DNA of 64,000 nt from Gammaproteobacteria bacterium. Its GTDB lineage: Bacteria > Pseudomonadota > Gammaproteobacteria > Competibacterales > Competibacteraceae. The stretch spans positions 1-64,000 of the forward strand of contig JADLEK010000044.1 of assembly GCA_020846135.1 (NCBI GenBank), read 5' to 3'. Position 1 is the first letter of the stretch. The number at the start of each line of letters is the position of its first letter. Shown piece after piece: positions 1 to 64,000 of this stretch. Under the pieces are notes generated by a model. That model worked only from the letters and a program-made list of their open reading frames with translations. It was not told where the DNA came from and ran no database searches. The translations under genes were made by a program, and so were the position numbers.

Positions 1-1
1 C

Positions 2-118
2 CAACTGGCGGAGACTATGATCATTCAGATGCATGGCTACCGTGAACTCAGTTCGGATACTCGATCGGTAAACGGCTTATCCCTCGCCGTCAACTGGGAG
101 TCAAGGACAGGGGGGTGA
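2..118 (+). CDS. C-terminal end of an unidentified protein (5' partial)
   Basis: An open frame enters from the left edge (first full codon at 2) and stops at TGA 116-118. The visible 38 residues end in the sequence VNWESRTGG and I do not recognise them. The stop overlaps a GTG (115-117) in the GTGA arrangement typical of translationally coupled genes, so this is probably the upstream member of an operon with the large nuclease/ATPase gene. An ATG at 17 lies in the same frame, so a free-standing 33-residue peptide cannot be excluded, but a partial gene is more likely. Confidence 0.45.
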   Translation, partial: QLAETMIIQMHGYRELSSDTRSVNGLSLAVNWESRTGG

Positions 119-194
119 ACGACTACGTTCTATTGCTCTCGCCCGCTGGATTATTTCCAAGATCGAACAGGAGAATGATTTTGCCGCTGAGGGC

Positions 195-3100
195 TTGCCC
201 GCTATTGATATAGAAAAACTGTTTAGTGAATTAGTTAGCCCATCATTTCCAGCGACACAGTTCTCCATTGCTATATCTGGCATGAATCTCACGGCAACAG
301 ATATTCAAGAAATAGCGCGTCGTGCAGGATTAGTTGGCATTCGTGAATTTGCGGATGATTTGCATATAGCAGCAGAGTGGCGAAATGATCGATTGCGACA
401 TCCCCGCACGATTGCACTGGCTGGCGGTTATAATCCTGGAGTCCATACTTTAGGTCACTATGCCCGTCCGTTGAGTGCTGATCTGGCGCGGCTATTGATT
501 GAGGATGCACATGAAAAGTTACCTGTTCGGTTTCCAGACTCACCAGAGCCTCATCGTCAATTTTTATCAGAACTTCTGCGCGGTGGGGCGGAACTTGAAT
601 CGCTGCTTTCACTGGAGGCTTGCGCTGATTATCTGGCGCTTTGGGATGCCTTGCGACCAGAACAGGGCAATCGCGCTCCGTGGCTGGCTTTGCCTGCATT
701 GGGCCTGTTGGCGGATGATGAGTTATTCAGCGCTGATCATATCGGCAAACGCCTTGCCCTGAATTTGGCTACCGTCCGGCAAGTGCGAACTTTGCGAGCA
801 TCCGATCTCCGCGCCCGGTTACGGCGGCGTTATCAGAATCCCGCCCAACAGGCGAAAATGACCGAAGCGGCTACTGCTGTTGAGGCGTATCTGGATGGGA
901 CTCCGCACTGCGTTGATGACAATCCGCTTACCCTTGCCAAGGCGCTAGTGGTGGCCCGACCACCCAAGGATGAACCAGAACCGCCAGAACCGCTTGGTCC
1001 GAATCCCGGTCCTGATCCTAACCCGCCCCAACCGCCTACCTTAACCGGCGAAGCAACCGACGCCTTGCTGGAAGGGCGCGAGGAAGATTTGGCGGCTATT
1101 GCCGATGCCATTGATGAAGCCTGGCAAGAATTTGATGCAGACCCCAGTGAAGAAATTGAAATTCCCGTAACACTGCCTTCCAACCAGCAAGAAGTGACCG
1201 GAACCACTGCCATTAACCGCAAGGTGCTGGATTGGGTACAGGCTTTTTGCAATGAAAAACACTGGGGCGGTCTTCTTAATACCACCGAAATGTCGGTAAC
1301 TGTTGCGTTGGCCGGTGCTGCGGATCGGTCGCCGGTTTTTGTATCACCGGATCAGGTCGTCACGATTGAAGGCGAGGCGCTGTCGCTGGAGAAACTGCTG
1401 GAAGGCTGGGATCAAGTTCTCCCGGAACAGATCGGACGCCAAACTCAATTAGCTGCAACTTGGCGAGAACTCCAGACCGTCCGATCCAGCTTGTTGCCCC
1501 ATCTCGGCAAACTGATCTATCACGCTCGTTCATGGCTGGATGGACGCCCGGCGATCCTGGCCCTGGTTCGCCGCTATCTGGAATTGGCCGCCCATCTGTA
1601 CCGCGAAACCCAGGAACACTATCAGGTCATGGCCGATCACAGCTCGGACTGGGCACGGGCGGTGCTGGAGGCGTTGCTGGCGCTGGACATTGTGCAAGTG
1701 CGGGTTCGTCTGCCCAACGGCAAACTCGCCGCCAAGGCGGTGTTGTTGCCGACCCATCCGCTTCACCTCTGGCGTAACGAACGGCTTTCAACTCTGTTAC
1801 GCGGCCTGGCCCAAAGCACGACCCTGACCGTTGCTGACCGTGAAGTTGTGTGCAAGGAACTGGAGCGCCCGGAGCAATTTCTGTCGGTGGTGCGGCTGGG
1901 CAGTGTGCCGGCGGGACACGGTTTGAACCAGTTGCTGCCGATCACCAGCCAGATCGAAGGGCTGCCGGTGTTCGAGAATCTCAGCAACGCCTGTTCAGGA
2001 ACCGACGGTGCCCGCGCCCTGCAAAAAGCTCTGGATCAATACATTATCCTGCATCCCAATCATCCCTATCCGTTGCGGGTCGCGCTGGTCAATCCGCCGC
2101 AGCCCGAACACCTGATGATGGAACTGGTGGGCCTGCTCAACGATCCCCGCTACCGGGGCGGGCAAAAACTCTCAGCCATTGACGCCACCATTTATGCCAC
2201 CGGCCAACATGCGGATCGGCTGCGGGCCGCGCTCAGTTTCAGCGACACCCAGAAGGAAGACGCGGTGCAGGAGAAAATCGCTGCCGACCGTCTGCACTTG
2301 CATCTTGACCAAACCTGTTTGAACGGCGAACCGCATTTGAGCGAGATCGTCAGCCGGATTCAGGCCCGGCCCTGCCATGTTGCCGCGATTTTCGACGAAT
2401 CCACCATCCGCCTGCGCCAGCGTGATGCCGGGCGGAACCTGCCGATGAGTCCGTTCTGCCTGCGTTATGAAGTGAAACTGGATCGGCTGTCCGGGCGGAT
2501 TGAATTGCGCCCGCAACCGGGTGAATCGCCGTTCAGCGAATTTCTGCTGTTGATGAACGAGCTGGAAGGCACCCAGCGGGCGGTGACGCCCCAAGCCTAT
2601 GCCGACGCCGAGATGCTGGCCAAAACCACCGATGAAATCCTGCAAGGCGATCATCCGGCCGCCCGCTGGCTGTTTTTGGCTGACCGGGCGCTGCCGTCGG
2701 AGGCCGGGATGAACTCGGTACGGATTTGGGAGCGGCGCGAGGGAATGCGCGACACGTTTTTAGCGGCGCGGGATTTTCGCCCGCTGGCCCGGCTGATTCG
2801 CCCGGTGTTCGCCGGGTGCAATCTGAATGTCACCCCGGACCACATGAGCCGCCTGCTGCATCAAGGGGCGCGGCTGTTGGGTAGCGGTGTGCTGGACATC
2901 ATCAAGTCCCAGGACGGTCTGCCTGATCAGAAAAAGGTGGTGGGTTTCGCCGGGCTGCTGTTCGCCGCCCGCGATGTGCAGCGTCGTTATCTGGGGGCGC
3001 TGGTGTTGTCGGTCGATCACCCGCTGGCGCGGCTGTGGCTACGCACCGGAACCCGGACCCTGGCGGATCGTTGCGATTTGCTGGCGTTGTGGAAAAACGA

Positions 3101-4853
3101 AACGGCGGCGGTTTTCCATCTGATCGCAATTGAAGTCAAGGCGTCAGATAGCGATCAACTTGATGCTGCCCGCCTGACCCATGCCGCCGAACAACTGCAA
3201 AACACCCTGGAGGCGGTTGATGATGGTCTGGCCGCCGCTACGTTGCAGCCCCGGTCGCCGCTCTCCATTCCCCGTTGCGAAATGCTGAAACAGACCCTGG
3301 CCCGCGCCGCGCAGACCCACTCCGGCGATGCGGCGCTGGATCGCGCCAACCGGTTGTGCTGGGGCGGCTGGCTGGTCGAACTGTTTACAGTCGAGACCGG
3401 GAAAACCGCGCCGCCGATCCAGACCAGCGGCTTAATCGTCAGCGTGCTACTGCGCCGGGAAACAGCGGGAACCCTGGAACCACTCAGACCGGCGATTCAG
3501 TGGCCCATCGCACAGCGCATCCTTGGTCTGCCGGAGATTGACGAACTGCTGAACTGGGAACCGTCAGTGCCGTCCGCCACTGCGATCAAGCCGCCCAGCC
3601 CGGTCGTTGAACCGGCTCCGGTATTGCCCGCTCCTGAACCGGTTGCGCCGCTGACTGCCGGGAATTTCCAACAAGAGGTGGTGACGCCGACTGACGAAAT
3701 CCCCCCTGCCCCTCTTTGCCAAAGGGGGGAAGCCTCGCCGCCATCCGTAACTATGGCCGCAGACCGTATTCTGCCCGTGGTAAAACCCGCATCGCCGGTT
3801 CCTGCACCCGCTACCGATCTGACCTGGCCGCCGCCGGTCAATGCCTTGGGCCTGATCGGTCAATCCCAGGCCGTCGATCTGCTGGTCAAGCAGGCCCAGA
3901 TGGTCAAGGCGCTCGGCGAACGCTTCCCCGACAAGTTGCTGGTCGGTCCTGCGGGGGTTGGCAAAAGCACGCTGGCCCGCAACATCGGCGCTCTGTTGCT
4001 GAACCACGAACCGCTGTTCTTCAGTGGCTCCGACTTGCGCCGCCCGGCCGATTTGCTGGAGCGGCTCACTCAGGAAGGACTCGCGCCTCCACCGGTGGGA
4101 ACCGGAATTGTGCGAATCGCACCGTGCCTGATCTTCATCGACGAGGTGCATGGCATTTCCGCCGCAGTCGCCACCGCGCTCCTCAGCGCCCTGGACGACC
4201 GGCGCATCACCTCCATCGAAGGCGGACTCTACGACTTCAACCAGGCGGTCTTCCTGCTGGCGACCACTGATCAAGGCAAACTGTCGGAAGCCTTCCAGAG
4301 CCGTCCCAACAAGACCTGGCTGCGTTCTTACACCCTGCATGAACTGGCCGGCATCGTCTGGCTGCGGGGCAAGGAATGTCTGGATGGCGCCGAACTGACC
4401 CAGGAAGCCTGCTACGAAATCGCCGCCCGCGCCCGCTGCAACCCACGCCGCAGTGTTCGGGAATTGAGCGAGGCGTTGCGTCCGCATTTCTTCCACTGTG
4501 CGATGCAGCAAGCGGCAGATACGCCGTCATTGCGCCAGGCCGCCGCGCTGATGACGGCTGAGAATATCGCCGCCTTCTATGAAACACAGGGCATTGACTA
4601 CAACGGCATTGACGATGTGGCGCGCCGCTTTCTACGTTACTTGGAACAGCATGGTTCAGTGTCGGAAGCGACCTTACGGCAGGCGCTGGGTTTGACCCAC
4701 CAGCAGGATTTCGTCGAAACGGCGGAATATCTGACCCGGTTGGGATTGATTGAAACTTCATCGGCGGGCCGAAATTTGACGCGGGAGGGGCGGCGCTACC
4801 TCAATGCCAACCCGCCGCCTGATCTTCGCCAGCGCATTTCCCGGGCGATGTAG
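195..4853 (+). CDS. Large PD-(D/E)XK-like nuclease fused to RuvB-like AAA+ ATPase
   Basis: 1,552 residues from TTG 195, the first usable start in this frame. No complete family is recognised. Visible layout: N-terminal region; Pro-rich linker (about 255-285); long central region; a likely PD-(D/E)XK nuclease core (D961 in CDLLALW, then E980 and K982 in IAIEVKAS); a second Pro-rich linker (about 1110-1215); a RuvB-like AAA+ module with Walker A GPAGVGKST (K1257), Walker B LIFIDEVHG (D1316, E1317) and sensor-like TTDQG; and a C-terminal winged helix as in RuvB. The central part, including a HPLHLW motif, reminds me of the non-motor region of DptH-type restriction proteins, but no HerA motor is seen. 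In-frame coding-like sequence continues upstream of 195, so the true start is probably GTG 115 with a frameshift near 138. A DNA-targeting defence role is inferred. Confidence 0.72.
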   Translation: MPAIDIEKLFSELVSPSFPATQFSIAISGMNLTATDIQEIARRAGLVGIREFADDLHIAAEWRNDRLRHPRTIALAGGYNPGVHTLGHYARPLSADLARLLIEDAHEKLPVRFPDSPEPHRQFLSELLRGGAELESLLSLEACADYLALWDALRPEQGNRAPWLALPALGLLADDELFSADHIGKRLALNLATVRQVRTLRASDLRARLRRRYQNPAQQAKMTEAATAVEAYLDGTPHCVDDNPLTLAKALVVARPPKDEPEPPEPLGPNPGPDPNPPQPPTLTGEATDALLEGREEDLAAIADAIDEAWQEFDADPSEEIEIPVTLPSNQQEVTGTTAINRKVLDWVQAFCNEKHWGGLLNTTEMSVTVALAGAADRSPVFVSPDQVVTIEGEALSLEKLLEGWDQVLPEQIGRQTQLAATWRELQTVRSSLLPHLGKLIYHARSWLDGRPAILALVRRYLELAAHLYRETQEHYQVMADHSSDWARAVLEALLALDIVQVRVRLPNGKLAAKAVLLPTHPLHLWRNERLSTLLRGLAQSTTLTVADREVVCKELERPEQFLSVVRLGSVPAGHGLNQLLPITSQIEGLPVFENLSNACSGTDGARALQKALDQYIILHPNHPYPLRVALVNPPQPEHLMMELVGLLNDPRYRGGQKLSAIDATIYATGQHADRLRAALSFSDTQKEDAVQEKIAADRLHLHLDQTCLNGEPHLSEIVSRIQARPCHVAAIFDESTIRLRQRDAGRNLPMSPFCLRYEVKLDRLSGRIELRPQPGESPFSEFLLLMNELEGTQRAVTPQAYADAEMLAKTTDEILQGDHPAARWLFLADRALPSEAGMNSVRIWERREGMRDTFLAARDFRPLARLIRPVFAGCNLNVTPDHMSRLLHQGARLLGSGVLDIIKSQDGLPDQKKVVGFAGLLFAARDVQRRYLGALVLSVDHPLARLWLRTGTRTLADRCDLLALWKNETAAVFHLIAIEVKASDSDQLDAARLTHAAEQLQNTLEAVDDGLAAATLQPRSPLSIPRCEMLKQTLARAAQTHSGDAALDRANRLCWGGWLVELFTVETGKTAPPIQTSGLIVSVLLRRETAGTLEPLRPAIQWPIAQRILGLPEIDELLNWEPSVPSATAIKPPSPVVEPAPVLPAPEPVAPLTAGNFQQEVVTPTDEIPPAPLCQRGEASPPSVTMAADRILPVVKPASPVPAPATDLTWPPPVNALGLIGQSQAVDLLVKQAQMVKALGERFPDKLLVGPAGVGKSTLARNIGALLLNHEPLFFSGSDLRRPADLLERLTQEGLAPPPVGTGIVRIAPCLIFIDEVHGISAAVATALLSALDDRRITSIEGGLYDFNQAVFLLATTDQGKLSEAFQSRPNKTWLRSYTLHELAGIVWLRGKECLDGAELTQEACYEIAARARCNPRRSVRELSEALRPHFFHCAMQQAADTPSLRQAAALMTAENIAAFYETQGIDYNGIDDVARRFLRYLEQHGSVSEATLRQALGLTHQQDFVETAEYLTRLGLIETSSAGRNLTREGRRYLNANPPPDLRQRISRAM
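3701..3729. repeat. Short palindromic repeat inside the nuclease/ATPase gene
   Basis: A C6T/AG6 inverted repeat (arms 3701-3707 and 3723-3729, 15-base spacer) lies in frame in the second Pro-rich linker of the large gene and encodes IPPAPLCQRGE. It looks like a dispersed intergenic hairpin repeat that has been accommodated in a flexible linker without breaking the reading frame. Confidence 0.6.
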
Positions 4854-4866
4854 CCAGGAATTATCC

Positions 4867-6441
4867 TCAGGCGCGCACCACCACGATGCGCCGGCCCTGA
4901 GGACTGCGGGTTTCAGCGCAGCCAGTGCGCTCGGCGATGGGCGGTTGCCCGGAACGGCGATCGAAAATCACCAGCCAGCCGGTGTCCAGCCCCAGCCCGG
5001 CCAGGTAGCTATCCAGTTGATGCAGCCCGGTCGGGAGCGGGTCGGGAGCGCCGTCACGCCAGACCTTGAGTTCCATCCCCAGCGTCATTCCGCCATAACG
5101 CAGACAGAGATCCATCCGGCCCGAGCCGATAGCGTATTCCCGCTCCAGGGTCCCATCGCCATTGACCACCCGGTGCAGAAACGCCATCAGCACCAGATGG
5201 GGGGCGATCTCGTGATACGGCGCACTGCCGAGCAACGGCTGGCCGTGTTGCCGCCAGAAGTCCAGAAACGCCGCCAGCAGGCGTTCGGGATTGAGACTGC
5301 CATCAGCGTTCAGCCAGATCGGCGCGATCTGCGGCAGTGAGGCCTGAGGGGTAAACGCTAGGGCGCGCGGCAACACTTCGCGGTAAATCGGATTGGCGAT
5401 GGTCAGGCCCTGCCCGGACGCCATTTGGCAGAGACCGAGATCGATCAAATACTGAATGTCATCTTCGGGGACACCCTCCATCAGCGTCCCGGCCAGCATC
5501 GGTTCGATCACCCGCCGCACCCGCTCTTCGCGCAGCTTGTCGGCCAACTGATCCAGATGGGTCACCCGGTTAATGATCAGCCGTTCCTTGGCCTGATCGA
5601 TGAGCGCGGCCGTGATCGGCTGGCTCCGGTCGCGCCCTTCCGGCAAGCGAAAACAGGCCTGATAGGCCAGGGCGTTGACCAGCCACGGCTGGCCCTGCGT
5701 GAGATTCCAGACCCGCTCCAGCGCCTCGGGAGTGAAGACCTGTCCGACCTCTGTCGTATGCTCCTGGAGCAAGGCAACGACCTCGTTCGCGCTGAAGTCG
5801 CCTAAACGCAGCGATTCCGCCCGGATGTTGAAGGCGCCGCCGCCGGTGATGATCGCAACCTCGGCGCTGGAGTGAATCCGGTAGTCGCGCAGATCGCGCA
5901 CTCCACACAGAATCACCGTCTGCGGGAAATGGTGTGGACGCTGCTCGTAACCGGCGCGCAACTGCCGCAATAACGAGATCAGAGTATCGCCGACCAGGGC
6001 ATCAACCTCGTCTAGCAGCAACACCAGCGGGCACGGCGATTGGGACGACCAGCGGGTAAGGAAAGCCTCCACCCCCACCAGCAGCGAGGGTCCTTGCAGA
6101 ACTTCACGCGCCAGCGCGTCGGCGTGCGCATCCCCCAGTCGCCAGGTGGCGCTATTGGCGATCGCTTGCACCACTGCGGCCATCCCGGCTTCGACCCGTT
6201 CGCGGGCCGCCTGCGCCGCTTCGATATTGACGTACAGCGCCCGATACCGTCCCTCGCGATTGAGATGATCCATCAGAGCCAGCAGACAGGTGGTTTTGCC
6301 GGTCTGGCGCGGGGCATGGAGCAGGAAGTATTTCTTCTGGTCAATCAGCGTCAGAATCTCGTCGAGATCCCAGCGGCGCAGGGGCGGCAAACTGTAGTGA
6401 TCGTCGAGCCGGTTCGGACCTTCAGTATTGAAAAAACGCAT
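4867..6441 (-). CDS. AAA-family ATPase with C-terminal PD-(D/E)XK nuclease domain
   Basis: 524 residues. The N-terminal half is a STAND/AAA_35-like ATPase with Walker A HAPRQTGKTT (K49) and Walker B VLLLDEVDAL. The C-terminal end carries a PD-(D/E)XK signature: D444 in GSGRMDL, E457 and K459 in MELKVW, followed by LHQLDSYL. The family begins with a conserved stretch around RLDDHYSLPPL. I chose ATG 6441, which has GGAG seven bases upstream; the longer frame to 6681 runs antisense into the permease gene. It starts 14 bases after the TauE-like gene and ends 13 bases from the convergent large nuclease gene. Such proteins are often multicopy and associated with mobile or defence regions; substrate unknown. 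Confidence 0.8.
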   Translation of the reverse strand: MRFFNTEGPNRLDDHYSLPPLRRWDLDEILTLIDQKKYFLLHAPRQTGKTTCLLALMDHLNREGRYRALYVNIEAAQAARERVEAGMAAVVQAIANSATWRLGDAHADALAREVLQGPSLLVGVEAFLTRWSSQSPCPLVLLLDEVDALVGDTLISLLRQLRAGYEQRPHHFPQTVILCGVRDLRDYRIHSSAEVAIITGGGAFNIRAESLRLGDFSANEVVALLQEHTTEVGQVFTPEALERVWNLTQGQPWLVNALAYQACFRLPEGRDRSQPITAALIDQAKERLIINRVTHLDQLADKLREERVRRVIEPMLAGTLMEGVPEDDIQYLIDLGLCQMASGQGLTIANPIYREVLPRALAFTPQASLPQIAPIWLNADGSLNPERLLAAFLDFWRQHGQPLLGSAPYHEIAPHLVLMAFLHRVVNGDGTLEREYAIGSGRMDLCLRYGGMTLGMELKVWRDGAPDPLPTGLHQLDSYLAGLGLDTGWLVIFDRRSGQPPIAERTGCAETRSPQGRRIVVVRA

Positions 6442-6455
6442 GGGGAACTCCGTTT

Positions 6456-7283
6456 TCAGGCAATAACCAGCTTGACCAGCATGAACAACGCTACCACCGC
6501 GATCAGGGCGGCGAACAGCGTTTGCAGCGTCGGGCCGGCGATGCGCCGCCCTACCGCGATACCCAGCGCCATACCGCCCAATCCGCCCAGCACAAAGCCG
6601 AGCGTGACGCTGAGATTCAGCGGTTGTCCGGCCAATAGATGGGCGGCAAAACCAATGGTGCTGATCAAAGCGATCACCCACAGCGAAGTCGCCACTGCCC
6701 GCTGCATCGGCAAGGACGCGATCAGCACCAGCGCCGGCACGATCAGAAAACCGCCGCCGACCCCAAACAGCCCGGACAGCAGACCGGTCAGCGTCCCAGC
6801 CAAGGTCAGCCGGAGGGCGCAGCGTGAGGTGAATTGCAATCGCCCGCCGGGATCGTAGCGGCAGACCGGGCCAGTCGGGTCCTGGTCAGGCTCGCTGCCG
6901 GCGCGGACGATGCGGGTTGCTTCAGGCTGGCGGTGCGCCTGCCGCCACATCCGCGCCGCCACCGCCAGCATCAGCAGGGCAAAACCAGTCAGCAGCGCCG
7001 TAGCGGGAAACCGGGGATTCAGCCATGCGCCCAGCGGCGCGCCAACGCTCCCGGACAGGCCGAAAATCAGCGCAGTCCGCAATTCAGCCTGACCATCGCG
7101 CAGTCGCGCCAAGCCGCCGCCCAACGCGGTCGCGCCGACCGCCGCCAGCGAAATCACCACCGCCTGATGGGCTGGAATGTCCAGACCATAGACCAGCAAT
7201 GGTACGGCGAACACCGAACCACCGCCGCCGGTCAGGCCCAGCGCAAAACCAATCAGAACACCGAACAGCAGGCTGAGGATCAT
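6456..7283 (-). CDS. TauE/SafE-family membrane transporter
   Basis: 275 residues, almost wholly hydrophobic with about eight predicted membrane segments in two related halves. Each half opens with a Gly-rich motif (GLTGGGGSVFAVPLL near residue 17 and LFGVGGGFLIVPAL in the second half) typical of the TauE/SafE family. Members export sulfite or sulfoacetate, or move other small organic anions, across the inner membrane; the substrate here cannot be told. The charged loop between the halves is rich in Arg/Glu/Asp. The gene lies downstream of icd, from which it is separated by a terminator, and just upstream of the AAA-nuclease gene. Confidence 0.85.
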   Translation of the reverse strand: MILSLLFGVLIGFALGLTGGGGSVFAVPLLVYGLDIPAHQAVVISLAAVGATALGGGLARLRDGQAELRTALIFGLSGSVGAPLGAWLNPRFPATALLTGFALLMLAVAARMWRQAHRQPEATRIVRAGSEPDQDPTGPVCRYDPGGRLQFTSRCALRLTLAGTLTGLLSGLFGVGGGFLIVPALVLIASLPMQRAVATSLWVIALISTIGFAAHLLAGQPLNLSVTLGFVLGGLGGMALGIAVGRRIAGPTLQTLFAALIAVVALFMLVKLVIA

Positions 7284-7333
7284 GGAGAAGAAGGGGAAAG
7301 GTTAAAGGCGAAAGGCGGAAGGTTGAAATAAAG

Positions 7334-7376
7334 AAGGCGTTTCCGCCATGGCCAGCAAGCCAGGCGGAAACGCCTT
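7334..7376 (-). terminator. Rho-independent terminator of icd
   Basis: A perfect 14-bp inverted repeat (7334-7347 and 7363-7376, 15-base loop) follows the icd stop. On the minus strand the stem is followed by TTCTTTATTTC. It ends icd transcription and separates it from the permease gene. Confidence 0.8.
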
Positions 7377-7404
7377 TATCATTTCCAGAATCAGGCAGAC
7401 CGCA

Positions 7405-9171
7405 TCAGACGTCCGGCCCCCAGCCAAAGACTTCCACGGTGCGGAACAGGTCATTGTCCGTCACCATCCCGACCGGCTTGCCGTCCATCTCGACAATCAC
7501 CCGCCGCACATTGGCTTCGGTCATCCGCTGCGCCGCCTCGGCCAGCGCCATTTCCCGCTTGGCCGTGACCAGTGGCCGGGTCGCGATTTCACCGACCTGG
7601 ACTCGCGCCGGCGACCGGTTGAGGCTGATGATCTTTTTCAGCACATCGCGGTCGGTCATGATGCCCCAATGACCACTGGCGTCCGGCTCGACCATCACCG
7701 CGTTGACGCCCTTCTCGATCATCTGGTGCATGGCGACATTGACCATCTCATGGTTCTTGACGGTGATGACCGGCGACATGATTCCACCGACGGTATTCGG
7801 CATCCGCCCCGAGGCGATCATCGCCTGTACCGGATCAGCGACCCGAGCGGCTTCCAGCATCCGGCGGGCTTCGACCAGCGCCTGACGGCGCCGGTCAATC
7901 TCTTGACGCAACGCTGGCCCCTGTTCGCGCATCTTGATGATGATCAAATCGCCAAACTTGCTGGTCGGAACCTCGGTGCCGCCGTCCATCAACCGGGCGA
8001 AGTCGTAGGTGACGGTCTTGTCGGCAATCACCTGGGTCAGCGCCGATTCGATCAATTCCGCCGCTTCGGTCCAGCCCATGTATTGCAGCATCATCACCCC
8101 GGACAGCATCAGTGAACCGGGGTTGACTTTGTCCAGATTGGCGTACTTGGGCGCGGTGCCATGAGTGGCCTCGAACACTGCAATATGGTCGGCCATGTTG
8201 GCGCCGGGGGCGATGCCGATCCCACCCACTTCCGCCGCCACCGCGTCGGAAAGGTAGTCGCCGTTCAGGTTCATGGTGGCCAATACCGAGAACTCTTCCG
8301 GACGCAGTTGCAGTAACTGGAAAATAATGTCGGCGATCCGATCCTTGATCACCACCTTGCCGGGGGGCTGCTTGCCGCCATAAACGCTGTACAGGTCGTT
8401 TTCGGTGATGGTTTGATCGGGGAATTCATCCCGCGCCAACTCATAGCCCCAGTTCCGGAATGCGCCTTCCGTGAACTTCATGATGTTGCCCTTATGCACC
8501 AGGGTCACGCTGTCGCGGCCATGATCAATGGCGTACTGAATGGCTTTGCGCACCAACCGCTTGGAGGCGAATGGCGAAATTGGCTTGATGCCCAGCCCGG
8601 CAGCATCGAAGAAATCCGCGCCCATTTCTTCGCGCAGGAATTTGGCCAGCTTGATGTTCTCCGGCGAGCCGGATTTGTATTCGATCCCGGCGTAAACGTC
8701 TTCGGTATTCTCACGGAAAATGATCACATCGACTTTTTCGGGATGGCGCACCGGCGAGGGGACACCGGGGTAGTAGCGCACCGGGCGAACGCAGGCGTAC
8801 AGGTCCAAATCCTGGCGCAACGCCACATTCAAGGAGCGGAACCCGCCGCCAATCGGGGTCGTCAGCGGCCCTTTGATGGCGACGACCAGTTCCTTGATGG
8901 CTTCCAGGGTTTCCTCGGGAAAGTAGTTGCCATCGTAGATTTCCGCTGCTTTCTCGCCCAGGAAAATTTCGCACCAGTGGATTTTGCGCTGACCGCCATA
9001 AGCCTCTTCAACCGCCGCATCCCAGACCCGCAGCGAAGCTTTGGTAATATCGGGGCCAATGCCATCGCCTTCCACAAAGCCGATGATGGGTTGATCGGGA
9101 ACATTGAGTTTGCCGTCCTTGACCGTAATTTTTTCACCGCTGGCGGGCATGCGAATGTGTTGGTAAGCCAT
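7405..9171 (-). CDS. icd: NADP-dependent isocitrate dehydrogenase with C-terminal CBS pair
   Basis: 588 residues from ATG 9171, which has AGGAG at proper spacing (a longer frame to 9246 has none). Residues 1 to about 412 are a bacterial Icd (oxidative decarboxylation of isocitrate to 2-oxoglutarate in the TCA cycle). The substrate and phosphorylation loop [13 protein letters not shown] is intact, including the Ser that AceK phosphorylates in E. coli, and the core ends near [11 protein letters not shown] as E. coli Icd does. A charged, probably helical linker (about 415-455) leads to two CBS domains (about 461-588; [22 protein letters not shown]). CBS pairs usually bind adenosyl nucleotides, so energy-state control of the enzyme is a reasonable inference. 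Transcribed divergently from oxyR. Confidence 0.95.
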
Positions 9172-9349
9172 GACTACTCCTGACTTGTTGTGCGTTCGGT
9201 AGGGGTGGATCCGGGACTGTGCAGGGCGGCAGGTAAAATGCCGCAACGGACCTGAAAAACCGGGTATAAATTACCGGCAAACGCCGATGCTGTCCATGAC
9301 GGCGGGCCATTGTCGCCTCTCAACCAATTGCCCATCCTGTGCTATCGCC

Positions 9350-10279
9350 ATGACTCTGAACGAATTGCGTTACATCGCCGCCGTTGCTCGCGAGCGCCAT
9401 TTTGGCCGGGCTGCCGAGGCTTGTCATATCAGTCAACCGACCCTGAGCGTCGCGGTCCGCAAACTGGAAGACGATCTGGGGGTGGCGCTGTTCGAGCGCG
9501 GCTCCGGCGAAGTGGCGATCACCCCGGTCGGGCGGCGGATTGTTGAGCAGGCGCAGCGGGTGCTGGAGGAAACCGCCGTGCTTCGGCAGCTGGCCAGTCA
9601 AGGTCAGGATGAACTGGCCGGGATGCTGCGGCTGGGGGCGATTTACACCATCGGCCCATATCTGCTGCCGCATCTGATTCCGCGCCTGCGTCGCCGCGCC
9701 CCAGCCATGCCGCTGCAAATCGAGGAAAACTACACCGCCGTACTCAGCGAGCGGCTCAAGGATGGGGAACTGGATGTGCTGATCCTGTCGCTGCCCTTTG
9801 CGGAACCGGGAGTCTTGACCCAGGCGGTTTATGAGGAACCGTTTGTGGTGCTGATGCCCACCGGCCACCCGCTGGAAGAAACCACGGTCATTGATACGCC
9901 GACCTTGGCGCAACAAGACTTGCTGCTATTGGGAACCGGTCACTGTTTCCGTGAGCAGGTGCTGCAATTTTGCCCGGAATGTCGCCGACTGAGCGTGAGT
10001 TCCAATGATATGCAGCACACTTTGGAAGGCGGCTCGCTGGAAACCATCCGGCTGATGGTGGCGACCGGGATGGGCATTACCGTGCTGCCCTATACTTCAG
10101 TCAGCGGCTATGCCCAGATCAGCGACTTGCTGACGATCCGGCCATTTGCCCCGCCCGTTCCGACCCGAACGGTGGCGCTAGCCTGGCGCAAGAGCTTTCC
10201 GCGCCCTAAAGTCATCACCCTGTTGGCCGAGGCGATTCGCGCCTGTCCGCTGGGCGAGGCGGTGCAGACGCTGATGTGA
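9350..10279 (+). CDS. oxyR: Hydrogen peroxide-responsive LysR-type regulator OxyR
   Basis: 309 residues from ATG 9350. N-terminal winged HTH of LysR type (about 1-60; RHFGRAAEACHISQPTLSVA) and a C-terminal substrate-binding-like domain. The two redox cysteines fall in GHCFREQVLQFC at positions 199 and 208, the same numbers as in E. coli OxyR, so peroxide sensing by disulfide formation is well supported. It normally activates catalase, peroxiredoxin and iron-storage genes; none of these is adjacent here. The upstream ATG at 9287 gives a 21-residue extension without LysR similarity and was not chosen. A TATAAA-like -10 lies near 9272. Confidence 0.93.
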   Translation: MTLNELRYIAAVARERHFGRAAEACHISQPTLSVAVRKLEDDLGVALFERGSGEVAITPVGRRIVEQAQRVLEETAVLRQLASQGQDELAGMLRLGAIYTIGPYLLPHLIPRLRRRAPAMPLQIEENYTAVLSERLKDGELDVLILSLPFAEPGVLTQAVYEEPFVVLMPTGHPLEETTVIDTPTLAQQDLLLLGTGHCFREQVLQFCPECRRLSVSSNDMQHTLEGGSLETIRLMVATGMGITVLPYTSVSGYAQISDLLTIRPFAPPVPTRTVALAWRKSFPRPKVITLLAEAIRACPLGEAVQTLM

Positions 10280-10318
10280 AGACGTCTTGCGTCAAATCCG
10301 GGCGGAGAGCATCGGCGC

Positions 10319-10969
10319 TTACTGCGCTGCAATCCCATACCGGGCCTGATACTCCGCCAGCTTTCTCAGCGGTTGTTCATACTCCGCTCGTCCGGCCAGA
10401 TGCGTGATCAAGTCGTGCAGCGTGACCAAGGGCAGCACCCGAATCCCGTGGGTGCGCTCCACTTCCTGCACCGCCGATAATTCGCCTCGACCGCGCTCCT
10501 GCCGATCCAGTGCGATGACCACACCCGCCGGGGCCGCACCCTGCCCGGCCAGAATCGGCAGCGTTTCGCCAATGGCCGTGCCGGCGGTAATGACATCATC
10601 CACAATCAGCGCCCGACCCTGGAGCGGTGCGCCGACGATCAGTCCGCCCTCGCCGTGATCTTTGGCTTCCTTGCGGTTGAAGCACCAGGGCACATCGCGG
10701 TCATGCGTTTCAGCCAGGGCAATGGCGACTGCGGCGGCCAATGGAATCCCCTTGTAGGCCGGCCCGAACAGGAGGTCGAACTCCAGCCCGGCGGACACAA
10801 TAGCATCAGCGTAATAGCGACCGAGTCGGGCTAGGGCCGCGCCGCTGTTGAACAAGCCGGCGTTGAAGAAATAAGGGCTGATCCGCCCTGATTTCAGAGT
10901 GAACTCACCGAAGCGCAACACGCCCCGGCTAATCGCGAAGTCGAGAAAATCGCGCTGATAGTCGCGCAT
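10319..10969 (-). CDS. pyrE: Orotate phosphoribosyltransferase
   Basis: 216 residues from ATG 10969. It converts orotate plus PRPP to OMP in de novo pyrimidine synthesis (cytosolic dimer). The PRPP-binding motif is seen as [15 protein letters not shown], and the N-terminal [12 protein letters not shown] and [10 protein letters not shown] segments are typical. Length matches the E. coli enzyme (213). The open frame reaches 11134 but overlaps the divergent xth start, so the internal ATG preceding [11 protein letters not shown] was chosen. The pyrE/xth divergent pair is a common gammaproteobacterial arrangement. Confidence 0.96.
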
Positions 10970-11056
10970 GGATAGATTCCGGCGGTAGGGAGAGAGGAAT
11001 GCCGTTATGATAGCCGCCCCATAGCGCTTCCGCCCCCTCCCGGTGATCTTCTGCTT

Positions 11057-11830
11057 ATGCGCGTCATGACCTTCAACGCTAATGGCATTCGTTCCGCTGC
11101 CCGCAAGGGCTTTTTCGACTGGCTGGGCGGGCAAAACACCGATGTGGTCTGCCTTCAGGAAACCAGGGCGCAGGCGCAGCAGTTACCGCCCGATCCCTAC
11201 CATCCGGCGGGCTATCACTGCCATTACCACGACGCCGAGCGCAAGGGCTACAGCGGGGTTGCGATTTATGCCCGCCGCGAGCCGGATGAAATCCGCACCG
11301 GGCTGGGGTGGCCGGAATGCGACGCAGAAGGTCGCTGGCTGGAAGCGCGGTTCGGTACGCTCAGCGTGGTGTCGCTGTACCTGCCATCCGGCTCCTCCAG
11401 CCCGGAACGGCAGGCGGTGAAATTCGACTTTCTGGCGCGACTGGCCGAACCGTTGCGAGCAATGCGGGCCAGCGGCCGCGACTATATTCTGTGCGGCGAC
11501 TGGAATATCGCGCATAAAAACATTGACTTAAAAAACTGGCGGGCCAATCAGAACTATTCCGGCTTTCTCCCCGAAGAGCGAGCCTGGCTGGATGAATTGT
11601 TCGGGCCACTGGGCTGGGTGGACGCCTTCCGGGTGGTGAATCCCGATCCGGATCAATACACCTGGTGGTCGAATCGCGGGCGGGCGTGGGAGAAAAACGT
11701 CGGTTGGCGGATTGATTATCAGATCATTACGCCTGGCTTGGCGGAGAAAGTACGAACCGCCGCTATTTATCGCGACCAGCGGTTTTCCGATCATGCGCCA
11801 CTGATGATGGATTATGAGTATGCCTGCTAA
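11057..11830 (+). CDS. xth: Exodeoxyribonuclease III
   Basis: 257 residues of the EEP nuclease fold. Expected catalytic motifs are all present: NANGIRSA at the start, LQETRAQ (metal-binding Glu), [15 protein letters not shown] and the terminal [11 protein letters not shown]. ExoIII is the abasic-site endonuclease and 3' repair exonuclease of base excision repair. The regulator-like Crc of pseudomonads belongs to the same family, so a Crc-like role cannot be excluded by sequence alone, but the intact catalytic residues favour an active nuclease. Its end overlaps the ampG start by 17 bases, suggesting co-translation. Confidence 0.93.
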
Positions 11831-13085
11831 CGCTACCCGCCGTTCCCCCCGCGACATCCTGCGGATTTTTGTCAGCGGACGAATGCTGGCAGCGCTGCTG
11901 ATGGGGTTTTCCTCCGGTCTGCCGCTGTTGCTCGCGACCGGTTCGGTGCTGCAAGCCTGGCTGAAAGAATCCGGCGTTGATTTGGGCACCATCGGCCTGT
12001 TTGCGCTGGTCGGTCTGCCTTACACCCTGAAGTTTCTCTGGGCGCCGCTGCTGGATCGCTTTGCGCCGATTGCCGGCATGGGTCGGCGGCGCGGCTGGCT
12101 GCTGTTGATTCAGATCGCGCTGATTGCCGCCATTGCCGGGATCGGTCTGACTGACCCGAAGCTGAGTCTGCCGCTGGTCACCCTAGCGGCCTTACTGGCG
12201 GCGTTTTTTTCCGCCTCCCAGGACATCGTGATCGATGCCTACCGGCGGGAATCGCTGGCGGATGACGAGCAGGGGCTGGGCGCTTCGTTCTACGTCAATG
12301 GCTATCGGGTGGGAATGCTGCTGGCATCGGGCGGCGGCTTGATTCTGGCCGATTTCATCCCGTTCCAGGCGGTGTATGGGGTCATGGCGGTCGCGATGCT
12401 GCCCGGCCTGCTCACCACCCTGCTCTGCGTCGAACCACCCGTGTCGGACGGAACGCCGCGCACTCTGCGGGAAGCCGTCGTAGCGCCGTTCGTGGAATAC
12501 TTTTCCCGGCACGATGCGGTCTTGATCCTGCTGTTTGTACTGCTCTACAAGGTGGGCGAGATGATGGCCAGCCAGATGGCTACGCCGTTTTATCTGGACT
12601 TGGGCTTCACCAAGACCGAAATCGGCGCCATCGTCAAACTGTTCGGGTTCTGGGCGACGGTGGTGGGCGGACTGATGGGCGGGGTGCTGATGTTGCGGCT
12701 GGGCCTGTACCGGGCGCTATGGCTGTTCGGCGTTTTGCAGGCCATCGGCTTGATCGGTTTCATCATTCTGGCCCGGCTCGGTCACAGTCTGCCGGGGCTG
12801 GCGCTGGCTATCACCAGCGAAAATCTGTTCAGCGGCATGGCGACGACCGCCTATGTGGCGTTCATGGCGACGCTGACCAACCGCAAATTCACCGCGACTC
12901 AATATGCGCTGCTCAGCAGTCTGATGGGCATTCCTCGCGTCATCGTCAACACCCCGACCGGTTATATGGCCGAGTGGCTGGGCTGGGAAGGCTTCTTTCT
13001 GCTCTGTATGGTCGCAACCGCGCCCGGTCTGTGGTTGCTGACCCGGTTCCGGGCGTGGATGGAGGCAGAGGATCGGACTGAGTAG
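11814..13085 (+). CDS. ampG: AmpG-like muropeptide MFS transporter
   Basis: 423 residues with about twelve membrane segments. The first helix and loop (FSSGLPLLLATGSVLQAWL) and the segment LPYTLKFLWAPLLDRFAP are hallmarks of AmpG, the inner-membrane importer of anhydro-muropeptides for cell-wall recycling. In organisms with AmpR/AmpC it also feeds beta-lactamase induction; neither is in this window. Start may be ATG 11814 or ATG 11820; both overlap the end of xth, so the pair is probably one transcript. A weak GGGCGG/CCGCCC hairpin without a T run follows at 13123-13140. Confidence 0.9.
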   Translation: MSMPANATRRSPRDILRIFVSGRMLAALLMGFSSGLPLLLATGSVLQAWLKESGVDLGTIGLFALVGLPYTLKFLWAPLLDRFAPIAGMGRRRGWLLLIQIALIAAIAGIGLTDPKLSLPLVTLAALLAAFFSASQDIVIDAYRRESLADDEQGLGASFYVNGYRVGMLLASGGGLILADFIPFQAVYGVMAVAMLPGLLTTLLCVEPPVSDGTPRTLREAVVAPFVEYFSRHDAVLILLFVLLYKVGEMMASQMATPFYLDLGFTKTEIGAIVKLFGFWATVVGGLMGGVLMLRLGLYRALWLFGVLQAIGLIGFIILARLGHSLPGLALAITSENLFSGMATTAYVAFMATLTNRKFTATQYALLSSLMGIPRVIVNTPTGYMAEWLGWEGFFLLCMVATAPGLWLLTRFRAWMEAEDRTE

Positions 13086-13151
13086 CCTGGATTGGAACCG
13101 GAATGTGGCTTTCAATGACCAAGGGCGGTTTTAGCCGCCCCCGTGGAAAAC

Positions 13152-13433
<282 letters not shown>

Positions 13434-13479
13434 TCAAGGTCAATGCGGTTCCGGGTCACCGGATTCCCGAGCATTCTAC

Positions 13480-14638
<1,159 letters not shown>

Positions 14639-14642
<4 letters not shown>

Positions 14643-15967
14643 GGCGCTGGAGTCGCTGCCGGTCCGCCGACGATTACGGTAATCAGCCGATCCGGCTGGA
14701 GATGCCGCTGCCAGGCGGACTTGACCTGATCCAGAGTGATGCCGTTCATCCGGTCAATGTAGGTCTGCAAGTAATCCAGCGGCAAGTTGTAAAAGGCGAT
14801 CCCGCCCAGCGCCGCGGCCAGTTTGCTATTGCCGGCCAGCCCGAGCGCAAAGCCGCCGGTAATGTTCTGCCGGGCGTCTTCGAGAAGCTGGGATTTGGGA
14901 CCGTTCGCGGTGAAATCGCGCAAGGTCGCCTGAGTCACCTGCAAGGCGGTATCGACCTGATCATTGCGGGTTTGCAGATTCATCAGGAACGGGCCAGCCT
15001 GCTGCATCGGTGAAAAGGCGCTGTACGCCCCATACGCCAGCCCCCGCTGTTCCCGAATTTCCTGCGCGAGTTGCGAAACCAGCCCATTGCCGCCGAACAC
15101 ATGGTTGCCGAGAAACAGGGCGTAATAATCCGGATCAGCGCGGTTGACGCCCAGTTGCCCGATCAGGATATGGCTCTGGCTGGAGGGGTGGGGAATGCGC
15201 AGGGTCTGGCTGGTGGGAACCGGCGGGGCGGGCAGCGCGGGAACCGGCTCGCCTTTGGGCAAACTCGCCACTAGCGCATTGGCCAACTGCTCAGCGGTGG
15301 GCCGATCCAGATCGCCGACCAGCGTCACCATCGCATTCGCAGCGGTGTAATGGCGGCGGTGAAAATCCTGCACTTCAGCACGAGTCAGCGCCTTCAGGCT
15401 GGCGGTAGTTCCCTCCGGCGGGGAAGCGTAAGGATGTGCGCCATACAGGGCTTTGAAAAAGGCATCCTGAGCAATCGCGCCGGGGGACTGGGTGCGTTCC
15501 TGCAACGTGGTCAGCATCTGCTGGCGCACCCGATCGACCGTGTCGGGCGCAAAGGTCGGTTCTTTTAACAGCCGGGCGACGGTTTCAACCGCCGGTTGCC
15601 GATAGCGCGGATCGACCAGACTGCGCAGCGAAACTGAGGCTGAATCGCGCCGCGAACTGGCGCTAAAGCGAGCGCCGACCTGATCCAGCCGGTCGGCGAT
15701 CATATCCGCCGACCAGTCGCCCGCTCCTTCTTCCAGCAAGGCGTTGGTCAGTTGGGCCAGACCGGGTCGGTCGCCGTCGCGGGCTGAACCGGCGTTAAAC
15801 AGGACTTGCGCATCGACCATCGGCAATTCCCGCGCCGGAATGAAATAGACCGGAACGCCGTTCGTGGTGCGCCAGTTTTGGATGGCGGGTACGGCGGCGG
15901 CCAGAGTGGAAGCCAGCAGCAAAGCAACGGTCAGCAGAGAGGAGAACAGGGTTTTCAAACAGGGCAT
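14639..15967 (-). CDS. M16-family peptidase-like protein lacking the zinc motif
   Basis: 442 residues with an N-terminal signal peptide (hydrophobic run LLTVALLLASTLAAA). The insulinase/M16 fold is recognisable, but the HxxEH zinc site is replaced (GLAQLTNALLEEG), so it is probably the non-catalytic partner of the adjacent M16 enzyme, as in other paired M16 systems. The partner gene precedes it by about 60 bases on the same strand. The pair followed by rsmD-coaD is a conserved gammaproteobacterial group. The partner role is inferred from family precedent. Confidence 0.9.
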
Positions 15968-15988
15968 GAGCAGAGATTCCTTGGATCG

Positions 15989-16022
15989 CCCTCATCCGGT
16001 GAGCGGAGGGCGGAGATGAGGG
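15989..16022. repeat. Palindromic element between the two M16 genes
   Basis: Inverted repeat CCCTCATC / GATGAGGG (15989-15996 and 16015-16022) filling most of the gap between the paired peptidase genes. It resembles dispersed REP-like hairpins and could stabilise or punctuate the bicistronic mRNA. No T run follows. Confidence 0.5.
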
Positions 16023-16028
16023 GGAGTT

Positions 16029-17405
16029 TCAGCGGAGTCCATGACTCATGGCCGAACCGGGCGCGGCAGGACGACGCCCATCGAGCGACAACGGCTCCAG
16101 AGTCGCCACGGTCAACCGCTCGTCGGTCAGGTATTTGCGGGCGACCTCGCGGATTTGCTCCGGCGTCACCGCCTGCACTCGCTGCACATAGTCGTCGAGC
16201 CGGTTCCAGCCCAGCCCGACCGTTTCCAGCGCGCCCAGCCGCATCCCCTGATAGAACAGCGAATCTTGCTGATAAACATCGGCGGCGACCACCTGGGCGA
16301 CCACTCGCGACAGCTCCTCGGCGCTGACCAGTTCCTCGCGCAGCCGGGCTACTTCGGCCCGCAACGCCTGTTCCAGTTCTGCGCTGCTGCGGCCCGGCGC
16401 GGGATTGCCGGCCAGCGTAAACAGTTCCTCCAGCCGCGAAGACGGGCCGTAACCGGTTCCAGCGGCGGCGGCGACTTGCGAACCGCGTACCAGATTGCGG
16501 CTGATTCGCCCGCTGTTGCCGCCATCGAGAATGCCGTCCAGCACCGCCAGCGCATAAGGCTCCCACGGTTCGGCAGCGGTTTTCAGGGTCGGCGCTTTAT
16601 AGCCCAGCGCTACATAAGGCACTTCCGCCGGGGTCTTGACCACGATTCGCCGCTCGCCCTGTTGCGGGATTTCTACCGCTGGTTTGGGCGGAGTCAAGTT
16701 GCTGGACGGCAACGGTCCGAAATGCTTTTCAGCCAGTTCCCGCACTTTAGCCGGTTCAACATCGCCGACCACGACCAGCGTCGCGTTATTCGGCGCATAC
16801 CACTGTTGATACCAGTTGCGCAGATCGTCGGGCGCAATGGTTTGAATATCCTGCATCCAGCCGATGATCGGATGCCGATAGGGACTAGTGACATAAGCCG
16901 CCGCCTGGAATTGCTCGTGGGTCAACGCCTCCGGCTGGTCTTCAGTCCGCAAGCGGCGCTCCTCGGCCACGACCTGCGCTTCTTTGGCGACCTCTTCCGG
17001 CTTCAACAGCAGATGGCGCATCCGGTCGGCCTCCAGCCGAAAACTCAGTTCCAGCCGCTCCTTTTCCAAAGTCTGGAAATAGGCGGTGTAATCCTTGCTG
17101 GTGAAGGCATTCTGGTCCCCGCCATTGGCGGCGATCAGGCGGGAGAATTCGCCGCCCGGCACCGCGGGAGTGCCCTTGAACATCAGGTGTTCAAGCAGGT
17201 GGGAAATGCCGGTCAGGCCGCTGGGTTCATAGCTGGAGCCGACTTTGTACCAGATTTGCGAAACGACGACCGGGGCGCGATGGTCTTCCCGGACCAGCAC
17301 TTTCAGGCCATTGGCGAGGGTAAATTCCTGCACCGGCGCAGCAGCGAACGCGGCAGGAGCCAGCGCCAGGCTGATGGCGGCGATCAGTATTCGATAACGA
17401 GGCAT
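16029..17405 (-). CDS. M16-family zinc metallopeptidase (catalytic subunit)
   Basis: 458 residues, periplasmic: signal peptide of about 21 residues ending in AFAAAP. The inverted zinc motif HxxEH is intact (HLLEHLMFKGT, near residue 68-72), with a downstream Glu-rich segment in the expected place. This family cleaves peptides or processes secreted proteins; the specific substrate is unknown. It is the first gene of the run M16-M16-rsmD-coaD-fdx on the minus strand. GGAG precedes ATG 17405. Confidence 0.93.
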   Translation of the reverse strand: MPRYRILIAAISLALAPAAFAAAPVQEFTLANGLKVLVREDHRAPVVVSQIWYKVGSSYEPSGLTGISHLLEHLMFKGTPAVPGGEFSRLIAANGGDQNAFTSKDYTAYFQTLEKERLELSFRLEADRMRHLLLKPEEVAKEAQVVAEERRLRTEDQPEALTHEQFQAAAYVTSPYRHPIIGWMQDIQTIAPDDLRNWYQQWYAPNNATLVVVGDVEPAKVRELAEKHFGPLPSSNLTPPKPAVEIPQQGERRIVVKTPAEVPYVALGYKAPTLKTAAEPWEPYALAVLDGILDGGNSGRISRNLVRGSQVAAAAGTGYGPSSRLEELFTLAGNPAPGRSSAELEQALRAEVARLREELVSAEELSRVVAQVVAADVYQQDSLFYQGMRLGALETVGLGWNRLDDYVQRVQAVTPEQIREVARKYLTDERLTVATLEPLSLDGRRPAAPGSAMSHGLR

Positions 17406-17548
17406 GAAGTCTCCGGTTGGGCGGATTACGCCGAATCAGGTGGGCAATGTCGGCTTTTGGCAATCAGCGGGGGCAAGGGTTCACCGTGGTAGTCTGCTTA
17501 ATGATCGTTAATGATCGCCGTTATTTACCGGAAAACGTCCAGAACATC

Positions 17549-18742
17549 ATGCTCCCCTCTGACCTTCTTTTCTCCCACCGGCGCGGCGCTGAAGTCTACC
17601 CGCGCTTCCTGAAACAGAACCAACAGGTCTGGGCGGAGCAGGTCTTGAATCTGATCCGTGACCATCAGCACCGCAGTCGGGGTGAACTACAGGCTGCGCT
17701 GCGGGCGCTGGAAGGCGATTCGCCGGATTACCGCATCGTGCGCGGCTTCGCTCATTTGGCCCTGAACACCGCTGAATTCACTCTGGCGACTGGCGATCTG
17801 CAACCGGAAACGCTGCGGCGGGAACTCTTTACCCTAGCGGCGGAGCGCGGCGGCTACGGCGAAACCCAGACTCAGGAGGTGCTGGAAGCGGTCGCGCCGC
17901 GTTATCAACTGGAAGCGGAAACCCTGCGTGAAGCCTTGTACGCCGATCTGCCGGAAAACCATCGGCTGACCGCATTGCCGGAGTTCACCCCGGAGCGGCT
18001 GATTGACCGCTACAACCTAGCCCAGGCGCAAGGCTTGCTGTATTCGGCGCTGCATCTGCGCCTGACCGCTCATCGCAATGTCCCCGGTGAATATCGGCGA
18101 CTATTCCGCCATCTCAAGTTTCACGGCCTGATGTACGCGGTCGAAGGTCATCTGGACGACGGCTATCAGATTTATGTCGATGGCCCGGCCAGCCTGTTCA
18201 AGCAAACCCGCAAGTACGGCTTGCAAATGGCGATGTTTTTGCCGGCGCTGCTGCGGGTCAGCCGCTGGGCGATGGAGGCGGTGTTGCAACGGGATGGGCT
18301 GGAATTGCGCTATCAGATCGATTCGCAATCGCCATTACGTTCACTGGACACACCGCCGCCCGCGTATGACAGCCTCTTGGAGGAGCGCTTCGCCACGCGA
18401 TGGGAAAAACTGGGAACGCCGTGGGTTCTAGAGCGGGAGGTGGAAATCGTTGATTTGAAGGGAACCGTGTTCGTCCCCGACTTTGCCCTGCGCCACCCTG
18501 ATGGGCGGGTGGCGCATATCGAGATCATGGGCTTCTGGCATCCCGACTATTTGCGCCGCAAGCTGGATAAGCTGCGCCGCGCCGCCATGCCCGATCTGAT
18601 CGTGGCGGTGTCGGAGCGGTTAAATGTCGGGGCCGGGGATTTTCAGGACATTCCCGGCCCGGTGCTGTTCTTCAAGGGCAAGCTGGAACCCCGGCAGGTG
18701 TTGGCGGCGCTGGAATCGCTGGGGATGGCCAATGCGGGCTGA
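17549..18742 (+). CDS. DUF790 (Bax1-like) putative nuclease
   Basis: 397 residues from ATG 17549. It begins with MLPSDLL and contains the segment FVPDFALRHPDG...HIEIMGFW followed by YLRRKLDKL, a PD-(D/E)XK-like active-site pattern of DUF790. The family includes archaeal Bax1, a nuclease that works with the XPB helicase. In bacteria DUF790 often neighbours an XPB-like helicase gene, but none is found in this window, so this copy stands alone. A role in DNA repair is therefore inference from the family. It is flanked by oppositely oriented genes and is probably monocistronic. Confidence 0.82.
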   Translation: MLPSDLLFSHRRGAEVYPRFLKQNQQVWAEQVLNLIRDHQHRSRGELQAALRALEGDSPDYRIVRGFAHLALNTAEFTLATGDLQPETLRRELFTLAAERGGYGETQTQEVLEAVAPRYQLEAETLREALYADLPENHRLTALPEFTPERLIDRYNLAQAQGLLYSALHLRLTAHRNVPGEYRRLFRHLKFHGLMYAVEGHLDDGYQIYVDGPASLFKQTRKYGLQMAMFLPALLRVSRWAMEAVLQRDGLELRYQIDSQSPLRSLDTPPPAYDSLLEERFATRWEKLGTPWVLEREVEIVDLKGTVFVPDFALRHPDGRVAHIEIMGFWHPDYLRRKLDKLRRAAMPDLIVAVSERLNVGAGDFQDIPGPVLFFKGKLEPRQVLAALESLGMANAG

Positions 18743-18752
18743 ATCAGCCAGC

Positions 18753-19139
18753 TTACTGGCGCGGCCCGTCAGCAATATCAACTAGACTGTCGCCCTGGAA
18801 GGTCAGTGTTCGGAGAAAGGTACCCGGCCCGAAGCGGTATTCCCATTTATAAACCGGAATAAGCCGGCGGGTTTCAGTTTCATAGCGCGGCTGCCCCGGA
18901 TAGGGCGATCCGGGCGCAGGATTAGCCGGGTAGTAACCATCCTTACGGCGCACGGTCTCTTCGATAAAACCATCCTGCCAGGCGCTTTGTGGATCGCCAC
19001 AAACGTGCCGGACCTGCGACTGTGAATCGCCGGTATTCACCAAATAACCACCGCAGCGCATGGAGTCGGCAAGTGAAGTAGACACGCTCGCTGCCGCTAA
19101 AATGACGCTCAAGAGCCAGCGCTGAACAATTTTGTGCAT
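18753..19139 (-). CDS. DUF2845 secreted protein
   Basis: 128 residues with a clear signal peptide (cleavage near LADSMRCG). The mature part begins with MRCGGYLVNTGDSQSQVRHV and has a C-terminal RFGPGTFLRTLTFQGD segment, as in DUF2845 proteins of unknown function. GGAGGAG precedes ATG 19139. It sits just downstream of panC on the same strand and may be read through from it. Confidence 0.8.
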   Translation of the reverse strand: MHKIVQRWLLSVILAAASVSTSLADSMRCGGYLVNTGDSQSQVRHVCGDPQSAWQDGFIEETVRRKDGYYPANPAPGSPYPGQPRYETETRRLIPVYKWEYRFGPGTFLRTLTFQGDSLVDIADGPRQ

Positions 19140-19156
19140 GGCTGCTCCTCCCCGGT

Positions 19157-20002
19157 TCAGGTGATCGCCAAATTGTCGATCAAGCGCGCACGACCCAGCC
19201 AGGCCGCCGCAAAAATGCGCACCTCGGCATCATTCCCTTCGGGACGCTGCAAATCATCAGCGCGGCGAATTTCGACATAGTCCGGGCGGAATCCGGCCGC
19301 CGCCAGTCGCGCCTTGGCGGCATTTTCCAGCGCGATATACTCCCGATCGCCGGCCCGCCATTGTTCCACCGCTGCTTGCAAGGTCGCATACAGCGTCGGA
19401 GCGATCGCCAGCTCTTCTGCCGACAAATAGCCATTGCGCGAACTCATGGCCAAGCTATCGGCTTCGCGCACCGTGGGAACGCCGATGATTTCGACCGGCA
19501 AATCCAGATCAGCGGTCATCCGCCGGATAATGATCAGTTGTTGCCAGTCCTTCTCGCCGAACACCGCCACATCCGGCTGGACCAGATTGAACAATTTGGC
19601 GACCACCGTGGCGACGCCGCCAAAATGAACCGGGCGGTTGGCTCCACACAGCAGTTGCGACAGCCCCGGGACGCTGACCTGGGTCATTTCCGCCAGTGGC
19701 CGTGGATAGATAGCGGTCGCTTCGGGCGCAAACAGCAAATCCAGTCCGGCGGCTTCCAATTGGCGGCCATCATCAGCCAGCGTGCGCGGATAGCCGGCAA
19801 AATCTTCATTGGGACCAAACTGGGTCGGATTGACGAAGATGCTGGCGACGGTGCGCGGGGCCAGTTTTCGCGCCCGTTCCACCAGACAGAGATGACCCCG
19901 GTGCAGGTTGCCCATGGTGGGAACCAGAGCGACCCGCTCGCCCGCCTGTTTCCAGGCGGCGACTTGAGCGCGTAATTCGGCAATGTGGTGGACAGTCTGC
20001 AT
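19157..20002 (-). CDS. panC: Pantothenate synthetase
   Basis: 281 residues. It joins pantoate and beta-alanine with ATP to form pantothenate. The HIGH-like motif PTMGNLHRGH is at residues 27-36, and GEKDWQQL and the KMS-like region (MSSRNGYL) follow. Length matches E. coli PanC (283). GGAG precedes ATG 20002. It follows panB by 18 bases in the pcnB-folK-panB-panC run. Confidence 0.97.
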   Translation of the reverse strand: MQTVHHIAELRAQVAAWKQAGERVALVPTMGNLHRGHLCLVERARKLAPRTVASIFVNPTQFGPNEDFAGYPRTLADDGRQLEAAGLDLLFAPEATAIYPRPLAEMTQVSVPGLSQLLCGANRPVHFGGVATVVAKLFNLVQPDVAVFGEKDWQQLIIIRRMTADLDLPVEIIGVPTVREADSLAMSSRNGYLSAEELAIAPTLYATLQAAVEQWRAGDREYIALENAAKARLAAAGFRPDYVEIRRADDLQRPEGNDAEVRIFAAAWLGRARLIDNLAIT

Positions 20003-20020
20003 GGTGCGTTCTCCGGGTGA

Positions 20021-20839
20021 TCAGGCGAGGCAGTGTTCGGGGCCGGGAAATTCGCCGCTCTTGACGGCGCGGACATAGGCTTCCACCGCTGTTTGCAAAC
20101 TGTCGCAGCCGGTCAGGAAATTTTTGGAGAACTTCGGGCGGCGACCGGGGGTGATGCCGAGCATGTCGTAACAGACCAGCACCTGCGCATCGCAACTCGC
20201 CCCGGCTCCGATGCCGATCAACGGAATCGTCAGCGCTTCAGTCAGGCGCGCCGCCAGTTCCGTCGGGATACATTCAACCAGAGCAAGATCAGCGCCGGCC
20301 TCCTGCAACAGCAGCGCCTCGTCGATGATTTGACGGGCAGCGGCTTCCTCGCGGCCCTGCACCTTGTAACCACCGAGTTTATGCACCGACTGCGGCAACA
20401 GGCCAAGATGAGCGCAGACCGGAATGCCATTGCGACTGAGCTGACGCACGGTTTCGGCCAGCCGGGCGCCGCCTTCCAGCTTGACGATATGCGCTCCGCC
20501 TTCCTGCATCAACCGGGCGGCGTTGCGGACGCTCTGATCGACCGTGGCGTAGCTGGCAAAGGGCATATCGGCCATCAACAGCGCGGTCCGGCAGCCGTTC
20601 GCCACCAGCCGGGTGTGATAGATCATGTCTTCCATCGTCACCGGGACGGTAGTTTGCCGACCCTGAATGACCATGCCCAATGAATCGCCAACCAGCAGCA
20701 CGTCTACGCCCGCCGCTTCCAGCAATGCGGCAAAGCTGGCGTCGTAAGCCGTCAGCACAGTGAATTTCTCTCGATCGCGCTTCATCTTGGCCAGAGTCGT
20801 CAGCGTGATCGGTTTGCGGGTAGGTTGTTCCTGGTACAT
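20021..20839 (-). CDS. panB: 3-methyl-2-oxobutanoate hydroxymethyltransferase
   Basis: 272 residues. First step of pantothenate synthesis: transfers a hydroxymethyl group from 5,10-methylene-THF to ketoisovalerate. Typical motifs include LTAYDASFAALLE, VGDSLGMV and the KLEGG substrate-binding segment. Length is close to the E. coli enzyme (264). No strong ribosome-binding site is visible ahead of ATG 20839, where the upstream DNA is a heptamer repeat. Confidence 0.97.
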   Translation of the reverse strand: MYQEQPTRKPITLTTLAKMKRDREKFTVLTAYDASFAALLEAAGVDVLLVGDSLGMVIQGRQTTVPVTMEDMIYHTRLVANGCRTALLMADMPFASYATVDQSVRNAARLMQEGGAHIVKLEGGARLAETVRQLSRNGIPVCAHLGLLPQSVHKLGGYKVQGREEAAARQIIDEALLLQEAGADLALVECIPTELAARLTEALTIPLIGIGAGASCDAQVLVCYDMLGITPGRRPKFSKNFLTGCDSLQTAVEAYVRAVKSGEFPGPEHCLA

Positions 20840-20850
20840 GGGCGGTTTGT

Positions 20851-20874
20851 AGGTTAAAGGTTAAAGGTTAAAGG
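20851..20874. repeat. AGGTTAA heptamer tandem repeat
   Basis: Three direct copies of AGGTTAA plus AGG lie between panB and folK. They encode the last residues and the TAA stop of folK on the minus strand. A related degenerate run (GGTTAAAGGCGAAAGG) occurs near 7300. Confidence 0.7.
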
Positions 20875-21363
20875 CTGATCCAGCCGGACAATCGCCTGGA
20901 ACGGGCAGGATGCCAGCAACTCCGCCAGCGTTCCCTGTCCGGGAATGGACAGCAGCGGATCGATGTCATGCAGGGGATACAAAACGAAGGTTCGTTGGTG
21001 CAGGCGGGGATGCGGCAAAGTCAGCCACGGATCGTTGCGAATCATCTGACCGTAGAGCAGCACGTCCAAATCCAGGGTCCGCGCTCCCCAGCGCACGGTG
21101 CGAACCCGGCCTTGCGCGGTTTCCAGCGCCTGCAAGGCGTTGAGCAGCTCATCGGGGGTCAGCATCGTATCCAAGGCGGCGACCACGTTAATGTAATCCG
21201 GCTGGCCAGGCGGACCGCCGACCGGCGCCGTGCGGTACAACGAGGAGCGGGCGACGCCGGTGCAAGCAGGAAGATCGTCGAGTGCTTGCAATGCGCGCTG
21301 CACCTGAGCCATCGGGTCATCCAGATTGCTGCCAATGCCGATGTAGGCCCGCACGGATTGCAT
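20854..21363 (-). CDS. folK: 2-amino-4-hydroxy-6-hydroxymethyldihydropteridine pyrophosphokinase
   Basis: 169 residues. It transfers pyrophosphate from ATP to the pterin in folate synthesis. Expected segments are present: AYIGIGSNLDDP at the start, RWGARTLDLDVLLYG and LPHPRLHQRTFVLYPL. Its final codons and stop lie in the AGGTTAA tandem repeat, so the C-terminus (LTFNL) is repeat-derived. It follows pcnB by 18 bases. Confidence 0.96.
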   Translation of the reverse strand: MQSVRAYIGIGSNLDDPMAQVQRALQALDDLPACTGVARSSLYRTAPVGGPPGQPDYINVVAALDTMLTPDELLNALQALETAQGRVRTVRWGARTLDLDVLLYGQMIRNDPWLTLPHPRLHQRTFVLYPLHDIDPLLSIPGQGTLAELLASCPFQAIVRLDQPLTFNL

Positions 21364-21381
21364 AAGGATTGACTCGGCAAC

Positions 21382-22845
21382 TCAAGTTTCAGAGGACGAT
21401 GGATTCGCAGCATCCGGTGGACCCGCGGTGTGGGATTTGCGCCGACGGCGCGTTTTTCCCTTTTTAGCCTTGGGCGGGGGTAACACCGTCTGGAGGCGGT
21501 TTTTTTCATCCATCGCCATAAACCGGGTCCACCACTCGGCCAATTGGGCTGCCGGTTCGTCGGTCTCGGCCCGCAGCAGCAAAAAATCGTAGCCCGCGCG
21601 GAGCCGGGGATGCGTCAACAAGCGCAGCGGGCGCTTGCCGGTCATAAAGGTCAGCCGTTGCTGCATTTCCCAGATTTCCCGCATCGGCAGGCTGTAGCGG
21701 CGTGGCAGGGCGGTACGGCGGACTTGCGCCTCAATCACCGTGTCGGCTGCGGTCTGCAACGCTTCGTACTCGTCCAGCCCGTCTACTTGCAACAGGCGTA
21801 TTTGTTCCGCCAGCGGTTCCCACAGTAAAGCGGCGAACAGGAACGCGGGAGCCACCGGCTTGCCTTCCGCCAGACGGGTGTCAGTTTCGGCCAGGGCGCG
21901 CATCAGCAAGGTTTTCGGGTAATGCTGCTGCTGACGGTTCAGACAGCGCTCAGTCGCCGGGAACAGAAAGCCAAACAGTCGGTAATGACGCAACAGCTCA
22001 AAGGTCTGAAGGGCGCTGCCGCCTAGAAACAGCTTGAGAATTTCGTCAAATAGCCGGGCTGGAGGGATTTTCTCCAGTAAATGACCCAGCCGGTGCAGCG
22101 GCGTTTCGGTCGCGGGATCGATCCGTAAACCCAGCTTGGCAGCGAATCGCACCGCTCGCAATAGCCGCACTGGGTCTTCGTGATAGCGCTCCACCGGGTC
22201 GCCGATCAACCGGATCAGCCCGGCCTTGAGATCGGCCAGACCGCCGACATAGTCCAGCACGGCAAAATCGGCGATATCGTAGTACAGGGCGTTAATGGTG
22301 AAATCGCGCCGCCAGGCATCGTCCTCGATCCCGCCGTAGACGTTGTCACTGAGAATGCGGCCATCCGCCGCCCGTTCGACCGTGGCGCCATCGCCATCCT
22401 CGTTGTCATCGCCGTGACCGCGAAAGGTAGCGACTTCAATGAGTTCTGAGCCAAACTGGACGTGCGCCAGCCGGAACCGCCGCCCGATCAGTCGGCAGTT
22501 GCGGAACAGCTTGTAGATCTGTTCGGGACGGGCGTCCGTGGCGATATCAAAATCTTTGGGTTCGCGACCTAGCAGCAAATCGCGGACCCCGCCGCCAACC
22601 AGGCAAGCGCGATAACCGGCTTCGCGCAGCCGATAAAGCACCTTGACGGCGTTAGGGCTGATGTTGGCCCGCGAGATGTTGTGTTCGGGGCGGGGAATGA
22701 GGATCGGTTGACGATTCAGAGTGGAGGCGTCCAGGGCAGTGATTTCTTGTCGGATGCGGAAACATGGGTATAATACCTTCTTCCCCTCAAGACGCCAGTT
22801 ATCCCCGCTCCCTTCGTCTAGTGGCCCAGGACACCGCCCTCTCAC
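21382..22845 (-). CDS. pcnB: Poly(A) polymerase I
   Basis: The nucleotidyltransferase core is clear: GGGVRDLLLGREPKDFDIA and DDAWRRDFTINALYYD, with a basic Lys/Arg-rich C-terminus as in PcnB, which polyadenylates RNA 3' ends to promote decay. The start is uncertain. The open frame reaches ATG 22845, but that lies antisense inside tRNA-Glu; between there and the conserved IPRPEHNISRANIS segment (from about 22700) no in-frame ATG, GTG or TTG exists. E. coli pcnB itself uses a non-AUG codon from memory. A start near 22700-22790 on a rare codon, or an indel, is likely. It heads the pcnB-folK-panB-panC group. Confidence 0.9.
   Translation of the reverse strand: MRGRCPGPLDEGSGDNWRLEGKKVLYPCFRIRQEITALDASTLNRQPILIPRPEHNISRANISPNAVKVLYRLREAGYRACLVGGGVRDLLLGREPKDFDIATDARPEQIYKLFRNCRLIGRRFRLAHVQFGSELIEVATFRGHGDDNEDGDGATVERAADGRILSDNVYGGIEDDAWRRDFTINALYYDIADFAVLDYVGGLADLKAGLIRLIGDPVERYHEDPVRLLRAVRFAAKLGLRIDPATETPLHRLGHLLEKIPPARLFDEILKLFLGGSALQTFELLRHYRLFGFLFPATERCLNRQQQHYPKTLLMRALAETDTRLAEGKPVAPAFLFAALLWEPLAEQIRLLQVDGLDEYEALQTAADTVIEAQVRRTALPRRYSLPMREIWEMQQRLTFMTGKRPLRLLTHPRLRAGYDFLLLRAETDEPAAQLAEWWTRFMAMDEKNRLQTVLPPPKAKKGKTRRRRKSHTAGPPDAANPSSSET
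22747..22774 (+). promoter_or_regulatory. Sigma-70 promoter of tRNA-Glu
   Basis: A consensus -10 TATAAT (22769-22774) and a -35 TTGTCG (22747-22752) are separated by 16 bases. Predicted start near 22781, 26 bases before the mature tRNA. It lies antisense to the 5' end of pcnB. Confidence 0.7.
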
Positions 22846-22882
22846 GGCGGGAACAGGGGTTCGAAACCCCTAGGGAGCGCCA
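22807..22882 (+). tRNA. tRNA-Glu (anticodon CTC)
   Basis: 76 bases fold as a cloverleaf: acceptor stem GCTCCCT/AGGGAGC, anticodon stem CCGCC/GGCGG with loop CTCTCAC (anticodon CTC, reads GAG), T arm GGGGTTCGAAACCCC, discriminator G and encoded CCA at 22880-22882. A consensus promoter lies just upstream. Confidence 0.95.
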
Positions 22883-22956
22883 CTTCATCCCCGCATTACC
22901 CATTACTTTTCCATCAGCCGCTTGTAAGCGCCGTTGCGTTCTTCAGGAGACCCGGC

Positions 22957-23172
22957 ATGGATTTTCTTTCAATCGGCGCGATCAGCGCCTGGCAACAGCA
23001 ACAGGTTGCCCAACAGGTCGGAATCGCCATGCTCAAGAAATCCTTGGACATGCAGGCCAAGGGGGCGCTGGCCTTGGTGCAGATGGCGACAGGGGCTACA
23101 TCCACCGCTAGCCCGGTTGTCGTAGCCTCTCCTGACGCTGCGGTTGGCCAGAACCTGGATGTAGTCGCCTAA
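22957..23172 (+). CDS. YjfB-like small protein (putative motility family)
   Basis: 71 residues beginning MDFLSIGAIS, with the QQVAQQVGIAMLKKSLDMQ core and LVQMA segment of the YjfB family, sometimes annotated as putative motility protein; function unknown. AGGAGA stands seven bases ahead of ATG 22957. It may be co-transcribed with tRNA-Glu, since no terminator separates them. The tail is Ala/Val/Ser-rich. It overlaps the convergent iron-transporter ATPase gene by four bases. Confidence 0.75.
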   Translation: MDFLSIGAISAWQQQQVAQQVGIAMLKKSLDMQAKGALALVQMATGATSTASPVVVASPDAAVGQNLDVVA

Positions 23173-24227
23173 GCGATCAGCGTCTCTCGCCGAAACATCA
23201 CCCGATGATCGATATCCAGCCGGATGCCGATGGCTTGCCCCGGCGCATGGTTGTGATGACTGGGGGCCAGACACAACAGCCGGGCACCGCTGGGCAATTT
23301 GAGCGTGTAGAGAAATTCCGCGCCTCGAAACGCCCGCTCCACCACTTCCGCCCGCAACGGACTGGCGTCGTCGTGGATCACATCGTCGGGCCGCACCAGA
23401 ATTTCCACCGCATCGCCCGGCGCGACTCCACTGAGCGGTGCCCCGTCCAGTTCGCCCAGTTCGGTTTTCACCCGCCCGCCCGCCTCGATCCAGCCCGGCA
23501 ATAGCACCCCTTGGCCGATGAAATCAGCGACAAACCGGTCGGCGGGGCGGTGATAGAGGTGGTAGGCGCTGTCCCATTGCCGCAAGCGGCCCTCATGCAG
23601 CACCCCAATTTCATCGGCAAAGGCGAACGCCTCAAACTGATCGTGGCTGACCAGCAGCCCTCCGGTACCCTCGCGCAACAGGATGCCGCGCACCTCCCGC
23701 GCCAAATCCTCCCGCAGGGTCACATCCAGACTGGAAAACGGCTCGTCCAGCAACAGCAGCCGGGGCCGGGGGGCCAGCGCCCGCGCCAGCGCTACCCGTT
23801 GCTGCTGCCCGCCGGACAACTGGTGCGGATAACGCCGGGCCTCATCGTCCAGCCCCACCAGCCGCAACAACTCTAAGATCCGCGCCTGCCGTTCACGCGT
23901 TTTCCAGCCACGCAGACCAAAGCCCACGTTGTCGGCCACAGTCAAATGGGGAAACAGCGCCAGGTCCTGAAACATCAGGCCGATTCGCCGCTGTTCGGGG
24001 GGCAGGGTCCAGCCGGGCCGGCTGAGTTCGACCCCCTCCAGCCGGATCGAGCCGCGTTGCAGCGGTTCAAACCCGGCGATCGCCCGCAGCAGGGTGGTCT
24101 TGCCGCAGCCGCTCGGCCCGAGCAGGCAGCCGATCCCAGCGCAGGGCATTTGTAGCGAGACCTCGCTCACCACCCGCCGGGGCGGATAGGCAACGTCGAG
24201 ATCGATCAGATCAAGGAAGGGGGTCAT
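23169..24227 (-). CDS. fbpC: Iron(III) ABC transporter ATP-binding protein (FbpC-like)
   Basis: 352 residues. Walker A GPSGCGKTT, signature LSGGQQQRVALARAL and Walker B LLLLDEPFSSLD are intact, followed by a TOBE-like C-terminal domain (LVRPDDV). It energises ferric-ion import together with the adjacent permease and binding protein. Its start overlaps the permease gene end by 17 bases, so the genes are co-translated. FbpC-type ATPases of the CUT2/ferric group are close to spermidine and sulfate ATPases, but the linked FbpA-like protein fixes the substrate class. Confidence 0.9.
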   Translation of the reverse strand: MTPFLDLIDLDVAYPPRRVVSEVSLQMPCAGIGCLLGPSGCGKTTLLRAIAGFEPLQRGSIRLEGVELSRPGWTLPPEQRRIGLMFQDLALFPHLTVADNVGFGLRGWKTRERQARILELLRLVGLDDEARRYPHQLSGGQQQRVALARALAPRPRLLLLDEPFSSLDVTLREDLAREVRGILLREGTGGLLVSHDQFEAFAFADEIGVLHEGRLRQWDSAYHLYHRPADRFVADFIGQGVLLPGWIEAGGRVKTELGELDGAPLSGVAPGDAVEILVRPDDVIHDDASPLRAEVVERAFRGAEFLYTLKLPSGARLLCLAPSHHNHAPGQAIGIRLDIDHRVMFRRETLIA

Positions 24228-25851
24228 GGCCGGGTCTCGCCTGGCTGATGGTTTGACTGAGTAGGATCACCGGCCCGATGCCGGCCAACACAATGGCCAG
24301 GGCAAAAGTCGCTGAATCGGCCAGCCGTTCATCCGCCGCCAGTTCGTAAGTGCGCACCGCCAGGGTGTTGAAATTGAACGGACGCAGGATCAGGGCCGCC
24401 GGCAGTTCCTTGAGGACATCGACGAACGCCAGCAGCAGCGCAGTCAGCAGACTGCCGCGCAACACCGGAAGGTGGACCCGCCAGAGTACCGCGTGCGGGG
24501 TTGAACCCAGCGCACGGGCCGCATCGTCCATGCTGGGCCGGATCCGGGTCAATCCGGCTTCGACGCTGTGCAGCGCCACTGGCAGGAACCGGGCGCAATA
24601 GGCGAACAGCAGCGCGATCAGCGTCCCGCTCAACAGCAACCCGGTCGAGCCGCCGAACCACGCCCGCGCCCAGCCGTCCACCGTCCGATCAATAGCAGCC
24701 AACGGCAACAGCACCCCGATGGCGATCACCGTGCCGGGGACGGCATAGCCCAGTCCAGCGCTGCGTACCGCCAACCGCACCAGGGGATGGGGCCGCAGCC
24801 GCTGGCCGTAACCCAGCAGCACCGCCAGCAGCAGAATCAGCAGCGCGGTTCCCCCCGCCAGCAGCAGGCTGTTGGCCGCCAGGTGCAGAAACCGCTGATC
24901 CAGCATTCCGGGCGCAGTCCGCCAGGCCCAGATCGCCAATTGTCCGGCGGGAATCAGGAATCCGCCCAGCAGCGGGATCAGGCACGCCCCGACCGCCAGC
25001 CATCGCCACCGACCTTGCAACCGCAGCCGCGCCGGCCGCTGACTGCGCTGCCCGGTATGGTGAAACCGGGCTTGCCGCCGCGATAGCCGTTCAAACACCA
25101 GCAGGGTAAAGACAAACAGCAGCAGTAACGTCGCCAGTTGGGCGGCGGCGGCGGCATCGTTCATCCCGAACCAGACCCGGAAAATACCGGTGGTAAAGGT
25201 GCTAACGCCAAAATACTGGACCGCGCCGTAATCGGCCAGCGCTTCCATCTGCGCCAGCGTCACCCCGGCGATCAGCGCCGGTCGGGCCAGCGGCAGGGTC
25301 ACGGTCAGGAAGCGCCGCCACGGTCCCGCGCCCAGGCTGCGGCTGACTTCCAGCATCGCGGCGGACTGCTCCAGAAACGCCGCCCGCGCCAGCAGGTAGA
25401 CATAGGGATACAGCACCAGCGCCAGCATCAGCGCCGCGCCCGGCAATAAGCGGATTTCGGGAAAGCCGTAATCCTGCCGGCTCCAGCCGAAGGTCTCGCG
25501 CAACAGGGCTTGCACCGGCCCGGCAAAATCGAGCAGGCCGGTGTAGGTATAGGCAATGATGTAGGCGGGAATCGCCATCGGCAGCAACAGCGCCCACTCG
25601 AACCAGCGCCGGCCCGGGAACTCGCAGACGGCGGTCAGCCAGGCAGTAGGTACGCCGATCAGCAGGGTTCCCGCCCCGACCCCGATCATCAGCGCCACCG
25701 AGTTCAGCACATAGTCGGCCAGTACGGTGTCGGCCAGATGCCGCCAGACCGCGCCGGCCGGTTGCAAAGCGGTCACGAAAACGGTCAACACCGGCAACGC
25801 CAGTAGCGCCGCCAGTCCGACCACCAGCACGGTCCAGCGGTCGCAGCGCAT
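24211..25851 (-). CDS. fbpB: Iron(III) ABC transporter permease (FbpB/SfuB-like)
   Basis: 546 residues with about twelve membrane segments arranged as two fused permease domains, as in FbpB/SfuB. Each half holds an EAA-type loop that contacts the ATPase (EALADYGAVQYFGV in the first; DDAARALGSTPHAVLW in the second). The frame continues to 26028 but those codons cover a palindromic repeat, so ATG 25851 was chosen. It lies between the binding-protein and ATPase genes. Confidence 0.92.
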   Translation of the reverse strand: MRCDRWTVLVVGLAALLALPVLTVFVTALQPAGAVWRHLADTVLADYVLNSVALMIGVGAGTLLIGVPTAWLTAVCEFPGRRWFEWALLLPMAIPAYIIAYTYTGLLDFAGPVQALLRETFGWSRQDYGFPEIRLLPGAALMLALVLYPYVYLLARAAFLEQSAAMLEVSRSLGAGPWRRFLTVTLPLARPALIAGVTLAQMEALADYGAVQYFGVSTFTTGIFRVWFGMNDAAAAAQLATLLLLFVFTLLVFERLSRRQARFHHTGQRSQRPARLRLQGRWRWLAVGACLIPLLGGFLIPAGQLAIWAWRTAPGMLDQRFLHLAANSLLLAGGTALLILLLAVLLGYGQRLRPHPLVRLAVRSAGLGYAVPGTVIAIGVLLPLAAIDRTVDGWARAWFGGSTGLLLSGTLIALLFAYCARFLPVALHSVEAGLTRIRPSMDDAARALGSTPHAVLWRVHLPVLRGSLLTALLLAFVDVLKELPAALILRPFNFNTLAVRTYELAADERLADSATFALAIVLAGIGPVILLSQTISQARPGHDPLP

Positions 25852-25889
25852 GGCCAGCACCCCAATGCTCCATTGCTTGGCGCCGACTG

Positions 25890-25910
25890 CTCTCCCCACA
25901 GGTGGGAGAG
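25890..25910. repeat. CTCTCCC/GGGAGAG hairpin between fbpA and fbpB
   Basis: A 7-bp inverted repeat with a 7-base loop (arms 25890-25896 and 25904-25910) in the 80-base fbpA-fbpB gap. It resembles dispersed 'CCCTCTCCC' repeats. In the transcript it could lower fbpB expression relative to the binding protein. Confidence 0.55.
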
Positions 25911-25931
25911 GGTCAGAGTGGGGAGGACGCG

Positions 25932-26966
25932 CTATTTCCACCCGGCCCGGTCCATCAACCTGACAGCGGCAGGGTTCAGTTCGCCCAGTTGGGCGACGTT
26001 CAGCGTATCGGCCTTGAACTCGCCCCAAGCCTTGAGGGTGGCGCTGGGCGGAATGGCCGGATTGACCGGATATTCGTGATTGGTCTCGGCATACCAGCGC
26101 TGGGCGGCGTCACTGGCGAGAAACTCCAGCAGCTTGATCGCGTGATCGCGATGACGGGCATGGGCAGTGACGCCCGCGCCGCTGACGTTGACGTGAACGC
26201 CGGTGGTTTTGGCATCGGGCCAGAACACCGCCACCTGCGCCGCCGCCTCCTGATCTGCCGGCTCGCTGGAGTGGATCATTCCGCCCAGATAGTAGGTATT
26301 AGTCAGGGTCAGATCGCACTCGCCAGCCGCCACTGCCTTGATTTGATCGCGGTCGCCGCCCTTGGGAGGCCGGGCGAAATTGGCGACCAGCCCCTTGGCC
26401 CAGGTTTCGGTCTTGGCCTCGCCGTGATGGGCGATCATCCCCGCCACCAGCGACTGGTTGTAGACGCTGTCGGAGGAGCGCAGGCAGAGTTTGCCGCGCC
26501 ACTGCGGCCCGGCCAGCGCTTCGTAGGTGGACAGTTGCTCAGGCTTGACCCGGCTCTTGGCGTAAAGGATCGGGCGGGCGCGCACCGACAATCCGTACCA
26601 GTACCCGGCGGGATCGCGATAGGCGGCGGGAATGTTCTTGTTGAGCGTATCGGACTGGACCGCCTGCAACACCCCGGTTTTTTGCGCCGCCGCTAGCCGT
26701 CCGGCATCCGAGGTCAGCAGCAGATCGGCGGGGGTATTGGCGCCTTCACTTTGCAGGCGCTGCAACAGCGCCTCTTCTTTACCGGTCGCCAGATTGACCG
26801 TGATGCCGGTCTGCTGGCTGAAGGTATCCAGCAATGGCTTGATCAGATCCTCCTTGCGGGCCGAGTAGACATTGATTTCTTCACCGGCCAGCACCGGCGG
26901 GGCCAGCAGGCTGGTCAGCAGACCAAGGATGGGTAACAGGATACGGGGGTTCGACGATTTGGACAT
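25932..26966 (-). CDS. fbpA: Periplasmic iron(III)-binding protein (FbpA/FutA-like)
   Basis: 344 residues with a signal peptide ending near PPVLAGEE. The mature protein starts INVYSARKEDLIKPLLDTF, typical of ferric-binding proteins, and has the C-terminal TNTYYLGG tyrosine motif that coordinates Fe(III). It delivers iron to the FbpBC permease. It is the promoter-proximal gene of the transporter operon; a candidate Fur box lies about 70-85 bases upstream, so iron repression is likely. Confidence 0.93.
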   Translation of the reverse strand: MSKSSNPRILLPILGLLTSLLAPPVLAGEEINVYSARKEDLIKPLLDTFSQQTGITVNLATGKEEALLQRLQSEGANTPADLLLTSDAGRLAAAQKTGVLQAVQSDTLNKNIPAAYRDPAGYWYGLSVRARPILYAKSRVKPEQLSTYEALAGPQWRGKLCLRSSDSVYNQSLVAGMIAHHGEAKTETWAKGLVANFARPPKGGDRDQIKAVAAGECDLTLTNTYYLGGMIHSSEPADQEAAAQVAVFWPDAKTTGVHVNVSGAGVTAHARHRDHAIKLLEFLASDAAQRWYAETNHEYPVNPAIPPSATLKAWGEFKADTLNVAQLGELNPAAVRLMDRAGWK

Positions 26967-27033
26967 GAAGGACTCCGACTAAATGGGGTGAATGCGTGTT
27001 CGACTGAAGGGCCACTATTGGCGACCTATCCTA

Positions 27034-27052
27034 AATAGTATTTATTCTTATT
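27034..27052 (-). promoter_or_regulatory. Candidate Fur box upstream of fbpA
   Basis: The minus-strand 19-mer AATAAGAATAAATACTATT agrees with the Fur-type consensus AATGAGAATNATTCTCATT at 13 of 18 fixed positions. It sits in an AT-rich island between fbpA and the divergent EEP gene. Assignment rests on one hand alignment. Confidence 0.5.
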
Positions 27053-27214
27053 TGATATGTAAAGCATTGTCTTTATAAATTTTATAGATAGCAATCATGG
27101 CATGATTTCCCTACGGGATTGCCGAATTGCGAACTGTCATTATTAAAACAACTGGGCGGGACCCAACCCGTTACGGCGATAATGCCTGAAATGAACCAAT
27201 CCAGGAAATTCGCC

Positions 27215-28150
27215 ATGCTGACCATCGCCACCTTCAATCTCTGCAATCTGAGCGCAACCGCTCCGCCGGCGCGACTGGCCCGACTGGGTGAAATTGTGGT
27301 CGAGGCGCTGGGAACGCCGGACATCCTGGCGGTGCAGGAAATCGCTGCGGACAGTCCAGCGATGACTGGCCCGGTTCCAGCGGACGCAACCTATCAGTCC
27401 CTGATTGTTGCAATTAGTCATGCCGGCGGTCCCGCTTACGAGTTCCGGGAAATTCCACCACTGGCGCGTCAGGACGGCGGCATGGCTGGAGCTAACATTC
27501 GGGTGGGGCTGCTGTTCAATCCGGCCCGGGTAAGTTGTCCTGACCGGGGTCAGGCGGGACCGGAAGACCGAGCAGGAATTCTGTTCAGTGACGGTCAGCC
27601 TCGCCTGACGCTCAATCCAGGCCGGATTGATCCCCGGCATCCGGCGTTCACCGGCGATGAACACCGGCATTGGGCACCCAGTCGCAAGCCTCTGGCGGTG
27701 GAATTGACGTGGGAAGGGCGGCGGCTGTTTCTGCTGATCTGCCACTTGAAGTCAATGCGCTCGTCGATCCGTCGGGAAGCCGATTACGCCAAGAAGCAGC
27801 GTCACGTCCAGGCCGAAATTGTGCGTGACTTCGCCGCCAACCTGCTGGTCTGCGATCCACAGGCGGCTGTTGTGTTGCTGGGCGATCTGAACGATGTGCC
27901 TGGCTCCAAGACCCTCAAGCTGCTCAAGGACGGGTTGTTTCACAACCTGCTCGACGATGTGCCGCCGCAACACTGCTATACCCGCCGGCATGGTCGTGAG
28001 CCGCAAGCGCTGGATCACATTCTGGTCAGTCCGGCGCTACGGCGCGGCGCGACACTGCGCATCCCGCACCTGCACAGCGATCCCGTTCCCGGCGGACCGG
28101 AACCGGCCAGCGACCATGATCCGGTCGTGGCGGTTCTGCAAGCGGCTTGA
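27215..28150 (+). CDS. Endonuclease/exonuclease/phosphatase (EEP) family protein
   Basis: 311 residues from ATG 27215, which has AGGAA at good spacing; ATG 27182 is the alternative. EEP motifs are visible: N-terminal IATFNLCNL, AVQEIAAD (metal Glu), VLLGDLNDVPGS, LDHILVS and SDHDPVVAV near the end. No signal peptide is seen. Members include DNases, phosphodiesterases and lipid phosphatases, so the substrate cannot be inferred. It is transcribed away from the iron operon through the same AT-rich region. Confidence 0.85.
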   Translation: MLTIATFNLCNLSATAPPARLARLGEIVVEALGTPDILAVQEIAADSPAMTGPVPADATYQSLIVAISHAGGPAYEFREIPPLARQDGGMAGANIRVGLLFNPARVSCPDRGQAGPEDRAGILFSDGQPRLTLNPGRIDPRHPAFTGDEHRHWAPSRKPLAVELTWEGRRLFLLICHLKSMRSSIRREADYAKKQRHVQAEIVRDFAANLLVCDPQAAVVLLGDLNDVPGSKTLKLLKDGLFHNLLDDVPPQHCYTRRHGREPQALDHILVSPALRRGATLRIPHLHSDPVPGGPEPASDHDPVVAVLQAA

Positions 28151-28165
28151 TGATTCAGAACGCAA

Positions 28166-28197
28166 AAAACGGCCGCCGCATTTGCGACGACCGTTTT
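28166..28197. terminator. Bidirectional terminator between EEP gene and phaC
   Basis: AAAACGG / CCGTTTT arms (28166-28172, 28191-28197) with flanking A and T tracts; on the minus strand the stem runs into six T. It lies between the stops of two convergent genes. A second GC-rich hairpin CCGGCG/CGCCGG follows at 28211-28229. Confidence 0.65.
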
Positions 28198-28247
28198 CAG
28201 GATTCACCCGCCGGCGATGATTTCGCCGGCCTCAGTGCGAATGGCGG

Positions 28248-30062
28248 TTACTTGACCAGCCGTATCTTGACGTAAGAACCCGGCGCGTCCTCGATCACCG
28301 GCAGCTTGCCGGTACCCGGCACCCGAGCCGGGATCTTCTCACCGGCGATCTTGGCCAGCCACTTGCCCCAGTCCGGCCACCAGGAGCCGTCGGTCTGCTT
28401 AGCTTCTTTCAGCCATTCGTCCGGATCCGTCGGGTGCTTGGGATTGGTCCAGAAGAAATACTTGTTGGCCGATGGCGGATTGATCGGGCCAGCGATATGC
28501 CCGGAACCAGATAGCACAAACTTGACCGGGCCGCTGTACAACAGGCTGCCGGCATAGTTGGACGTCCACGGGGAGATGTGATCTTCAATCGCCGACAGGA
28601 AATAGGCCGGCACCTTGACCTTGGTCAGATCAATCGGCGTCCCCAGCAGGGAAATGCCGCCCGGATCCTTGAGCCGGTTGTTCTGGTAGAAATTGCGCAG
28701 ATAGAAGCTGTGCATCTTCGCTGGCATCCGGGTCGAATCCGAGTTCCAGTACAGCAGATCGAAGGGGAACGGATCCTTGCCGAGCAGGTAGTTGTTGATG
28801 AAGAACGACCACATCAGGTCATTAGCCCGCAACATGCTGAAGGTCGTCGCCATCTCGCTGCCGTCGAGATAGCCCTTGACCGCCATCCGCTTCTCCAGCG
28901 AGGCGATCTGCTCTTCCTCGATGAAGACGCCCAACTCACCCGGTTCGCCGAAGTCGAGCATGGTGGTCAGGTGGGTGCCGGACGTAATGCGCGCGTCGCC
29001 GACCGCCGCCAGATAGGCGTTGGTGATCCCCAGCAGGGTGCCGCCGAGGCAGTAACCCAAGGCGTTGACTTCGCGCTCGCCAGTGGCCTGCTCAATCGCA
29101 TCCAGCGCCGCCAGTGGCCCGTATTTCAGATAGTCGTCGAACGACCGTTCGGCCATCTTCTCGTCGGGGTTGATCCAGGACATCAGGAACACGGTGAAGC
29201 CTTGATCGACGCACCATTTGATCAGCGAATTCTTGGGCCGCAGATCCATGATGTAGAACTTGTTAATCCACGGCGGGAAGATCAGCAGCGGCTTCTTGAA
29301 CACCTCCGGGGTGCTGGCATCGTACTGGAGGAGTTGCATCATCTCATTCTGGTAGACGACCTTGCCCGGGGTCGTCGCGACATTCTTGCCCAGTTCAAAG
29401 GCATTCAGGTCGGTCATCCGGATGTTCAGCTTGCCTTTGCCGCGCTCCAGATCGGCCAGCATGTTCTTCAGGCCATTAATCAGATTTTCGCCGCCGGATT
29501 CAATCGTGGCGCGCACTACTTCAGGATTGGTCAACGCGAAATTGCTCGGGGCCAGCGCATCGACAAACTGACGGGTATAAAATTGCAGCTTTTTCTTGGC
29601 CTTATCGTCCAAGCCCTCGACATTGGCGACTGTGTCCTGAATCCAGTTGGCCATCAGCAGATAGGACTGCTTAATGTAGGAGAACAGCACGTTGTCTTGC
29701 CAGTCGTCGTGCTTGAAGCGCTTGTCGCCCTTTTGTGCATTAACGACTGTTTCCATCGGCTGGCCGAACATGGCGGGCAGAGTTTTCTGCCACAACTCCA
29801 GATAATTTTGCCACAGCGCCATCTGGGCCTGGGCCAGTTTGCCGGGATCGGCCATGATCTTCTGGGTCAGTTCCATAAAGGACTTGCCCAGCGCCATCTG
29901 ATCCTGCTTGTCAAAAGCGCCCGTTTCCTTCTGACGATTCAGAAACTCCTTGACGATCACTTGGCTCTTTTCGGCGATGTGGCTGAAAAGCTGCGCCATT
30001 TGCGCCGGATCGGGCATTTTCACTTCCGGCAGTTTGAGTTCGGGGGTTTTTTGCTCAGCCAT
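28248..30062 (-). CDS. phaC: Class I poly(3-hydroxyalkanoate) synthase
   Basis: 604 residues. It polymerises 3-hydroxyacyl-CoA into storage polyester at the granule surface. The lipase-like box with catalytic Cys is GYCLGG, and the His region GSGHIAGPINPP lies near the C-terminus; SWINPDEK and the NNYLLGKDPFPFD segment are class I features. Length matches class I enzymes (about 590). GAGGAA precedes ATG 30062. The phasin gene lies just upstream on the same strand with its own terminator between them. No phaA or phaB is in the window. Confidence 0.97.
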   Translation of the reverse strand: MAEQKTPELKLPEVKMPDPAQMAQLFSHIAEKSQVIVKEFLNRQKETGAFDKQDQMALGKSFMELTQKIMADPGKLAQAQMALWQNYLELWQKTLPAMFGQPMETVVNAQKGDKRFKHDDWQDNVLFSYIKQSYLLMANWIQDTVANVEGLDDKAKKKLQFYTRQFVDALAPSNFALTNPEVVRATIESGGENLINGLKNMLADLERGKGKLNIRMTDLNAFELGKNVATTPGKVVYQNEMMQLLQYDASTPEVFKKPLLIFPPWINKFYIMDLRPKNSLIKWCVDQGFTVFLMSWINPDEKMAERSFDDYLKYGPLAALDAIEQATGEREVNALGYCLGGTLLGITNAYLAAVGDARITSGTHLTTMLDFGEPGELGVFIEEEQIASLEKRMAVKGYLDGSEMATTFSMLRANDLMWSFFINNYLLGKDPFPFDLLYWNSDSTRMPAKMHSFYLRNFYQNNRLKDPGGISLLGTPIDLTKVKVPAYFLSAIEDHISPWTSNYAGSLLYSGPVKFVLSGSGHIAGPINPPSANKYFFWTNPKHPTDPDEWLKEAKQTDGSWWPDWGKWLAKIAGEKIPARVPGTGKLPVIEDAPGSYVKIRLVK

Positions 30063-30144
30063 GCCTTATTCCTCGTTGTACATGATGGTTCGATCAATCA
30101 TTCTGATTTTAGCTGATATTGCGCCCTCGGCGTCAGTAGCGCGC

Positions 30145-30192
30145 CAAAAAAACGGACAGGCCGACACGGAAGATCCGCGCGGCCTGTCCGTT
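30145..30192 (-). terminator. Rho-independent terminator of the phasin gene
   Basis: A 13-bp perfect stem (30151-30163 / 30180-30192, loop 16) followed on the minus strand by a T run (30150-30146). It separates phasin from phaC, so phaC probably has its own promoter or relies on readthrough. Confidence 0.85.
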
Positions 30193-30225
30193 CGCTAATC
30201 GGGGCGTAAAAGACGGCTTCAGCCC

Positions 30226-30681
30226 TTACTTGCCAACCAGCCCCTTCAGTTCCTGGAGGCTCTCGGTGACGCGCTTGTTGATGATTGCGAACGCTTCCGT
30301 GTTCGATTTGCTGACCAGTTCGGCCAGTTCACGCGCATTCGCCAGCGCCTGCTCAAACGCCTTGCGGGCCAGTTCGGTCTGCTTGGCGGTCATTTCCTGC
30401 GGATTGCCGGATCCAGACAACTGCTGGGCGATCGATGACACTTCGTTCATGGCTTGGCTAAGAATTTCGGCCTGACGCTGCGCCACAGCCTGCATGCCCT
30501 GCACTGCAGTCTGATTCGCGGCGGTCAGCGCCTCGATATTCTTGCGCTGGGCAGCCATGATCGCGTCCATGTCGAAACCGGGGATTTTGACATCGCCCAG
30601 CATCTTGGTCATGTCAAACTTGGTCATGTCAAACTTGCTGAAATCAACATTGGCGAACGGGTTGAAGGGATTGGTCGACAT
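30226..30681 (-). CDS. phaP: Phasin family protein (PHA granule coat)
   Basis: 151 residues from ATG 30681, preceded by AGGAGA. Starts with MSTNPFNPFANVDFSKF and a short duplicated segment (KFDMTKFDMTKM), then the phasin core IPGFDMDAIMAAQRKNIEAL and amphipathic helices. No signal peptide. Phasins coat PHA granules and set their number and size. Its strong stem-loop terminator, own promoter and position next to phaC agree with high expression during polymer storage. Confidence 0.94.
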   Translation of the reverse strand: MSTNPFNPFANVDFSKFDMTKFDMTKMLGDVKIPGFDMDAIMAAQRKNIEALTAANQTAVQGMQAVAQRQAEILSQAMNEVSSIAQQLSGSGNPQEMTAKQTELARKAFEQALANARELAELVSKSNTEAFAIINKRVTESLQELKGLVGK

Positions 30682-30728
30682 CGTAGGACTCTCCTCACAA
30701 AGGGTAAATGGGAACACGCAAGATTTTG

Positions 30729-30799
30729 TGCAGCGCAACATTCAGTGGCGGCATTTTGCATCCCGCAATCACGGGAGTCAACCAAAATTTTGCAGTGCA
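30729..30799 (-). promoter_or_regulatory. Phasin promoter with flanking TGC-N3-GCA dyads
   Basis: On the minus strand a -35 TTGACT (30781-30776) and -10 CAAAAT (30758-30753) are 17 bases apart, predicting a start near 30746. Two dyads TGC-N3-GCA flank it (30791-30799 and 30729-30737). From memory, PhaR-type repressors of phasin genes bind TGC-rich sites; that link is tentative. Confidence 0.45.
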
Positions 30800-30818
30800 G
30801 CAATTTTTTCTGCTCCAG

Positions 30819-33473
30819 TCAGTCTTCGCGCCCGAGACTCTTGGCCGCGATCTCGTAGACATCCGGCGACAAGGCCGGCGCTGCCAGAATGCGCTCCAGT
30901 TGAACCTGCATCCCTTGCCGGCGAACCGGGTCGTACTTGCGCCAACGCGTGAATGCAGCGGTCAGCCGTGCGGCGATCTGGGGATTGAAGGCGTTGAGCG
31001 CCAGAATCTGATCCGCTAGGAAAGTATAGCCGCTGTAATCCGCCGCGTGAAAATGCACCGGGTTGGCTTGGGAAAACGCGCCAATCAGCGCCCGGACCTT
31101 GTTGGGATTTCTGAGATTAAAGGCTTCATGCCCCATCAGGCTCTGAACCACGGCCAGGGTATCGGGCCGGCGGGAGGTGGCCTGCACACTCAACCATTTG
31201 TCCACCACCAGCGCCTCATGCCGCCAGCGGACGTAAAAAGCAGTCAGGGCTTCGCTCCGTTCCGGGCTGTCGGCGGTAGCCAGCGCCGCCAGTGCGCCCA
31301 GTTGATCGGTCATGTTGCCGGCGGTGTGAAATTGGCGCAGGGCCAGCGCGGGCCAGTCGGGATCGTCGAGTTGCAGCAGCAGATCCAGGCAGACATTCTT
31401 GAGCGCCCGTCGCCCTATCGCCTCAGCGTCGATTCGGTAGCCATTCTGCTCAGCGCGATGCAGATCCGCATAGGCGGCCTGCAACGGTTCGCGCAGCCGC
31501 TCGGCCAGGGTTCGCTGCATAAAGCGCCGGGCAGCGTGAATCCCGTCCACATCGACCACGTTCATCTGCTCGGCCAGATAACTTTCACCGGGCAAGGTCA
31601 GCACCTGGGCCAGCAGCGCCGGCTCGGCCCCGGAAGTTAGCGCCCGGTTAAAGGCGGCGCTGAACGATTCCGGCAATGTCCAAAGCTGCCCCTGCCGGCG
31701 GGCCTCGACCAGGGCGAGAAGGGTGCGGATCGCCAGGGTCTGGCCGGCATCCCAGCGGTTGAAGTCATCGCTGTCGTGGGCCAGCCGAAAGCGTAAATCG
31801 GCTTCGGTTTCGGTCGTATTCAGCTTGACCGGGGCGGAAAAGCCGCGCAGCAGCGAGGGAATCGGTCGGGCCGGGATCTTGATGAACTCGAAGACGTGTT
31901 CCGGTTCGCGCAGTTCCAGAATCCGGGTGGTTCCCTGCGGCACCGCTTCCCCGGCCAGTTGCAGCGGCAAATCCTGACCCTCGGCGTCCAGCAACCCCAG
32001 CGCCAGCGGAATATGAAACGGTGCCTTGTCCAGTTGGCCCGGCGTCGCCGGACAGGATTGGCGCACGGTCAGCGTATAACAGCCAGTCGCGGGATCGTAG
32101 GCGTCGCTGACGGTCAATTCCGGGGTTCCGGCCTGGTGATACCAGCGCTGAAACTGGCTGAAATCGGCGTTATTGGCATCGGCCATCGCCGCGACAAAGT
32201 CATCGCAGGTCACCGCCTGACCGTCATGGCGCTGGAAGTAAAGGTCCATCCCGCGCCGAAAGCCGTCCTGACCGAGCAGGGTCTGGATCATTCGGATCAC
32301 TTCCGCGCCCTTGTTGTAGACCGTGACGGTGTAAAAGTTATTGATTTCAATATAGGAATCGGGGCGGACTGGATGCGCCAGCGGCCCGGCGTCCTGCGGA
32401 AACTGACTGCTGCGGAGGATGCGCACATCCTCGATCCGCTTGACCCCGCGCGAACCAAGGTCGCTGGAAAATTCCTGATCGCGGAATACGGTCAGTCCTT
32501 CCTTGAGGCTGAGCTGGAACCAGTCACGGCAGGTGATCCGGTTGCCGGTCCAGTTATGAAAATACTCATGGCCGATCACGCCGAGAATGCCCTGATAGTC
32601 GGCATCGGTGGCGGTTTCAGGCCGGGCCAGCACATATTTGGTATTGAAGACGTTCAGGCCCTTGTTCTCCATCGCGCCCATGTTGAAATCGCCGACCGCG
32701 ACGATTTGATAGAGATCAAGATCATATTCCAGCCCAAAGCGCTGCTCATCCCAGGTCATCGCCTGTTTCAGCGAAGCCATCGCGTGGTCGCACTGCGCGA
32801 TATTTTCCGGTTCAACGTAAATCCGCAGCGTGACCATGCGCCCGGAACGGGTGATGAACCGATCTTCAATACAATGAAGATGCCCAGCGACCAGCGCAAA
32901 CAGGTAACAGGGCTTGGGAAAGGGATCATGCCATTTTGCCCAGTGCCGGCCATCATCGAAGGAGCCGCTGCCGGTCAGATTGCCGTTGGAGAGCAGCGCC
33001 GGATAACGGCTTTGATCCGCCGTCAAGGTGGTGGTAAACACCGCCATGGCATCGGGTCGGTCGAGAAAATAGGTGATTTTGCGGAAGCCTTCCGCTTCGC
33101 ACTGGGTGCAGAAGTTGCCGCTGGATTGATAAAGTCCTTCCAGCGCAGCGTTATCCTGCGGGCGAATCCGGGTCACGACCGCCAGTTCAAACGCTGCCGG
33201 CGGATCGAGCAGGGTTAGATAATCAGCATCGACCTGATAACGGTCGGCGGCGAGTGGCGCACCATCCAGCGCCAGTGCGATCAATTCCAGGCGCTGCCCG
33301 TCCAAAATTAACGGTGTTCCGGCAGACGTAGTTTCAGCACGGACGATGTTCAGCCGGGAATGGACCGTCGTGAAGTTCTCGCCCAGTTCAAACCGCAGAT
33401 CAACAGTCGGAATCCGGTAGGCAGGCGACGCATAGTCCTTGAGATAAGTCGTTTTAGGGGTGTTGGTTGGCAT
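30819..33473 (-). CDS. pepN: Aminopeptidase N (M1 family)
   Basis: 884 residues from ATG 33473 (an in-frame ATG at 33485 adds four residues). The exopeptidase motif GAMENKGLN and the zinc site HEYFHNWTGN (HExxH) are intact, and the C-terminal helical domain (NKVRALIGAFSQANPVHFH) is of the proteobacterial PepN type. It removes N-terminal residues in the cytosol and completes peptide degradation. Single-gene unit on the minus strand. Length close to E. coli PepN (870). Confidence 0.97.
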   Translation of the reverse strand: MPTNTPKTTYLKDYASPAYRIPTVDLRFELGENFTTVHSRLNIVRAETTSAGTPLILDGQRLELIALALDGAPLAADRYQVDADYLTLLDPPAAFELAVVTRIRPQDNAALEGLYQSSGNFCTQCEAEGFRKITYFLDRPDAMAVFTTTLTADQSRYPALLSNGNLTGSGSFDDGRHWAKWHDPFPKPCYLFALVAGHLHCIEDRFITRSGRMVTLRIYVEPENIAQCDHAMASLKQAMTWDEQRFGLEYDLDLYQIVAVGDFNMGAMENKGLNVFNTKYVLARPETATDADYQGILGVIGHEYFHNWTGNRITCRDWFQLSLKEGLTVFRDQEFSSDLGSRGVKRIEDVRILRSSQFPQDAGPLAHPVRPDSYIEINNFYTVTVYNKGAEVIRMIQTLLGQDGFRRGMDLYFQRHDGQAVTCDDFVAAMADANNADFSQFQRWYHQAGTPELTVSDAYDPATGCYTLTVRQSCPATPGQLDKAPFHIPLALGLLDAEGQDLPLQLAGEAVPQGTTRILELREPEHVFEFIKIPARPIPSLLRGFSAPVKLNTTETEADLRFRLAHDSDDFNRWDAGQTLAIRTLLALVEARRQGQLWTLPESFSAAFNRALTSGAEPALLAQVLTLPGESYLAEQMNVVDVDGIHAARRFMQRTLAERLREPLQAAYADLHRAEQNGYRIDAEAIGRRALKNVCLDLLLQLDDPDWPALALRQFHTAGNMTDQLGALAALATADSPERSEALTAFYVRWRHEALVVDKWLSVQATSRRPDTLAVVQSLMGHEAFNLRNPNKVRALIGAFSQANPVHFHAADYSGYTFLADQILALNAFNPQIAARLTAAFTRWRKYDPVRRQGMQVQLERILAAPALSPDVYEIAAKSLGRED

Positions 33474-33606
33474 GGGCGGCAGCATCAGTTTCTGTGGGGA
33501 ATCGTGAAACGGTTGGATAGTCGGCGATCCGGTTTGTTCAGCCCACCTCAGGCAAGCCGCTGCCGCCCGGTGAAATGCTGAATTCGGTCTTGCTGCATCG
33601 AGCCGA

Positions 33607-34161
33607 TCAGAATTGGGCTGGACGTTTAGCCAGCTTGCGCTGCAAGGTGCGGCGGTGCATGTTCAATTGCCGGGCTGTGACGGAGATGTTGCCGTCGTTG
33701 TCGTGCAGCACCCGTTGAATATGCTCCCATTCCAGCCGGTTGATGCTCAGTGGCCGGGCATTGATGGGCATGGCCGGATCGCCGCCGTTCACCGTGAACG
33801 CGGCCAGGATTTGATCAGCGTCGGCGGGTTTGGGCAGGTAATTCACCGCCCCCAGCTTGATCGCCTCGACTGCGGTAGCAATGCTGGCGTAGCCGGTGAG
33901 CACCATGATACGGATGGCCGACTCTACCGTCAGCAATTCCGGGATCAGCATCAGTCCTGAATCACCGGCCAGGTTTAAATCCAGCACCACATATTCGGGT
34001 GGATCGGCTTGGGCGGCGAGCAAGGCGGTGGCGCTGGTGTGCGTGGTGCTGACTGCGAAGCCGCGCCGGGTCAGGGCTTGCGCCAGCACTCGGCAAAAGG
34101 TCGGATCGTCGTCCACCAGCAGCAGGCTGGAACTCTCGGCGGTGGGGTCGTTGCCGTTCAC
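33607..34161 (-). CDS. regA: Redox response regulator of RegA/PrrA/RoxR type
   Basis: 184 residues. Receiver domain with acidic pocket (LLVDDD), phospho-acceptor Asp in VVLDLNLAGDSG, Thr in VLTGYAS and Lys in LPKPAD. The short C-terminal Fis-like HTH is the RegA signature: EWEHIQRVLHDNDGNISVTA followed by RQLNMHRRTLQRKLAKR. It regulates respiration and redox genes in partnership with the RegB-like kinase, whose stop overlaps its ATG by four bases (ATGA). In Pseudomonas the orthologous pair is RoxSR. Confidence 0.93.
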   Translation of the reverse strand: MNGNDPTAESSSLLLVDDDPTFCRVLAQALTRRGFAVSTTHTSATALLAAQADPPEYVVLDLNLAGDSGLMLIPELLTVESAIRIMVLTGYASIATAVEAIKLGAVNYLPKPADADQILAAFTVNGGDPAMPINARPLSINRLEWEHIQRVLHDNDGNISVTARQLNMHRRTLQRKLAKRPAQF

Positions 34162-35396
34162 GATGCCGCGCCCAGTAGCGCGGGCAGATCAATCCGGGCG
34201 CAGGTTCCTCCGCGCTGATCACGGTGCAGACTGACCTGTCCGCCCAACCGTTCCAGCGTTGCATTGGCGAGGAGCAAGCCAATACCGGTGCCTTCCTCCT
34301 TGGTGGAAAAAAACGCCTCGCCGCTCCGGCTCACCGCTTCCGGGGACCAGCTCTGACCCTGATCGCGAATTTCAATCACGACCCGCTGGGCATCCCAGTG
34401 TCCCTCCAGACAGATTCCATCGGGGCTGGCGTCAGCGGCATTGTTGAGCAGGTTGATCAAAGTCTGACCGATGGCCTGTGGTGCAGCGATCCCCGGCAAC
34501 GGCGCTGTTCCGGGGCAGCGTACCTGCAAGGCAACCTGCGGGCGCAGCAATTGCCAACGACTGCGGGTCTGTTCCAACAGCGCATTCAGCGGCTGCACCG
34601 ACTCCCGGTCGGTTGCCAGATGGGCGCTTTTGAGCAGTTCGCCGAGGATCGCCCGGCAGGCATCCACCTGTTGCCGCAAGGTGTTCAGATCAGCACACAA
34701 CTCGGTATCGCCACCGTGACTGTATTCCATTTCCCGCGCCAGGACGGCAATGGTCGAGAGCGGCGTTCCCAATTCATGAGCAGCCCCGGCTGCGAACAGC
34801 CCCAGCGCCAGAATCTGCTCATCCCGTAAGGCTTGCTCGCGTAATTCGGCCACTTGCTGATCCCGCTCGCGCAACGCCGCCGCCAATCGGGCGACAAACC
34901 CGGCAATCAGCAGGGCGCTGATCACGAACACCAGCCACATTCCCCACAGATGGGTCTGAAAGCCGTGTCCATGCCCGCTGAGCATTCCCGGCAAGGGTCG
35001 GTAATAGAACATCAGCACGGTGTATGCCGCTACGGTGACCACAGCCGTCGCCCACACCTGCCGGACCGGCAGCAGGATCGCGGCGGTGATCAAGGGCAAC
35101 AGCAGCAGCGAAACAAAGGGATTACTGGCGCCGCCGCTAAAAAACAGCAGCAGGGCCAGGGTCAGGATGTCCAGTTGCAAATAGACAAACAGCTCTCCGG
35201 CGCTGATTCGCCGCCGGCGCCGTATCGCCCGTTGCAACCCGGCGAACACCCCTGTCCCCCAACCCAGAAACAGCGCCACCGGCCACCCCGGCAGGGGCAG
35301 CGGCGAAGTCAGGTCAAATTGCAGCCACAACAACATGGCGCACGGCCCCACCATCACCAGGATGCGGAGCAAGATCAAACGGTGCAGGTCTTTCAT
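34158..35396 (-). CDS. regB: Redox sensor histidine kinase of RegB/PrrB/RoxS type
   Basis: 412 residues from ATG 35396 (TTG 35426 and ATG 35414 are in-frame alternatives). Six membrane helices fill the N-terminal half and include the ubiquinone-binding loop FSGGASNPFVSL. The H-box AAGAAHELGTPLSTIAVLA carries the phospho-His, and the redox Cys of RegB is matched in VDACRAIL. N, G1 and G2 boxes (NLLNNAADAS, EIRDQGQSW, GTGIGLLLA) complete the kinase. It senses the quinone pool/oxygen state. A GCGNC-N5-GNCGC dyad sits upstream, so autoregulation is likely. Confidence 0.93.
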   Translation of the reverse strand: MKDLHRLILLRILVMVGPCAMLLWLQFDLTSPLPLPGWPVALFLGWGTGVFAGLQRAIRRRRRISAGELFVYLQLDILTLALLLFFSGGASNPFVSLLLLPLITAAILLPVRQVWATAVVTVAAYTVLMFYYRPLPGMLSGHGHGFQTHLWGMWLVFVISALLIAGFVARLAAALRERDQQVAELREQALRDEQILALGLFAAGAAHELGTPLSTIAVLAREMEYSHGGDTELCADLNTLRQQVDACRAILGELLKSAHLATDRESVQPLNALLEQTRSRWQLLRPQVALQVRCPGTAPLPGIAAPQAIGQTLINLLNNAADASPDGICLEGHWDAQRVVIEIRDQGQSWSPEAVSRSGEAFFSTKEEGTGIGLLLANATLERLGGQVSLHRDQRGGTCARIDLPALLGAAS

Positions 35397-35465
35397 CGTG
35401 CGAATTCCAGTCATTCCTGAGATCAATCAGGGATGCAGTGTAGCGATCTGTCGGGGCGGGTGAAT

Positions 35466-35480
35466 GCGGCAATTTGTCGC
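35466..35480. promoter_or_regulatory. RegA/PrrA-type binding site in the regB-mbnP gap
   Basis: GCGGC-aattt-GTCGC fits the published PrrA/RegA pattern GCGNC-Nx-GNCGC exactly, with a 5-base spacer. It lies between the divergent regBA and mbnP genes, about 70 bases from regB and 105 from mbnP, and could serve either promoter. Confidence 0.55.
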
Positions 35481-35585
35481 ATTTTCAGCGGATTCAGGGT
35501 GCTTTAAGATGATTTAAGTCTGTTGAAACAACTGGCTTTACCACGATGGCTGATCGCCACGCCCTTGTCTTCTGGAGAAAATTTC

Positions 35586-36512
35586 ATGGTTCATTCCCGC
35601 CCTCGATGGTTTTCATTTCTGCGGCGCACCACCTTGCTGGCCGGTGCGGCCTTAACCCTGCTAGCAGGCTGTGGCGGCGATGATGATGATCCCAGCGACC
35701 GGCAAGTCAGCGTGCAGTTTGCGGGGCAGGTCAACGGCCAGGAATTTGTCTGCGGCAAAACCTATTCCAATGTGGGTTTGGGTCAACCGGGGACTTATCA
35801 GGTCAATGACTGGCGTTTCTATGTCCACGATGTGGCGCTGGTAAAAACCGACGGCAGCCGCCAGACCATTGCTTTGAATCAGGACGGCGCTTGGCAATAT
35901 CAGAATGTCGCCCTGCTCGATTTACGCAAGGATTGCGGCAGTGGCGCATTGCCGACCAATGCAGCGACGGCTGGAACCGTGCCTAACGACAATTACTCCG
36001 GGATCTGCTTCAAGGTCGGCGTTCCCTACAGCCTCAATCATCTTAACGATGCTACTGCGCCTTCACCGCTGAATAACACCGGGATGCTGTGGAACTGGCA
36101 AGGTGGACGCAAATTTATCCGGGTGGATGGTTTTGGCGATCCGGGCAGTGTTGATGGCGCGGTGGCCTTTGTGGTTCATCTCGGCAGTACCGGCTGTCCG
36201 GGGCCGGACGCCAATTCGCCCCCAACTGCGGCTTGTACTTATCCCAATGTTGCCGAGTTCTGCCTGGATAATTTCAACGTCGATCAGGATCGGGTGGTCA
36301 TGGACATGGGCCAGGCGCTGGCCGGGTCCAATGTAGCGATTAACGCCGCGAATACCGCCTCAGGCTGCATGTCCGGCAATTCCGATCCGGAGTGCATCCC
36401 GATCATCCCGCGCCTGAATCTGGATTTCACCTATGTGGCCGGTGCTGGCGCGACTGCGGAACAGTACCCCAAACTGGTTCCGCAAGTGCTGTTCAGCGTC
36501 GGCAAGCTATGA
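35586..36512 (+). CDS. mbnP: MbnP-family copper-binding lipoprotein
   Basis: 308 residues from ATG 35586 (GGAGA upstream). The signal peptide ends in a lipobox LLAGC, so it is probably a lipoprotein of the periplasm. The mature part shows the four-Cys 'metallo-mystery pair' layout: VSVQFAGQVNGQEFVCG, VNDWRFYVHDVALV, FKVGVPYSLNH, a Trp-rich GMLWNWQGG and VVHLGSTGC. In studied systems MbnP binds copper and a Trp is oxidised to kynurenine by its partner MbnH. The MbnH gene follows 16 bases downstream. Confidence 0.85.
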   Translation: MVHSRPRWFSFLRRTTLLAGAALTLLAGCGGDDDDPSDRQVSVQFAGQVNGQEFVCGKTYSNVGLGQPGTYQVNDWRFYVHDVALVKTDGSRQTIALNQDGAWQYQNVALLDLRKDCGSGALPTNAATAGTVPNDNYSGICFKVGVPYSLNHLNDATAPSPLNNTGMLWNWQGGRKFIRVDGFGDPGSVDGAVAFVVHLGSTGCPGPDANSPPTAACTYPNVAEFCLDNFNVDQDRVVMDMGQALAGSNVAINAANTASGCMSGNSDPECIPIIPRLNLDFTYVAGAGATAEQYPKLVPQVLFSVGKL

Positions 36513-36528
36513 ACGGCGGAGCCTCCTG

Positions 36529-37722
36529 ATGAAACGGGACTCCGGTTGGGCCACGCTGTTGAGCTTGAGTCTGTTGCTGACCGGTTGTGGCGGTGGTGAT
36601 GGCGGTAATGGCGAGCCAGAGCCGCCGACCGGCCAAGCCGGCTATGAATGGTCGCTGCCCGCGGGTTTCCCCAAACCCAACGAGGCGGCGGATAACCCCA
36701 TGACCACCGCCAAGGTGGAACTGGGCCGTCATCTGTTCTACGACCGGCGGATGTCGGTGAATCAGACTACCGCCTGCGCAACCTGCCATTTGCCGGAGCG
36801 GGCCTTTACTGATGGGCGCATCACCGCGATCGGCGCGACCGGCGAGGTCCATCCGCGCAATGCGATGAGCCTGACCAATGTGGTCTACAACGCCACCCAG
36901 AACTGGGCTAATCCGATCCTGACCACCCTGCACGCCCAAGGCTTGATCCCGATGTTTGGCGAGTTTCCGCTGGAACTGGGCTGGAGCGATCACGAAACCG
37001 AAATTCTGGCCCGGTTCCGCGCTGATCCCCGGTATCAAGCCTTGTTCGCTGCTGCTTATCCGGGGGAAGCCGATCCATTCAATGCCGACCGGGTGGTGAA
37101 AGCCATTGCCGCTTTCGAGTCGATCCTGATTTCGGGCAATTCGCCTTATGACCAGGCGACGTTTCAAGGCAATCGCAATGCAATGAGTGCGTCAGCGCGG
37201 CGCGGTCAGGAGTTGTTCTTTTCCGAGCGGGTGGAATGTTTTCACTGCCACGGCGGATTTAATTTCAGCCAGTCGGTCAGCCATGCCGGTATTACCATCG
37301 CGCAGCGGGATTTTTTCAACAACGGTCTCTACAACATCGGCGGAACTGGCGATTATCCACTGAATAATCGGGGTTTGTGGGAATTTACCCAGAAACCATC
37401 CGACATGGGGCGGTTCCGGCCCCCGACCTTGCGGAATATCGAGCTGACTGCGCCTTATATGCACGATGGCTCCATCGCGACGCTGGAGGAGGTCATCGAT
37501 CACTATGTCCGGGGCGGGCGGCTGATCAGTGAGGGGCCGTTCGCCGGAGATGGGGCCAAAAACCCATATAAGAGCGAACTGATCCTGCGCTTTTCTCTGA
37601 CTGCCCAGGAGAAGCAGGACTTGATGGCCTTTCTGCACAGCCTGACTGACTGGACTTTCATCTGCGATCCGCGCTTTGCCGACCCCTTCGGCAACTTCCC
37701 CCGGCCCGCCCGCTGCAATTAA
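36529..37722 (+). CDS. mbnH: MbnH-family di-heme enzyme
   Basis: 397 residues from ATG 36529 (GGAG upstream; the frame begins earlier at 36433 inside mbnP). Lipobox LLTGC predicts a lipoprotein. Two c-type heme sites, CATCH and CFHCH, and the layout KVELGRHLFYDRRMS and PPTLRNIELTAPYMHDGS match the MauG/di-heme peroxidase superfamily, MXAN_0977/MbnH branch. The enzyme reaches a bis-Fe(IV) state and oxidises a Trp in MbnP. The linked MbnP gene makes this assignment stronger than for a stand-alone cytochrome c peroxidase. Confidence 0.88.
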   Translation: MKRDSGWATLLSLSLLLTGCGGGDGGNGEPEPPTGQAGYEWSLPAGFPKPNEAADNPMTTAKVELGRHLFYDRRMSVNQTTACATCHLPERAFTDGRITAIGATGEVHPRNAMSLTNVVYNATQNWANPILTTLHAQGLIPMFGEFPLELGWSDHETEILARFRADPRYQALFAAAYPGEADPFNADRVVKAIAAFESILISGNSPYDQATFQGNRNAMSASARRGQELFFSERVECFHCHGGFNFSQSVSHAGITIAQRDFFNNGLYNIGGTGDYPLNNRGLWEFTQKPSDMGRFRPPTLRNIELTAPYMHDGSIATLEEVIDHYVRGGRLISEGPFAGDGAKNPYKSELILRFSLTAQEKQDLMAFLHSLTDWTFICDPRFADPFGNFPRPARCN

Positions 37723-37742
37723 CTCGTTTTGGAGAGACGGAT

Positions 37743-37994
37743 ATGCCTTATCGATCTTTCGGTTCTATTTGGCGTTCACTATTGATCAGTGGCGCTCTGG
37801 CAGTCAGTTGCGGGTTGCCGCTGCCGTGGCTCGATAACGCCCTAACCCTGCCGGTGGCTCAAGCCCATGGCGGGGGTGGCGGGGGTGGCGGGGGTGGCGG
37901 GGGCGGCGGGGGCGGCAATAGGTTCAAAAAACCGGTTCAGCCCAGCGAAGGTCAAGGCAAGGGTGGGCGTGGAGTTGAGGGTCTCAAGCCATGA
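37743..37994 (+). CDS. Small secreted poly-glycine protein
   Basis: 83 residues. A signal-like hydrophobic N-terminus (cleavage near VAQAHG) is followed by a run of sixteen Gly and a basic tail (NRFKKPVQPSEGQGKGG). The DNA repeat (GGCGGGGGT)n probably varies by slippage. GGAGAG precedes ATG 37743, so it is expressed downstream of mbnH. The His-Gly start could bind metal but nothing more is supported; no known family recognised. Confidence 0.6.
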   Translation: MPYRSFGSIWRSLLISGALAVSCGLPLPWLDNALTLPVAQAHGGGGGGGGGGGGGGGGNRFKKPVQPSEGQGKGGRGVEGLKP

Positions 37995-38377
37995 GCGGGC
38001 GATGGGCTGGCGTATTGGTGTTGCTCCCGACCGTGGCCATGAGTTGTGGTTGTGCGACGCTGGAATCAGGGGCGGATGCCAAGGCCAACAGTTACGGTGT
38101 CGCGGTCTATGCGCCTAGTACCCAGGACTGGCGGCTGCGCTGGCAAGCCACCACGTCGCAACTGGCGAAACAGCGGGCCTTGCGCGACTGCGCCGTTGCC
38201 GATTGTCAGGTAGTGCTGGAATTTGGGCCAAAGCAATGCGGAACCTTGGCGCTAGGTCAAAGCGGGATCGGCGTGGGGCGGGGCGATACGCCAGCGGCGG
38301 CGGAAACGGCGGCTCTTGGCGACTGTCAGCGCACCACCCAGGGTTGTCGAGTGGCTCCAGCAGAGTGCAATCTTTAG
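37991..38377 (+). CDS. DUF4189 secreted protein
   Basis: 128 residues with an N-terminal signal peptide containing a lipobox-like SCGCAT. The core has the DUF4189 pattern of repeated AL..C elements with paired cysteines (ALRDCAVADCQVVLEFG, CGTLALGQSG, AALGDCQRTTQGC). Function unknown; extracellular or periplasmic. Its ATG overlaps the stop of the poly-Gly gene by four bases (ATGA), so the two are coupled and belong to the mbnPH operon. A hairpin terminator follows. Confidence 0.78.
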   Translation: MSGRWAGVLVLLPTVAMSCGCATLESGADAKANSYGVAVYAPSTQDWRLRWQATTSQLAKQRALRDCAVADCQVVLEFGPKQCGTLALGQSGIGVGRGDTPAAAETAALGDCQRTTQGCRVAPAECNL

Positions 38378-38391
38378 CAGTTGTAAAAACC

Positions 38392-38411
38392 CCCCTCTCC
38401 GCAGAGAGGGG
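38392..38411. terminator. Terminator after DUF4189 gene
   Basis: Perfect 8-bp stem CCCCTCTC/GAGAGGGG with a 4-base loop (38392-38399, 38404-38411) between the convergent DUF4189 and TgpA genes. An A-rich stretch (38385-38389) would give a T run on the minus strand. Confidence 0.65.
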
Positions 38412-38432
38412 TTGTCAGGGAGACAGTACGGT

Positions 38433-40433
38433 TCACGCCCGGAACCGCCGCACCAGCCGTTGCAAGCGCCGCACCGCCGTCGGTGGCGTCGTCGGGCCAT
38501 AGCGCAAAGCTGCGTAGAGTTTCCCGATCTCGCTGGCCCGCATCGCCAGTTCCGGCCGCTGTATCGCCACGCGTTCGGCGAACGCCAGTGGTCCCTCATG
38601 AGCGCTGCGAGCCAGCCCACGCCGGGCCAGCCGGACGCAAAACCGCTGCCAGGCGCGCGCCACCGGATCACGGACCCAGCGACTGCGCCAGCGCAATCCG
38701 GCGAACAGCAGACCAAAGCTGCTCAGTGCGATCACCATCGCCACAGTCATGTCACCCCAGTCCAGCGGGCCGAAACCTAATCCCGATAAAAATTCTTTCT
38801 GCCGGTCGGGACCATAAGCCAGCACCCACTCATTCCAGATCGTATTCAGCGCATCCCAGCGCAAGGCCAGTTGCCGCAACCATTCGGCATTGCCGCCGCC
38901 GCGCCGCGCCAGAAACGGCAAGGTCTGCTCATCGGCTATGGCGGCGTAGAGTCCGTCCTGAATCCGGTTGGGCGCAACCGCCGCCGTGGGATCGATCCGC
39001 ACCCAGCCGCGTTCCGCCAGCCAGACCTCAGCCCAGGCATGGGCGTCAGCCTGCCGGACGATTAAATAATCACCCAAGGCATTGATTTCGCCCCCTTGAT
39101 AGCCGGTCACCACCCGCGCCGGCACTCCGGCGGAACGCATCAGGAACACGAACGCGCTGGCGTAGTGTTCACAAAAGCCCTGGCGGGTGCGGAACAGGAA
39201 ATCATCCACGCTCTCCGCGCCCAGCAAGGGCGGAGTCAGGGTGTAGTAGAACGCCTGCTCCCGAAACAGGGTCAGCGCTGCATTGACCAGCGCCTCGGGT
39301 TGCGCATCGCGCGCCCGCCATTGCGCCGCCAGTTCCCGGGCGCGCGCATTGCCCCGAGGCGGCAAGCGCAGGGCGCGACTCCGCTCGGTTGCAGTCAGTT
39401 CCCCGGTTCGATAGTTCAGATAGGAGCGGACTTCATAGCGATACGCCTCGTTCACCGGTTGATCGCGGAGCAGTTGGAATGACGGCGTCATCCCGGTCCG
39501 AGGCGGCAGACTGGCGGGCAGGTCGAGCGCCAGCAGCCACCGGCGGTTGCTCGGCTCCATGATCACCGTGTACTCAATCGCTGCGCCTTCCGGGGTGAAA
39601 GCCACCGGGGTATTAGCCGGCAATTCCTCATGACGGGTCCAGCGCCGACCGTCGAAATTCCACAGCACCGGTCCGCGCCAATACAACAGTTTTGGCGGCG
39701 GCGGTGGGCCAACAAACCGCACCCGGAACGCCACTGCATCCGATTGGCTCAGTGCGCTGACCGAACCGGGCGACATCTCCTCGGATAGGCCGGTGCGGCC
39801 TTGATAAGCGTCCTTGGGCAAGCCCCATAGCGGACCCGGAATGCGCGGAAACAGTATGAATAGAATCAGCATCACCGGAATGGCCTGCGCAGCCATTTTG
39901 CCCGCCAGCCGCAAGGGCGCGAGGACGATTAATCCGGCGTGTTGCTGATGAATCATGGTCTGCGCCGCCAGCATCACTACGACCACCGCGAACAAATACC
40001 CGACCATCAACATTTCCTGGCTATACAGCAGAGTACTCATCACCAGCAGATAGCCGAGAAAGACCAGCACCACCCCGTCGCGCAAACCGCGGGTTTCCAG
40101 CAGCTTGCAGGCGGTCATCGCCGTCAGCAGCGCTACCCCGGCATCGCGGCCCAGCAGAGTCCGGTACTCGAGCAGGACTCCAGATCCAGCCAGCAGCGCC
40201 ACCAACAACAATAACCAGCGCGGCGGCAAGGGCTTGCCGCGAATCGCGATGAACCCGCGCCAGCCAACGATGGCGTAAAACAGCGGCGTCAGCCACAGCG
40301 GCAGTTCGTTGGCGTGCGGCGCCACCGCCAGCGCCAGCGTCGCCAGCAGCCAGGTCACCGCCAGCGGCGTCAAAAGTTCAACCGGCGGTTGACCCGGTTT
40401 TAGCTGAGGGGCGCGATGCCACGGCATTCTCAT
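38433..40433 (-). CDS. tgpA: TgpA-like transglutaminase membrane protein
   Basis: 666 residues from ATG 40433. The first 200 residues are membrane helices of the DUF3488/TgpA type; the rest is periplasmic with a transglutaminase-like core (Cys in TRQGFCEHYAS, His in ADAHAWAEVWL, Asp in WVRIDPTAA) and a final membrane helix. TgpA is a periplasmic transglutaminase-like protein, usually in one operon with MoxR and DUF58. Here those genes are 5.5 kb upstream on the same strand with other genes in between. Confidence 0.85.
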   Translation of the reverse strand: MRMPWHRAPQLKPGQPPVELLTPLAVTWLLATLALAVAPHANELPLWLTPLFYAIVGWRGFIAIRGKPLPPRWLLLLVALLAGSGVLLEYRTLLGRDAGVALLTAMTACKLLETRGLRDGVVLVFLGYLLVMSTLLYSQEMLMVGYLFAVVVVMLAAQTMIHQQHAGLIVLAPLRLAGKMAAQAIPVMLILFILFPRIPGPLWGLPKDAYQGRTGLSEEMSPGSVSALSQSDAVAFRVRFVGPPPPPKLLYWRGPVLWNFDGRRWTRHEELPANTPVAFTPEGAAIEYTVIMEPSNRRWLLALDLPASLPPRTGMTPSFQLLRDQPVNEAYRYEVRSYLNYRTGELTATERSRALRLPPRGNARARELAAQWRARDAQPEALVNAALTLFREQAFYYTLTPPLLGAESVDDFLFRTRQGFCEHYASAFVFLMRSAGVPARVVTGYQGGEINALGDYLIVRQADAHAWAEVWLAERGWVRIDPTAAVAPNRIQDGLYAAIADEQTLPFLARRGGGNAEWLRQLALRWDALNTIWNEWVLAYGPDRQKEFLSGLGFGPLDWGDMTVAMVIALSSFGLLFAGLRWRSRWVRDPVARAWQRFCVRLARRGLARSAHEGPLAFAERVAIQRPELAMRASEIGKLYAALRYGPTTPPTAVRRLQRLVRRFRA

Positions 40434-40466
40434 GGCGAAAAATCTCCTCAACCCGGTTGCCGGCCT

Positions 40467-41468
40467 TTAACCGCCTGGCAGCAACTCAAACTGCACCAGC
40501 AGGGTAGATTGCCAAGGCTTGCAGTTGTCATCGCTGATCATGAAAAACTGCTGTCCCCGGTAACGGGTCATGCCCTCGAAGTTGTCCAGCAGCCAGCCTT
40601 GAGTACTGTCGAAAACCGCTACATCAGTCACCGGCAGCGGCGCGGCGGTTTCCCCGGAAGGCAGGGTGACCCGGCGCAGGCTGATAATCAATGGCTGCAA
40701 CGGGGCCACAAAAGCGCGTTCCAGCATCAGCAGACCGCCATCCGGCAGGGCTTCCATCGCGACCAGGGCACTGTTCGGTGCGGAACTGAGCGGGTAATTC
40801 CAGAACTGGCCGTTCTGCCGAAACAGGCGAATCTGACCTTCCGGGTGGTTCCGCAATGGCGTCTCGGTTCCCGTCAGTATCCCCCAGCGCGGATCGATGG
40901 TCACGGCTTCCAGCGCGTGGTTGGAATCGTCGTAGTTGCGCAAATCGCGCAGCGGCGCCGGTAATCGCTCCTCCCCTTTCCACAGACCGGTCGGGGTGTA
41001 GCGAACCAGGCGCGGTTTTACCTCGAAGGAAATCAGCAACTCCGCATCGCCTGGCGTTCCGTTATCGCCATTGCGGATCGCCAAACCTTCTGAATCATTG
41101 AAGGACCCCTGCACGGGCTGGTCGAGTGGATCGCGCAGCGGATAAGCGGCAACCCGCTGCAATCCAGTCAGGTAACCCTGCCCATCGAACTCCGGGCGCA
41201 AATGAAACAGCGCGCCCTTATCGGAGATGGCATACAGCAGCCCGGCGTCTTGATCCCAGGCCAGCCCCGACAGACCACAGGGGCGCAAGCCATTGATCGA
41301 TGCATCATTCAATCGCAATACGCCCAGCAACCGGATGCCTTGGTAAGCCTGGCCAATGCCGACCGAATCATTGAGCGTCATGGGCGTTGCCTGGAATTCC
41401 GGAGTGGCGCAAGCGCACTGGAGTCCAAGAACCAGCGTGAGAGTCAACAGCAGACGGGGCATAGGCAT
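40467..41468 (-). CDS. Esterase-like phytase-family secreted protein
   Basis: 333 residues from ATG 41468 with a signal peptide (LLLTLTLVLGLQCACATP; Cys may be a lipobox). The remainder is a beta-propeller-like PF13449 domain: SGLAWDQDAGLLYAISDKG, FNDSEGLAI, NHALEAVTID, LLDNFEGMTRYRG. Members hydrolyse phosphate esters in some cases but most are untested. It lies between tgpA and the efflux genes on the same strand. No catalytic assignment is possible from the sequence. Confidence 0.75.
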   Translation of the reverse strand: MPMPRLLLTLTLVLGLQCACATPEFQATPMTLNDSVGIGQAYQGIRLLGVLRLNDASINGLRPCGLSGLAWDQDAGLLYAISDKGALFHLRPEFDGQGYLTGLQRVAAYPLRDPLDQPVQGSFNDSEGLAIRNGDNGTPGDAELLISFEVKPRLVRYTPTGLWKGEERLPAPLRDLRNYDDSNHALEAVTIDPRWGILTGTETPLRNHPEGQIRLFRQNGQFWNYPLSSAPNSALVAMEALPDGGLLMLERAFVAPLQPLIISLRRVTLPSGETAAPLPVTDVAVFDSTQGWLLDNFEGMTRYRGQQFFMISDDNCKPWQSTLLVQFELLPGG

Positions 41469-41574
41469 CAATGGAACGCTCCAATCGGGGCTACGGTAGA
41501 ACAAGGGCGGCTGTGGTTTTACCGGAAGGGTTGCGGTGATCCCGGTTTGTTGCAATAGGCGGTAGGCTGGAAGT

Positions 41575-44500
41575 TCAGGTTACTGCTGGTTCCAACTGCC
41601 GCCGGAATGCTGCGTAATACAGTACCGGGATAAAAATCAGCGTCAGCAGAGTGGAGACCATAATCCCAAAGATCAATGAAATCGCCAATCCCCGGAAAAT
41701 CGGATCATCGAGAATAAACAGCGCCCCCAGCATCGCCGCCAAGGCTGTGAGGATAATTGGTTTAGCCCGAACCGCACTGGAACGAATCACCGCTTCCTGA
41801 AACGGTACGCCATTTTCGACTTCCAGATTGATAAAATCGACCAGCAGGATTGAATTACGGACGATGATTCCCGCCAACGCGATCATGCCAATCATCGAAG
41901 TCGCAGTAAACTGGGCATGCAATAGAGCATGGCCGGGCATGACGCCGATAATCGTCAGTGGAATCGGGGCCATAATGATCAATGGAACCAGATAGGACCG
42001 GAATTGCGCTACCACCAGCAGATAAATCAGAATCATCCCCACGCCATAGGCAATGCCCATGTCGCGGAAGGTTTCATAAGTAATCTGCCATTCACCATCC
42101 CATTTCAGGCTGTAGCCATAAGGAGTATCGGGCTGACGAATAAAAAATTGCGTCAATTGACCACCAGCGATGAGTTGATCGTGCAGAGTGCTGACCATTT
42201 CAAACATTCCATAGAGCGGACTGTCCAGTTTGCCGGCCATATCACCAAAGATGAACACGACTGGTAATAAATCCTTATGGTAAATTGCGTTCTCGCGCTG
42301 GGTGGTCTCCACATCAACAATGTCCAGCAACGGCACCAGTTGGCCGCTCTGACTGCGGGTTTTCAACATTAAAACCGAAGCTGGATCAGCCTGATCAGCA
42401 GTCGGCAATTCCAGCCGTAATGGAATCGGATATTTGGCGGCGCTGGAATGCAGAAAACTCACATCTTCGCCGCGCAAGGCGGTATTGACATCGGCAGCGA
42501 CCGCCTGCTGGGAGACGCCTAACAGCGCAGCTTTTACCCGGTCAACGTGGGCAATCAAGCGTTCCGACGGCGCTTCAACCGTATCATCGACATCCACAAT
42601 ATCCGGGGTGGCGCTAAATACGCCGCGAATCTGCTGGGCAGCGGCAATCTGACCGGAATAATCCAGACCATAAACTTCGGCGACTAGGGGCGACATCACC
42701 GGCGGACCCGGCGGTACTTCTACTACTTTAACGTTAGCGTTGTATTTTTTACCAATCTCCTGCAATGGCCCGCGCACCGCCAAGCCAATGTCATGACTCT
42801 TGCGCTGGCGATGTTTTTTATCCACCAGATTGACCTGTAAATCGCCGACATTGGCTCCAGTCCGCAGATAGTATTGTCGCACCAGGCCGTTAAAATTAAT
42901 CGGCGCAGCGGTTCCGGCATACGCCTGATAATCGGTGACTTCCTCGACCGTGCTTAAATAGCGGCCCAGTTCGCCCAAGACCCGCGCCGTTTGTTCCAGC
43001 GTGGTTCCTTCCGGCATATCCACGATCACTTGAAACTCTGACTTATTATCGAACGGCAGCATTTTCAACACGACCAGTTGGAAATAAGCCAGGCTGACCG
43101 AACCGCCAATCAGCAATAACACGCCAATCCCCAATGCCCAGCGGCGCGGCTTGCCCTGTCGCCCGCGCAGAAACGGCCCAACGACTTTTCGGAAAAAACG
43201 GTGCGAGAAATCTTCCGCCTTTTCCTCTCCTTGGCTCAGGAGGGGTGGCGCTTCAGCGCCAGGGCAGTTCGTGACTGAAGCCACTGAATGTTTCTCCACC
43301 GACCGCCTTAATACCTTGTAGGTCAGCCACGGCGTAAATACGAACGCTACCGCCAGCGAGATCAGCATTCCCATACTGGAGTTAATCGGAATCGGACTCA
43401 TGTACGGCCCCATCAATCCCGATACAAATGCCATCGGCAATAAGGCGGCGATCACGGTAAAGGTAGCGAGAATGGTCGGGCCACCGACTTCATCAACTGC
43501 AATGGGAATCGCGTCAACCAGTTTCCGCCCGCCAAGGTGAATATGGCGGTGAATGTTTTCCACCACCACAATGGCGTCATCGACCAGAATGCCAATCGAG
43601 AAGATCAGCGCAAACAGCGATACCCGATTCAGAGTAAAACCCCAGGCCCACGACGCAAACAGGGTAATCGTCAGGGTCAGAATCACCGCCGCGCCGACAA
43701 TGAACGCCTCGCGCCAGCCCAAAGCGATCAGCACCAGCCCAATCACCAGTCCAGTCGCAAAAATCAGCTTGGTGATTAAGGTCATCGCCTTGTCATTGGC
43801 TGTGACGCCGTAGTTGCGGGTTACGCTGACATTCACCCCTTCAGGAATCACAATCCCCTTGAGTTGCTCCAACCGCTCCACGACCTGATCGGCAATGTTT
43901 ACTGCATTTTCGCCGGGCTTTTTAGCGATGGCGAGCGTCACTGCCGGAAATTCACCGGTCGCTTTAATTCCGGCCTGTACCGCTGCCGGTCCAGTGCCCA
44001 GCCAGACCGAACGTTCCGGCGTATCGGGGCCAAAGTTGACCTCAGCGACATCGGCCAGATAGACCGGCGCGCCTTGATGCAGCCCCACTACCAGTTTGCC
44101 GACTTCCTCCGGGTCCACCAGAAAACTGCCGGCTTGCACCGGAATTTCGCGGTTATCGCCGATCAGCGCCCCGGCGTCGGTCGAGGCATTCGCGGCTTGC
44201 AATGAACGGCGCAGATCACTCAGCGCCAAGCCGTGACCGGCCAGTCGGGCCGGATCAAAGCGCACCTGCACTACCCGATCCGGCGCGCCAATCGTGTACA
44301 GGTCGCGGGTGCCGGGAACCCGCTTTAATTCGGTTTCCAGAGTATGCGCTACTCGCGCCAAATCATCGGCGCTACGCTGCGGGTCTTCCGTCCACAGGGT
44401 CAGGCTGACGATGGGCACATCATCAATACCTTTCGGTTTGACGATCGGTTGGCCAACGCCGAGATTGGGTGGCAACCAGTCCGCATTGGAATAAATCTGG

Positions 44501-44862
44501 TTATACAGCTGGACAATGGCGTCGGTGCGTGGCTCGCCAACCTTGAATTGCACGGTTAATGCCGCCATGCCCGGTTTGGAAACAGAATAAACGTGTTCAA
44601 TCCCCTCGATTTCCGCCAGCTTCTGCTCGGCCGGAGTACTGACCAGCTTTTCCACTTCCTGAGCGGTTGCGCCGGGAAACGGAATAAACACGTTGGCAAA
44701 GGTCACGTTAATCTGCGGCTCTTCCTCGCGGGGCGTGACTAGCACCGCAAAAATCCCCATTAGCAATCCGACCAGCGCCAATAACGGGGTAATTTCACTG
44801 AGCAGGAATTTTTTGGCGATCGTCCCGGATAGCCCGAGGCGCGGTTCAGCGGTAGCGCTCAT
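41575..44862 (-). CDS. RND-family efflux permease
   Basis: 1,095 residues with the twelve-helix RND plan and two large periplasmic loops. The first helix is followed by VTPREEEPQINVTFANVFI, a variant found in a subgroup of HAE/HME-like pumps. Proton-relay Asp pair lies in GILVDDAIVVVENIHRH. It is a proton-driven tripartite pump subunit; substrate unknown (hydrophobic compounds or metals both possible). It starts 3 bases after the adaptor gene stop. An in-frame palindromic repeat adds residues such as NCPGAEAPPLLSQGEE to a cytoplasmic loop near 43230-43270. No outer-membrane factor gene is adjacent. Confidence 0.9.
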   Translation of the reverse strand: MSATAEPRLGLSGTIAKKFLLSEITPLLALVGLLMGIFAVLVTPREEEPQINVTFANVFIPFPGATAQEVEKLVSTPAEQKLAEIEGIEHVYSVSKPGMAALTVQFKVGEPRTDAIVQLYNQIYSNADWLPPNLGVGQPIVKPKGIDDVPIVSLTLWTEDPQRSADDLARVAHTLETELKRVPGTRDLYTIGAPDRVVQVRFDPARLAGHGLALSDLRRSLQAANASTDAGALIGDNREIPVQAGSFLVDPEEVGKLVVGLHQGAPVYLADVAEVNFGPDTPERSVWLGTGPAAVQAGIKATGEFPAVTLAIAKKPGENAVNIADQVVERLEQLKGIVIPEGVNVSVTRNYGVTANDKAMTLITKLIFATGLVIGLVLIALGWREAFIVGAAVILTLTITLFASWAWGFTLNRVSLFALIFSIGILVDDAIVVVENIHRHIHLGGRKLVDAIPIAVDEVGGPTILATFTVIAALLPMAFVSGLMGPYMSPIPINSSMGMLISLAVAFVFTPWLTYKVLRRSVEKHSVASVTNCPGAEAPPLLSQGEEKAEDFSHRFFRKVVGPFLRGRQGKPRRWALGIGVLLLIGGSVSLAYFQLVVLKMLPFDNKSEFQVIVDMPEGTTLEQTARVLGELGRYLSTVEEVTDYQAYAGTAAPINFNGLVRQYYLRTGANVGDLQVNLVDKKHRQRKSHDIGLAVRGPLQEIGKKYNANVKVVEVPPGPPVMSPLVAEVYGLDYSGQIAAAQQIRGVFSATPDIVDVDDTVEAPSERLIAHVDRVKAALLGVSQQAVAADVNTALRGEDVSFLHSSAAKYPIPLRLELPTADQADPASVLMLKTRSQSGQLVPLLDIVDVETTQRENAIYHKDLLPVVFIFGDMAGKLDSPLYGMFEMVSTLHDQLIAGGQLTQFFIRQPDTPYGYSLKWDGEWQITYETFRDMGIAYGVGMILIYLLVVAQFRSYLVPLIIMAPIPLTIIGVMPGHALLHAQFTATSMIGMIALAGIIVRNSILLVDFINLEVENGVPFQEAVIRSSAVRAKPIILTALAAMLGALFILDDPIFRGLAISLIFGIMVSTLLTLIFIPVLYYAAFRRQLEPAVT
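43227..43261. repeat. Double-hairpin palindromic repeat inside the RND gene
   Basis: Two hairpins: CTCCT/AGGAG (43227-43242) and a perfect TGGCGCT-TC-AGCGCCA (43246-43261). The reading frame is kept and yields the peptide CPGAEAPPLLSQGEE in a loop of the permease. It resembles a dispersed palindromic repeat inserted in frame. Confidence 0.6.
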
Positions 44863-44865
44863 GGT

Positions 44866-45915
44866 TTACTTCCCCGCCGTCAGTGGTTGCTGATCCTTGA
44901 GATAGCCCCCGGCCTTGATCGGGTCCAGCGCGACCGCTTCGCCCGGCTCCAGCCCGGCCAGAATCTCCACCATTTCACCCTCATTCCGACCAGGCCGCAC
45001 CTGCCGCAAACTGACTTTGCCGTCCTTGACCACATAAACCGCGCTGACTTCACCACGCTGCGCCAGCGCCTGACGCGGGATGGTTAAGCGCTGCTCTTCG
45101 CCGACCCGGAAGGCGGTTTTGACAAACATGCCGGGATACAGACCGGCGGTTTTGGGCGGCAGGTAGACCCGGACCTTGAACACGTTGCTTTGCGGATCGG
45201 CATAGGGAAAAAAGGTCAGTTTAGCGGCGGCGATGCTGGTCTCACCGTTGGGCGGCAACACCCGCGCCTGCTGATGTTGCCGCACCGCGCCGATCAATCG
45301 TTGCGGCACGTTGGCGACGACCCGCAGTTCATCGAGTGAAAAGCCGGTCATCAGTGGTTTGCCGGGCTGGACGGTTTCGCCGAGCTGTACATGACGTTCC
45401 AGCACGATCCCGCCGTAAGGCGCATTAACCATGGCGTAACCGAGTGACTCCTTGGCTTGGGCCACCCCGGCCTGCGCCGCTTCCAGGCGGGCTTTAGCGG
45501 CATCGAACGAGGCCGTTGCCGCGTCCATTTGCGCCTTGGCCACCAGTTGTTTTTCATAAACGCCGCGAATCCGATCGTAGTCCGCCTGGGCCTCGGTGAA
45601 ACGAGCCTGCGCCTCGCGCAGACTGGCCTGGGCCTGATCGAGACTGGCGCGTTGCTCGATGTTGCGGATGCGGACAATTGGCGCGCCCTGCGGCACGAAA
45701 TCGTTAACATCCACCATGATTTCTTCGATTCGGCCAGCGGTCTGGGCCGAGACGGTGCTTTGATGAACGGCTTCGACTACGCCATCAAGGACCTGCTCAT
45801 CGGGCAGGGTCTGGCGTTGAACGGTGACGACCGGGAATGGCAGTTCGACGGCCGATAGTCCAGACGTGGCGGCGATCAGGCACCAAAACAGGAGCGGGCG
45901 GGCGGATTTAAGCAT
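44866..45915 (-). CDS. RND efflux periplasmic adaptor (membrane fusion protein)
   Basis: 349 residues with an N-terminal signal segment (ATSGLSAVELPF). HlyD/AcrA plan: beta-barrel/lipoyl part (DGVVEAVHQSTVSAQTAG, VPQGAPIVRI), an alpha-hairpin with heptads (ASLDQAQASLREAQARFTEA) and a second lipoyl half (MVNAPYGGIVLERHVQLGE). It links the RND permease to an outer-membrane channel encoded elsewhere. A palindromic operator-like site lies just upstream, so control by a local repressor is likely, though none is in this window. Confidence 0.92.
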   Translation of the reverse strand: MLKSARPLLFWCLIAATSGLSAVELPFPVVTVQRQTLPDEQVLDGVVEAVHQSTVSAQTAGRIEEIMVDVNDFVPQGAPIVRIRNIEQRASLDQAQASLREAQARFTEAQADYDRIRGVYEKQLVAKAQMDAATASFDAAKARLEAAQAGVAQAKESLGYAMVNAPYGGIVLERHVQLGETVQPGKPLMTGFSLDELRVVANVPQRLIGAVRQHQQARVLPPNGETSIAAAKLTFFPYADPQSNVFKVRVYLPPKTAGLYPGMFVKTAFRVGEEQRLTIPRQALAQRGEVSAVYVVKDGKVSLRQVRPGRNEGEMVEILAGLEPGEAVALDPIKAGGYLKDQQPLTAGK

Positions 45916-45952
45916 GGATTTTTCCCGGAATCTGGCAGGCGTTGGATGTTAT

Positions 45953-45968
45953 ATTAGTAAATTCTAAT
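45953..45968. promoter_or_regulatory. Palindromic operator upstream of efflux genes
   Basis: ATTAG-TAAATT-CTAAT, a perfect 5-bp dyad around a 6-base AT core, 38 bases upstream of the adaptor start. Its form resembles ArsR- or TetR-type operators; the regulator is not in the window, so identity is open. Confidence 0.5.
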
Positions 45969-45971
45969 GTT

Positions 45972-46952
45972 TTAAGGGGAAGCGGGCAAGGCGTAACCGG
46001 TACTGCCAAACAGCGCCAGCGTTTCCAGACAGCGCCGCCGGTGCGCTGCGCCACTGGCTGGCGGAATCTGCCGCCCCGGCAACCACAACCCATACTGGAG
46101 TCCGGCGTTGTCCGCCTGCAATGCCCACTGACAGAGCTGCTCCAGGCGCGGCTCGACGTTATCGATTCCCAACAGCCGCCAGTCCAGCCACAATTCCGGG
46201 CGGGCCTGATCGGTAAACTGCTTGACCAGCAACGGCCCGCCATGGGTCGTGGCTTTCCAGGCAATCCGGCGCGGCGAATCGCCCGGCGCATAGGACCGCA
46301 AGCCGGCATAATCCTCGCTGCCCAGGCCCTGCTCGCCCACGCCGCCGCCCGTCCCGCCCGGCAGCGCTGCCGGCAAGAGTCGCCGCCCACGCGGTCGCGG
46401 ATAAACCAGCCCGCTCCGTTCAAAAATCACCCAGCTCCACGCCTGCAACAAGCCCAATGGAAACCGGGTCAGCACCCGAATTGGACCGGGTTGCAGCCAG
46501 CCACGCCGCTGGGCCGGAACTATCAGGGTCACGGTCGCTGAACCCTGGGCGGGCACATCCACATAGTGCGGCGGGCGATCCTGCCATTGCAGGGCGATTC
46601 CGTAACGCGGGGCGGGGTCGGGATTATCCAGACGAAAGGTAAACCGCGCCTCCTGCCCGGCAAAGACCGGTTCGGCAACCCCCGGATGGATGATCAGCCC
46701 CAGCAGGGTGTCGTGCGCCCGCCACATGCTGTTCAAGGCGACGGCAGCGAGCAGGAACGTGAAGGCGAAACCCATGCTGTTGCTGTAATTGATCGCCCAC
46801 AGGAACAGCAGGAACAGTAGGGCGGCGAAGGCGTAGCCGTAGCGGGTCGGCAAAATGTAGATGCGGCGGCGGGTCAGCGGAACCGGTTCGCAAGCCGGCG
46901 GCTGGCGAGTGAAGATCCACGACTCGAAGCGGCGGCGCAGTCCTTCCAGCAT
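45972..46952 (-). CDS. DUF58-family protein of the MoxR-DUF58-TgpA set
   Basis: 326 residues from ATG 46952. Two membrane helices near the N-terminus (YGYAFAALLFLLFLWAINYS) precede a DUF58 domain whose hallmark DYAGLRSYAPGDSPRRIAWK is present, with a basic N-terminal stretch. DUF58 proteins work with MoxR ATPases, perhaps as chaperone partners for secreted complexes. An upstream open frame to 47405 only overlaps moxR and has unlikely composition. A palindromic element occupies the gap to moxR. Confidence 0.87.
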   Translation of the reverse strand: MLEGLRRRFESWIFTRQPPACEPVPLTRRRIYILPTRYGYAFAALLFLLFLWAINYSNSMGFAFTFLLAAVALNSMWRAHDTLLGLIIHPGVAEPVFAGQEARFTFRLDNPDPAPRYGIALQWQDRPPHYVDVPAQGSATVTLIVPAQRRGWLQPGPIRVLTRFPLGLLQAWSWVIFERSGLVYPRPRGRRLLPAALPGGTGGGVGEQGLGSEDYAGLRSYAPGDSPRRIAWKATTHGGPLLVKQFTDQARPELWLDWRLLGIDNVEPRLEQLCQWALQADNAGLQYGLWLPGRQIPPASGAAHRRRCLETLALFGSTGYALPASP

Positions 46953-46998
46953 CAGTCGGAACTCGGGTAATTTCTCAAAAAGGCCGTGTCGAGCGTTG

Positions 46999-47070
46999 AG
47001 CCACCGAAACACACGGAACGGCACTAAAAAAAGAAAAATTTGCCGTGTTTTGCCGTGTTTTTCCGTGGCT
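46999..47070. repeat. MITE-like ACACGG-rich inverted element
   Basis: 72 bases with terminal AGCCAC/GTGGCT and imperfect inverted arms rich in ACACGG (three near-copies on the minus strand). It lies in the 139-base gap between moxR and the DUF58 gene, which are usually adjacent or overlapping. No coding potential seen. Confidence 0.6.
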
Positions 47071-47091
47071 AAAATCCTTAAGGTTTGCGCC

Positions 47092-48027
47092 TCAGATCGG
47101 CAGCAGAACGGCGTTGAGCAATTGCCCGACCAAATCCGCAGCGGACTGCTCCAGATGATCATCGCCGGGATGAAGCCGATGGCCGACCACCGCCGGCAAC
47201 ACCGCTTGCAGATCTTCCGGCAGGACATGAGTGCGCCGGTGCAGCAAAGCCCAGGCCCGCGCCGCCCGCAGCAGAGCCAACCCCGCACGGGGCGACAATC
47301 CGCCCCGAAACCGCCCGGACTCGCGGGAAAACGCCAGCAGCGCCTGCAAGTAGTCGAGCAGCAGTGGCGCGACATGAATCCCGGCCACCTGGGCCTGTGC
47401 TTCATGCAACTGCGCCGGGGTCATCCCCACCGGCATCCGCACCAGTGCTTCGCGCCGATCTTCGCCTTCCAGCAATAAGCGTTCAGCCTTGACGTCGGGA
47501 TAGCCCAGTTCGATCCGCATCAGAAACCGGTCGAGTTGCGATTCCGGCAGCGGGAAGGTGCCAATCTGGTAGGCGGGATTCTGGGTGGCGATCACGAAGA
47601 ACGGTTCGGGCAACTTGCGGGTTTCGCCTTCGATGGTGACCTGCCCTTCTTCCATCGCCTCCAGCAACGCGCTCTGGGTTTTGGGGGTGGCGCGGTTGAT
47701 TTCATCGGCCAGAATCAGTTGGGCAAAGATCGGGCCGGGATGAAAGACGAAGGTTTCACGCTGCCGTTCATACACCGCTGCGCCAAGAATATCCGCCGGC
47801 AGCAGATCGCTGGTGAACTGAATGCGCTGGTAATGCAAGCCGAGGCACTGCGCCAAAGCATGCGCCAGGGTGGTTTTACCCATGCCCGGCAGGTCTTCGA
47901 TCAGCAGATGGCCTTTCGCCAGCAGACAGCTCAGCGCCAGCCGGATCGCCCGTTCCTTGCCGAGAATGATCGAGCCGACCTGCCGGACCACCCAGTCCAG
48001 GCGATCGTCCAGGGTGGCGGCGACCAC
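47092..48027 (-). CDS. moxR: MoxR-family AAA+ ATPase
   Basis: 311 residues from GTG 48027, which follows AGGA at good spacing one base after the carbonic anhydrase stop; ATG 48078 is the alternative and would overlap that gene. AAA+ motifs: Walker A DLPGMGKTTLAHAL, Walker B LILADEINRA, sensor-1 FVIATQNP and sensor-2 GLSPRAGLALL. MoxR ATPases act as chaperones in metal or cofactor insertion and complex assembly. It is the first gene of a MoxR-DUF58(-TgpA) group on the minus strand. Confidence 0.9.
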   Translation of the reverse strand: MVAATLDDRLDWVVRQVGSIILGKERAIRLALSCLLAKGHLLIEDLPGMGKTTLAHALAQCLGLHYQRIQFTSDLLPADILGAAVYERQRETFVFHPGPIFAQLILADEINRATPKTQSALLEAMEEGQVTIEGETRKLPEPFFVIATQNPAYQIGTFPLPESQLDRFLMRIELGYPDVKAERLLLEGEDRREALVRMPVGMTPAQLHEAQAQVAGIHVAPLLLDYLQALLAFSRESGRFRGGLSPRAGLALLRAARAWALLHRRTHVLPEDLQAVLPAVVGHRLHPGDDHLEQSAADLVGQLLNAVLLPI

Positions 48028-48028
48028 G

Positions 48029-48553
48029 TCAGTCCTGCCGGCGCAGATCGCGCTTGAACCGTTTGAAATTTTCGACATAGCGGGCGGCAGTCTGCCGCAG
48101 GCCGACGATTTCCGCCTCGGACAGGGTGCGGACGATCTTGCCGGGCGATCCCATCACCAGCGAACCATCCGGGATGACCTTGCCTTCGGGAATCAGACTG
48201 TTGGCCCCGATCAGGCAGTTCTTGCCGATCGCCGCCCGGTTCATGATCAGGCTCTTGATGCCAATCAGGCTGTTGTCGCCGATGCTGCAGCCATGCAGCA
48301 TCGCCAGATGGCCAACGGTCACATCGCGACCGACAGTCAACAGGATGCCCGGATCGGTGTGCAAAACTGCGCCGTCCTGGATATTGGAATTTTCGCCGAT
48401 GGTGATGACATCGTTATCGCCGCGCGCAACCACATTAAACCAGAGGCTGGCGTTCTGCTTGAGGACGACCGAACCGATCACGGTAGCATTGTCGGCAATG
48501 AACCAGTCGTTGCCATGAAACTCGACCTTGCGGTCGCCAAGGGAATAAATCAC
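48029..48553 (-). CDS. Gamma-carbonic anhydrase family protein
   Basis: 174 residues from GTG 48553 (AGGAG six bases upstream); a longer frame to 48664 lacks a site. Left-handed beta-helix hexapeptide repeats run through the protein ([48 protein letters not shown]). The metal-binding histidines of the family are matched ([14 protein letters not shown]). Members such as YrdA and CaiE-type proteins are often weak or inactive as anhydrases, so only the family is assigned. It overlaps no gene and precedes moxR by one base. Confidence 0.9.
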
Positions 48554-48710
48554 CGGAATCTCCTGAATTAGGGGGATGCCGAAGGAGTATAAACGAGCGG
48601 CGGACTCGACCGGGAACGGGCAAGCGCCAGCCGCATCGAATGGACCAAACCGGAATCCGGTCATCCCGGCTCAAGCCCGACAGATTCCCAGCCATGATTC
48701 ACGCCGCCGT

Positions 48711-51377
48711 TTAATTTTGGACGATGAGTTGCCGCAGTTCCGGCACGCAGGAACCGCAATTGGTGCCCGCTTGCAGCGCCGCGCCGATCGCCTCGGGCGT
48801 GATCAAGCGCTGGTCGCGGATGGCGGCGGTCAGGGTATTCAGGCCCACTCCGAAACAGGCGCAGACGATGCGGCCATTGTCGCGCTGACCCTGCCCTGGC
48901 CGCCCGGCCAGCAGACTGGCGCGTTCGGTGGAGTCCAATTCCGAAGCGGCGAACAATCCCGCCAGCCAACCCCGCAGCGGCAGTTCGGGGCCGGGCGCGA
49001 CAAACAGACAAGCATGCAGCCGTCCGTCCACCAGCACCGCCCCCCGGTAGCGGCCCGTGCCGGCGTCGGCGAACTCCAGCCATTCCCAGCCCGACCGATC
49101 ACCGAGCAGACCGCGCGCCCAAGCCGGCCAATCCTCGACCGGCTCTTCTTCGCCCGCCAACTCGTAGCGCCAGCATTCCCGGTCGCGCACGCTGACCCGA
49201 TATTCGACCGCCGGCGGTTCAATGGCTTCGCGCAACAGTAGGAACCCGTGCCAGCGGGGGCGGTACGCCTGTACCCGCACCGGGGTATGCTTGGATTCCG
49301 GTTGACCGGACAGCGGATCGACCGCCGGATTGACCGCCGCGTTGACCCGCCCGCGCGGCGCCAGCGGCGCACCCCAGTGCATCGGCACGAACACGCTGCC
49401 CGGTTGCTGCCCCGGATGGGTGCGCACCCGCACGATCATTTCACCCCAGCGACTGTGCACCCGCGCCAGCCCATTCTCGCTGACGCCGCAGGCCAGCGCG
49501 TCCACTGGATGAATCTCGACATAGGGTTCGGGAATATGGCCGGTCAGCCGCGCGGTCTTGCCGGTGCGGGTCATGGTGTGCCACTGATCGCGAATCCGCC
49601 CGCTGTTGAGCACCAGCGGGAAGCTGTCATCGACCGCATGGGTGGGCGCCCGCTCGCCGATGGCGACGCAGCGCGCCTTGCCATCGGGGGTGAAGAATCC
49701 GCCCGCGCCGAACAATCGCGCCGTACCTATCGCAACCCCACGCGGCAAGGGCCATTGCACGGGTTGCAAGGCATCGTAATCGACATCCGAGAGGTCGGCG
49801 AGCGCGGAAATATCGAAATCACGGCGAGCGTTCTCGTTCTCGAACCCGGATAAAGCCGCATGTTCGCGGAAAACAGCCGCAGCCGACTCGAAAGGAAACC
49901 ACGCCTCGAATCCCAAGCGTCGGGCTACTTGGGTCATGGCCCACCAATCGGGTTTCGCTTCGCCGGGCGGCGGCAAGAAGATCCGCTGGCGGGAAATCCG
50001 CCGTTCGGAGTTGGTGACCGTGCCCTCTTTCTCGCCCCAGGTCAGCGCCGGCAACTTGATATGCGCCAAGCGTACAGTGTCGGTATCGGCCACGGCCTCG
50101 GACACCACCACCAGCGGACAGCGCCGCAGGGCTTCCCGAACCTGGTCGGCGTCAGGCATGCTGACCACCGGATTGGTGCCCATGATCCATAAGGCTTTGA
50201 TCTTCCCGTCAGCGACCGCTTTAAATAGATCGACGGCTTTCAATCCGGGACCTTGGGCGATGGCGGGGGCTTGCCAAAACCGCTGCACGCGTTCGACATC
50301 CTCTGGCGCGAAATCCATGTGCGCCGCCAGTTGGTTCGCCAAACCGCCCACCTCGCGCCCACCCATCGCATTGGGCTGGCCGGTGACCGAAAATGGCCCC
50401 ATGCCCGGCTGGCCGATCCGTCCGGTCGCCAGATGACAGTTGATGATCGCGTTGACCTTATCGCTGCCGTGAGCGGATTGGTTGACGCCCTGCGAATACA
50501 CCGTCACCACCTTGCGGGTACGACCCCACAGCCCATAAAACTCGGCAACGGCGCTTTCGGGCAAACCGGTGCGAACCGCGACGGCGGGCACGTTGGGCGC
50601 GACTTCCTTTGCCGTTTGATAGGCTGACCAGAACCCCGCGACATGTTCGTCCAAGAACTCGGGGTCCAAGCGGTTTTGCTGATAGAGATGCACCAGCAAC
50701 CCGTTGAACAAGGCCGTATCCGAACCGGGTTTGAGCGGCAAATGCGTCTCGGCGACATCGCAAGTGGTGGTGCGACGCGGATCGATCACCACCAGCGATG
50801 GCTTGCCTCCGCGGCGCTCGCGCGCGGCGAGGATGCGCTGATACAGCACCGGATGACACCAGGCCAGATTGGAACCGACCAACACCACCACATCGGCCTC
50901 TTCCAGATCCTCGTAACAACCGGGCACCGTATCCGTACCGAACGCCCGCTTGTGGCCAGCCACCGAGGACGACATGCACAGCCGCGAATTGGTGTCGATA
51001 TTGGCACCACCGAGGCAGCCCTTCATCAGCTTGTTGGCGACATAGTAATCTTCGGTCAGCAGTTGCCCGGAGACGTAAAACGCCACCGCGTCGGGACCGT
51101 GTCTCAGCAATGCCCGGCAAAAGCCATTGGCAATCATGGTTATCGCCTCATCCCACGACACCCGTTGCCCGGCGATTTCGGGATACAGCAAGCGATCATC
51201 GAGACTCAACGTTTCGCCCAGCGCCGCGCCTTTCGAGCAGAGCCGCCCGTAATTGGCCGGATGGGTCTCGTCGCCCGCCACCCGCACGCCACCGTCGGCG
51301 TCGATCGTGACCTTGACCCCGCAACCGACTCCGCAGTAGGGACAGGTGGTGCGCACCATTTCGCCAGCGCCGCTCAT
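48711..51377 (-). CDS. nasA: Assimilatory nitrate reductase, catalytic subunit
   Basis: 888 residues from ATG 51377 (GAGGAGG upstream). N-terminal [4Fe-4S] motif CPYCGVGCGV with a fourth Cys in RLCSKG, then the molybdopterin-oxidoreductase domain (NTNSRLCMSSSV, MGTNPVVSM). The C-terminal extension (from VCACFGVG to NCGSCVPEL) is a BFD-like [2Fe-2S] domain, typical of NasA/NasC-type enzymes. It reduces nitrate to nitrite in the cytosol. It follows nirD by 16 bases in the nirB-nirD-nasA operon. Confidence 0.95.
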   Translation of the reverse strand: MSGAGEMVRTTCPYCGVGCGVKVTIDADGGVRVAGDETHPANYGRLCSKGAALGETLSLDDRLLYPEIAGQRVSWDEAITMIANGFCRALLRHGPDAVAFYVSGQLLTEDYYVANKLMKGCLGGANIDTNSRLCMSSSVAGHKRAFGTDTVPGCYEDLEEADVVVLVGSNLAWCHPVLYQRILAARERRGGKPSLVVIDPRRTTTCDVAETHLPLKPGSDTALFNGLLVHLYQQNRLDPEFLDEHVAGFWSAYQTAKEVAPNVPAVAVRTGLPESAVAEFYGLWGRTRKVVTVYSQGVNQSAHGSDKVNAIINCHLATGRIGQPGMGPFSVTGQPNAMGGREVGGLANQLAAHMDFAPEDVERVQRFWQAPAIAQGPGLKAVDLFKAVADGKIKALWIMGTNPVVSMPDADQVREALRRCPLVVVSEAVADTDTVRLAHIKLPALTWGEKEGTVTNSERRISRQRIFLPPPGEAKPDWWAMTQVARRLGFEAWFPFESAAAVFREHAALSGFENENARRDFDISALADLSDVDYDALQPVQWPLPRGVAIGTARLFGAGGFFTPDGKARCVAIGERAPTHAVDDSFPLVLNSGRIRDQWHTMTRTGKTARLTGHIPEPYVEIHPVDALACGVSENGLARVHSRWGEMIVRVRTHPGQQPGSVFVPMHWGAPLAPRGRVNAAVNPAVDPLSGQPESKHTPVRVQAYRPRWHGFLLLREAIEPPAVEYRVSVRDRECWRYELAGEEEPVEDWPAWARGLLGDRSGWEWLEFADAGTGRYRGAVLVDGRLHACLFVAPGPELPLRGWLAGLFAASELDSTERASLLAGRPGQGQRDNGRIVCACFGVGLNTLTAAIRDQRLITPEAIGAALQAGTNCGSCVPELRQLIVQN

Positions 51378-51393
51378 CGCTTCACCCTCCTCT

Positions 51394-51744
51394 TCAAGCG
51401 ATTGCGGGGGCCGCGGTCGGCAGGCTGAGCACATTGTTCAAGCCCAGCCAAAGCCGACCGTCTTCCAGCCGCACCGGATAATGGGTGGCGCAACCCACGT
51501 CCGGCGCGACCGCCTGACCGCTTTCCAACTCCAGTACCCAGTTGTGCAGCGGACAGGTGATCCGATGACCGTGAACGATGCCCTGCGACAGCGGCCCACC
51601 CTTGTGCGGACAACGGTCGCGCAAGGCGAACACCTGATCGTCGGCGGTGCGAAAAACCGCCACGTCGCCGTGCGGCGTTTGCACCACACGCGAACCCAGG
51701 CGGGGAATGTCGTCGATCGCGCCGATTTCGTGCCAGTCGTACAT
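51394..51744 (-). CDS. nirD: Nitrite reductase [NAD(P)H] small subunit
   Basis: 116 residues from ATG 51744. A Rieske-type domain with degenerate-to-intact ligands CPHKGGP and CPLHNW, the latter at the second ligand pair. NirD partners NirB in reducing nitrite to ammonium with NAD(P)H. It starts 18 bases after nirB and is followed closely by nasA, so it is part of one transcript. Confidence 0.94.
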   Translation of the reverse strand: MYDWHEIGAIDDIPRLGSRVVQTPHGDVAVFRTADDQVFALRDRCPHKGGPLSQGIVHGHRITCPLHNWVLELESGQAVAPDVGCATHYPVRLEDGRLWLGLNNVLSLPTAAPAIA

Positions 51745-51762
51745 GATGATGGTCTCCACTCC

Positions 51763-54195
51763 TCAACCCACTCGTTGCAAAGGCTGGAACTCGTGGGCGT
51801 CCACTCGTCCGCCGGCGCGTTCCGCCCAAGGATCGATCTGGGCGTATTGTTGCGATTCGAGAAAACGGGCGCAGAGCGCCTGGCGATTCTCTTCGTCCTC
51901 GACGATGCGCGACTTCACATAACTGAGACCGACCCGCTCGATCCATGGCGCGGTGCGCTCCAGATAGCGGCCTTCCTCGCGGTAAAGCTGCATGAACGCG
52001 CAGCAGTACTCCTTCACTTCCGCCTCCGTCGCCAGTTTGCACAGCAAATCGGTGCCGCGAATCTTGATGCCGCCATTGCCGCCCACATGAATTTCGTAGC
52101 CGGACTCGACGCAGACCACGCCAAAGTCCTTGATCGTGGCTTCGGCGCAGTTGCGCGGACAACCGGAAACCGCCATTTTGAATTTGTGCGGCGTCCATGA
52201 TCCCCAGGTCATCTTCTCCAGTTTGACGCCGAGGCCGGTCGAATCCTGCGTGCCGAACCGGCACCAGTCGGTGCCGACACAGGTTTTCACGGTGCGCAGG
52301 CTCTTGCCGTAGGCGTGGCCGGACACCATGCCGGCGGCGTTGAGGTCGGCCCAGACTTTCGGCAAATCTTCTTTTTTCACGCCCAGCAGATCGATGCGCT
52401 GGCCGCCGGTCACTTTCACCGTGGGGATCTGGAACTTGTCGGCCACATCGGCGATGGCGCGCAATTCTTGCGGATTGGTCAGGCCACCCCACATGCGCGG
52501 GACGACCGAGTAGGTGCCGTCCTTTTGAATGTTGGCGTGCACGCGCTCGTTGATGAAGCGCGACTGCTGGTCGTCTTTCGCCTCGCTGGGCCACGTCGAG
52601 ATCAGGTAGTAGTTCAGTGCCGGGCGACAGGAGTGGCAACCGTCCGGGTTTTTCCAGTTGAGGGCCTCGAAGATCCGCGCCAGCGAGGTCAGGTGTTGTT
52701 CGCGGATCGCGGTGCGCACCATATCGTGCGAATGCTCGGTGCACTTGCACATCGGTTTTTCGGCCGGAGTCTTGCCGATGGTGCCGACGGTGGCGGCGAG
52801 AAGCTGTTCGACCAAGCCGGTGCAGGAGCCGCAGGAAGCCGATGCCTTGGTGTGGGCGCGTACTTCGTCGAGGGTAAACAGCTTCTTCTCGGCGATCGCC
52901 TTGGTGATCGCGCCCTTGCACACCCCGTTGCAACCGCAAATCTCGGCGTCGTCGGCCATCGTCATCACGCTGAAGCCATCCCGGCCCGAATCGGCCATGT
53001 GGGCGTGACCGAACAGCACGGTTTCGCGGAAAGCGCCGATGTCGGTGCCTTCGCGCAGCAACTGGAAGTACCAGGAGCCATCGACGGTATCGCCGTACAG
53101 CACCGCGCCCTGCACGCGGTTTTCCCTGACCACCAGCTTTTTGTAAACACCGCGCGCCGGGTCGCGCAACACGATTTCCTCGCAGCCCGGCCCACCGTTG
53201 AAACTGCCAGCGGAGAACAGGTCGATGCCGGTGACCTTGAGTTTGGTGCTGGTCACCGAACCCTGATAGCGGCCGATGCCGTAACGCGCCAGATGGTTGG
53301 CGCAGACCTTGGCCTGCTCCCACAGCGGCGCGACCAAGCCGTAGCACTGACCACGATGCTGCACGCACTCGCCGACCGCGTACACCTTAGGGTCATAAGT
53401 CTGCATGGTGTCGTTAACGACGATGCCGCGCTCACAATAAATGCCGACTTTTTTCGCCAGATCGATATTGGGCCGGATGCCGACTGCCATCACCACCAAG
53501 TCGGTGGAAATTTCCAGACCGTCTTTGAAGCGCACGGCGCGCACCCGCTCCTCGCCGAGCAGGGCGGCGGTTTGCGCGCCCATCAGGAAGCGTAGTCCCC
53601 GTTCTTCCAGGTTCACGCGCAGCATATCCGCCGCGACCGGATCGAGTTGCCGTTCCATTAAGGTGTCGAGCACATGGACGACGGTGACTTGCATCCCTTG
53701 CTTCATCAAACCGTTGGCGGCCTCCAGACCGAGCAGACCGCCGCCGATCACCACCGCGTTCTTGCCGGTGCGCGCCGCCGCCAACATGGTTTCCACATCC
53801 CGGATGTCGCGGAACCCGATGACGCCCGGCAAATCGTTGCCCGGAATCGGCAGGATGAAGGGATTGGAGCCGGTCGCCAGCAACAGCCGGTCGTAGGGCG
53901 CAACCGTACCATCGGCGGATTTAACCTCGCGCCGTGCGCGGTGAATCTCAACGATGTCCTGGCCGATGTGCAGGGTGATGCCACGCTCGGCGTACCAATC
54001 CAGATCGTTGATCATAATCTGGTCGATGGTTTTTTCGCCGGCGAGCACGGGGGATAGCAGGATGCGGTTGTAGTTACCGTGCGGCTCGGCGCCAAACACG
54101 GTGATGTCGAATTTATCCGGGGCGATGGTCAGCAACTCTTCCACGGTGCGCATCCCGGCCATGCCGTTGCCAACCAGAACCAATTTTTCTTTCAT
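51763..54195 (-). CDS. nirB: Nitrite reductase [NAD(P)H] large subunit
   Basis: 810 residues from ATG 54195 (the frame extends to 54282). N-terminal FAD/NAD domains (LVLVGNGMAGMRTVEEL; VVIGGGLLGLEAANGL), a BFD [2Fe-2S] segment (CGCNGVCKGAITKAI), then the siroheme/[4Fe-4S] nitrite reductase domain with cluster ligands in TCVGTDWCRFG and CPRNCAEA. It reduces nitrite to ammonium with NirD. First gene of the minus-strand nitrate assimilation operon, with a sigma-54-like promoter 70 bases upstream. Confidence 0.97.
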   Translation of the reverse strand: MKEKLVLVGNGMAGMRTVEELLTIAPDKFDITVFGAEPHGNYNRILLSPVLAGEKTIDQIMINDLDWYAERGITLHIGQDIVEIHRARREVKSADGTVAPYDRLLLATGSNPFILPIPGNDLPGVIGFRDIRDVETMLAAARTGKNAVVIGGGLLGLEAANGLMKQGMQVTVVHVLDTLMERQLDPVAADMLRVNLEERGLRFLMGAQTAALLGEERVRAVRFKDGLEISTDLVVMAVGIRPNIDLAKKVGIYCERGIVVNDTMQTYDPKVYAVGECVQHRGQCYGLVAPLWEQAKVCANHLARYGIGRYQGSVTSTKLKVTGIDLFSAGSFNGGPGCEEIVLRDPARGVYKKLVVRENRVQGAVLYGDTVDGSWYFQLLREGTDIGAFRETVLFGHAHMADSGRDGFSVMTMADDAEICGCNGVCKGAITKAIAEKKLFTLDEVRAHTKASASCGSCTGLVEQLLAATVGTIGKTPAEKPMCKCTEHSHDMVRTAIREQHLTSLARIFEALNWKNPDGCHSCRPALNYYLISTWPSEAKDDQQSRFINERVHANIQKDGTYSVVPRMWGGLTNPQELRAIADVADKFQIPTVKVTGGQRIDLLGVKKEDLPKVWADLNAAGMVSGHAYGKSLRTVKTCVGTDWCRFGTQDSTGLGVKLEKMTWGSWTPHKFKMAVSGCPRNCAEATIKDFGVVCVESGYEIHVGGNGGIKIRGTDLLCKLATEAEVKEYCCAFMQLYREEGRYLERTAPWIERVGLSYVKSRIVEDEENRQALCARFLESQQYAQIDPWAERAGGRVDAHEFQPLQRVG

Positions 54196-54277
54196 TGTGT
54201 ACCTCGCGTTGAGGAATGGTTGCGCGACGGTGATTTTGCCCGCCAGCCGCGCCAACCCTATTAACGAGGTTGGTTTA

Positions 54278-54293
54278 TGCATTTAAAATGCCA
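54278..54293 (-). promoter_or_regulatory. Sigma-54 promoter for nirB-nirD-nasA
   Basis: Minus strand TGGCATTTTAAATGCA matches TGGCACG-N4-TTGCW at the -24 GG and -12 GC with three mismatches elsewhere. Predicted start near 54267, about 70 bases before nirB. Confidence 0.6.
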
Positions 54294-54497
54294 TTAAAGA
54301 ATTATGTATTTAATGCACTGTTTTAAAATAATTTTTTTTTTATTTTTCTTCACGGGTCGGTTTTCAATACCTGCGTTGCACCTCTAAAAGGCATCCTTGC
54401 CCATTATTCGATCCCACAATGATGCATCGCGCCGTAATTTCCGACATGAGTTCATGTTGTTTAATTAAATTATTTATAAAACAATTAATTATTGTTA

Positions 54498-54513
54498 TGG
54501 CCCGAATTTTGCT
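54498..54513 (+). promoter_or_regulatory. Sigma-54 promoter for narK
   Basis: TGGCCCGAATTTTGCT agrees with TGGCACG-N4-TTGCW at all but one fixed base, with the exact GG-N10-GC spacing. Predicted start near 54524, 44 bases before the GTG of the transporter gene. Confidence 0.75.
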
Positions 54514-54567
54514 TTGATGCTCGCCATCTCTTAACCATGAAGCATCAAGATAAGGAGCGCGTCTCTC

Positions 54568-56034
54568 GTGAGTGTTCAGAAACTCAATCTATTATCGTTC
54601 AGTGGCAGCAGCCGCATCCTGCATCTCAGTTGGATCGCCTTCTTCATCAGTTTCATCGTGTGGTTCAACCACGCGCCGCTGCTGGCCTCCATCCGCGAGA
54701 CTTTTCAACTGACCGACACCCAAGTCAAGACGCTGCTGATCCTGAACGTGGCGCTCACTATTCCGGTGCGTATTCTGGTGGGAATGCTGGTGGACAAATT
54801 TGGTCCCCGGATCATGTACGCCACGCTGCTGGCGCTCTGCGGAACACTGTGCTTCTTCTTCGCTTTCGCCACATCCTACGAGATGCTGGCGATGGCCCGA
54901 CTGTTGCTCGGTTGCGTGGGTGCGGGCTTTGTGATCGGCATCCGCCTCATCTCCGAATGGTTTCCAGCCAAGCAGGTGGGGCTGGCGGAAGGCATTTACG
55001 GCGGCTGGGGCAACTTCGGCTCAGCGGCGGCGGCGCTCTCCCTGCCGCTGGTTGCGCTGGCTTTCGGCGGCCTGAATGCCTGGCGCTGGGCAGTAGCCAC
55101 AACCGGCGTGATCGCGCTGGTTTATTCCGTGATCTTTTACGCCCTAGCCAGCGACACGCCGAAGGGATCGACGTATTTCAAGCCGAAGAAACTCGGCGCG
55201 ATGGAAGTCACCAGTCGCGGGGATCTCGCGCTCTACATCATGATGCAGATTCCAATGATGGCGGCGTTGGCGGTGCTGACCTGGAAACTCTCCCCGGCTG
55301 GCCTGAAGATGATCGACGATGGCGCGGCCACCGCAATCTACATTGGCCTTGCCGCTTTGCTGGCCTGGAACATCTGGCAATGCCTGAGCGTCAACCGTGA
55401 AGTGCTTGCTGGCCACAGCGTACCGGAGATTCACCGCTACAAATTCAAACAGGTGGCAATCTTGTCGTTCGCCTATGCAGTTTCATTTGGTTCCGAAATT
55501 GCGGTGGTTTCCATGTTGCCGCTGTACTTCAAGGATCTATATGGCTTGACTCTGGTGCAGGCGGGTTTGGTGGGTTCCAGTTTCGCGATCATGAATCTGT
55601 TCGCCCGGCCAGCCGGAGGCTTGATCTCCGACCGCATGGGCCGCAAGCTCACCATGAGCCTGGTGATGATCGGCATCACCGCCGGCTACGGCGCGATGAG
55701 TTTCATGGGCAACTGGCCGCTGTGGGCAGCGGTGGTGACAACCATACTCTGCTCGTTTTTCGTGCAGGCGGGCTGTGGTGCGGTCTACGGGATCATTCCG
55801 CTGATCAAACGCCGGTTGACCGGCCAGATTGCGGGCATGAGCGGTGCCTATGGCAATGTCGGCAGCGTGATCTTTCTGACCGTGCTGTCGTTCGTAACCC
55901 CGGCCACCTTCTTCCTGGTGATCGCCGTGACCGCGATTGTGGCGCTGATCATCGTCCAGTGGCTTGACGAACCTGCCGGGCAGATTGCCGAGATCATGCC
56001 CGATGGTACGGTGCAAATGATTGATGTGGCCTGA
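54568..56034 (+). CDS. narK: Nitrate/nitrite MFS transporter (NarK/NasA type)
   Basis: 488 residues from GTG 54568, with AAGGAG eleven bases upstream. About twelve membrane segments with the nitrate signature GIYGGWGNFG in helix 5 and GAYGNVGSVIF in helix 11, the two Gly-rich motifs of the NNP family, and the Arg in helix 2 (IPVRILVG) that binds nitrate. It imports nitrate for the NasA-NirBD pathway, and is driven by its own sigma-54 promoter, so it should be nitrogen-regulated. The PP2C-kinase gene follows. Confidence 0.94.
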   Translation: MSVQKLNLLSFSGSSRILHLSWIAFFISFIVWFNHAPLLASIRETFQLTDTQVKTLLILNVALTIPVRILVGMLVDKFGPRIMYATLLALCGTLCFFFAFATSYEMLAMARLLLGCVGAGFVIGIRLISEWFPAKQVGLAEGIYGGWGNFGSAAAALSLPLVALAFGGLNAWRWAVATTGVIALVYSVIFYALASDTPKGSTYFKPKKLGAMEVTSRGDLALYIMMQIPMMAALAVLTWKLSPAGLKMIDDGAATAIYIGLAALLAWNIWQCLSVNREVLAGHSVPEIHRYKFKQVAILSFAYAVSFGSEIAVVSMLPLYFKDLYGLTLVQAGLVGSSFAIMNLFARPAGGLISDRMGRKLTMSLVMIGITAGYGAMSFMGNWPLWAAVVTTILCSFFVQAGCGAVYGIIPLIKRRLTGQIAGMSGAYGNVGSVIFLTVLSFVTPATFFLVIAVTAIVALIIVQWLDEPAGQIAEIMPDGTVQMIDVA

Positions 56035-56050
56035 GCAGTCGTTGAAAAGC

Positions 56051-56073
56051 GCCTTCCTCCGCCGGAGGAAGGC
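56051..56073. repeat. Strong hairpin between narK and the kinase gene
   Basis: Perfect 10-bp stem GCCTTCCTCC/GGAGGAAGGC with a 3-base loop in the 76-base narK-kinase gap. No T run follows, so it is more likely an mRNA stabiliser or partial attenuator than a full terminator. Confidence 0.6.
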
Positions 56074-56110
56074 TTATGCCCAGACGCGCTGCCAACGCCG
56101 GTTCTCGATC

Positions 56111-57835
56111 ATGCCCCGCACTTTACAAATCCACCTTGGCCAGTTTTCCGACCGGGGCGTCAAACCGGCCAATGAAGACTTTCACGGTGCGCTCATCCCG
56201 GAAGGCGAAGCGCTCACTCTGAAAGGCGCGGCGTTCGCCATCGCCGATGGGATGAGTTCCAGCGAATTCGCTCGCCTTGCCGCCGAGTACGCAGTCAAAA
56301 ATTTCCTCAATGATTACTTTGCCACACCTGATTCCTGGACGGTGCGGCATTCCGCCGAGCGAGTGCTGAGCGCCCTCAACCGCTGGCTGTGCGGGCAGGG
56401 TGCCCAAATGCTCGATCCCTCGCGGGGCATGGTCACGACCTTCAGCGCGCTGGTGCTCAAATCCACTACCGCGCATGTTTTCCACATCGGGGACACCCGC
56501 ATCTGGCAGTTGCGCGAGGGCACGCTGGAACCGCTGACGCAGGATCACCACAGTTGGGCCAGCGCCGAGCGGGTCTACCTGAACCGGGCGATGGGCATTG
56601 ACTCGCATCTGGATATTGACTACCGCAGCCTGCCGGTCGAAGTGGGCGATCGGTTTCTCTTCACTACCGATGGCGTCCACGAGTATGTGCCGCCGCTGGA
56701 AATCAAGCGTCTGATCGGTGCGAGTGGCGATAATCTCGACGCCGCCTGTCGCGTTTTGACCGCTGCCGCCCGCACCGCCGGCAGCCCCGATAACCTGACC
56801 TGTCAATTGCTGCGGATCGATGACCTGCCGACGCCAGACGCCGAATCCGTATTCCAGCAATTAACCGAGTTGCCGTTTCCGCCGCCGCTGGAACCGGGGA
56901 TGATTCTGGACGGTTACCGCATCCTGCGGGAAATTCACGCCAGCCCCACCAGCCAGCTTTATCTGGCGCTCGACGACATCTCCGGAAAACAGGTGGTGCT
57001 GAAGACGCCGTCAGTTAATTTCGAGGATGATCCGGGTTATCTGGAACGGTTCCGGCACGAGGAATGGGTGGGTCGGCGCATCGACAACCCTCATGTGCTG
57101 AAAGTGATTGAGCCGGTGCGCCGGCGACGTTTCCTTTACCACATTTTGGAGTATCTCGACGGCCAAACTCTGCGGCAGTGGATGGCCGAACGCCCACGCC
57201 CGACGCTGACGGAGGCGCGGGGGATTCTGGAGCAGATCGTGCGGGGAATCCGGGCGTTCCATCGGCTGGATATGTTGCACCGGGATCTAAAGCCGGAAAA
57301 TATCCACATCGATCGCCACGGCACGGTGCGGATCATCGACTTCGGTTCGGCCAAGATCGCCGGCATTGCCGAAATTGCCTCACCGGTCGAGCATCCTGAT
57401 CTGCTTGGCACTCGGCACTACACCGCGCCAGAGGTGTTACGCGGTGAACCAGCGACCACCAGTTCTGATCTATTCGCCCTCGGCGTCATCGCCTACGAAC
57501 TGCTGACCGGCCACTTGCCCTACGGGGAGCGGCTGGGACGGGAGATCAATGCGAAATGGATGGCTCGGCTGCGCTATGTCTCCGCCCGGAGCGAGCGGCC
57601 AGATTTACCGGTCTGGGTGGACGGGGCGCTGGAGAAAGCCGTGCGTCTTGAGCCAAAGCGCCGCTACACGATTGAGACAGAGCTGGTCTACGATTTGCTA
57701 CATCCCAATGCTGAATTCACCGAGCGCCGCAACCGGCCTTTGGTGGAGCGCAATCCGACCGGCTTCTGGCGCGGCGTGGCGCTGTTTTCGCTGCTCGCCA
57801 ATCTGGCGCTGCTGTACCTGCTGCATCACGGCTAG
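56111..57835 (+). CDS. Bifunctional PP2C phosphatase / Ser-Thr protein kinase
   Basis: 574 residues from ATG 56111. The N-terminal half is a PP2C phosphatase (metal-binding RGVKPANED, AIADGMSSS, GSPDNLTCQ). The C-terminal half is a Hanks kinase: HRDLKPEN at 390-397, DFGSAKI and TAPEV, though its Gly-rich loop (IHASPTSQLYLA) is degenerate. It ends in a single membrane helix (ALFSLLANLALLYLLHHG). This fusion is a regular companion of nitrate transporter genes in assimilatory clusters, so control of nitrate uptake by phosphorylation is the likely role, not proven. Confidence 0.9.
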   Translation: MPRTLQIHLGQFSDRGVKPANEDFHGALIPEGEALTLKGAAFAIADGMSSSEFARLAAEYAVKNFLNDYFATPDSWTVRHSAERVLSALNRWLCGQGAQMLDPSRGMVTTFSALVLKSTTAHVFHIGDTRIWQLREGTLEPLTQDHHSWASAERVYLNRAMGIDSHLDIDYRSLPVEVGDRFLFTTDGVHEYVPPLEIKRLIGASGDNLDAACRVLTAAARTAGSPDNLTCQLLRIDDLPTPDAESVFQQLTELPFPPPLEPGMILDGYRILREIHASPTSQLYLALDDISGKQVVLKTPSVNFEDDPGYLERFRHEEWVGRRIDNPHVLKVIEPVRRRRFLYHILEYLDGQTLRQWMAERPRPTLTEARGILEQIVRGIRAFHRLDMLHRDLKPENIHIDRHGTVRIIDFGSAKIAGIAEIASPVEHPDLLGTRHYTAPEVLRGEPATTSSDLFALGVIAYELLTGHLPYGERLGREINAKWMARLRYVSARSERPDLPVWVDGALEKAVRLEPKRRYTIETELVYDLLHPNAEFTERRNRPLVERNPTGFWRGVALFSLLANLALLYLLHHG

Positions 57836-57847
57836 CGGGCAGCGAAA

Positions 57848-57879
57848 ATCCGCCTTGCGCAGGACCTGCGCAGGCGGAT
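57848..57879. repeat. Inverted repeat after the kinase gene
   Basis: Arms ATCCGCC-T-TGCGCAGG and CCTGCGCAGGCGGAT form a near-perfect 15-bp stem with one bulged T. No T run; a terminator-like or REP-like element. It lies in the 276-base gap between the kinase and Cache genes. Confidence 0.55.
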
Positions 57880-57900
57880 GCGGACGGGCCGAACTGGACG

Positions 57901-57924
57901 GATTCCCGGATTCCCGGATTCCCG
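57901..57924. repeat. GATTCCCG tandem repeat
   Basis: Three perfect direct copies of an 8-base unit, in the same non-coding gap as the inverted repeat. Apart from these two repeats nothing coding is seen between 57836 and 58111. Confidence 0.7.
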
Positions 57925-58111
57925 GGGCATTTTCGATGCATCTCAATACCGTAGCCGGGCTTCGTAAGCGGTTGGCGCGCCAAGGGGTAAAAGCCGCACT
58001 GAACCGCCAACCGCAGGTGCGTCCGTCGCGCGCACCCAAACGGCCAAGGTGGAATTTGTAGGGTAAGGGTCTAACCCCGGTGCCCCACGGTCATCCGATC
58101 ACTACAGCGGT

Positions 58112-58612
58112 TTACTTGGCGATCTTGGCGTCCAGTTCCTTGGCGGTCAGCTTGTCGTCATAGACGCCGGCGGCAACCTGATAGTTGCCGGCGCCCAGCA
58201 CATAGGCGACCTTGCGATGATGACCTTCGGCGCCTGGCTTGGTCCACATGTATTCAACCCATCCGCCATTGGTCTTTTTAGCCGCCTCGCACAGGGCCGA
58301 GCCGAATTCCTTTTCGGTCGCCTTGTCCTTGAGGTCGGTCAGCTTCATACCCTTGACGGTCGCCGCAGGATGCGCCTTCATCACCCCATTCGTGCAATCG
58401 AGGGCAAACACATAAGTGTCTTTCCAGGCCCATTTGCCGTCTTTCTTATCGAACTCGGTCAGGGTTACATCGGCGCTGGCCTTGACGGCGGCGGCGGCTT
58501 CCTTGACCTTAGCGGCGACTTCGTCAGCGGTTGCAGCGTCCGCCGCCCATGCCCCAGCAGTCAAACTCATCGCGCAGCTTGCAGCCACGCCCAGCCATAG
58601 TTTTTTATTCAT
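58112..58612 (-). CDS. Periplasmic single-Cache-domain protein
   Basis: 166 residues with a signal peptide (cleavage near AGAWAADA). The body is a Cache-type sensor domain (KDTYVFALDCTNGVMKAHP, KGMKLTDLKD, KVAYVLGAGNYQVAAGVYDD). It lacks any output domain, so it is a soluble periplasmic ligand-binding protein. Possible partner is the divergent PAS-GGDEF gene 175 bases away, but this is only proximity. Ligand unknown. Confidence 0.82.
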   Translation of the reverse strand: MNKKLWLGVAASCAMSLTAGAWAADAATADEVAAKVKEAAAAVKASADVTLTEFDKKDGKWAWKDTYVFALDCTNGVMKAHPAATVKGMKLTDLKDKATEKEFGSALCEAAKKTNGGWVEYMWTKPGAEGHHRKVAYVLGAGNYQVAAGVYDDKLTAKELDAKIAK

Positions 58613-58787
58613 TGCTCATCCTCACTTCGGGTTTGGTTTTATCGATTCGGGTTCCGCCGCCAGACAGCAGCGTTCTTAAACCGTAGTCGCCCGATCAGGA
58701 ATCGACAAGGTGAGGCGCAATTTAAGTCAGGACGGCTAGTGGTCATGTATGATCTAAAAGACGCCATCGGACAGTTCAAGAAATCGT

Positions 58788-61259
58788 GTGAGTCGCTTAT
58801 TGCCCATGCCCGAACCTATCTCCGAAACCAGCCAGCCCCGGCCAGATCAACCGCATCGGTCTGAAGCATGGACCCTGCTGAGGAGCCTGTATGAAGCCAT
58901 TCCCGACCCGGTTTGGCTCAAGGACCCGCAGGGGGTTTACCTGGCCTGCAATCCGGCCTTCAGCGCCTACTATGGCGCGCCGGAGGACATCATTGTCGGC
59001 AAGACCGACTTTGACTTTGTGGACGCTGCTACCGCCGAGTTTTACCGGAACAAGGACTGGGAAGCCATCGCCGCCGGTGAATCGTGCCACAACGAGGAGT
59101 GGTTTACCTACCCGGACCACCAGCATCGGCTGTTCGAGACCACTAAGACCCCGATTTTCAGGGCCGACGGCAGTCTGCTGGGCGTCCTCGGCATTGCCCG
59201 CGACATCACCGACCGCAAGCGGGCCGAAGAGGCGCTGCGTCGTTCGGAGCTGAATCTGCGCAAGGCTCAGGAAGTCGCGCAAGTGGGAAGCTGGTCACTG
59301 GATCTGCGCACGAACCACCTGGAGTGGAGTGAGCAGACCTACCGGATTTTCGGCTTTGATCCCGACACTCCACTGAGTTTTGAAACTTTTCTGGATCGGA
59401 TCCATCCCGATGATCGGGAAGCGGTCAACGCAGCATGGACGGCGGCGCTGACGGACGCGCCCTATGACATCGTCCACCGGATCGTAGTCAATGACGCGAT
59501 TCGGTGGGTGCGCGAGCGGGCTGAGCTGTATTTCGATGCCCAGGGTCAACTCCGTAGTGGCGTCGGCACGGTGCAGGATATTACCGAACGCCATGCGATC
59601 ACGGTCGAATTGCGCCGCCTTTCCCAAGCCGTTGAACAAAGCCCGCTGTCGATTGTGGTGACTGATCTCAATGGCCAGATTGAATATGTCAATCCCTACT
59701 TCAGCCAGGCCACCGGCTACAGCCGCGACGAGGTCATCGGTCAGAATCCGCGCCTGCTTAAATCCGGCGAGATGCCGCAGGAGGAGTATCAGCGGCTGTG
59801 GGAGATGATTTCGCACGGCGGGACCTGGACCGGCATCCTCCATAATCGCCGCAAGGATGGTTCGCTGTACTGGGAACGCGCGGTCATCGCTCCGATTCGT
59901 GATGCCGAGGGGCGGATCACCCAGTATTTGGGCATGAAGCAGGACATTACTGTTCAGAAGCAACTGGAAGATCAGTTGCGTCAGCGCGAGCGCTACCAGC
60001 GGGCGCTACTCGACAATTTCCCATTCATGGTCTGGCTCAAGGATACCCACAGCCGGTTTCTGGCGGTTAATCAGCCTTTTGCCGAGGCTTGTAGCCTATT
60101 GAACACCGATGCGGTAGTCGGCAAGACCGACCTTGATCTCTGGCCGTACAGGGTAGCGGAACGCCATCAGGCTGATGACCGGACTGTGCTGGCGACCCGG
60201 CGCAAGAAGGCGGCGGAAGAACAGTTGATCGAGCAGGGCAAGCCGCTCTGGGTCGAGACCTATAAGGCTCCAGTGGTAGACCAGGACGGGGCGCTGCTCG
60301 GCACGGTCGGCTTCGCCCGCGACATTACCGACCGCAAGCAGGCCGAGGAACGGTTGCGGCTGGCTGCCAGCGTGTTTGATCACGCCCACGAAGGTATTGT
60401 CATTACGGATGCGGCGGCCAGGATTATCGAGGTCAACCACGCCTTTACTGAGTTGACCGGCTATACCCGCGAGGAAGCCATAGGCCGCAATCCGCGTTTT
60501 CTCCAGTCGGGTCATCACGATGCCGAGTTTTACGCCAGGATGTGGAGTTCGCTGAGCAGCGCCGGGGTCTGGACCGGGGAGTTATGGAACCGCAAGAAAA
60601 ATGGCGAGCTGTATGCGGAACTGGCCAGCATCTCGGTCGTGCGCGACACCACCGGCCTGATTACCCATTACGTCAATCTGTTTTCCGATATCACGCCGCT
60701 CAAGGAAAGCCAGCGCCAGTTGGAACAGATGGCCTATCACGATGCGCTGACCCAGTTGCCCAACCGGGTGTTGCTGGCGGATCGGTTGCGTCAGGCGATG
60801 GCCCGGACTCAGCGGGAAGGGGGGTTGCTGGCGGTGGTCTATCTTGATCTGGATGATTTCAAGCCCATCAATGACTGCTTTGGCCATACCGCCGGCGACC
60901 GAGTATTGATTCAGGTGGCCGAGCGATTAAACGCCAGTCTGCGCGGCGGCGATACGCTGTCGCGGATTGGCGGCGATGAGTTTGTGGCGCTGATCAGCAA
61001 TCTCGGCGACATCGCGCACTGTCAGCGGATGCTCTCCCGAATTCTTGAGGCGTTGGCCAAGCCCTTTACGGTGGCCGGGACGGAGGCGATTCTGTCGGCC
61101 AGTCTGGGCGTCACCCTGTATCCTTTGGATTCTGCGGATGCCGATGCCTTGATTCGCCACGCCGACCGGGCGATGTATGTGGCCAAGGATGCCGGGCGCA
61201 ATTGCTATCGGCTGTTTGATTTGGATCAGGTCACGACCCGGCGGCCAGGGCCGGAATAG
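58788..61259 (+). CDS. Multi-PAS diguanylate cyclase
   Basis: 823 residues from GTG 58788 (ATG 58806 is an alternative). Five PAS domains follow each other (about 28-140, 155-270, 275-395, 400-520, 525-640); PAS1 resembles PAS4 and PAS3 resembles PAS5, showing internal duplication. The C-terminal GGDEF domain has the intact motif GGDEF at 728-732 and an inhibitory RxxD site (RGGD) five residues before it, so active, product-inhibited c-di-GMP synthesis is expected. No membrane helix or EAL domain is seen, so it is cytosolic. Signal unknown; PAS could bind heme or flavin. Confidence 0.93.
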   Translation: MSRLLPMPEPISETSQPRPDQPHRSEAWTLLRSLYEAIPDPVWLKDPQGVYLACNPAFSAYYGAPEDIIVGKTDFDFVDAATAEFYRNKDWEAIAAGESCHNEEWFTYPDHQHRLFETTKTPIFRADGSLLGVLGIARDITDRKRAEEALRRSELNLRKAQEVAQVGSWSLDLRTNHLEWSEQTYRIFGFDPDTPLSFETFLDRIHPDDREAVNAAWTAALTDAPYDIVHRIVVNDAIRWVRERAELYFDAQGQLRSGVGTVQDITERHAITVELRRLSQAVEQSPLSIVVTDLNGQIEYVNPYFSQATGYSRDEVIGQNPRLLKSGEMPQEEYQRLWEMISHGGTWTGILHNRRKDGSLYWERAVIAPIRDAEGRITQYLGMKQDITVQKQLEDQLRQRERYQRALLDNFPFMVWLKDTHSRFLAVNQPFAEACSLLNTDAVVGKTDLDLWPYRVAERHQADDRTVLATRRKKAAEEQLIEQGKPLWVETYKAPVVDQDGALLGTVGFARDITDRKQAEERLRLAASVFDHAHEGIVITDAAARIIEVNHAFTELTGYTREEAIGRNPRFLQSGHHDAEFYARMWSSLSSAGVWTGELWNRKKNGELYAELASISVVRDTTGLITHYVNLFSDITPLKESQRQLEQMAYHDALTQLPNRVLLADRLRQAMARTQREGGLLAVVYLDLDDFKPINDCFGHTAGDRVLIQVAERLNASLRGGDTLSRIGGDEFVALISNLGDIAHCQRMLSRILEALAKPFTVAGTEAILSASLGVTLYPLDSADADALIRHADRAMYVAKDAGRNCYRLFDLDQVTTRRPGPE

Positions 61260-61266
61260 GGAGCAG

Positions 61267-62670
61267 ATGGGCAGTACCGGACTGAACACGCCCACTGGAG
61301 TTTTGGGACTGGGGGAAATAAAGCGCATCGCTGCGCTGCTTGACCGCTATCCCGAGGTTCGCCGGTTGATCGTGGGCTACAGCGGCGGGGTGGATTCCCA
61401 CGTTCTGCTGCATCTGCTGGCTACGCACCGCTCCCGGTGGTCAGAGCGAACCCTGGAAGCGGCGTATGTCGATCATGGCTTGCAACCGGCTTCGGCGGAC
61501 TGGGGCGAACAGTGCGCCCAGATCTGCCGTGACTTGGACGTGCCGTTTCGGGTGTTGCGGGTCAATGCATGGCCTGCTGTCGGCGAAAGTCCCGAAGCTG
61601 CTGCCCGCAGCGCCCGGTATGCCGCTTTCGCCGCTGAACTGGCTCCTGACAGCGCCCTCCTCACCGCCCACCACCGCGACGATCAGGCCGAAACCCTGTT
61701 GCTGCAATTATTGCGCGGCGCGGGGCCGCACGGGCTGGCGGCGATGCCGGCGGCAACCCGGCTCGGTCGGGGTTGGCTGTTGCGACCCTTGTTGGAAACT
61801 GACCGCGCCGACCTGCTGGCCTATGTCCATGATCGCCAGTTGCACTGGATCGAGGACGCCAGCAACGCCGACTCCGGTTTCGACCGAAATTATCTTCGCC
61901 ACCACATCCTGCCGCTGCTCCGAGAACGCTGGCCGGCGGCGACCCGCACCCTGGCCCGTTCCGCCCGGTGGTGTGCCGAAACTGCGGATTGGCTGGATGC
62001 CGAGGCTGACGCCGATCTCAGCCGCGTCGTGATGGCTCGCCCGGATCGTCTTCACCTCCCGGCCTTGCGCGAGCTGAACGAATTACGGCAGCGGAATCTG
62101 CTACGGCGCTGGCTGCGGCGGTTGAATCTGCCGGTCCCCGACGCCCGGCAATTGGCGCACCTGCTCCACGATGCGCTGACCGCCGGACGCGACCGACAAC
62201 CCTGGACCCGCTGGCCCGGCGGCGAAGTCCGGCGTTATCGCGATGCGCTGTACGCCTTGCCGCCGCTTCCCGCGCATGATCCCGGTCGGTCATTTGTCTG
62301 GCGACCGCTTGCTGGCCAGTGGCCGCCGCTGGACTTGCCCGGCATTGGTCGTTTGCAGTGGCGGGAAACAGTGGGCGCGGGTTTGAGCGCTGCGGCGCTG
62401 GTTGAGGCGACGCTGACCGTTCGGTTTCGTCAGGGCGGCGAACGGTTCCAGCCGGTCGGTCGCTGCCACAGCCAAGAGTTGAAAAAGCTGTTGCAGGAAG
62501 CCGGCATTCCACTGTGGGAACGGGAACGGTTGCCGTTGCTGTATCGAGAGGAGAGGTTGCTGGCGGTTGTGGGTTTGGGTGTGGCCGTCGAATTGGCCGT
62601 TGCGCCCGATAAGTTAGGTTGGCAGCCGGTTTTAGCGCCGCTGCCGGCGACCGAAATGGCTGCCGAATAG
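61267..62670 (+). CDS. tilS: tRNA(Ile)-lysidine synthase
   Basis: 467 residues from ATG 61267, which follows the cyclase stop by seven bases. The N-terminal PP-loop motif SGGVDSHVLL binds ATP; substrate-binding segments (ARSARYAAFA, TAHHRDDQAETLLLQLLRG) and the C-terminal domain (HSQELKKLLQEAGIPLWER) are typical. It changes the CAU anticodon C34 of tRNA-Ile2 to lysidine, an essential step for reading AUA. Length is close to E. coli TilS (432). Confidence 0.95.
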   Translation: MGSTGLNTPTGVLGLGEIKRIAALLDRYPEVRRLIVGYSGGVDSHVLLHLLATHRSRWSERTLEAAYVDHGLQPASADWGEQCAQICRDLDVPFRVLRVNAWPAVGESPEAAARSARYAAFAAELAPDSALLTAHHRDDQAETLLLQLLRGAGPHGLAAMPAATRLGRGWLLRPLLETDRADLLAYVHDRQLHWIEDASNADSGFDRNYLRHHILPLLRERWPAATRTLARSARWCAETADWLDAEADADLSRVVMARPDRLHLPALRELNELRQRNLLRRWLRRLNLPVPDARQLAHLLHDALTAGRDRQPWTRWPGGEVRRYRDALYALPPLPAHDPGRSFVWRPLAGQWPPLDLPGIGRLQWRETVGAGLSAAALVEATLTVRFRQGGERFQPVGRCHSQELKKLLQEAGIPLWERERLPLLYREERLLAVVGLGVAVELAVAPDKLGWQPVLAPLPATEMAAE

Positions 62671-62679
62671 CGGTGTTCT

Positions 62680-64000
62680 TTAAATCACCCGCGAAAACCG
62701 CTGCTGTTTTTGTTCGCGCAAATAGCGATCAAACGCCATGCAGATATTACGGATCAGCAATCGACCCGGCGGCAAGACCTGAATCCGAGCGGCATCCACG
62801 GTTAATAAGCCATCCGCTTGCATATCTGCCAATTCCGCTAGTTCCGTTGCAAAATAATCGTTGAACCGGATATTGAATAGCTGATCAATCGCGGCGAATT
62901 CCAGAGTGAAATGACAAATCAGCGCGGTAATCACCGCCCGCCGCAACCGATCATCGGCATCCAGCCGCACTCCGCGAAACACCGCCAGTTTTCCCTCGTT
63001 AATCCGGGCGTAATACTCTTCCAGCGTTTTCAAGTTCTGGCTATAGCTATCGCCGACCATGCTGATTGAGGTCGCGCCCAGGCCAATCAAGTCACAGTCA
63101 GCGTGAGTGCTGTAGCCCTGAAAATTGCGATACAACGTCCCGGCCTGCTGCGCCAAGGTTAATTCATCTTCGGGTTTGGCGAAATGATCCATGCCGATGT
63201 AGACATAGCCGGCAGTGGTCAATTGCTCAATCACGGTTTTCAGAATCTCCAGTTTGACCGCCGGCGAGGGCAGAGCGCTGGCGTCAATCTGGCGCTGGGT
63301 TTTAAATAATTCCGGCAAATGGGCGTAATTGAAAACCGAAATCCGGTCAGGATGCTGGGCCACGATTTCATCCACGGTGCGGCTGAAGCTGGCGACGCTT
63401 TGCCGGGGCAGGCCGTAAATTAAATCCACGCTAATCGATTTGAAACCCTCGGATCGGGCAGCCTCCATAACCTTCAACGTGATCTCGCGCGACTGAATCC
63501 GATTCACCGCTTTCTGCACGTCTGGATCAAAATCCTGCACGCCCAGACTCAGCCGGTTAAAACCCAGTTCGCGTAATAGCCCAACCGTACCTTCATCGGT
63601 TTCTCGTGGATCAACTTCAATCGAGTATTCGCCCCGGTCGCCGTCCAGTAGTCGAAAATGCTCGCCGGTAACCCGCATTAACTCACACATTTCCGCGGCA
63701 CTGACAAACGTCGGGGTGCCGCCGCCCCAATGCAATTGCGTGACGGGTCGGGAGTGATCAAACAAAGCGCCCTGCAACGCCATTTCCTGATGCAGATGAT
63801 CGAGATAAGGCGCAGTGTGCCGACGATTCTTGGTGATAATCTTGTTGCAGGCGCAGTAAAAGCAGACCGTGTCGCAGAATGGAATGTGCAGATACAACGA
63901 CAAGGGTTTGCCGGTCGTATTACCGGCCTCAGCCTCTTGCCGATAATCCGCCTCGCCGAAACCGTCATGGAACTGTACGGCAGTCGGGTACGAGGTATAG
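62680..64000 (-). CDS. hemN: Oxygen-independent coproporphyrinogen III oxidase (5' partial)
   Basis: About 440 codons are visible and the gene continues past the right edge. The radical-SAM cluster motif CDTVCFYCAC (C-x3-C-x2-C-x-C) and the preceding LHIPFC are clear. Upstream of TTG 63903 the frame continues as YTSYPTAVQFHDGFGEADY, the usual HemN N-terminal sequence, so the start lies outside the window. HemN converts coproporphyrinogen III to protoporphyrinogen IX without oxygen. It converges with tilS, leaving nine bases between stops. Confidence 0.96.
   Translation of the reverse strand, partial: YTSYPTAVQFHDGFGEADYRQEAEAGNTTGKPLSLYLHIPFCDTVCFYCACNKIITKNRRHTAPYLDHLHQEMALQGALFDHSRPVTQLHWGGGTPTFVSAAEMCELMRVTGEHFRLLDGDRGEYSIEVDPRETDEGTVGLLRELGFNRLSLGVQDFDPDVQKAVNRIQSREITLKVMEAARSEGFKSISVDLIYGLPRQSVASFSRTVDEIVAQHPDRISVFNYAHLPELFKTQRQIDASALPSPAVKLEILKTVIEQLTTAGYVYIGMDHFAKPEDELTLAQQAGTLYRNFQGYSTHADCDLIGLGATSISMVGDSYSQNLKTLEEYYARINEGKLAVFRGVRLDADDRLRRAVITALICHFTLEFAAIDQLFNIRFNDYFATELAELADMQADGLLTVDAARIQVLPPGRLLIRNICMAFDRYLREQKQQRFSRVI

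What the first reader, a model, noticed from the sequence alone, without database searches (positions are those of the whole stretch)
195..4853. PD-(D/E)XK nuclease region fused to a RuvB-like motor in one 1.55-kb-residue protein
RuvB modules are normally stand-alone Holliday-junction motors. Here a Walker A/B-containing RuvB-like AAA+ and its winged helix are joined through a Pro-rich linker to a large region carrying D961...E980-x-K982, a plausible nuclease core, with similarity to the non-motor part of DptH-type restriction proteins (impression only). The pairing suggests a DNA-targeting defence effector in which a RuvB-like motor replaces HerA. The upstream operon partner is cut off by the window, so the full system is not visible.
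Basis: partly seen in the sequence, partly recalled or inferred. Interest (0 to 1): 0.75.

Follow-up and report, generated by a model that had tools for sequence, protein, structure and literature searches.

The report
Phage-defence nuclease with borrowed RuvB motor
A giant bacterial protein resembling the DNA-cutting subunit of known anti-phage systems (DndH/SspH) carries, where its relatives have an FtsK/HerA DNA pump, a copy of the RuvB motor that normally moves recombination junctions, which suggests these defence systems can swap in unrelated motors; in this genome the operon looks broken.

Summary
The 1552-aa ORF (195-4853) ends in a complete RuvB-like AAA+ domain plus winged helix (NCBIfam RuvB 3.6e-22) and has a conserved D961...E980-x-K982 nuclease signature. 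The intact operon in genome G177, inside a phage-like element, is DruA-SspF(DndF) fusion / SspG-like / this protein; an IMG/VR contig has the same operon with FtsK. So this is an SspFGH/DndFGH-type restriction complex whose translocase was replaced by RuvB. The published 'HerA/FtsK capture' survey of DndH never mentions RuvB. The captured RuvB is one diverged clade under strong purifying selection (dN/dS ~0.07), keeps its ATPase residues, lacks 7 residues of the RuvA-binding hairpin, and coexists with an intact chromosomal RuvB. In this genome the operon looks broken: a repeat truncates the 5' end, F is on another contig, no G was found. Function is inferred; the nuclease fold was not confirmed by structure prediction. 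New variant of a known kind.

The parts
1..126 (.). Right end of a repeat (mobile element or similar) identical to the first 126 bases of contigs C51 and C28; it cuts the gene's 5' end
127..194 (+). In-frame coding sequence upstream of the TTG (aligns with the N-terminus of the G177 homologue: ...SIALARWIISKIEQENDFAAEG); no ATG/GTG/TTG start remains upstream
195..4853 (+). SspH/DndH-like effector with C-terminal RuvB-like motor, 1552 aa as called from TTG
195..1154 (+). N-terminal region aa 1-320, alignable with FtsK-type homologues (weakly on its own: E=1e-4 to L053)
1743..1772 (+). LLPTHPLHLW motif (aa 517-526); P-x-HPL is invariant in the RuvB- and FtsK-type relatives aligned and matches SP-x-HP-(L/I) of DndH in the profile comparison
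2928..3236 (+). Predicted PD-(D/E)XK nuclease core, aa 912-1014; D961 at 3075-3077, E980 at 3132-3134, K982 at 3138-3140
   Evidence: invariant residues; profile match to DptH/DndH REase; helix-strand-strand-strand-helix order in low-confidence models
3558..3839 (+). Pro-rich linker (aa ~1122-1215), fast evolving (dN/dS 0.2-0.3)
3852..4853 (+). RuvB-like AAA+ motor and C-terminal winged helix (aa 1220-1552)
3945..3971 (+). Walker A GPAGVGKST (aa 1251-1259)
4128..4151 (+). Walker B LIFIDEVH (aa 1312-1319)
4224..4229 (+). Site where 7 residues of the RuvB presensor-1 hairpin (RuvA-contacting tip) are missing, between G1344 and L1345
4254..4310 (+). Sensor 1 (LLATT, aa 1354-1358) and Arg finger region (FQSRPN, aa 1367-1372)
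4440..4460 (+). Sensor 2 NPRRSVR (aa 1416-1422), cognate of RuvB GTPRIANR
4602..4802 (+). RuvB_C winged helix (aa 1470-1536) retaining the GR of the RuvB TPRGR motif

Best explanation
This is the H (effector) subunit of an SspFGH/DndFGH-type restriction complex whose C-terminal HerA/FtsK DNA translocase has been replaced by a RuvB-type AAA+ ring motor. The full system is DruA-SspF fusion + SspG-like + this protein. Inferred mechanism: the F subunit (P-loop sensor with a DruA/GNAT domain) and the G subunit help recognise foreign or unprotected DNA. The H body binds DNA. The RuvB-like domain assembles on duplex DNA as an ATP-driven translocase without RuvA, and movement is coupled to nicking by the PD-(D/E)XK domain, as described for DndFGH. 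Shown here: domain identities, colinearity with FtsK-motor homologues, the operon in G177, conservation. Inferred: complex formation, translocation, nicking, anti-phage role. In the window's own genome the operon is interrupted and may be inactive.
For: RuvB domain complete, with ATPase residues kept. Body matches FtsK-motor proteins: window vs L053 E=2.7e-40 over 857 aa, vs Hal31 E=6.6e-32 over 1012 aa. The motors of such FtsK-type relatives hit SspH at 1.6e-67 and 1.4e-61. Profile match to annotated DptH/DndH: whole body 51.9 and 41.1, collinear, vs shuffle maximum 23; nuclease segment E=3.6e-6, score 48.3 vs shuffle maximum 24.2. Operon DruA-SspF / SspG-like / SspH-RuvB with overlapping ORFs in G177, inside a phage-like element with recombinase, LexA-like repressor and phage-type helicase. 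Same operon with FtsK motor on an IMG/VR contig. F matches DndF/DptF, score 83.6 vs shuffle maximum 24.9. DruA-SspF present in the window's genome. Purifying selection on both parts. Published: DndFGH forms a 2:2:1 complex with translocation-coupled nicking (PMC11662687).
Against: No confident predicted structure: pLDDT 36 and 44, and Foldseek gave nothing usable. SspG-like identity rests on PADLOC E=6e-5 for G177; it does not match DndG by profile. No SspG-like gene found in the window's genome or family, so the system here is incomplete or was split by the assembly. No phosphorothioate or methylation genes recognised next to G177's operon, so self/non-self discrimination is unexplained. No experiment shows activity.
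Confidence: 0.74

Rival explanations
1. It is a decaying relic in this lineage: a once-mobile defence operon now broken by repeats and island turnover, with the H gene lingering but not functional in the window's genome. (Compatible with the best explanation of what the protein is; it concerns its present state here.)
For: The 5' end is cut by a repeat. F is on another contig, ending ~180 bp from the contig end in what looks like another insertion. No G gene found in 39 family genomes. G020 keeps only 97 aa of F and the 3' half of H around an HNH gene. G030 keeps the 3' half next to a MamI-type restriction-modification pair. G145 has lost the RuvB part.
Against: The window and G026 frames are fully open over >1540 codons with dN/dS 0.07-0.13. 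The G gene could sit on a short unbinned contig between the two repeats.
Confidence: 0.5
2. It is a DNA-repair or recombination enzyme: a RuvB-nuclease fusion that processes Holliday junctions in host or mobile-element DNA, not a defence effector.
For: The motor is RuvB-like with the C-terminal winged helix; the G177 copy lies in a phage-like element with recombinases.
Against: The same body carries FtsK elsewhere. Partners are DruA/SspF/SspG-type. It is sporadic: 7 of 39 family genomes, 2 of 48 in G177's class, and in 369 genomes sampled from the window's class only its own. Housekeeping RuvB is retained. The RuvA-binding hairpin tip is missing.
Confidence: 0.1
3. The nuclease is dead and the protein is a RuvB-powered remodeller or sensor that blocks phage replication without cutting.
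For: No structural confirmation of the fold; SspFGH suppresses T4 replication without visible DNA debris (PMC8092258).
Against: D961, E980 and K982 are invariant across 21-25% identical relatives, and the segment aligns with the DndH REase, reported to keep its catalytic residues (PMC10853773).
Confidence: 0.12

Closest known systems
DndFGH / DptFGH restriction module (DndH/DptH subunit)
   Same: Three-gene logic with P-loop F; giant H with a large body, PD-(D/E)XK nuclease segment and C-terminal DNA motor; can occur without phosphorothioate genes
   Different: Motor is RuvB AAA+ rather than HerA/FtsK; overall sequence similarity only at profile level; G not matched by profile
SspFGH (V. anguillarum type; PADLOC SspF/SspG/SspH)
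   Same: Best PADLOC matches of the F part, the G gene and, in FtsK-motor relatives, the H motor
   Different: No sspBCD modification genes recognised beside G177's operon; motor is RuvB; F fused to DruA
RuvB Holliday-junction motor
   Same: Full-length AAA+ large and small domains plus winged helix; Walker A/B, sensor 1, Arg finger, sensor 2 kept
   Different: Fused to a >1200-aa nuclease protein, scores 65.6 bits against 483 for the genome's own RuvB (cut-off 299), lacks 7 residues of the RuvA-binding hairpin
Druantia (DruA, PF14236/DUF4338)
   Same: A DruA domain is fused to the F subunit; haloarchaeal relatives also lie near a DEAD/DEAH helicase and a weakly DruD-like gene
   Different: No DruE-type helicase recognised next to the operon in the G177 element; DruA is fused to SspF, an architecture (GNAT/DUF4338 on DndF) noted in PMC10853773
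'HerA/FtsK capture' systems (Rakesh, Aravind, Krishnan 2024, PMC10853773)
   Same: Same evolutionary logic: H body conserved, motor acquired from different sources
   Different: All captured motors reported there are HerA/FtsK; RuvB is not mentioned in the main text

Membership tests
DndH/DptH/SspH effector | Large conserved body (inactive helicase, TRD and inactive methylase domains) N-terminal to the nuclease | tested here: inconclusive
   Colinear with FtsK-type SspH-like proteins nearly end to end, but only two collinear segments match the DndH profile above shuffles; individual domains not resolved
DndH/DptH/SspH effector | PD-(D/E)XK REase with catalytic D...ExK | tested here: met
   D961/E980/K982 invariant and aligned with DptH/DndH D..E-x-K at hhalign E=3.6e-6 vs shuffles; fold itself not confirmed
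DndH/DptH/SspH effector | C-terminal HerA/FtsK translocase | tested here: not met
   RuvB-like AAA+ plus winged helix instead
DndFGH/SspFGH system | Adjacent F (P-loop) gene | tested here: met
   In G177 operon; DndF/DptF profile score 83.6 vs shuffle maximum 24.9; in the window's genome the F gene is on another contig, C66
DndFGH/SspFGH system | Adjacent G (multi-wHTH) gene | tested here: inconclusive
   G177 ORF hits PADLOC SspG E=6.4e-5, haloarchaeal relative 2.5e-12; no DndG profile match; not found in the window's genome
DndFGH/SspFGH system | Coupling to phosphorothioate modification genes | tested here: inconclusive
   None recognised among the ORFs of G177's contig that were read; rest of genomes not searched
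RuvB (TIGR00635 equivalog) | Score above curated cut-off | tested here: not met
   65.6 bits vs 299.05; housekeeping copy at G000:C18 scores 483.3
RuvB | RuvA-binding presensor-1 hairpin | tested here: not met
   7-residue deletion of the tip in all six fused copies aligned vs 13 standalone RuvB; role of hairpin from general knowledge
RuvB | ATPase residues and C-terminal winged helix | tested here: met
Druantia | DruA with DruE helicase | tested here: not met
   DruA present; no DruE-like gene recognised near the G177 operon; only haloarchaeal relatives have a nearby DEAD/DEAH helicase

The most novel reading that the evidence does not exclude
Motor capture in DndH-type defence reaches beyond the HerA/FtsK clade to RuvB, and with the RuvB ring the system gains a new target preference: it loads on branched or recombining DNA (Holliday junctions, replication and recombination intermediates of phages) without RuvA and nicks it, i.e. 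a junction-directed restriction system distinct from the sequence- or modification-directed DndFGH.
Probability: 0.25. Interest if true: 0.82.

Novelty: new variant of a known kind. Interest (0 to 1): 0.64.

Why it matters
The 2024 DndFGH analysis called 'HerA/FtsK capture' one of its most striking findings. Here the same kind of body has captured a motor from a different P-loop lineage, a RuvB AAA+ ring with a different DNA-handling mode. That makes testable whether the motor only supplies translocation (any duplex pump will do) or decides which DNA is attacked. It also gives a RuvB that appears to have dispensed with RuvA.

Tried and rejected
AlphaFold2 of aa 1-1165 (pLDDT 36) and of the nuclease segment (pLDDT 44) were too poor. 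Secondary structure order around D961-K982 fits PD-(D/E)XK, but Foldseek on the better model gave only noise. No PDB sequence match for the body, and only chance-level ones for the nuclease profile. No PHROG family or phage-record match. Pfam and PADLOC do not recognise the body; it only became identifiable through haloarchaeal plasmid homologues. Considered and rejected: chimeric assembly of two genes (same fusion in several independent genomes); displaced housekeeping RuvB (intact RuvB present); plain Druantia (no DruE recognised near G177's operon). SspH and DndH family searches of 274 class genomes gave one DndH and no SspH; the controls rang in neither, so this says little about abundance.

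Full report
What is there. The ORF at 195-4853 (+) encodes 1552 aa without a stop. Residues 1220-1539 match RuvB along its full length (3.6e-22; T. maritima RuvB 3.9e-9), including the large and small AAA+ domains and the RuvB_C winged helix. Aligned with 13 standalone RuvB proteins, the fused domain keeps Walker A, Walker B, the ATT sensor 1, the arginine-finger region and sensor 2, plus the GR of the C-terminal TPRGR motif. In every fused copy aligned, seven residues of the presensor-1 hairpin tip are missing. That hairpin is the known RuvA contact in RuvB (general knowledge), so RuvA independence is an inference. The fused domains form one strongly supported long-branch clade in the tree. 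The genome also has an ordinary RuvB at C18:40623-41534 (483 bits, against 65.6 for the fusion).

The 5' end. The first 126 nt are identical to the starts of contigs C51 and C28, i.e. the end of a repeat. Reading upstream of the TTG, homology with the complete G177 protein runs back to the repeat boundary and stops there. The gene is therefore 5'-truncated by about 14 codons and has no in-frame ATG/GTG/TTG before 195. G026's copy is also cut near its N-terminus at a contig start.

What the body is. Pfam, PADLOC and PHROGs do not recognise residues 1-1165. A tblastn search of plasmids found haloarchaeal proteins annotated 'DNA translocase FtsK' matching residues 340-983. In the three plasmids examined they are encoded next to DruA and two further genes, which PADLOC, scanned for one of them, identifies as SspF-like (2.2e-15) and SspG-like (2.5e-12); the FtsK protein hits SspH at 1.6e-67 through its motor. 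An IMG/VR contig (L053) has a DruA-SspF fusion, a G-like gene and an FtsK-type H protein. The window body aligns with these over most of its length (E=2.7e-40 and 6.6e-32). Only the C-terminal motor differs: FtsK there, RuvB here.

Link to DndH/DptH. Against a profile of annotated DptH (Massilia, Aliivibrio) and related DndH proteins, the family profile gives two collinear matches, scores 51.9 and 41.1. Forty column shuffles reached at most 23, and reversed controls 17-18. A profile of the two DptH alone did not score above that level. The nuclease segment alone gives E=3.6e-6 (score 48.3; 100 shuffles at most 24.2), with D961 and E980-x-K982 on the DptH/DndH D...E-V-K. Those residues are invariant in all relatives aligned. 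Rakesh et al. describe the DndH REase as retaining its catalytic residues and followed by HerA/FtsK domains captured from six clades (PMC10853773). RuvB does not occur in that text. A full-text search that paired RuvB, DndH, DptH, SspH, DruA and antiphage found no paper joining RuvB to any of these proteins in a defence setting.

The operon. In G177 (a class of which 48 genomes are held) three genes overlap: DruA-SspF fusion 1281 aa, G-like 454 aa, H-RuvB 1583 aa. They lie between a serine recombinase with LexA-like and phage-type replication genes on one side and a tyrosine integrase with a caspase-domain gene on the other, i.e. they look like cargo of a phage-like element. G145 has G and H, but H has lost its RuvB part. 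F shows clear profile similarity to DndF/DptF (83.6 vs shuffle maximum 24.9), G none to DndG. The DruA/GNAT fusion to DndF has been noted in general.

The window's genome and family. The F partner is intact on contig C66:179-3904, ending about 180 nt before that contig's end; the sequence in between has no G gene. No G was found in 39 family genomes. Seven of 39 carry the fusion or part of it. Several are remnants beside other defence genes: an HNH gene in G020, a MamI-type R-M pair in G030. In the window, G017 and G021, H is followed by the same TauE and isocitrate dehydrogenase genes, so part of the distribution is inherited in place. dN/dS between the window and G026 is 0.13 (body) and 0.066 (RuvB): the motor has been maintained as part of this protein.

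Mechanism. DndFGH is described as a 2:2:1 complex with translocation-coupled nicking repressed by phosphorothioate marks (PMC11662687). SspFGH needs all three genes, damages unmodified DNA and suppresses phage replication (PMC8092258). The simplest reading is the same machine with a RuvB ring as the pump. Motor identity, colinearity, operon context and selection are shown; complex formation, pumping, nicking and anti-phage action are inferred. How self is spared is unknown: no modification genes were recognised next to G177's operon.

Limits. Structure prediction failed to give a usable model. Only sampled genomes were searched, so rarity is approximate. In the window's own genome the system may be dead.

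Noticed in passing
window 1-126; contigs C44, C51, C28 starts: Identical 126-bp sequence begins three contigs of this genome: the end of an unassembled repeat that truncates the fusion gene.
   Followed up: partly
G000:C66:179-3904 (L042): The missing partner, a 1241-aa DruA-SspF fusion, lies at the end of another contig of the same genome, next to DUF3141, thrS and pheS genes; the ~178 bp before the contig end look like another insertion element.
   Followed up: yes
window 4867-6681 (-): Convergent neighbour: a 604-aa AAA ATPase whose C-terminus looks PD-(D/E)XK-like by eye (REYAIGSGRMDLCLRYGG...MELKVW), possibly another defence or mobile gene.
   Followed up: partly
window 7405-9246 (-): Isocitrate dehydrogenase fused to a C-terminal CBS domain (PF00180 + PF00571), an unusual regulatory fusion in a core enzyme; conserved at ~90% in relatives.
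   Followed up: partly
L032/L033 (haloarchaeal plasmids): DruA / SspF / SspG / SspH(FtsK) operon divergent from a DEAD/DEAH helicase, a weakly DruD-like gene and another gene, followed in two plasmids by a DUF262/GmrSD-like protein: looks like a hybrid Druantia-SspFGH locus.
   Followed up: partly
L067:2485-6689 (G177): Caspase-domain (Peptidase_C14) gene next to a histidine-kinase-like and a response-regulator-like gene at the other side of the G177 element: possible second defence cargo.
   Followed up: no
L053:8912-13651 (H, aa 75-211) and L053:7434-8915 (G): The FtsK-type H N-terminus matches MAD8 and its G gene matches MAD7 of the methylation-associated defence system (E ~1e-4, below cut-off), hinting that MADS contains an SspFGH-like core.
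   Followed up: no
L035:1149-6106 (G145): H gene in G145 ends just after the linker and runs into an unrelated ATP-binding/transcriptional-regulator-like ORF; the RuvB part is gone.
   Followed up: no
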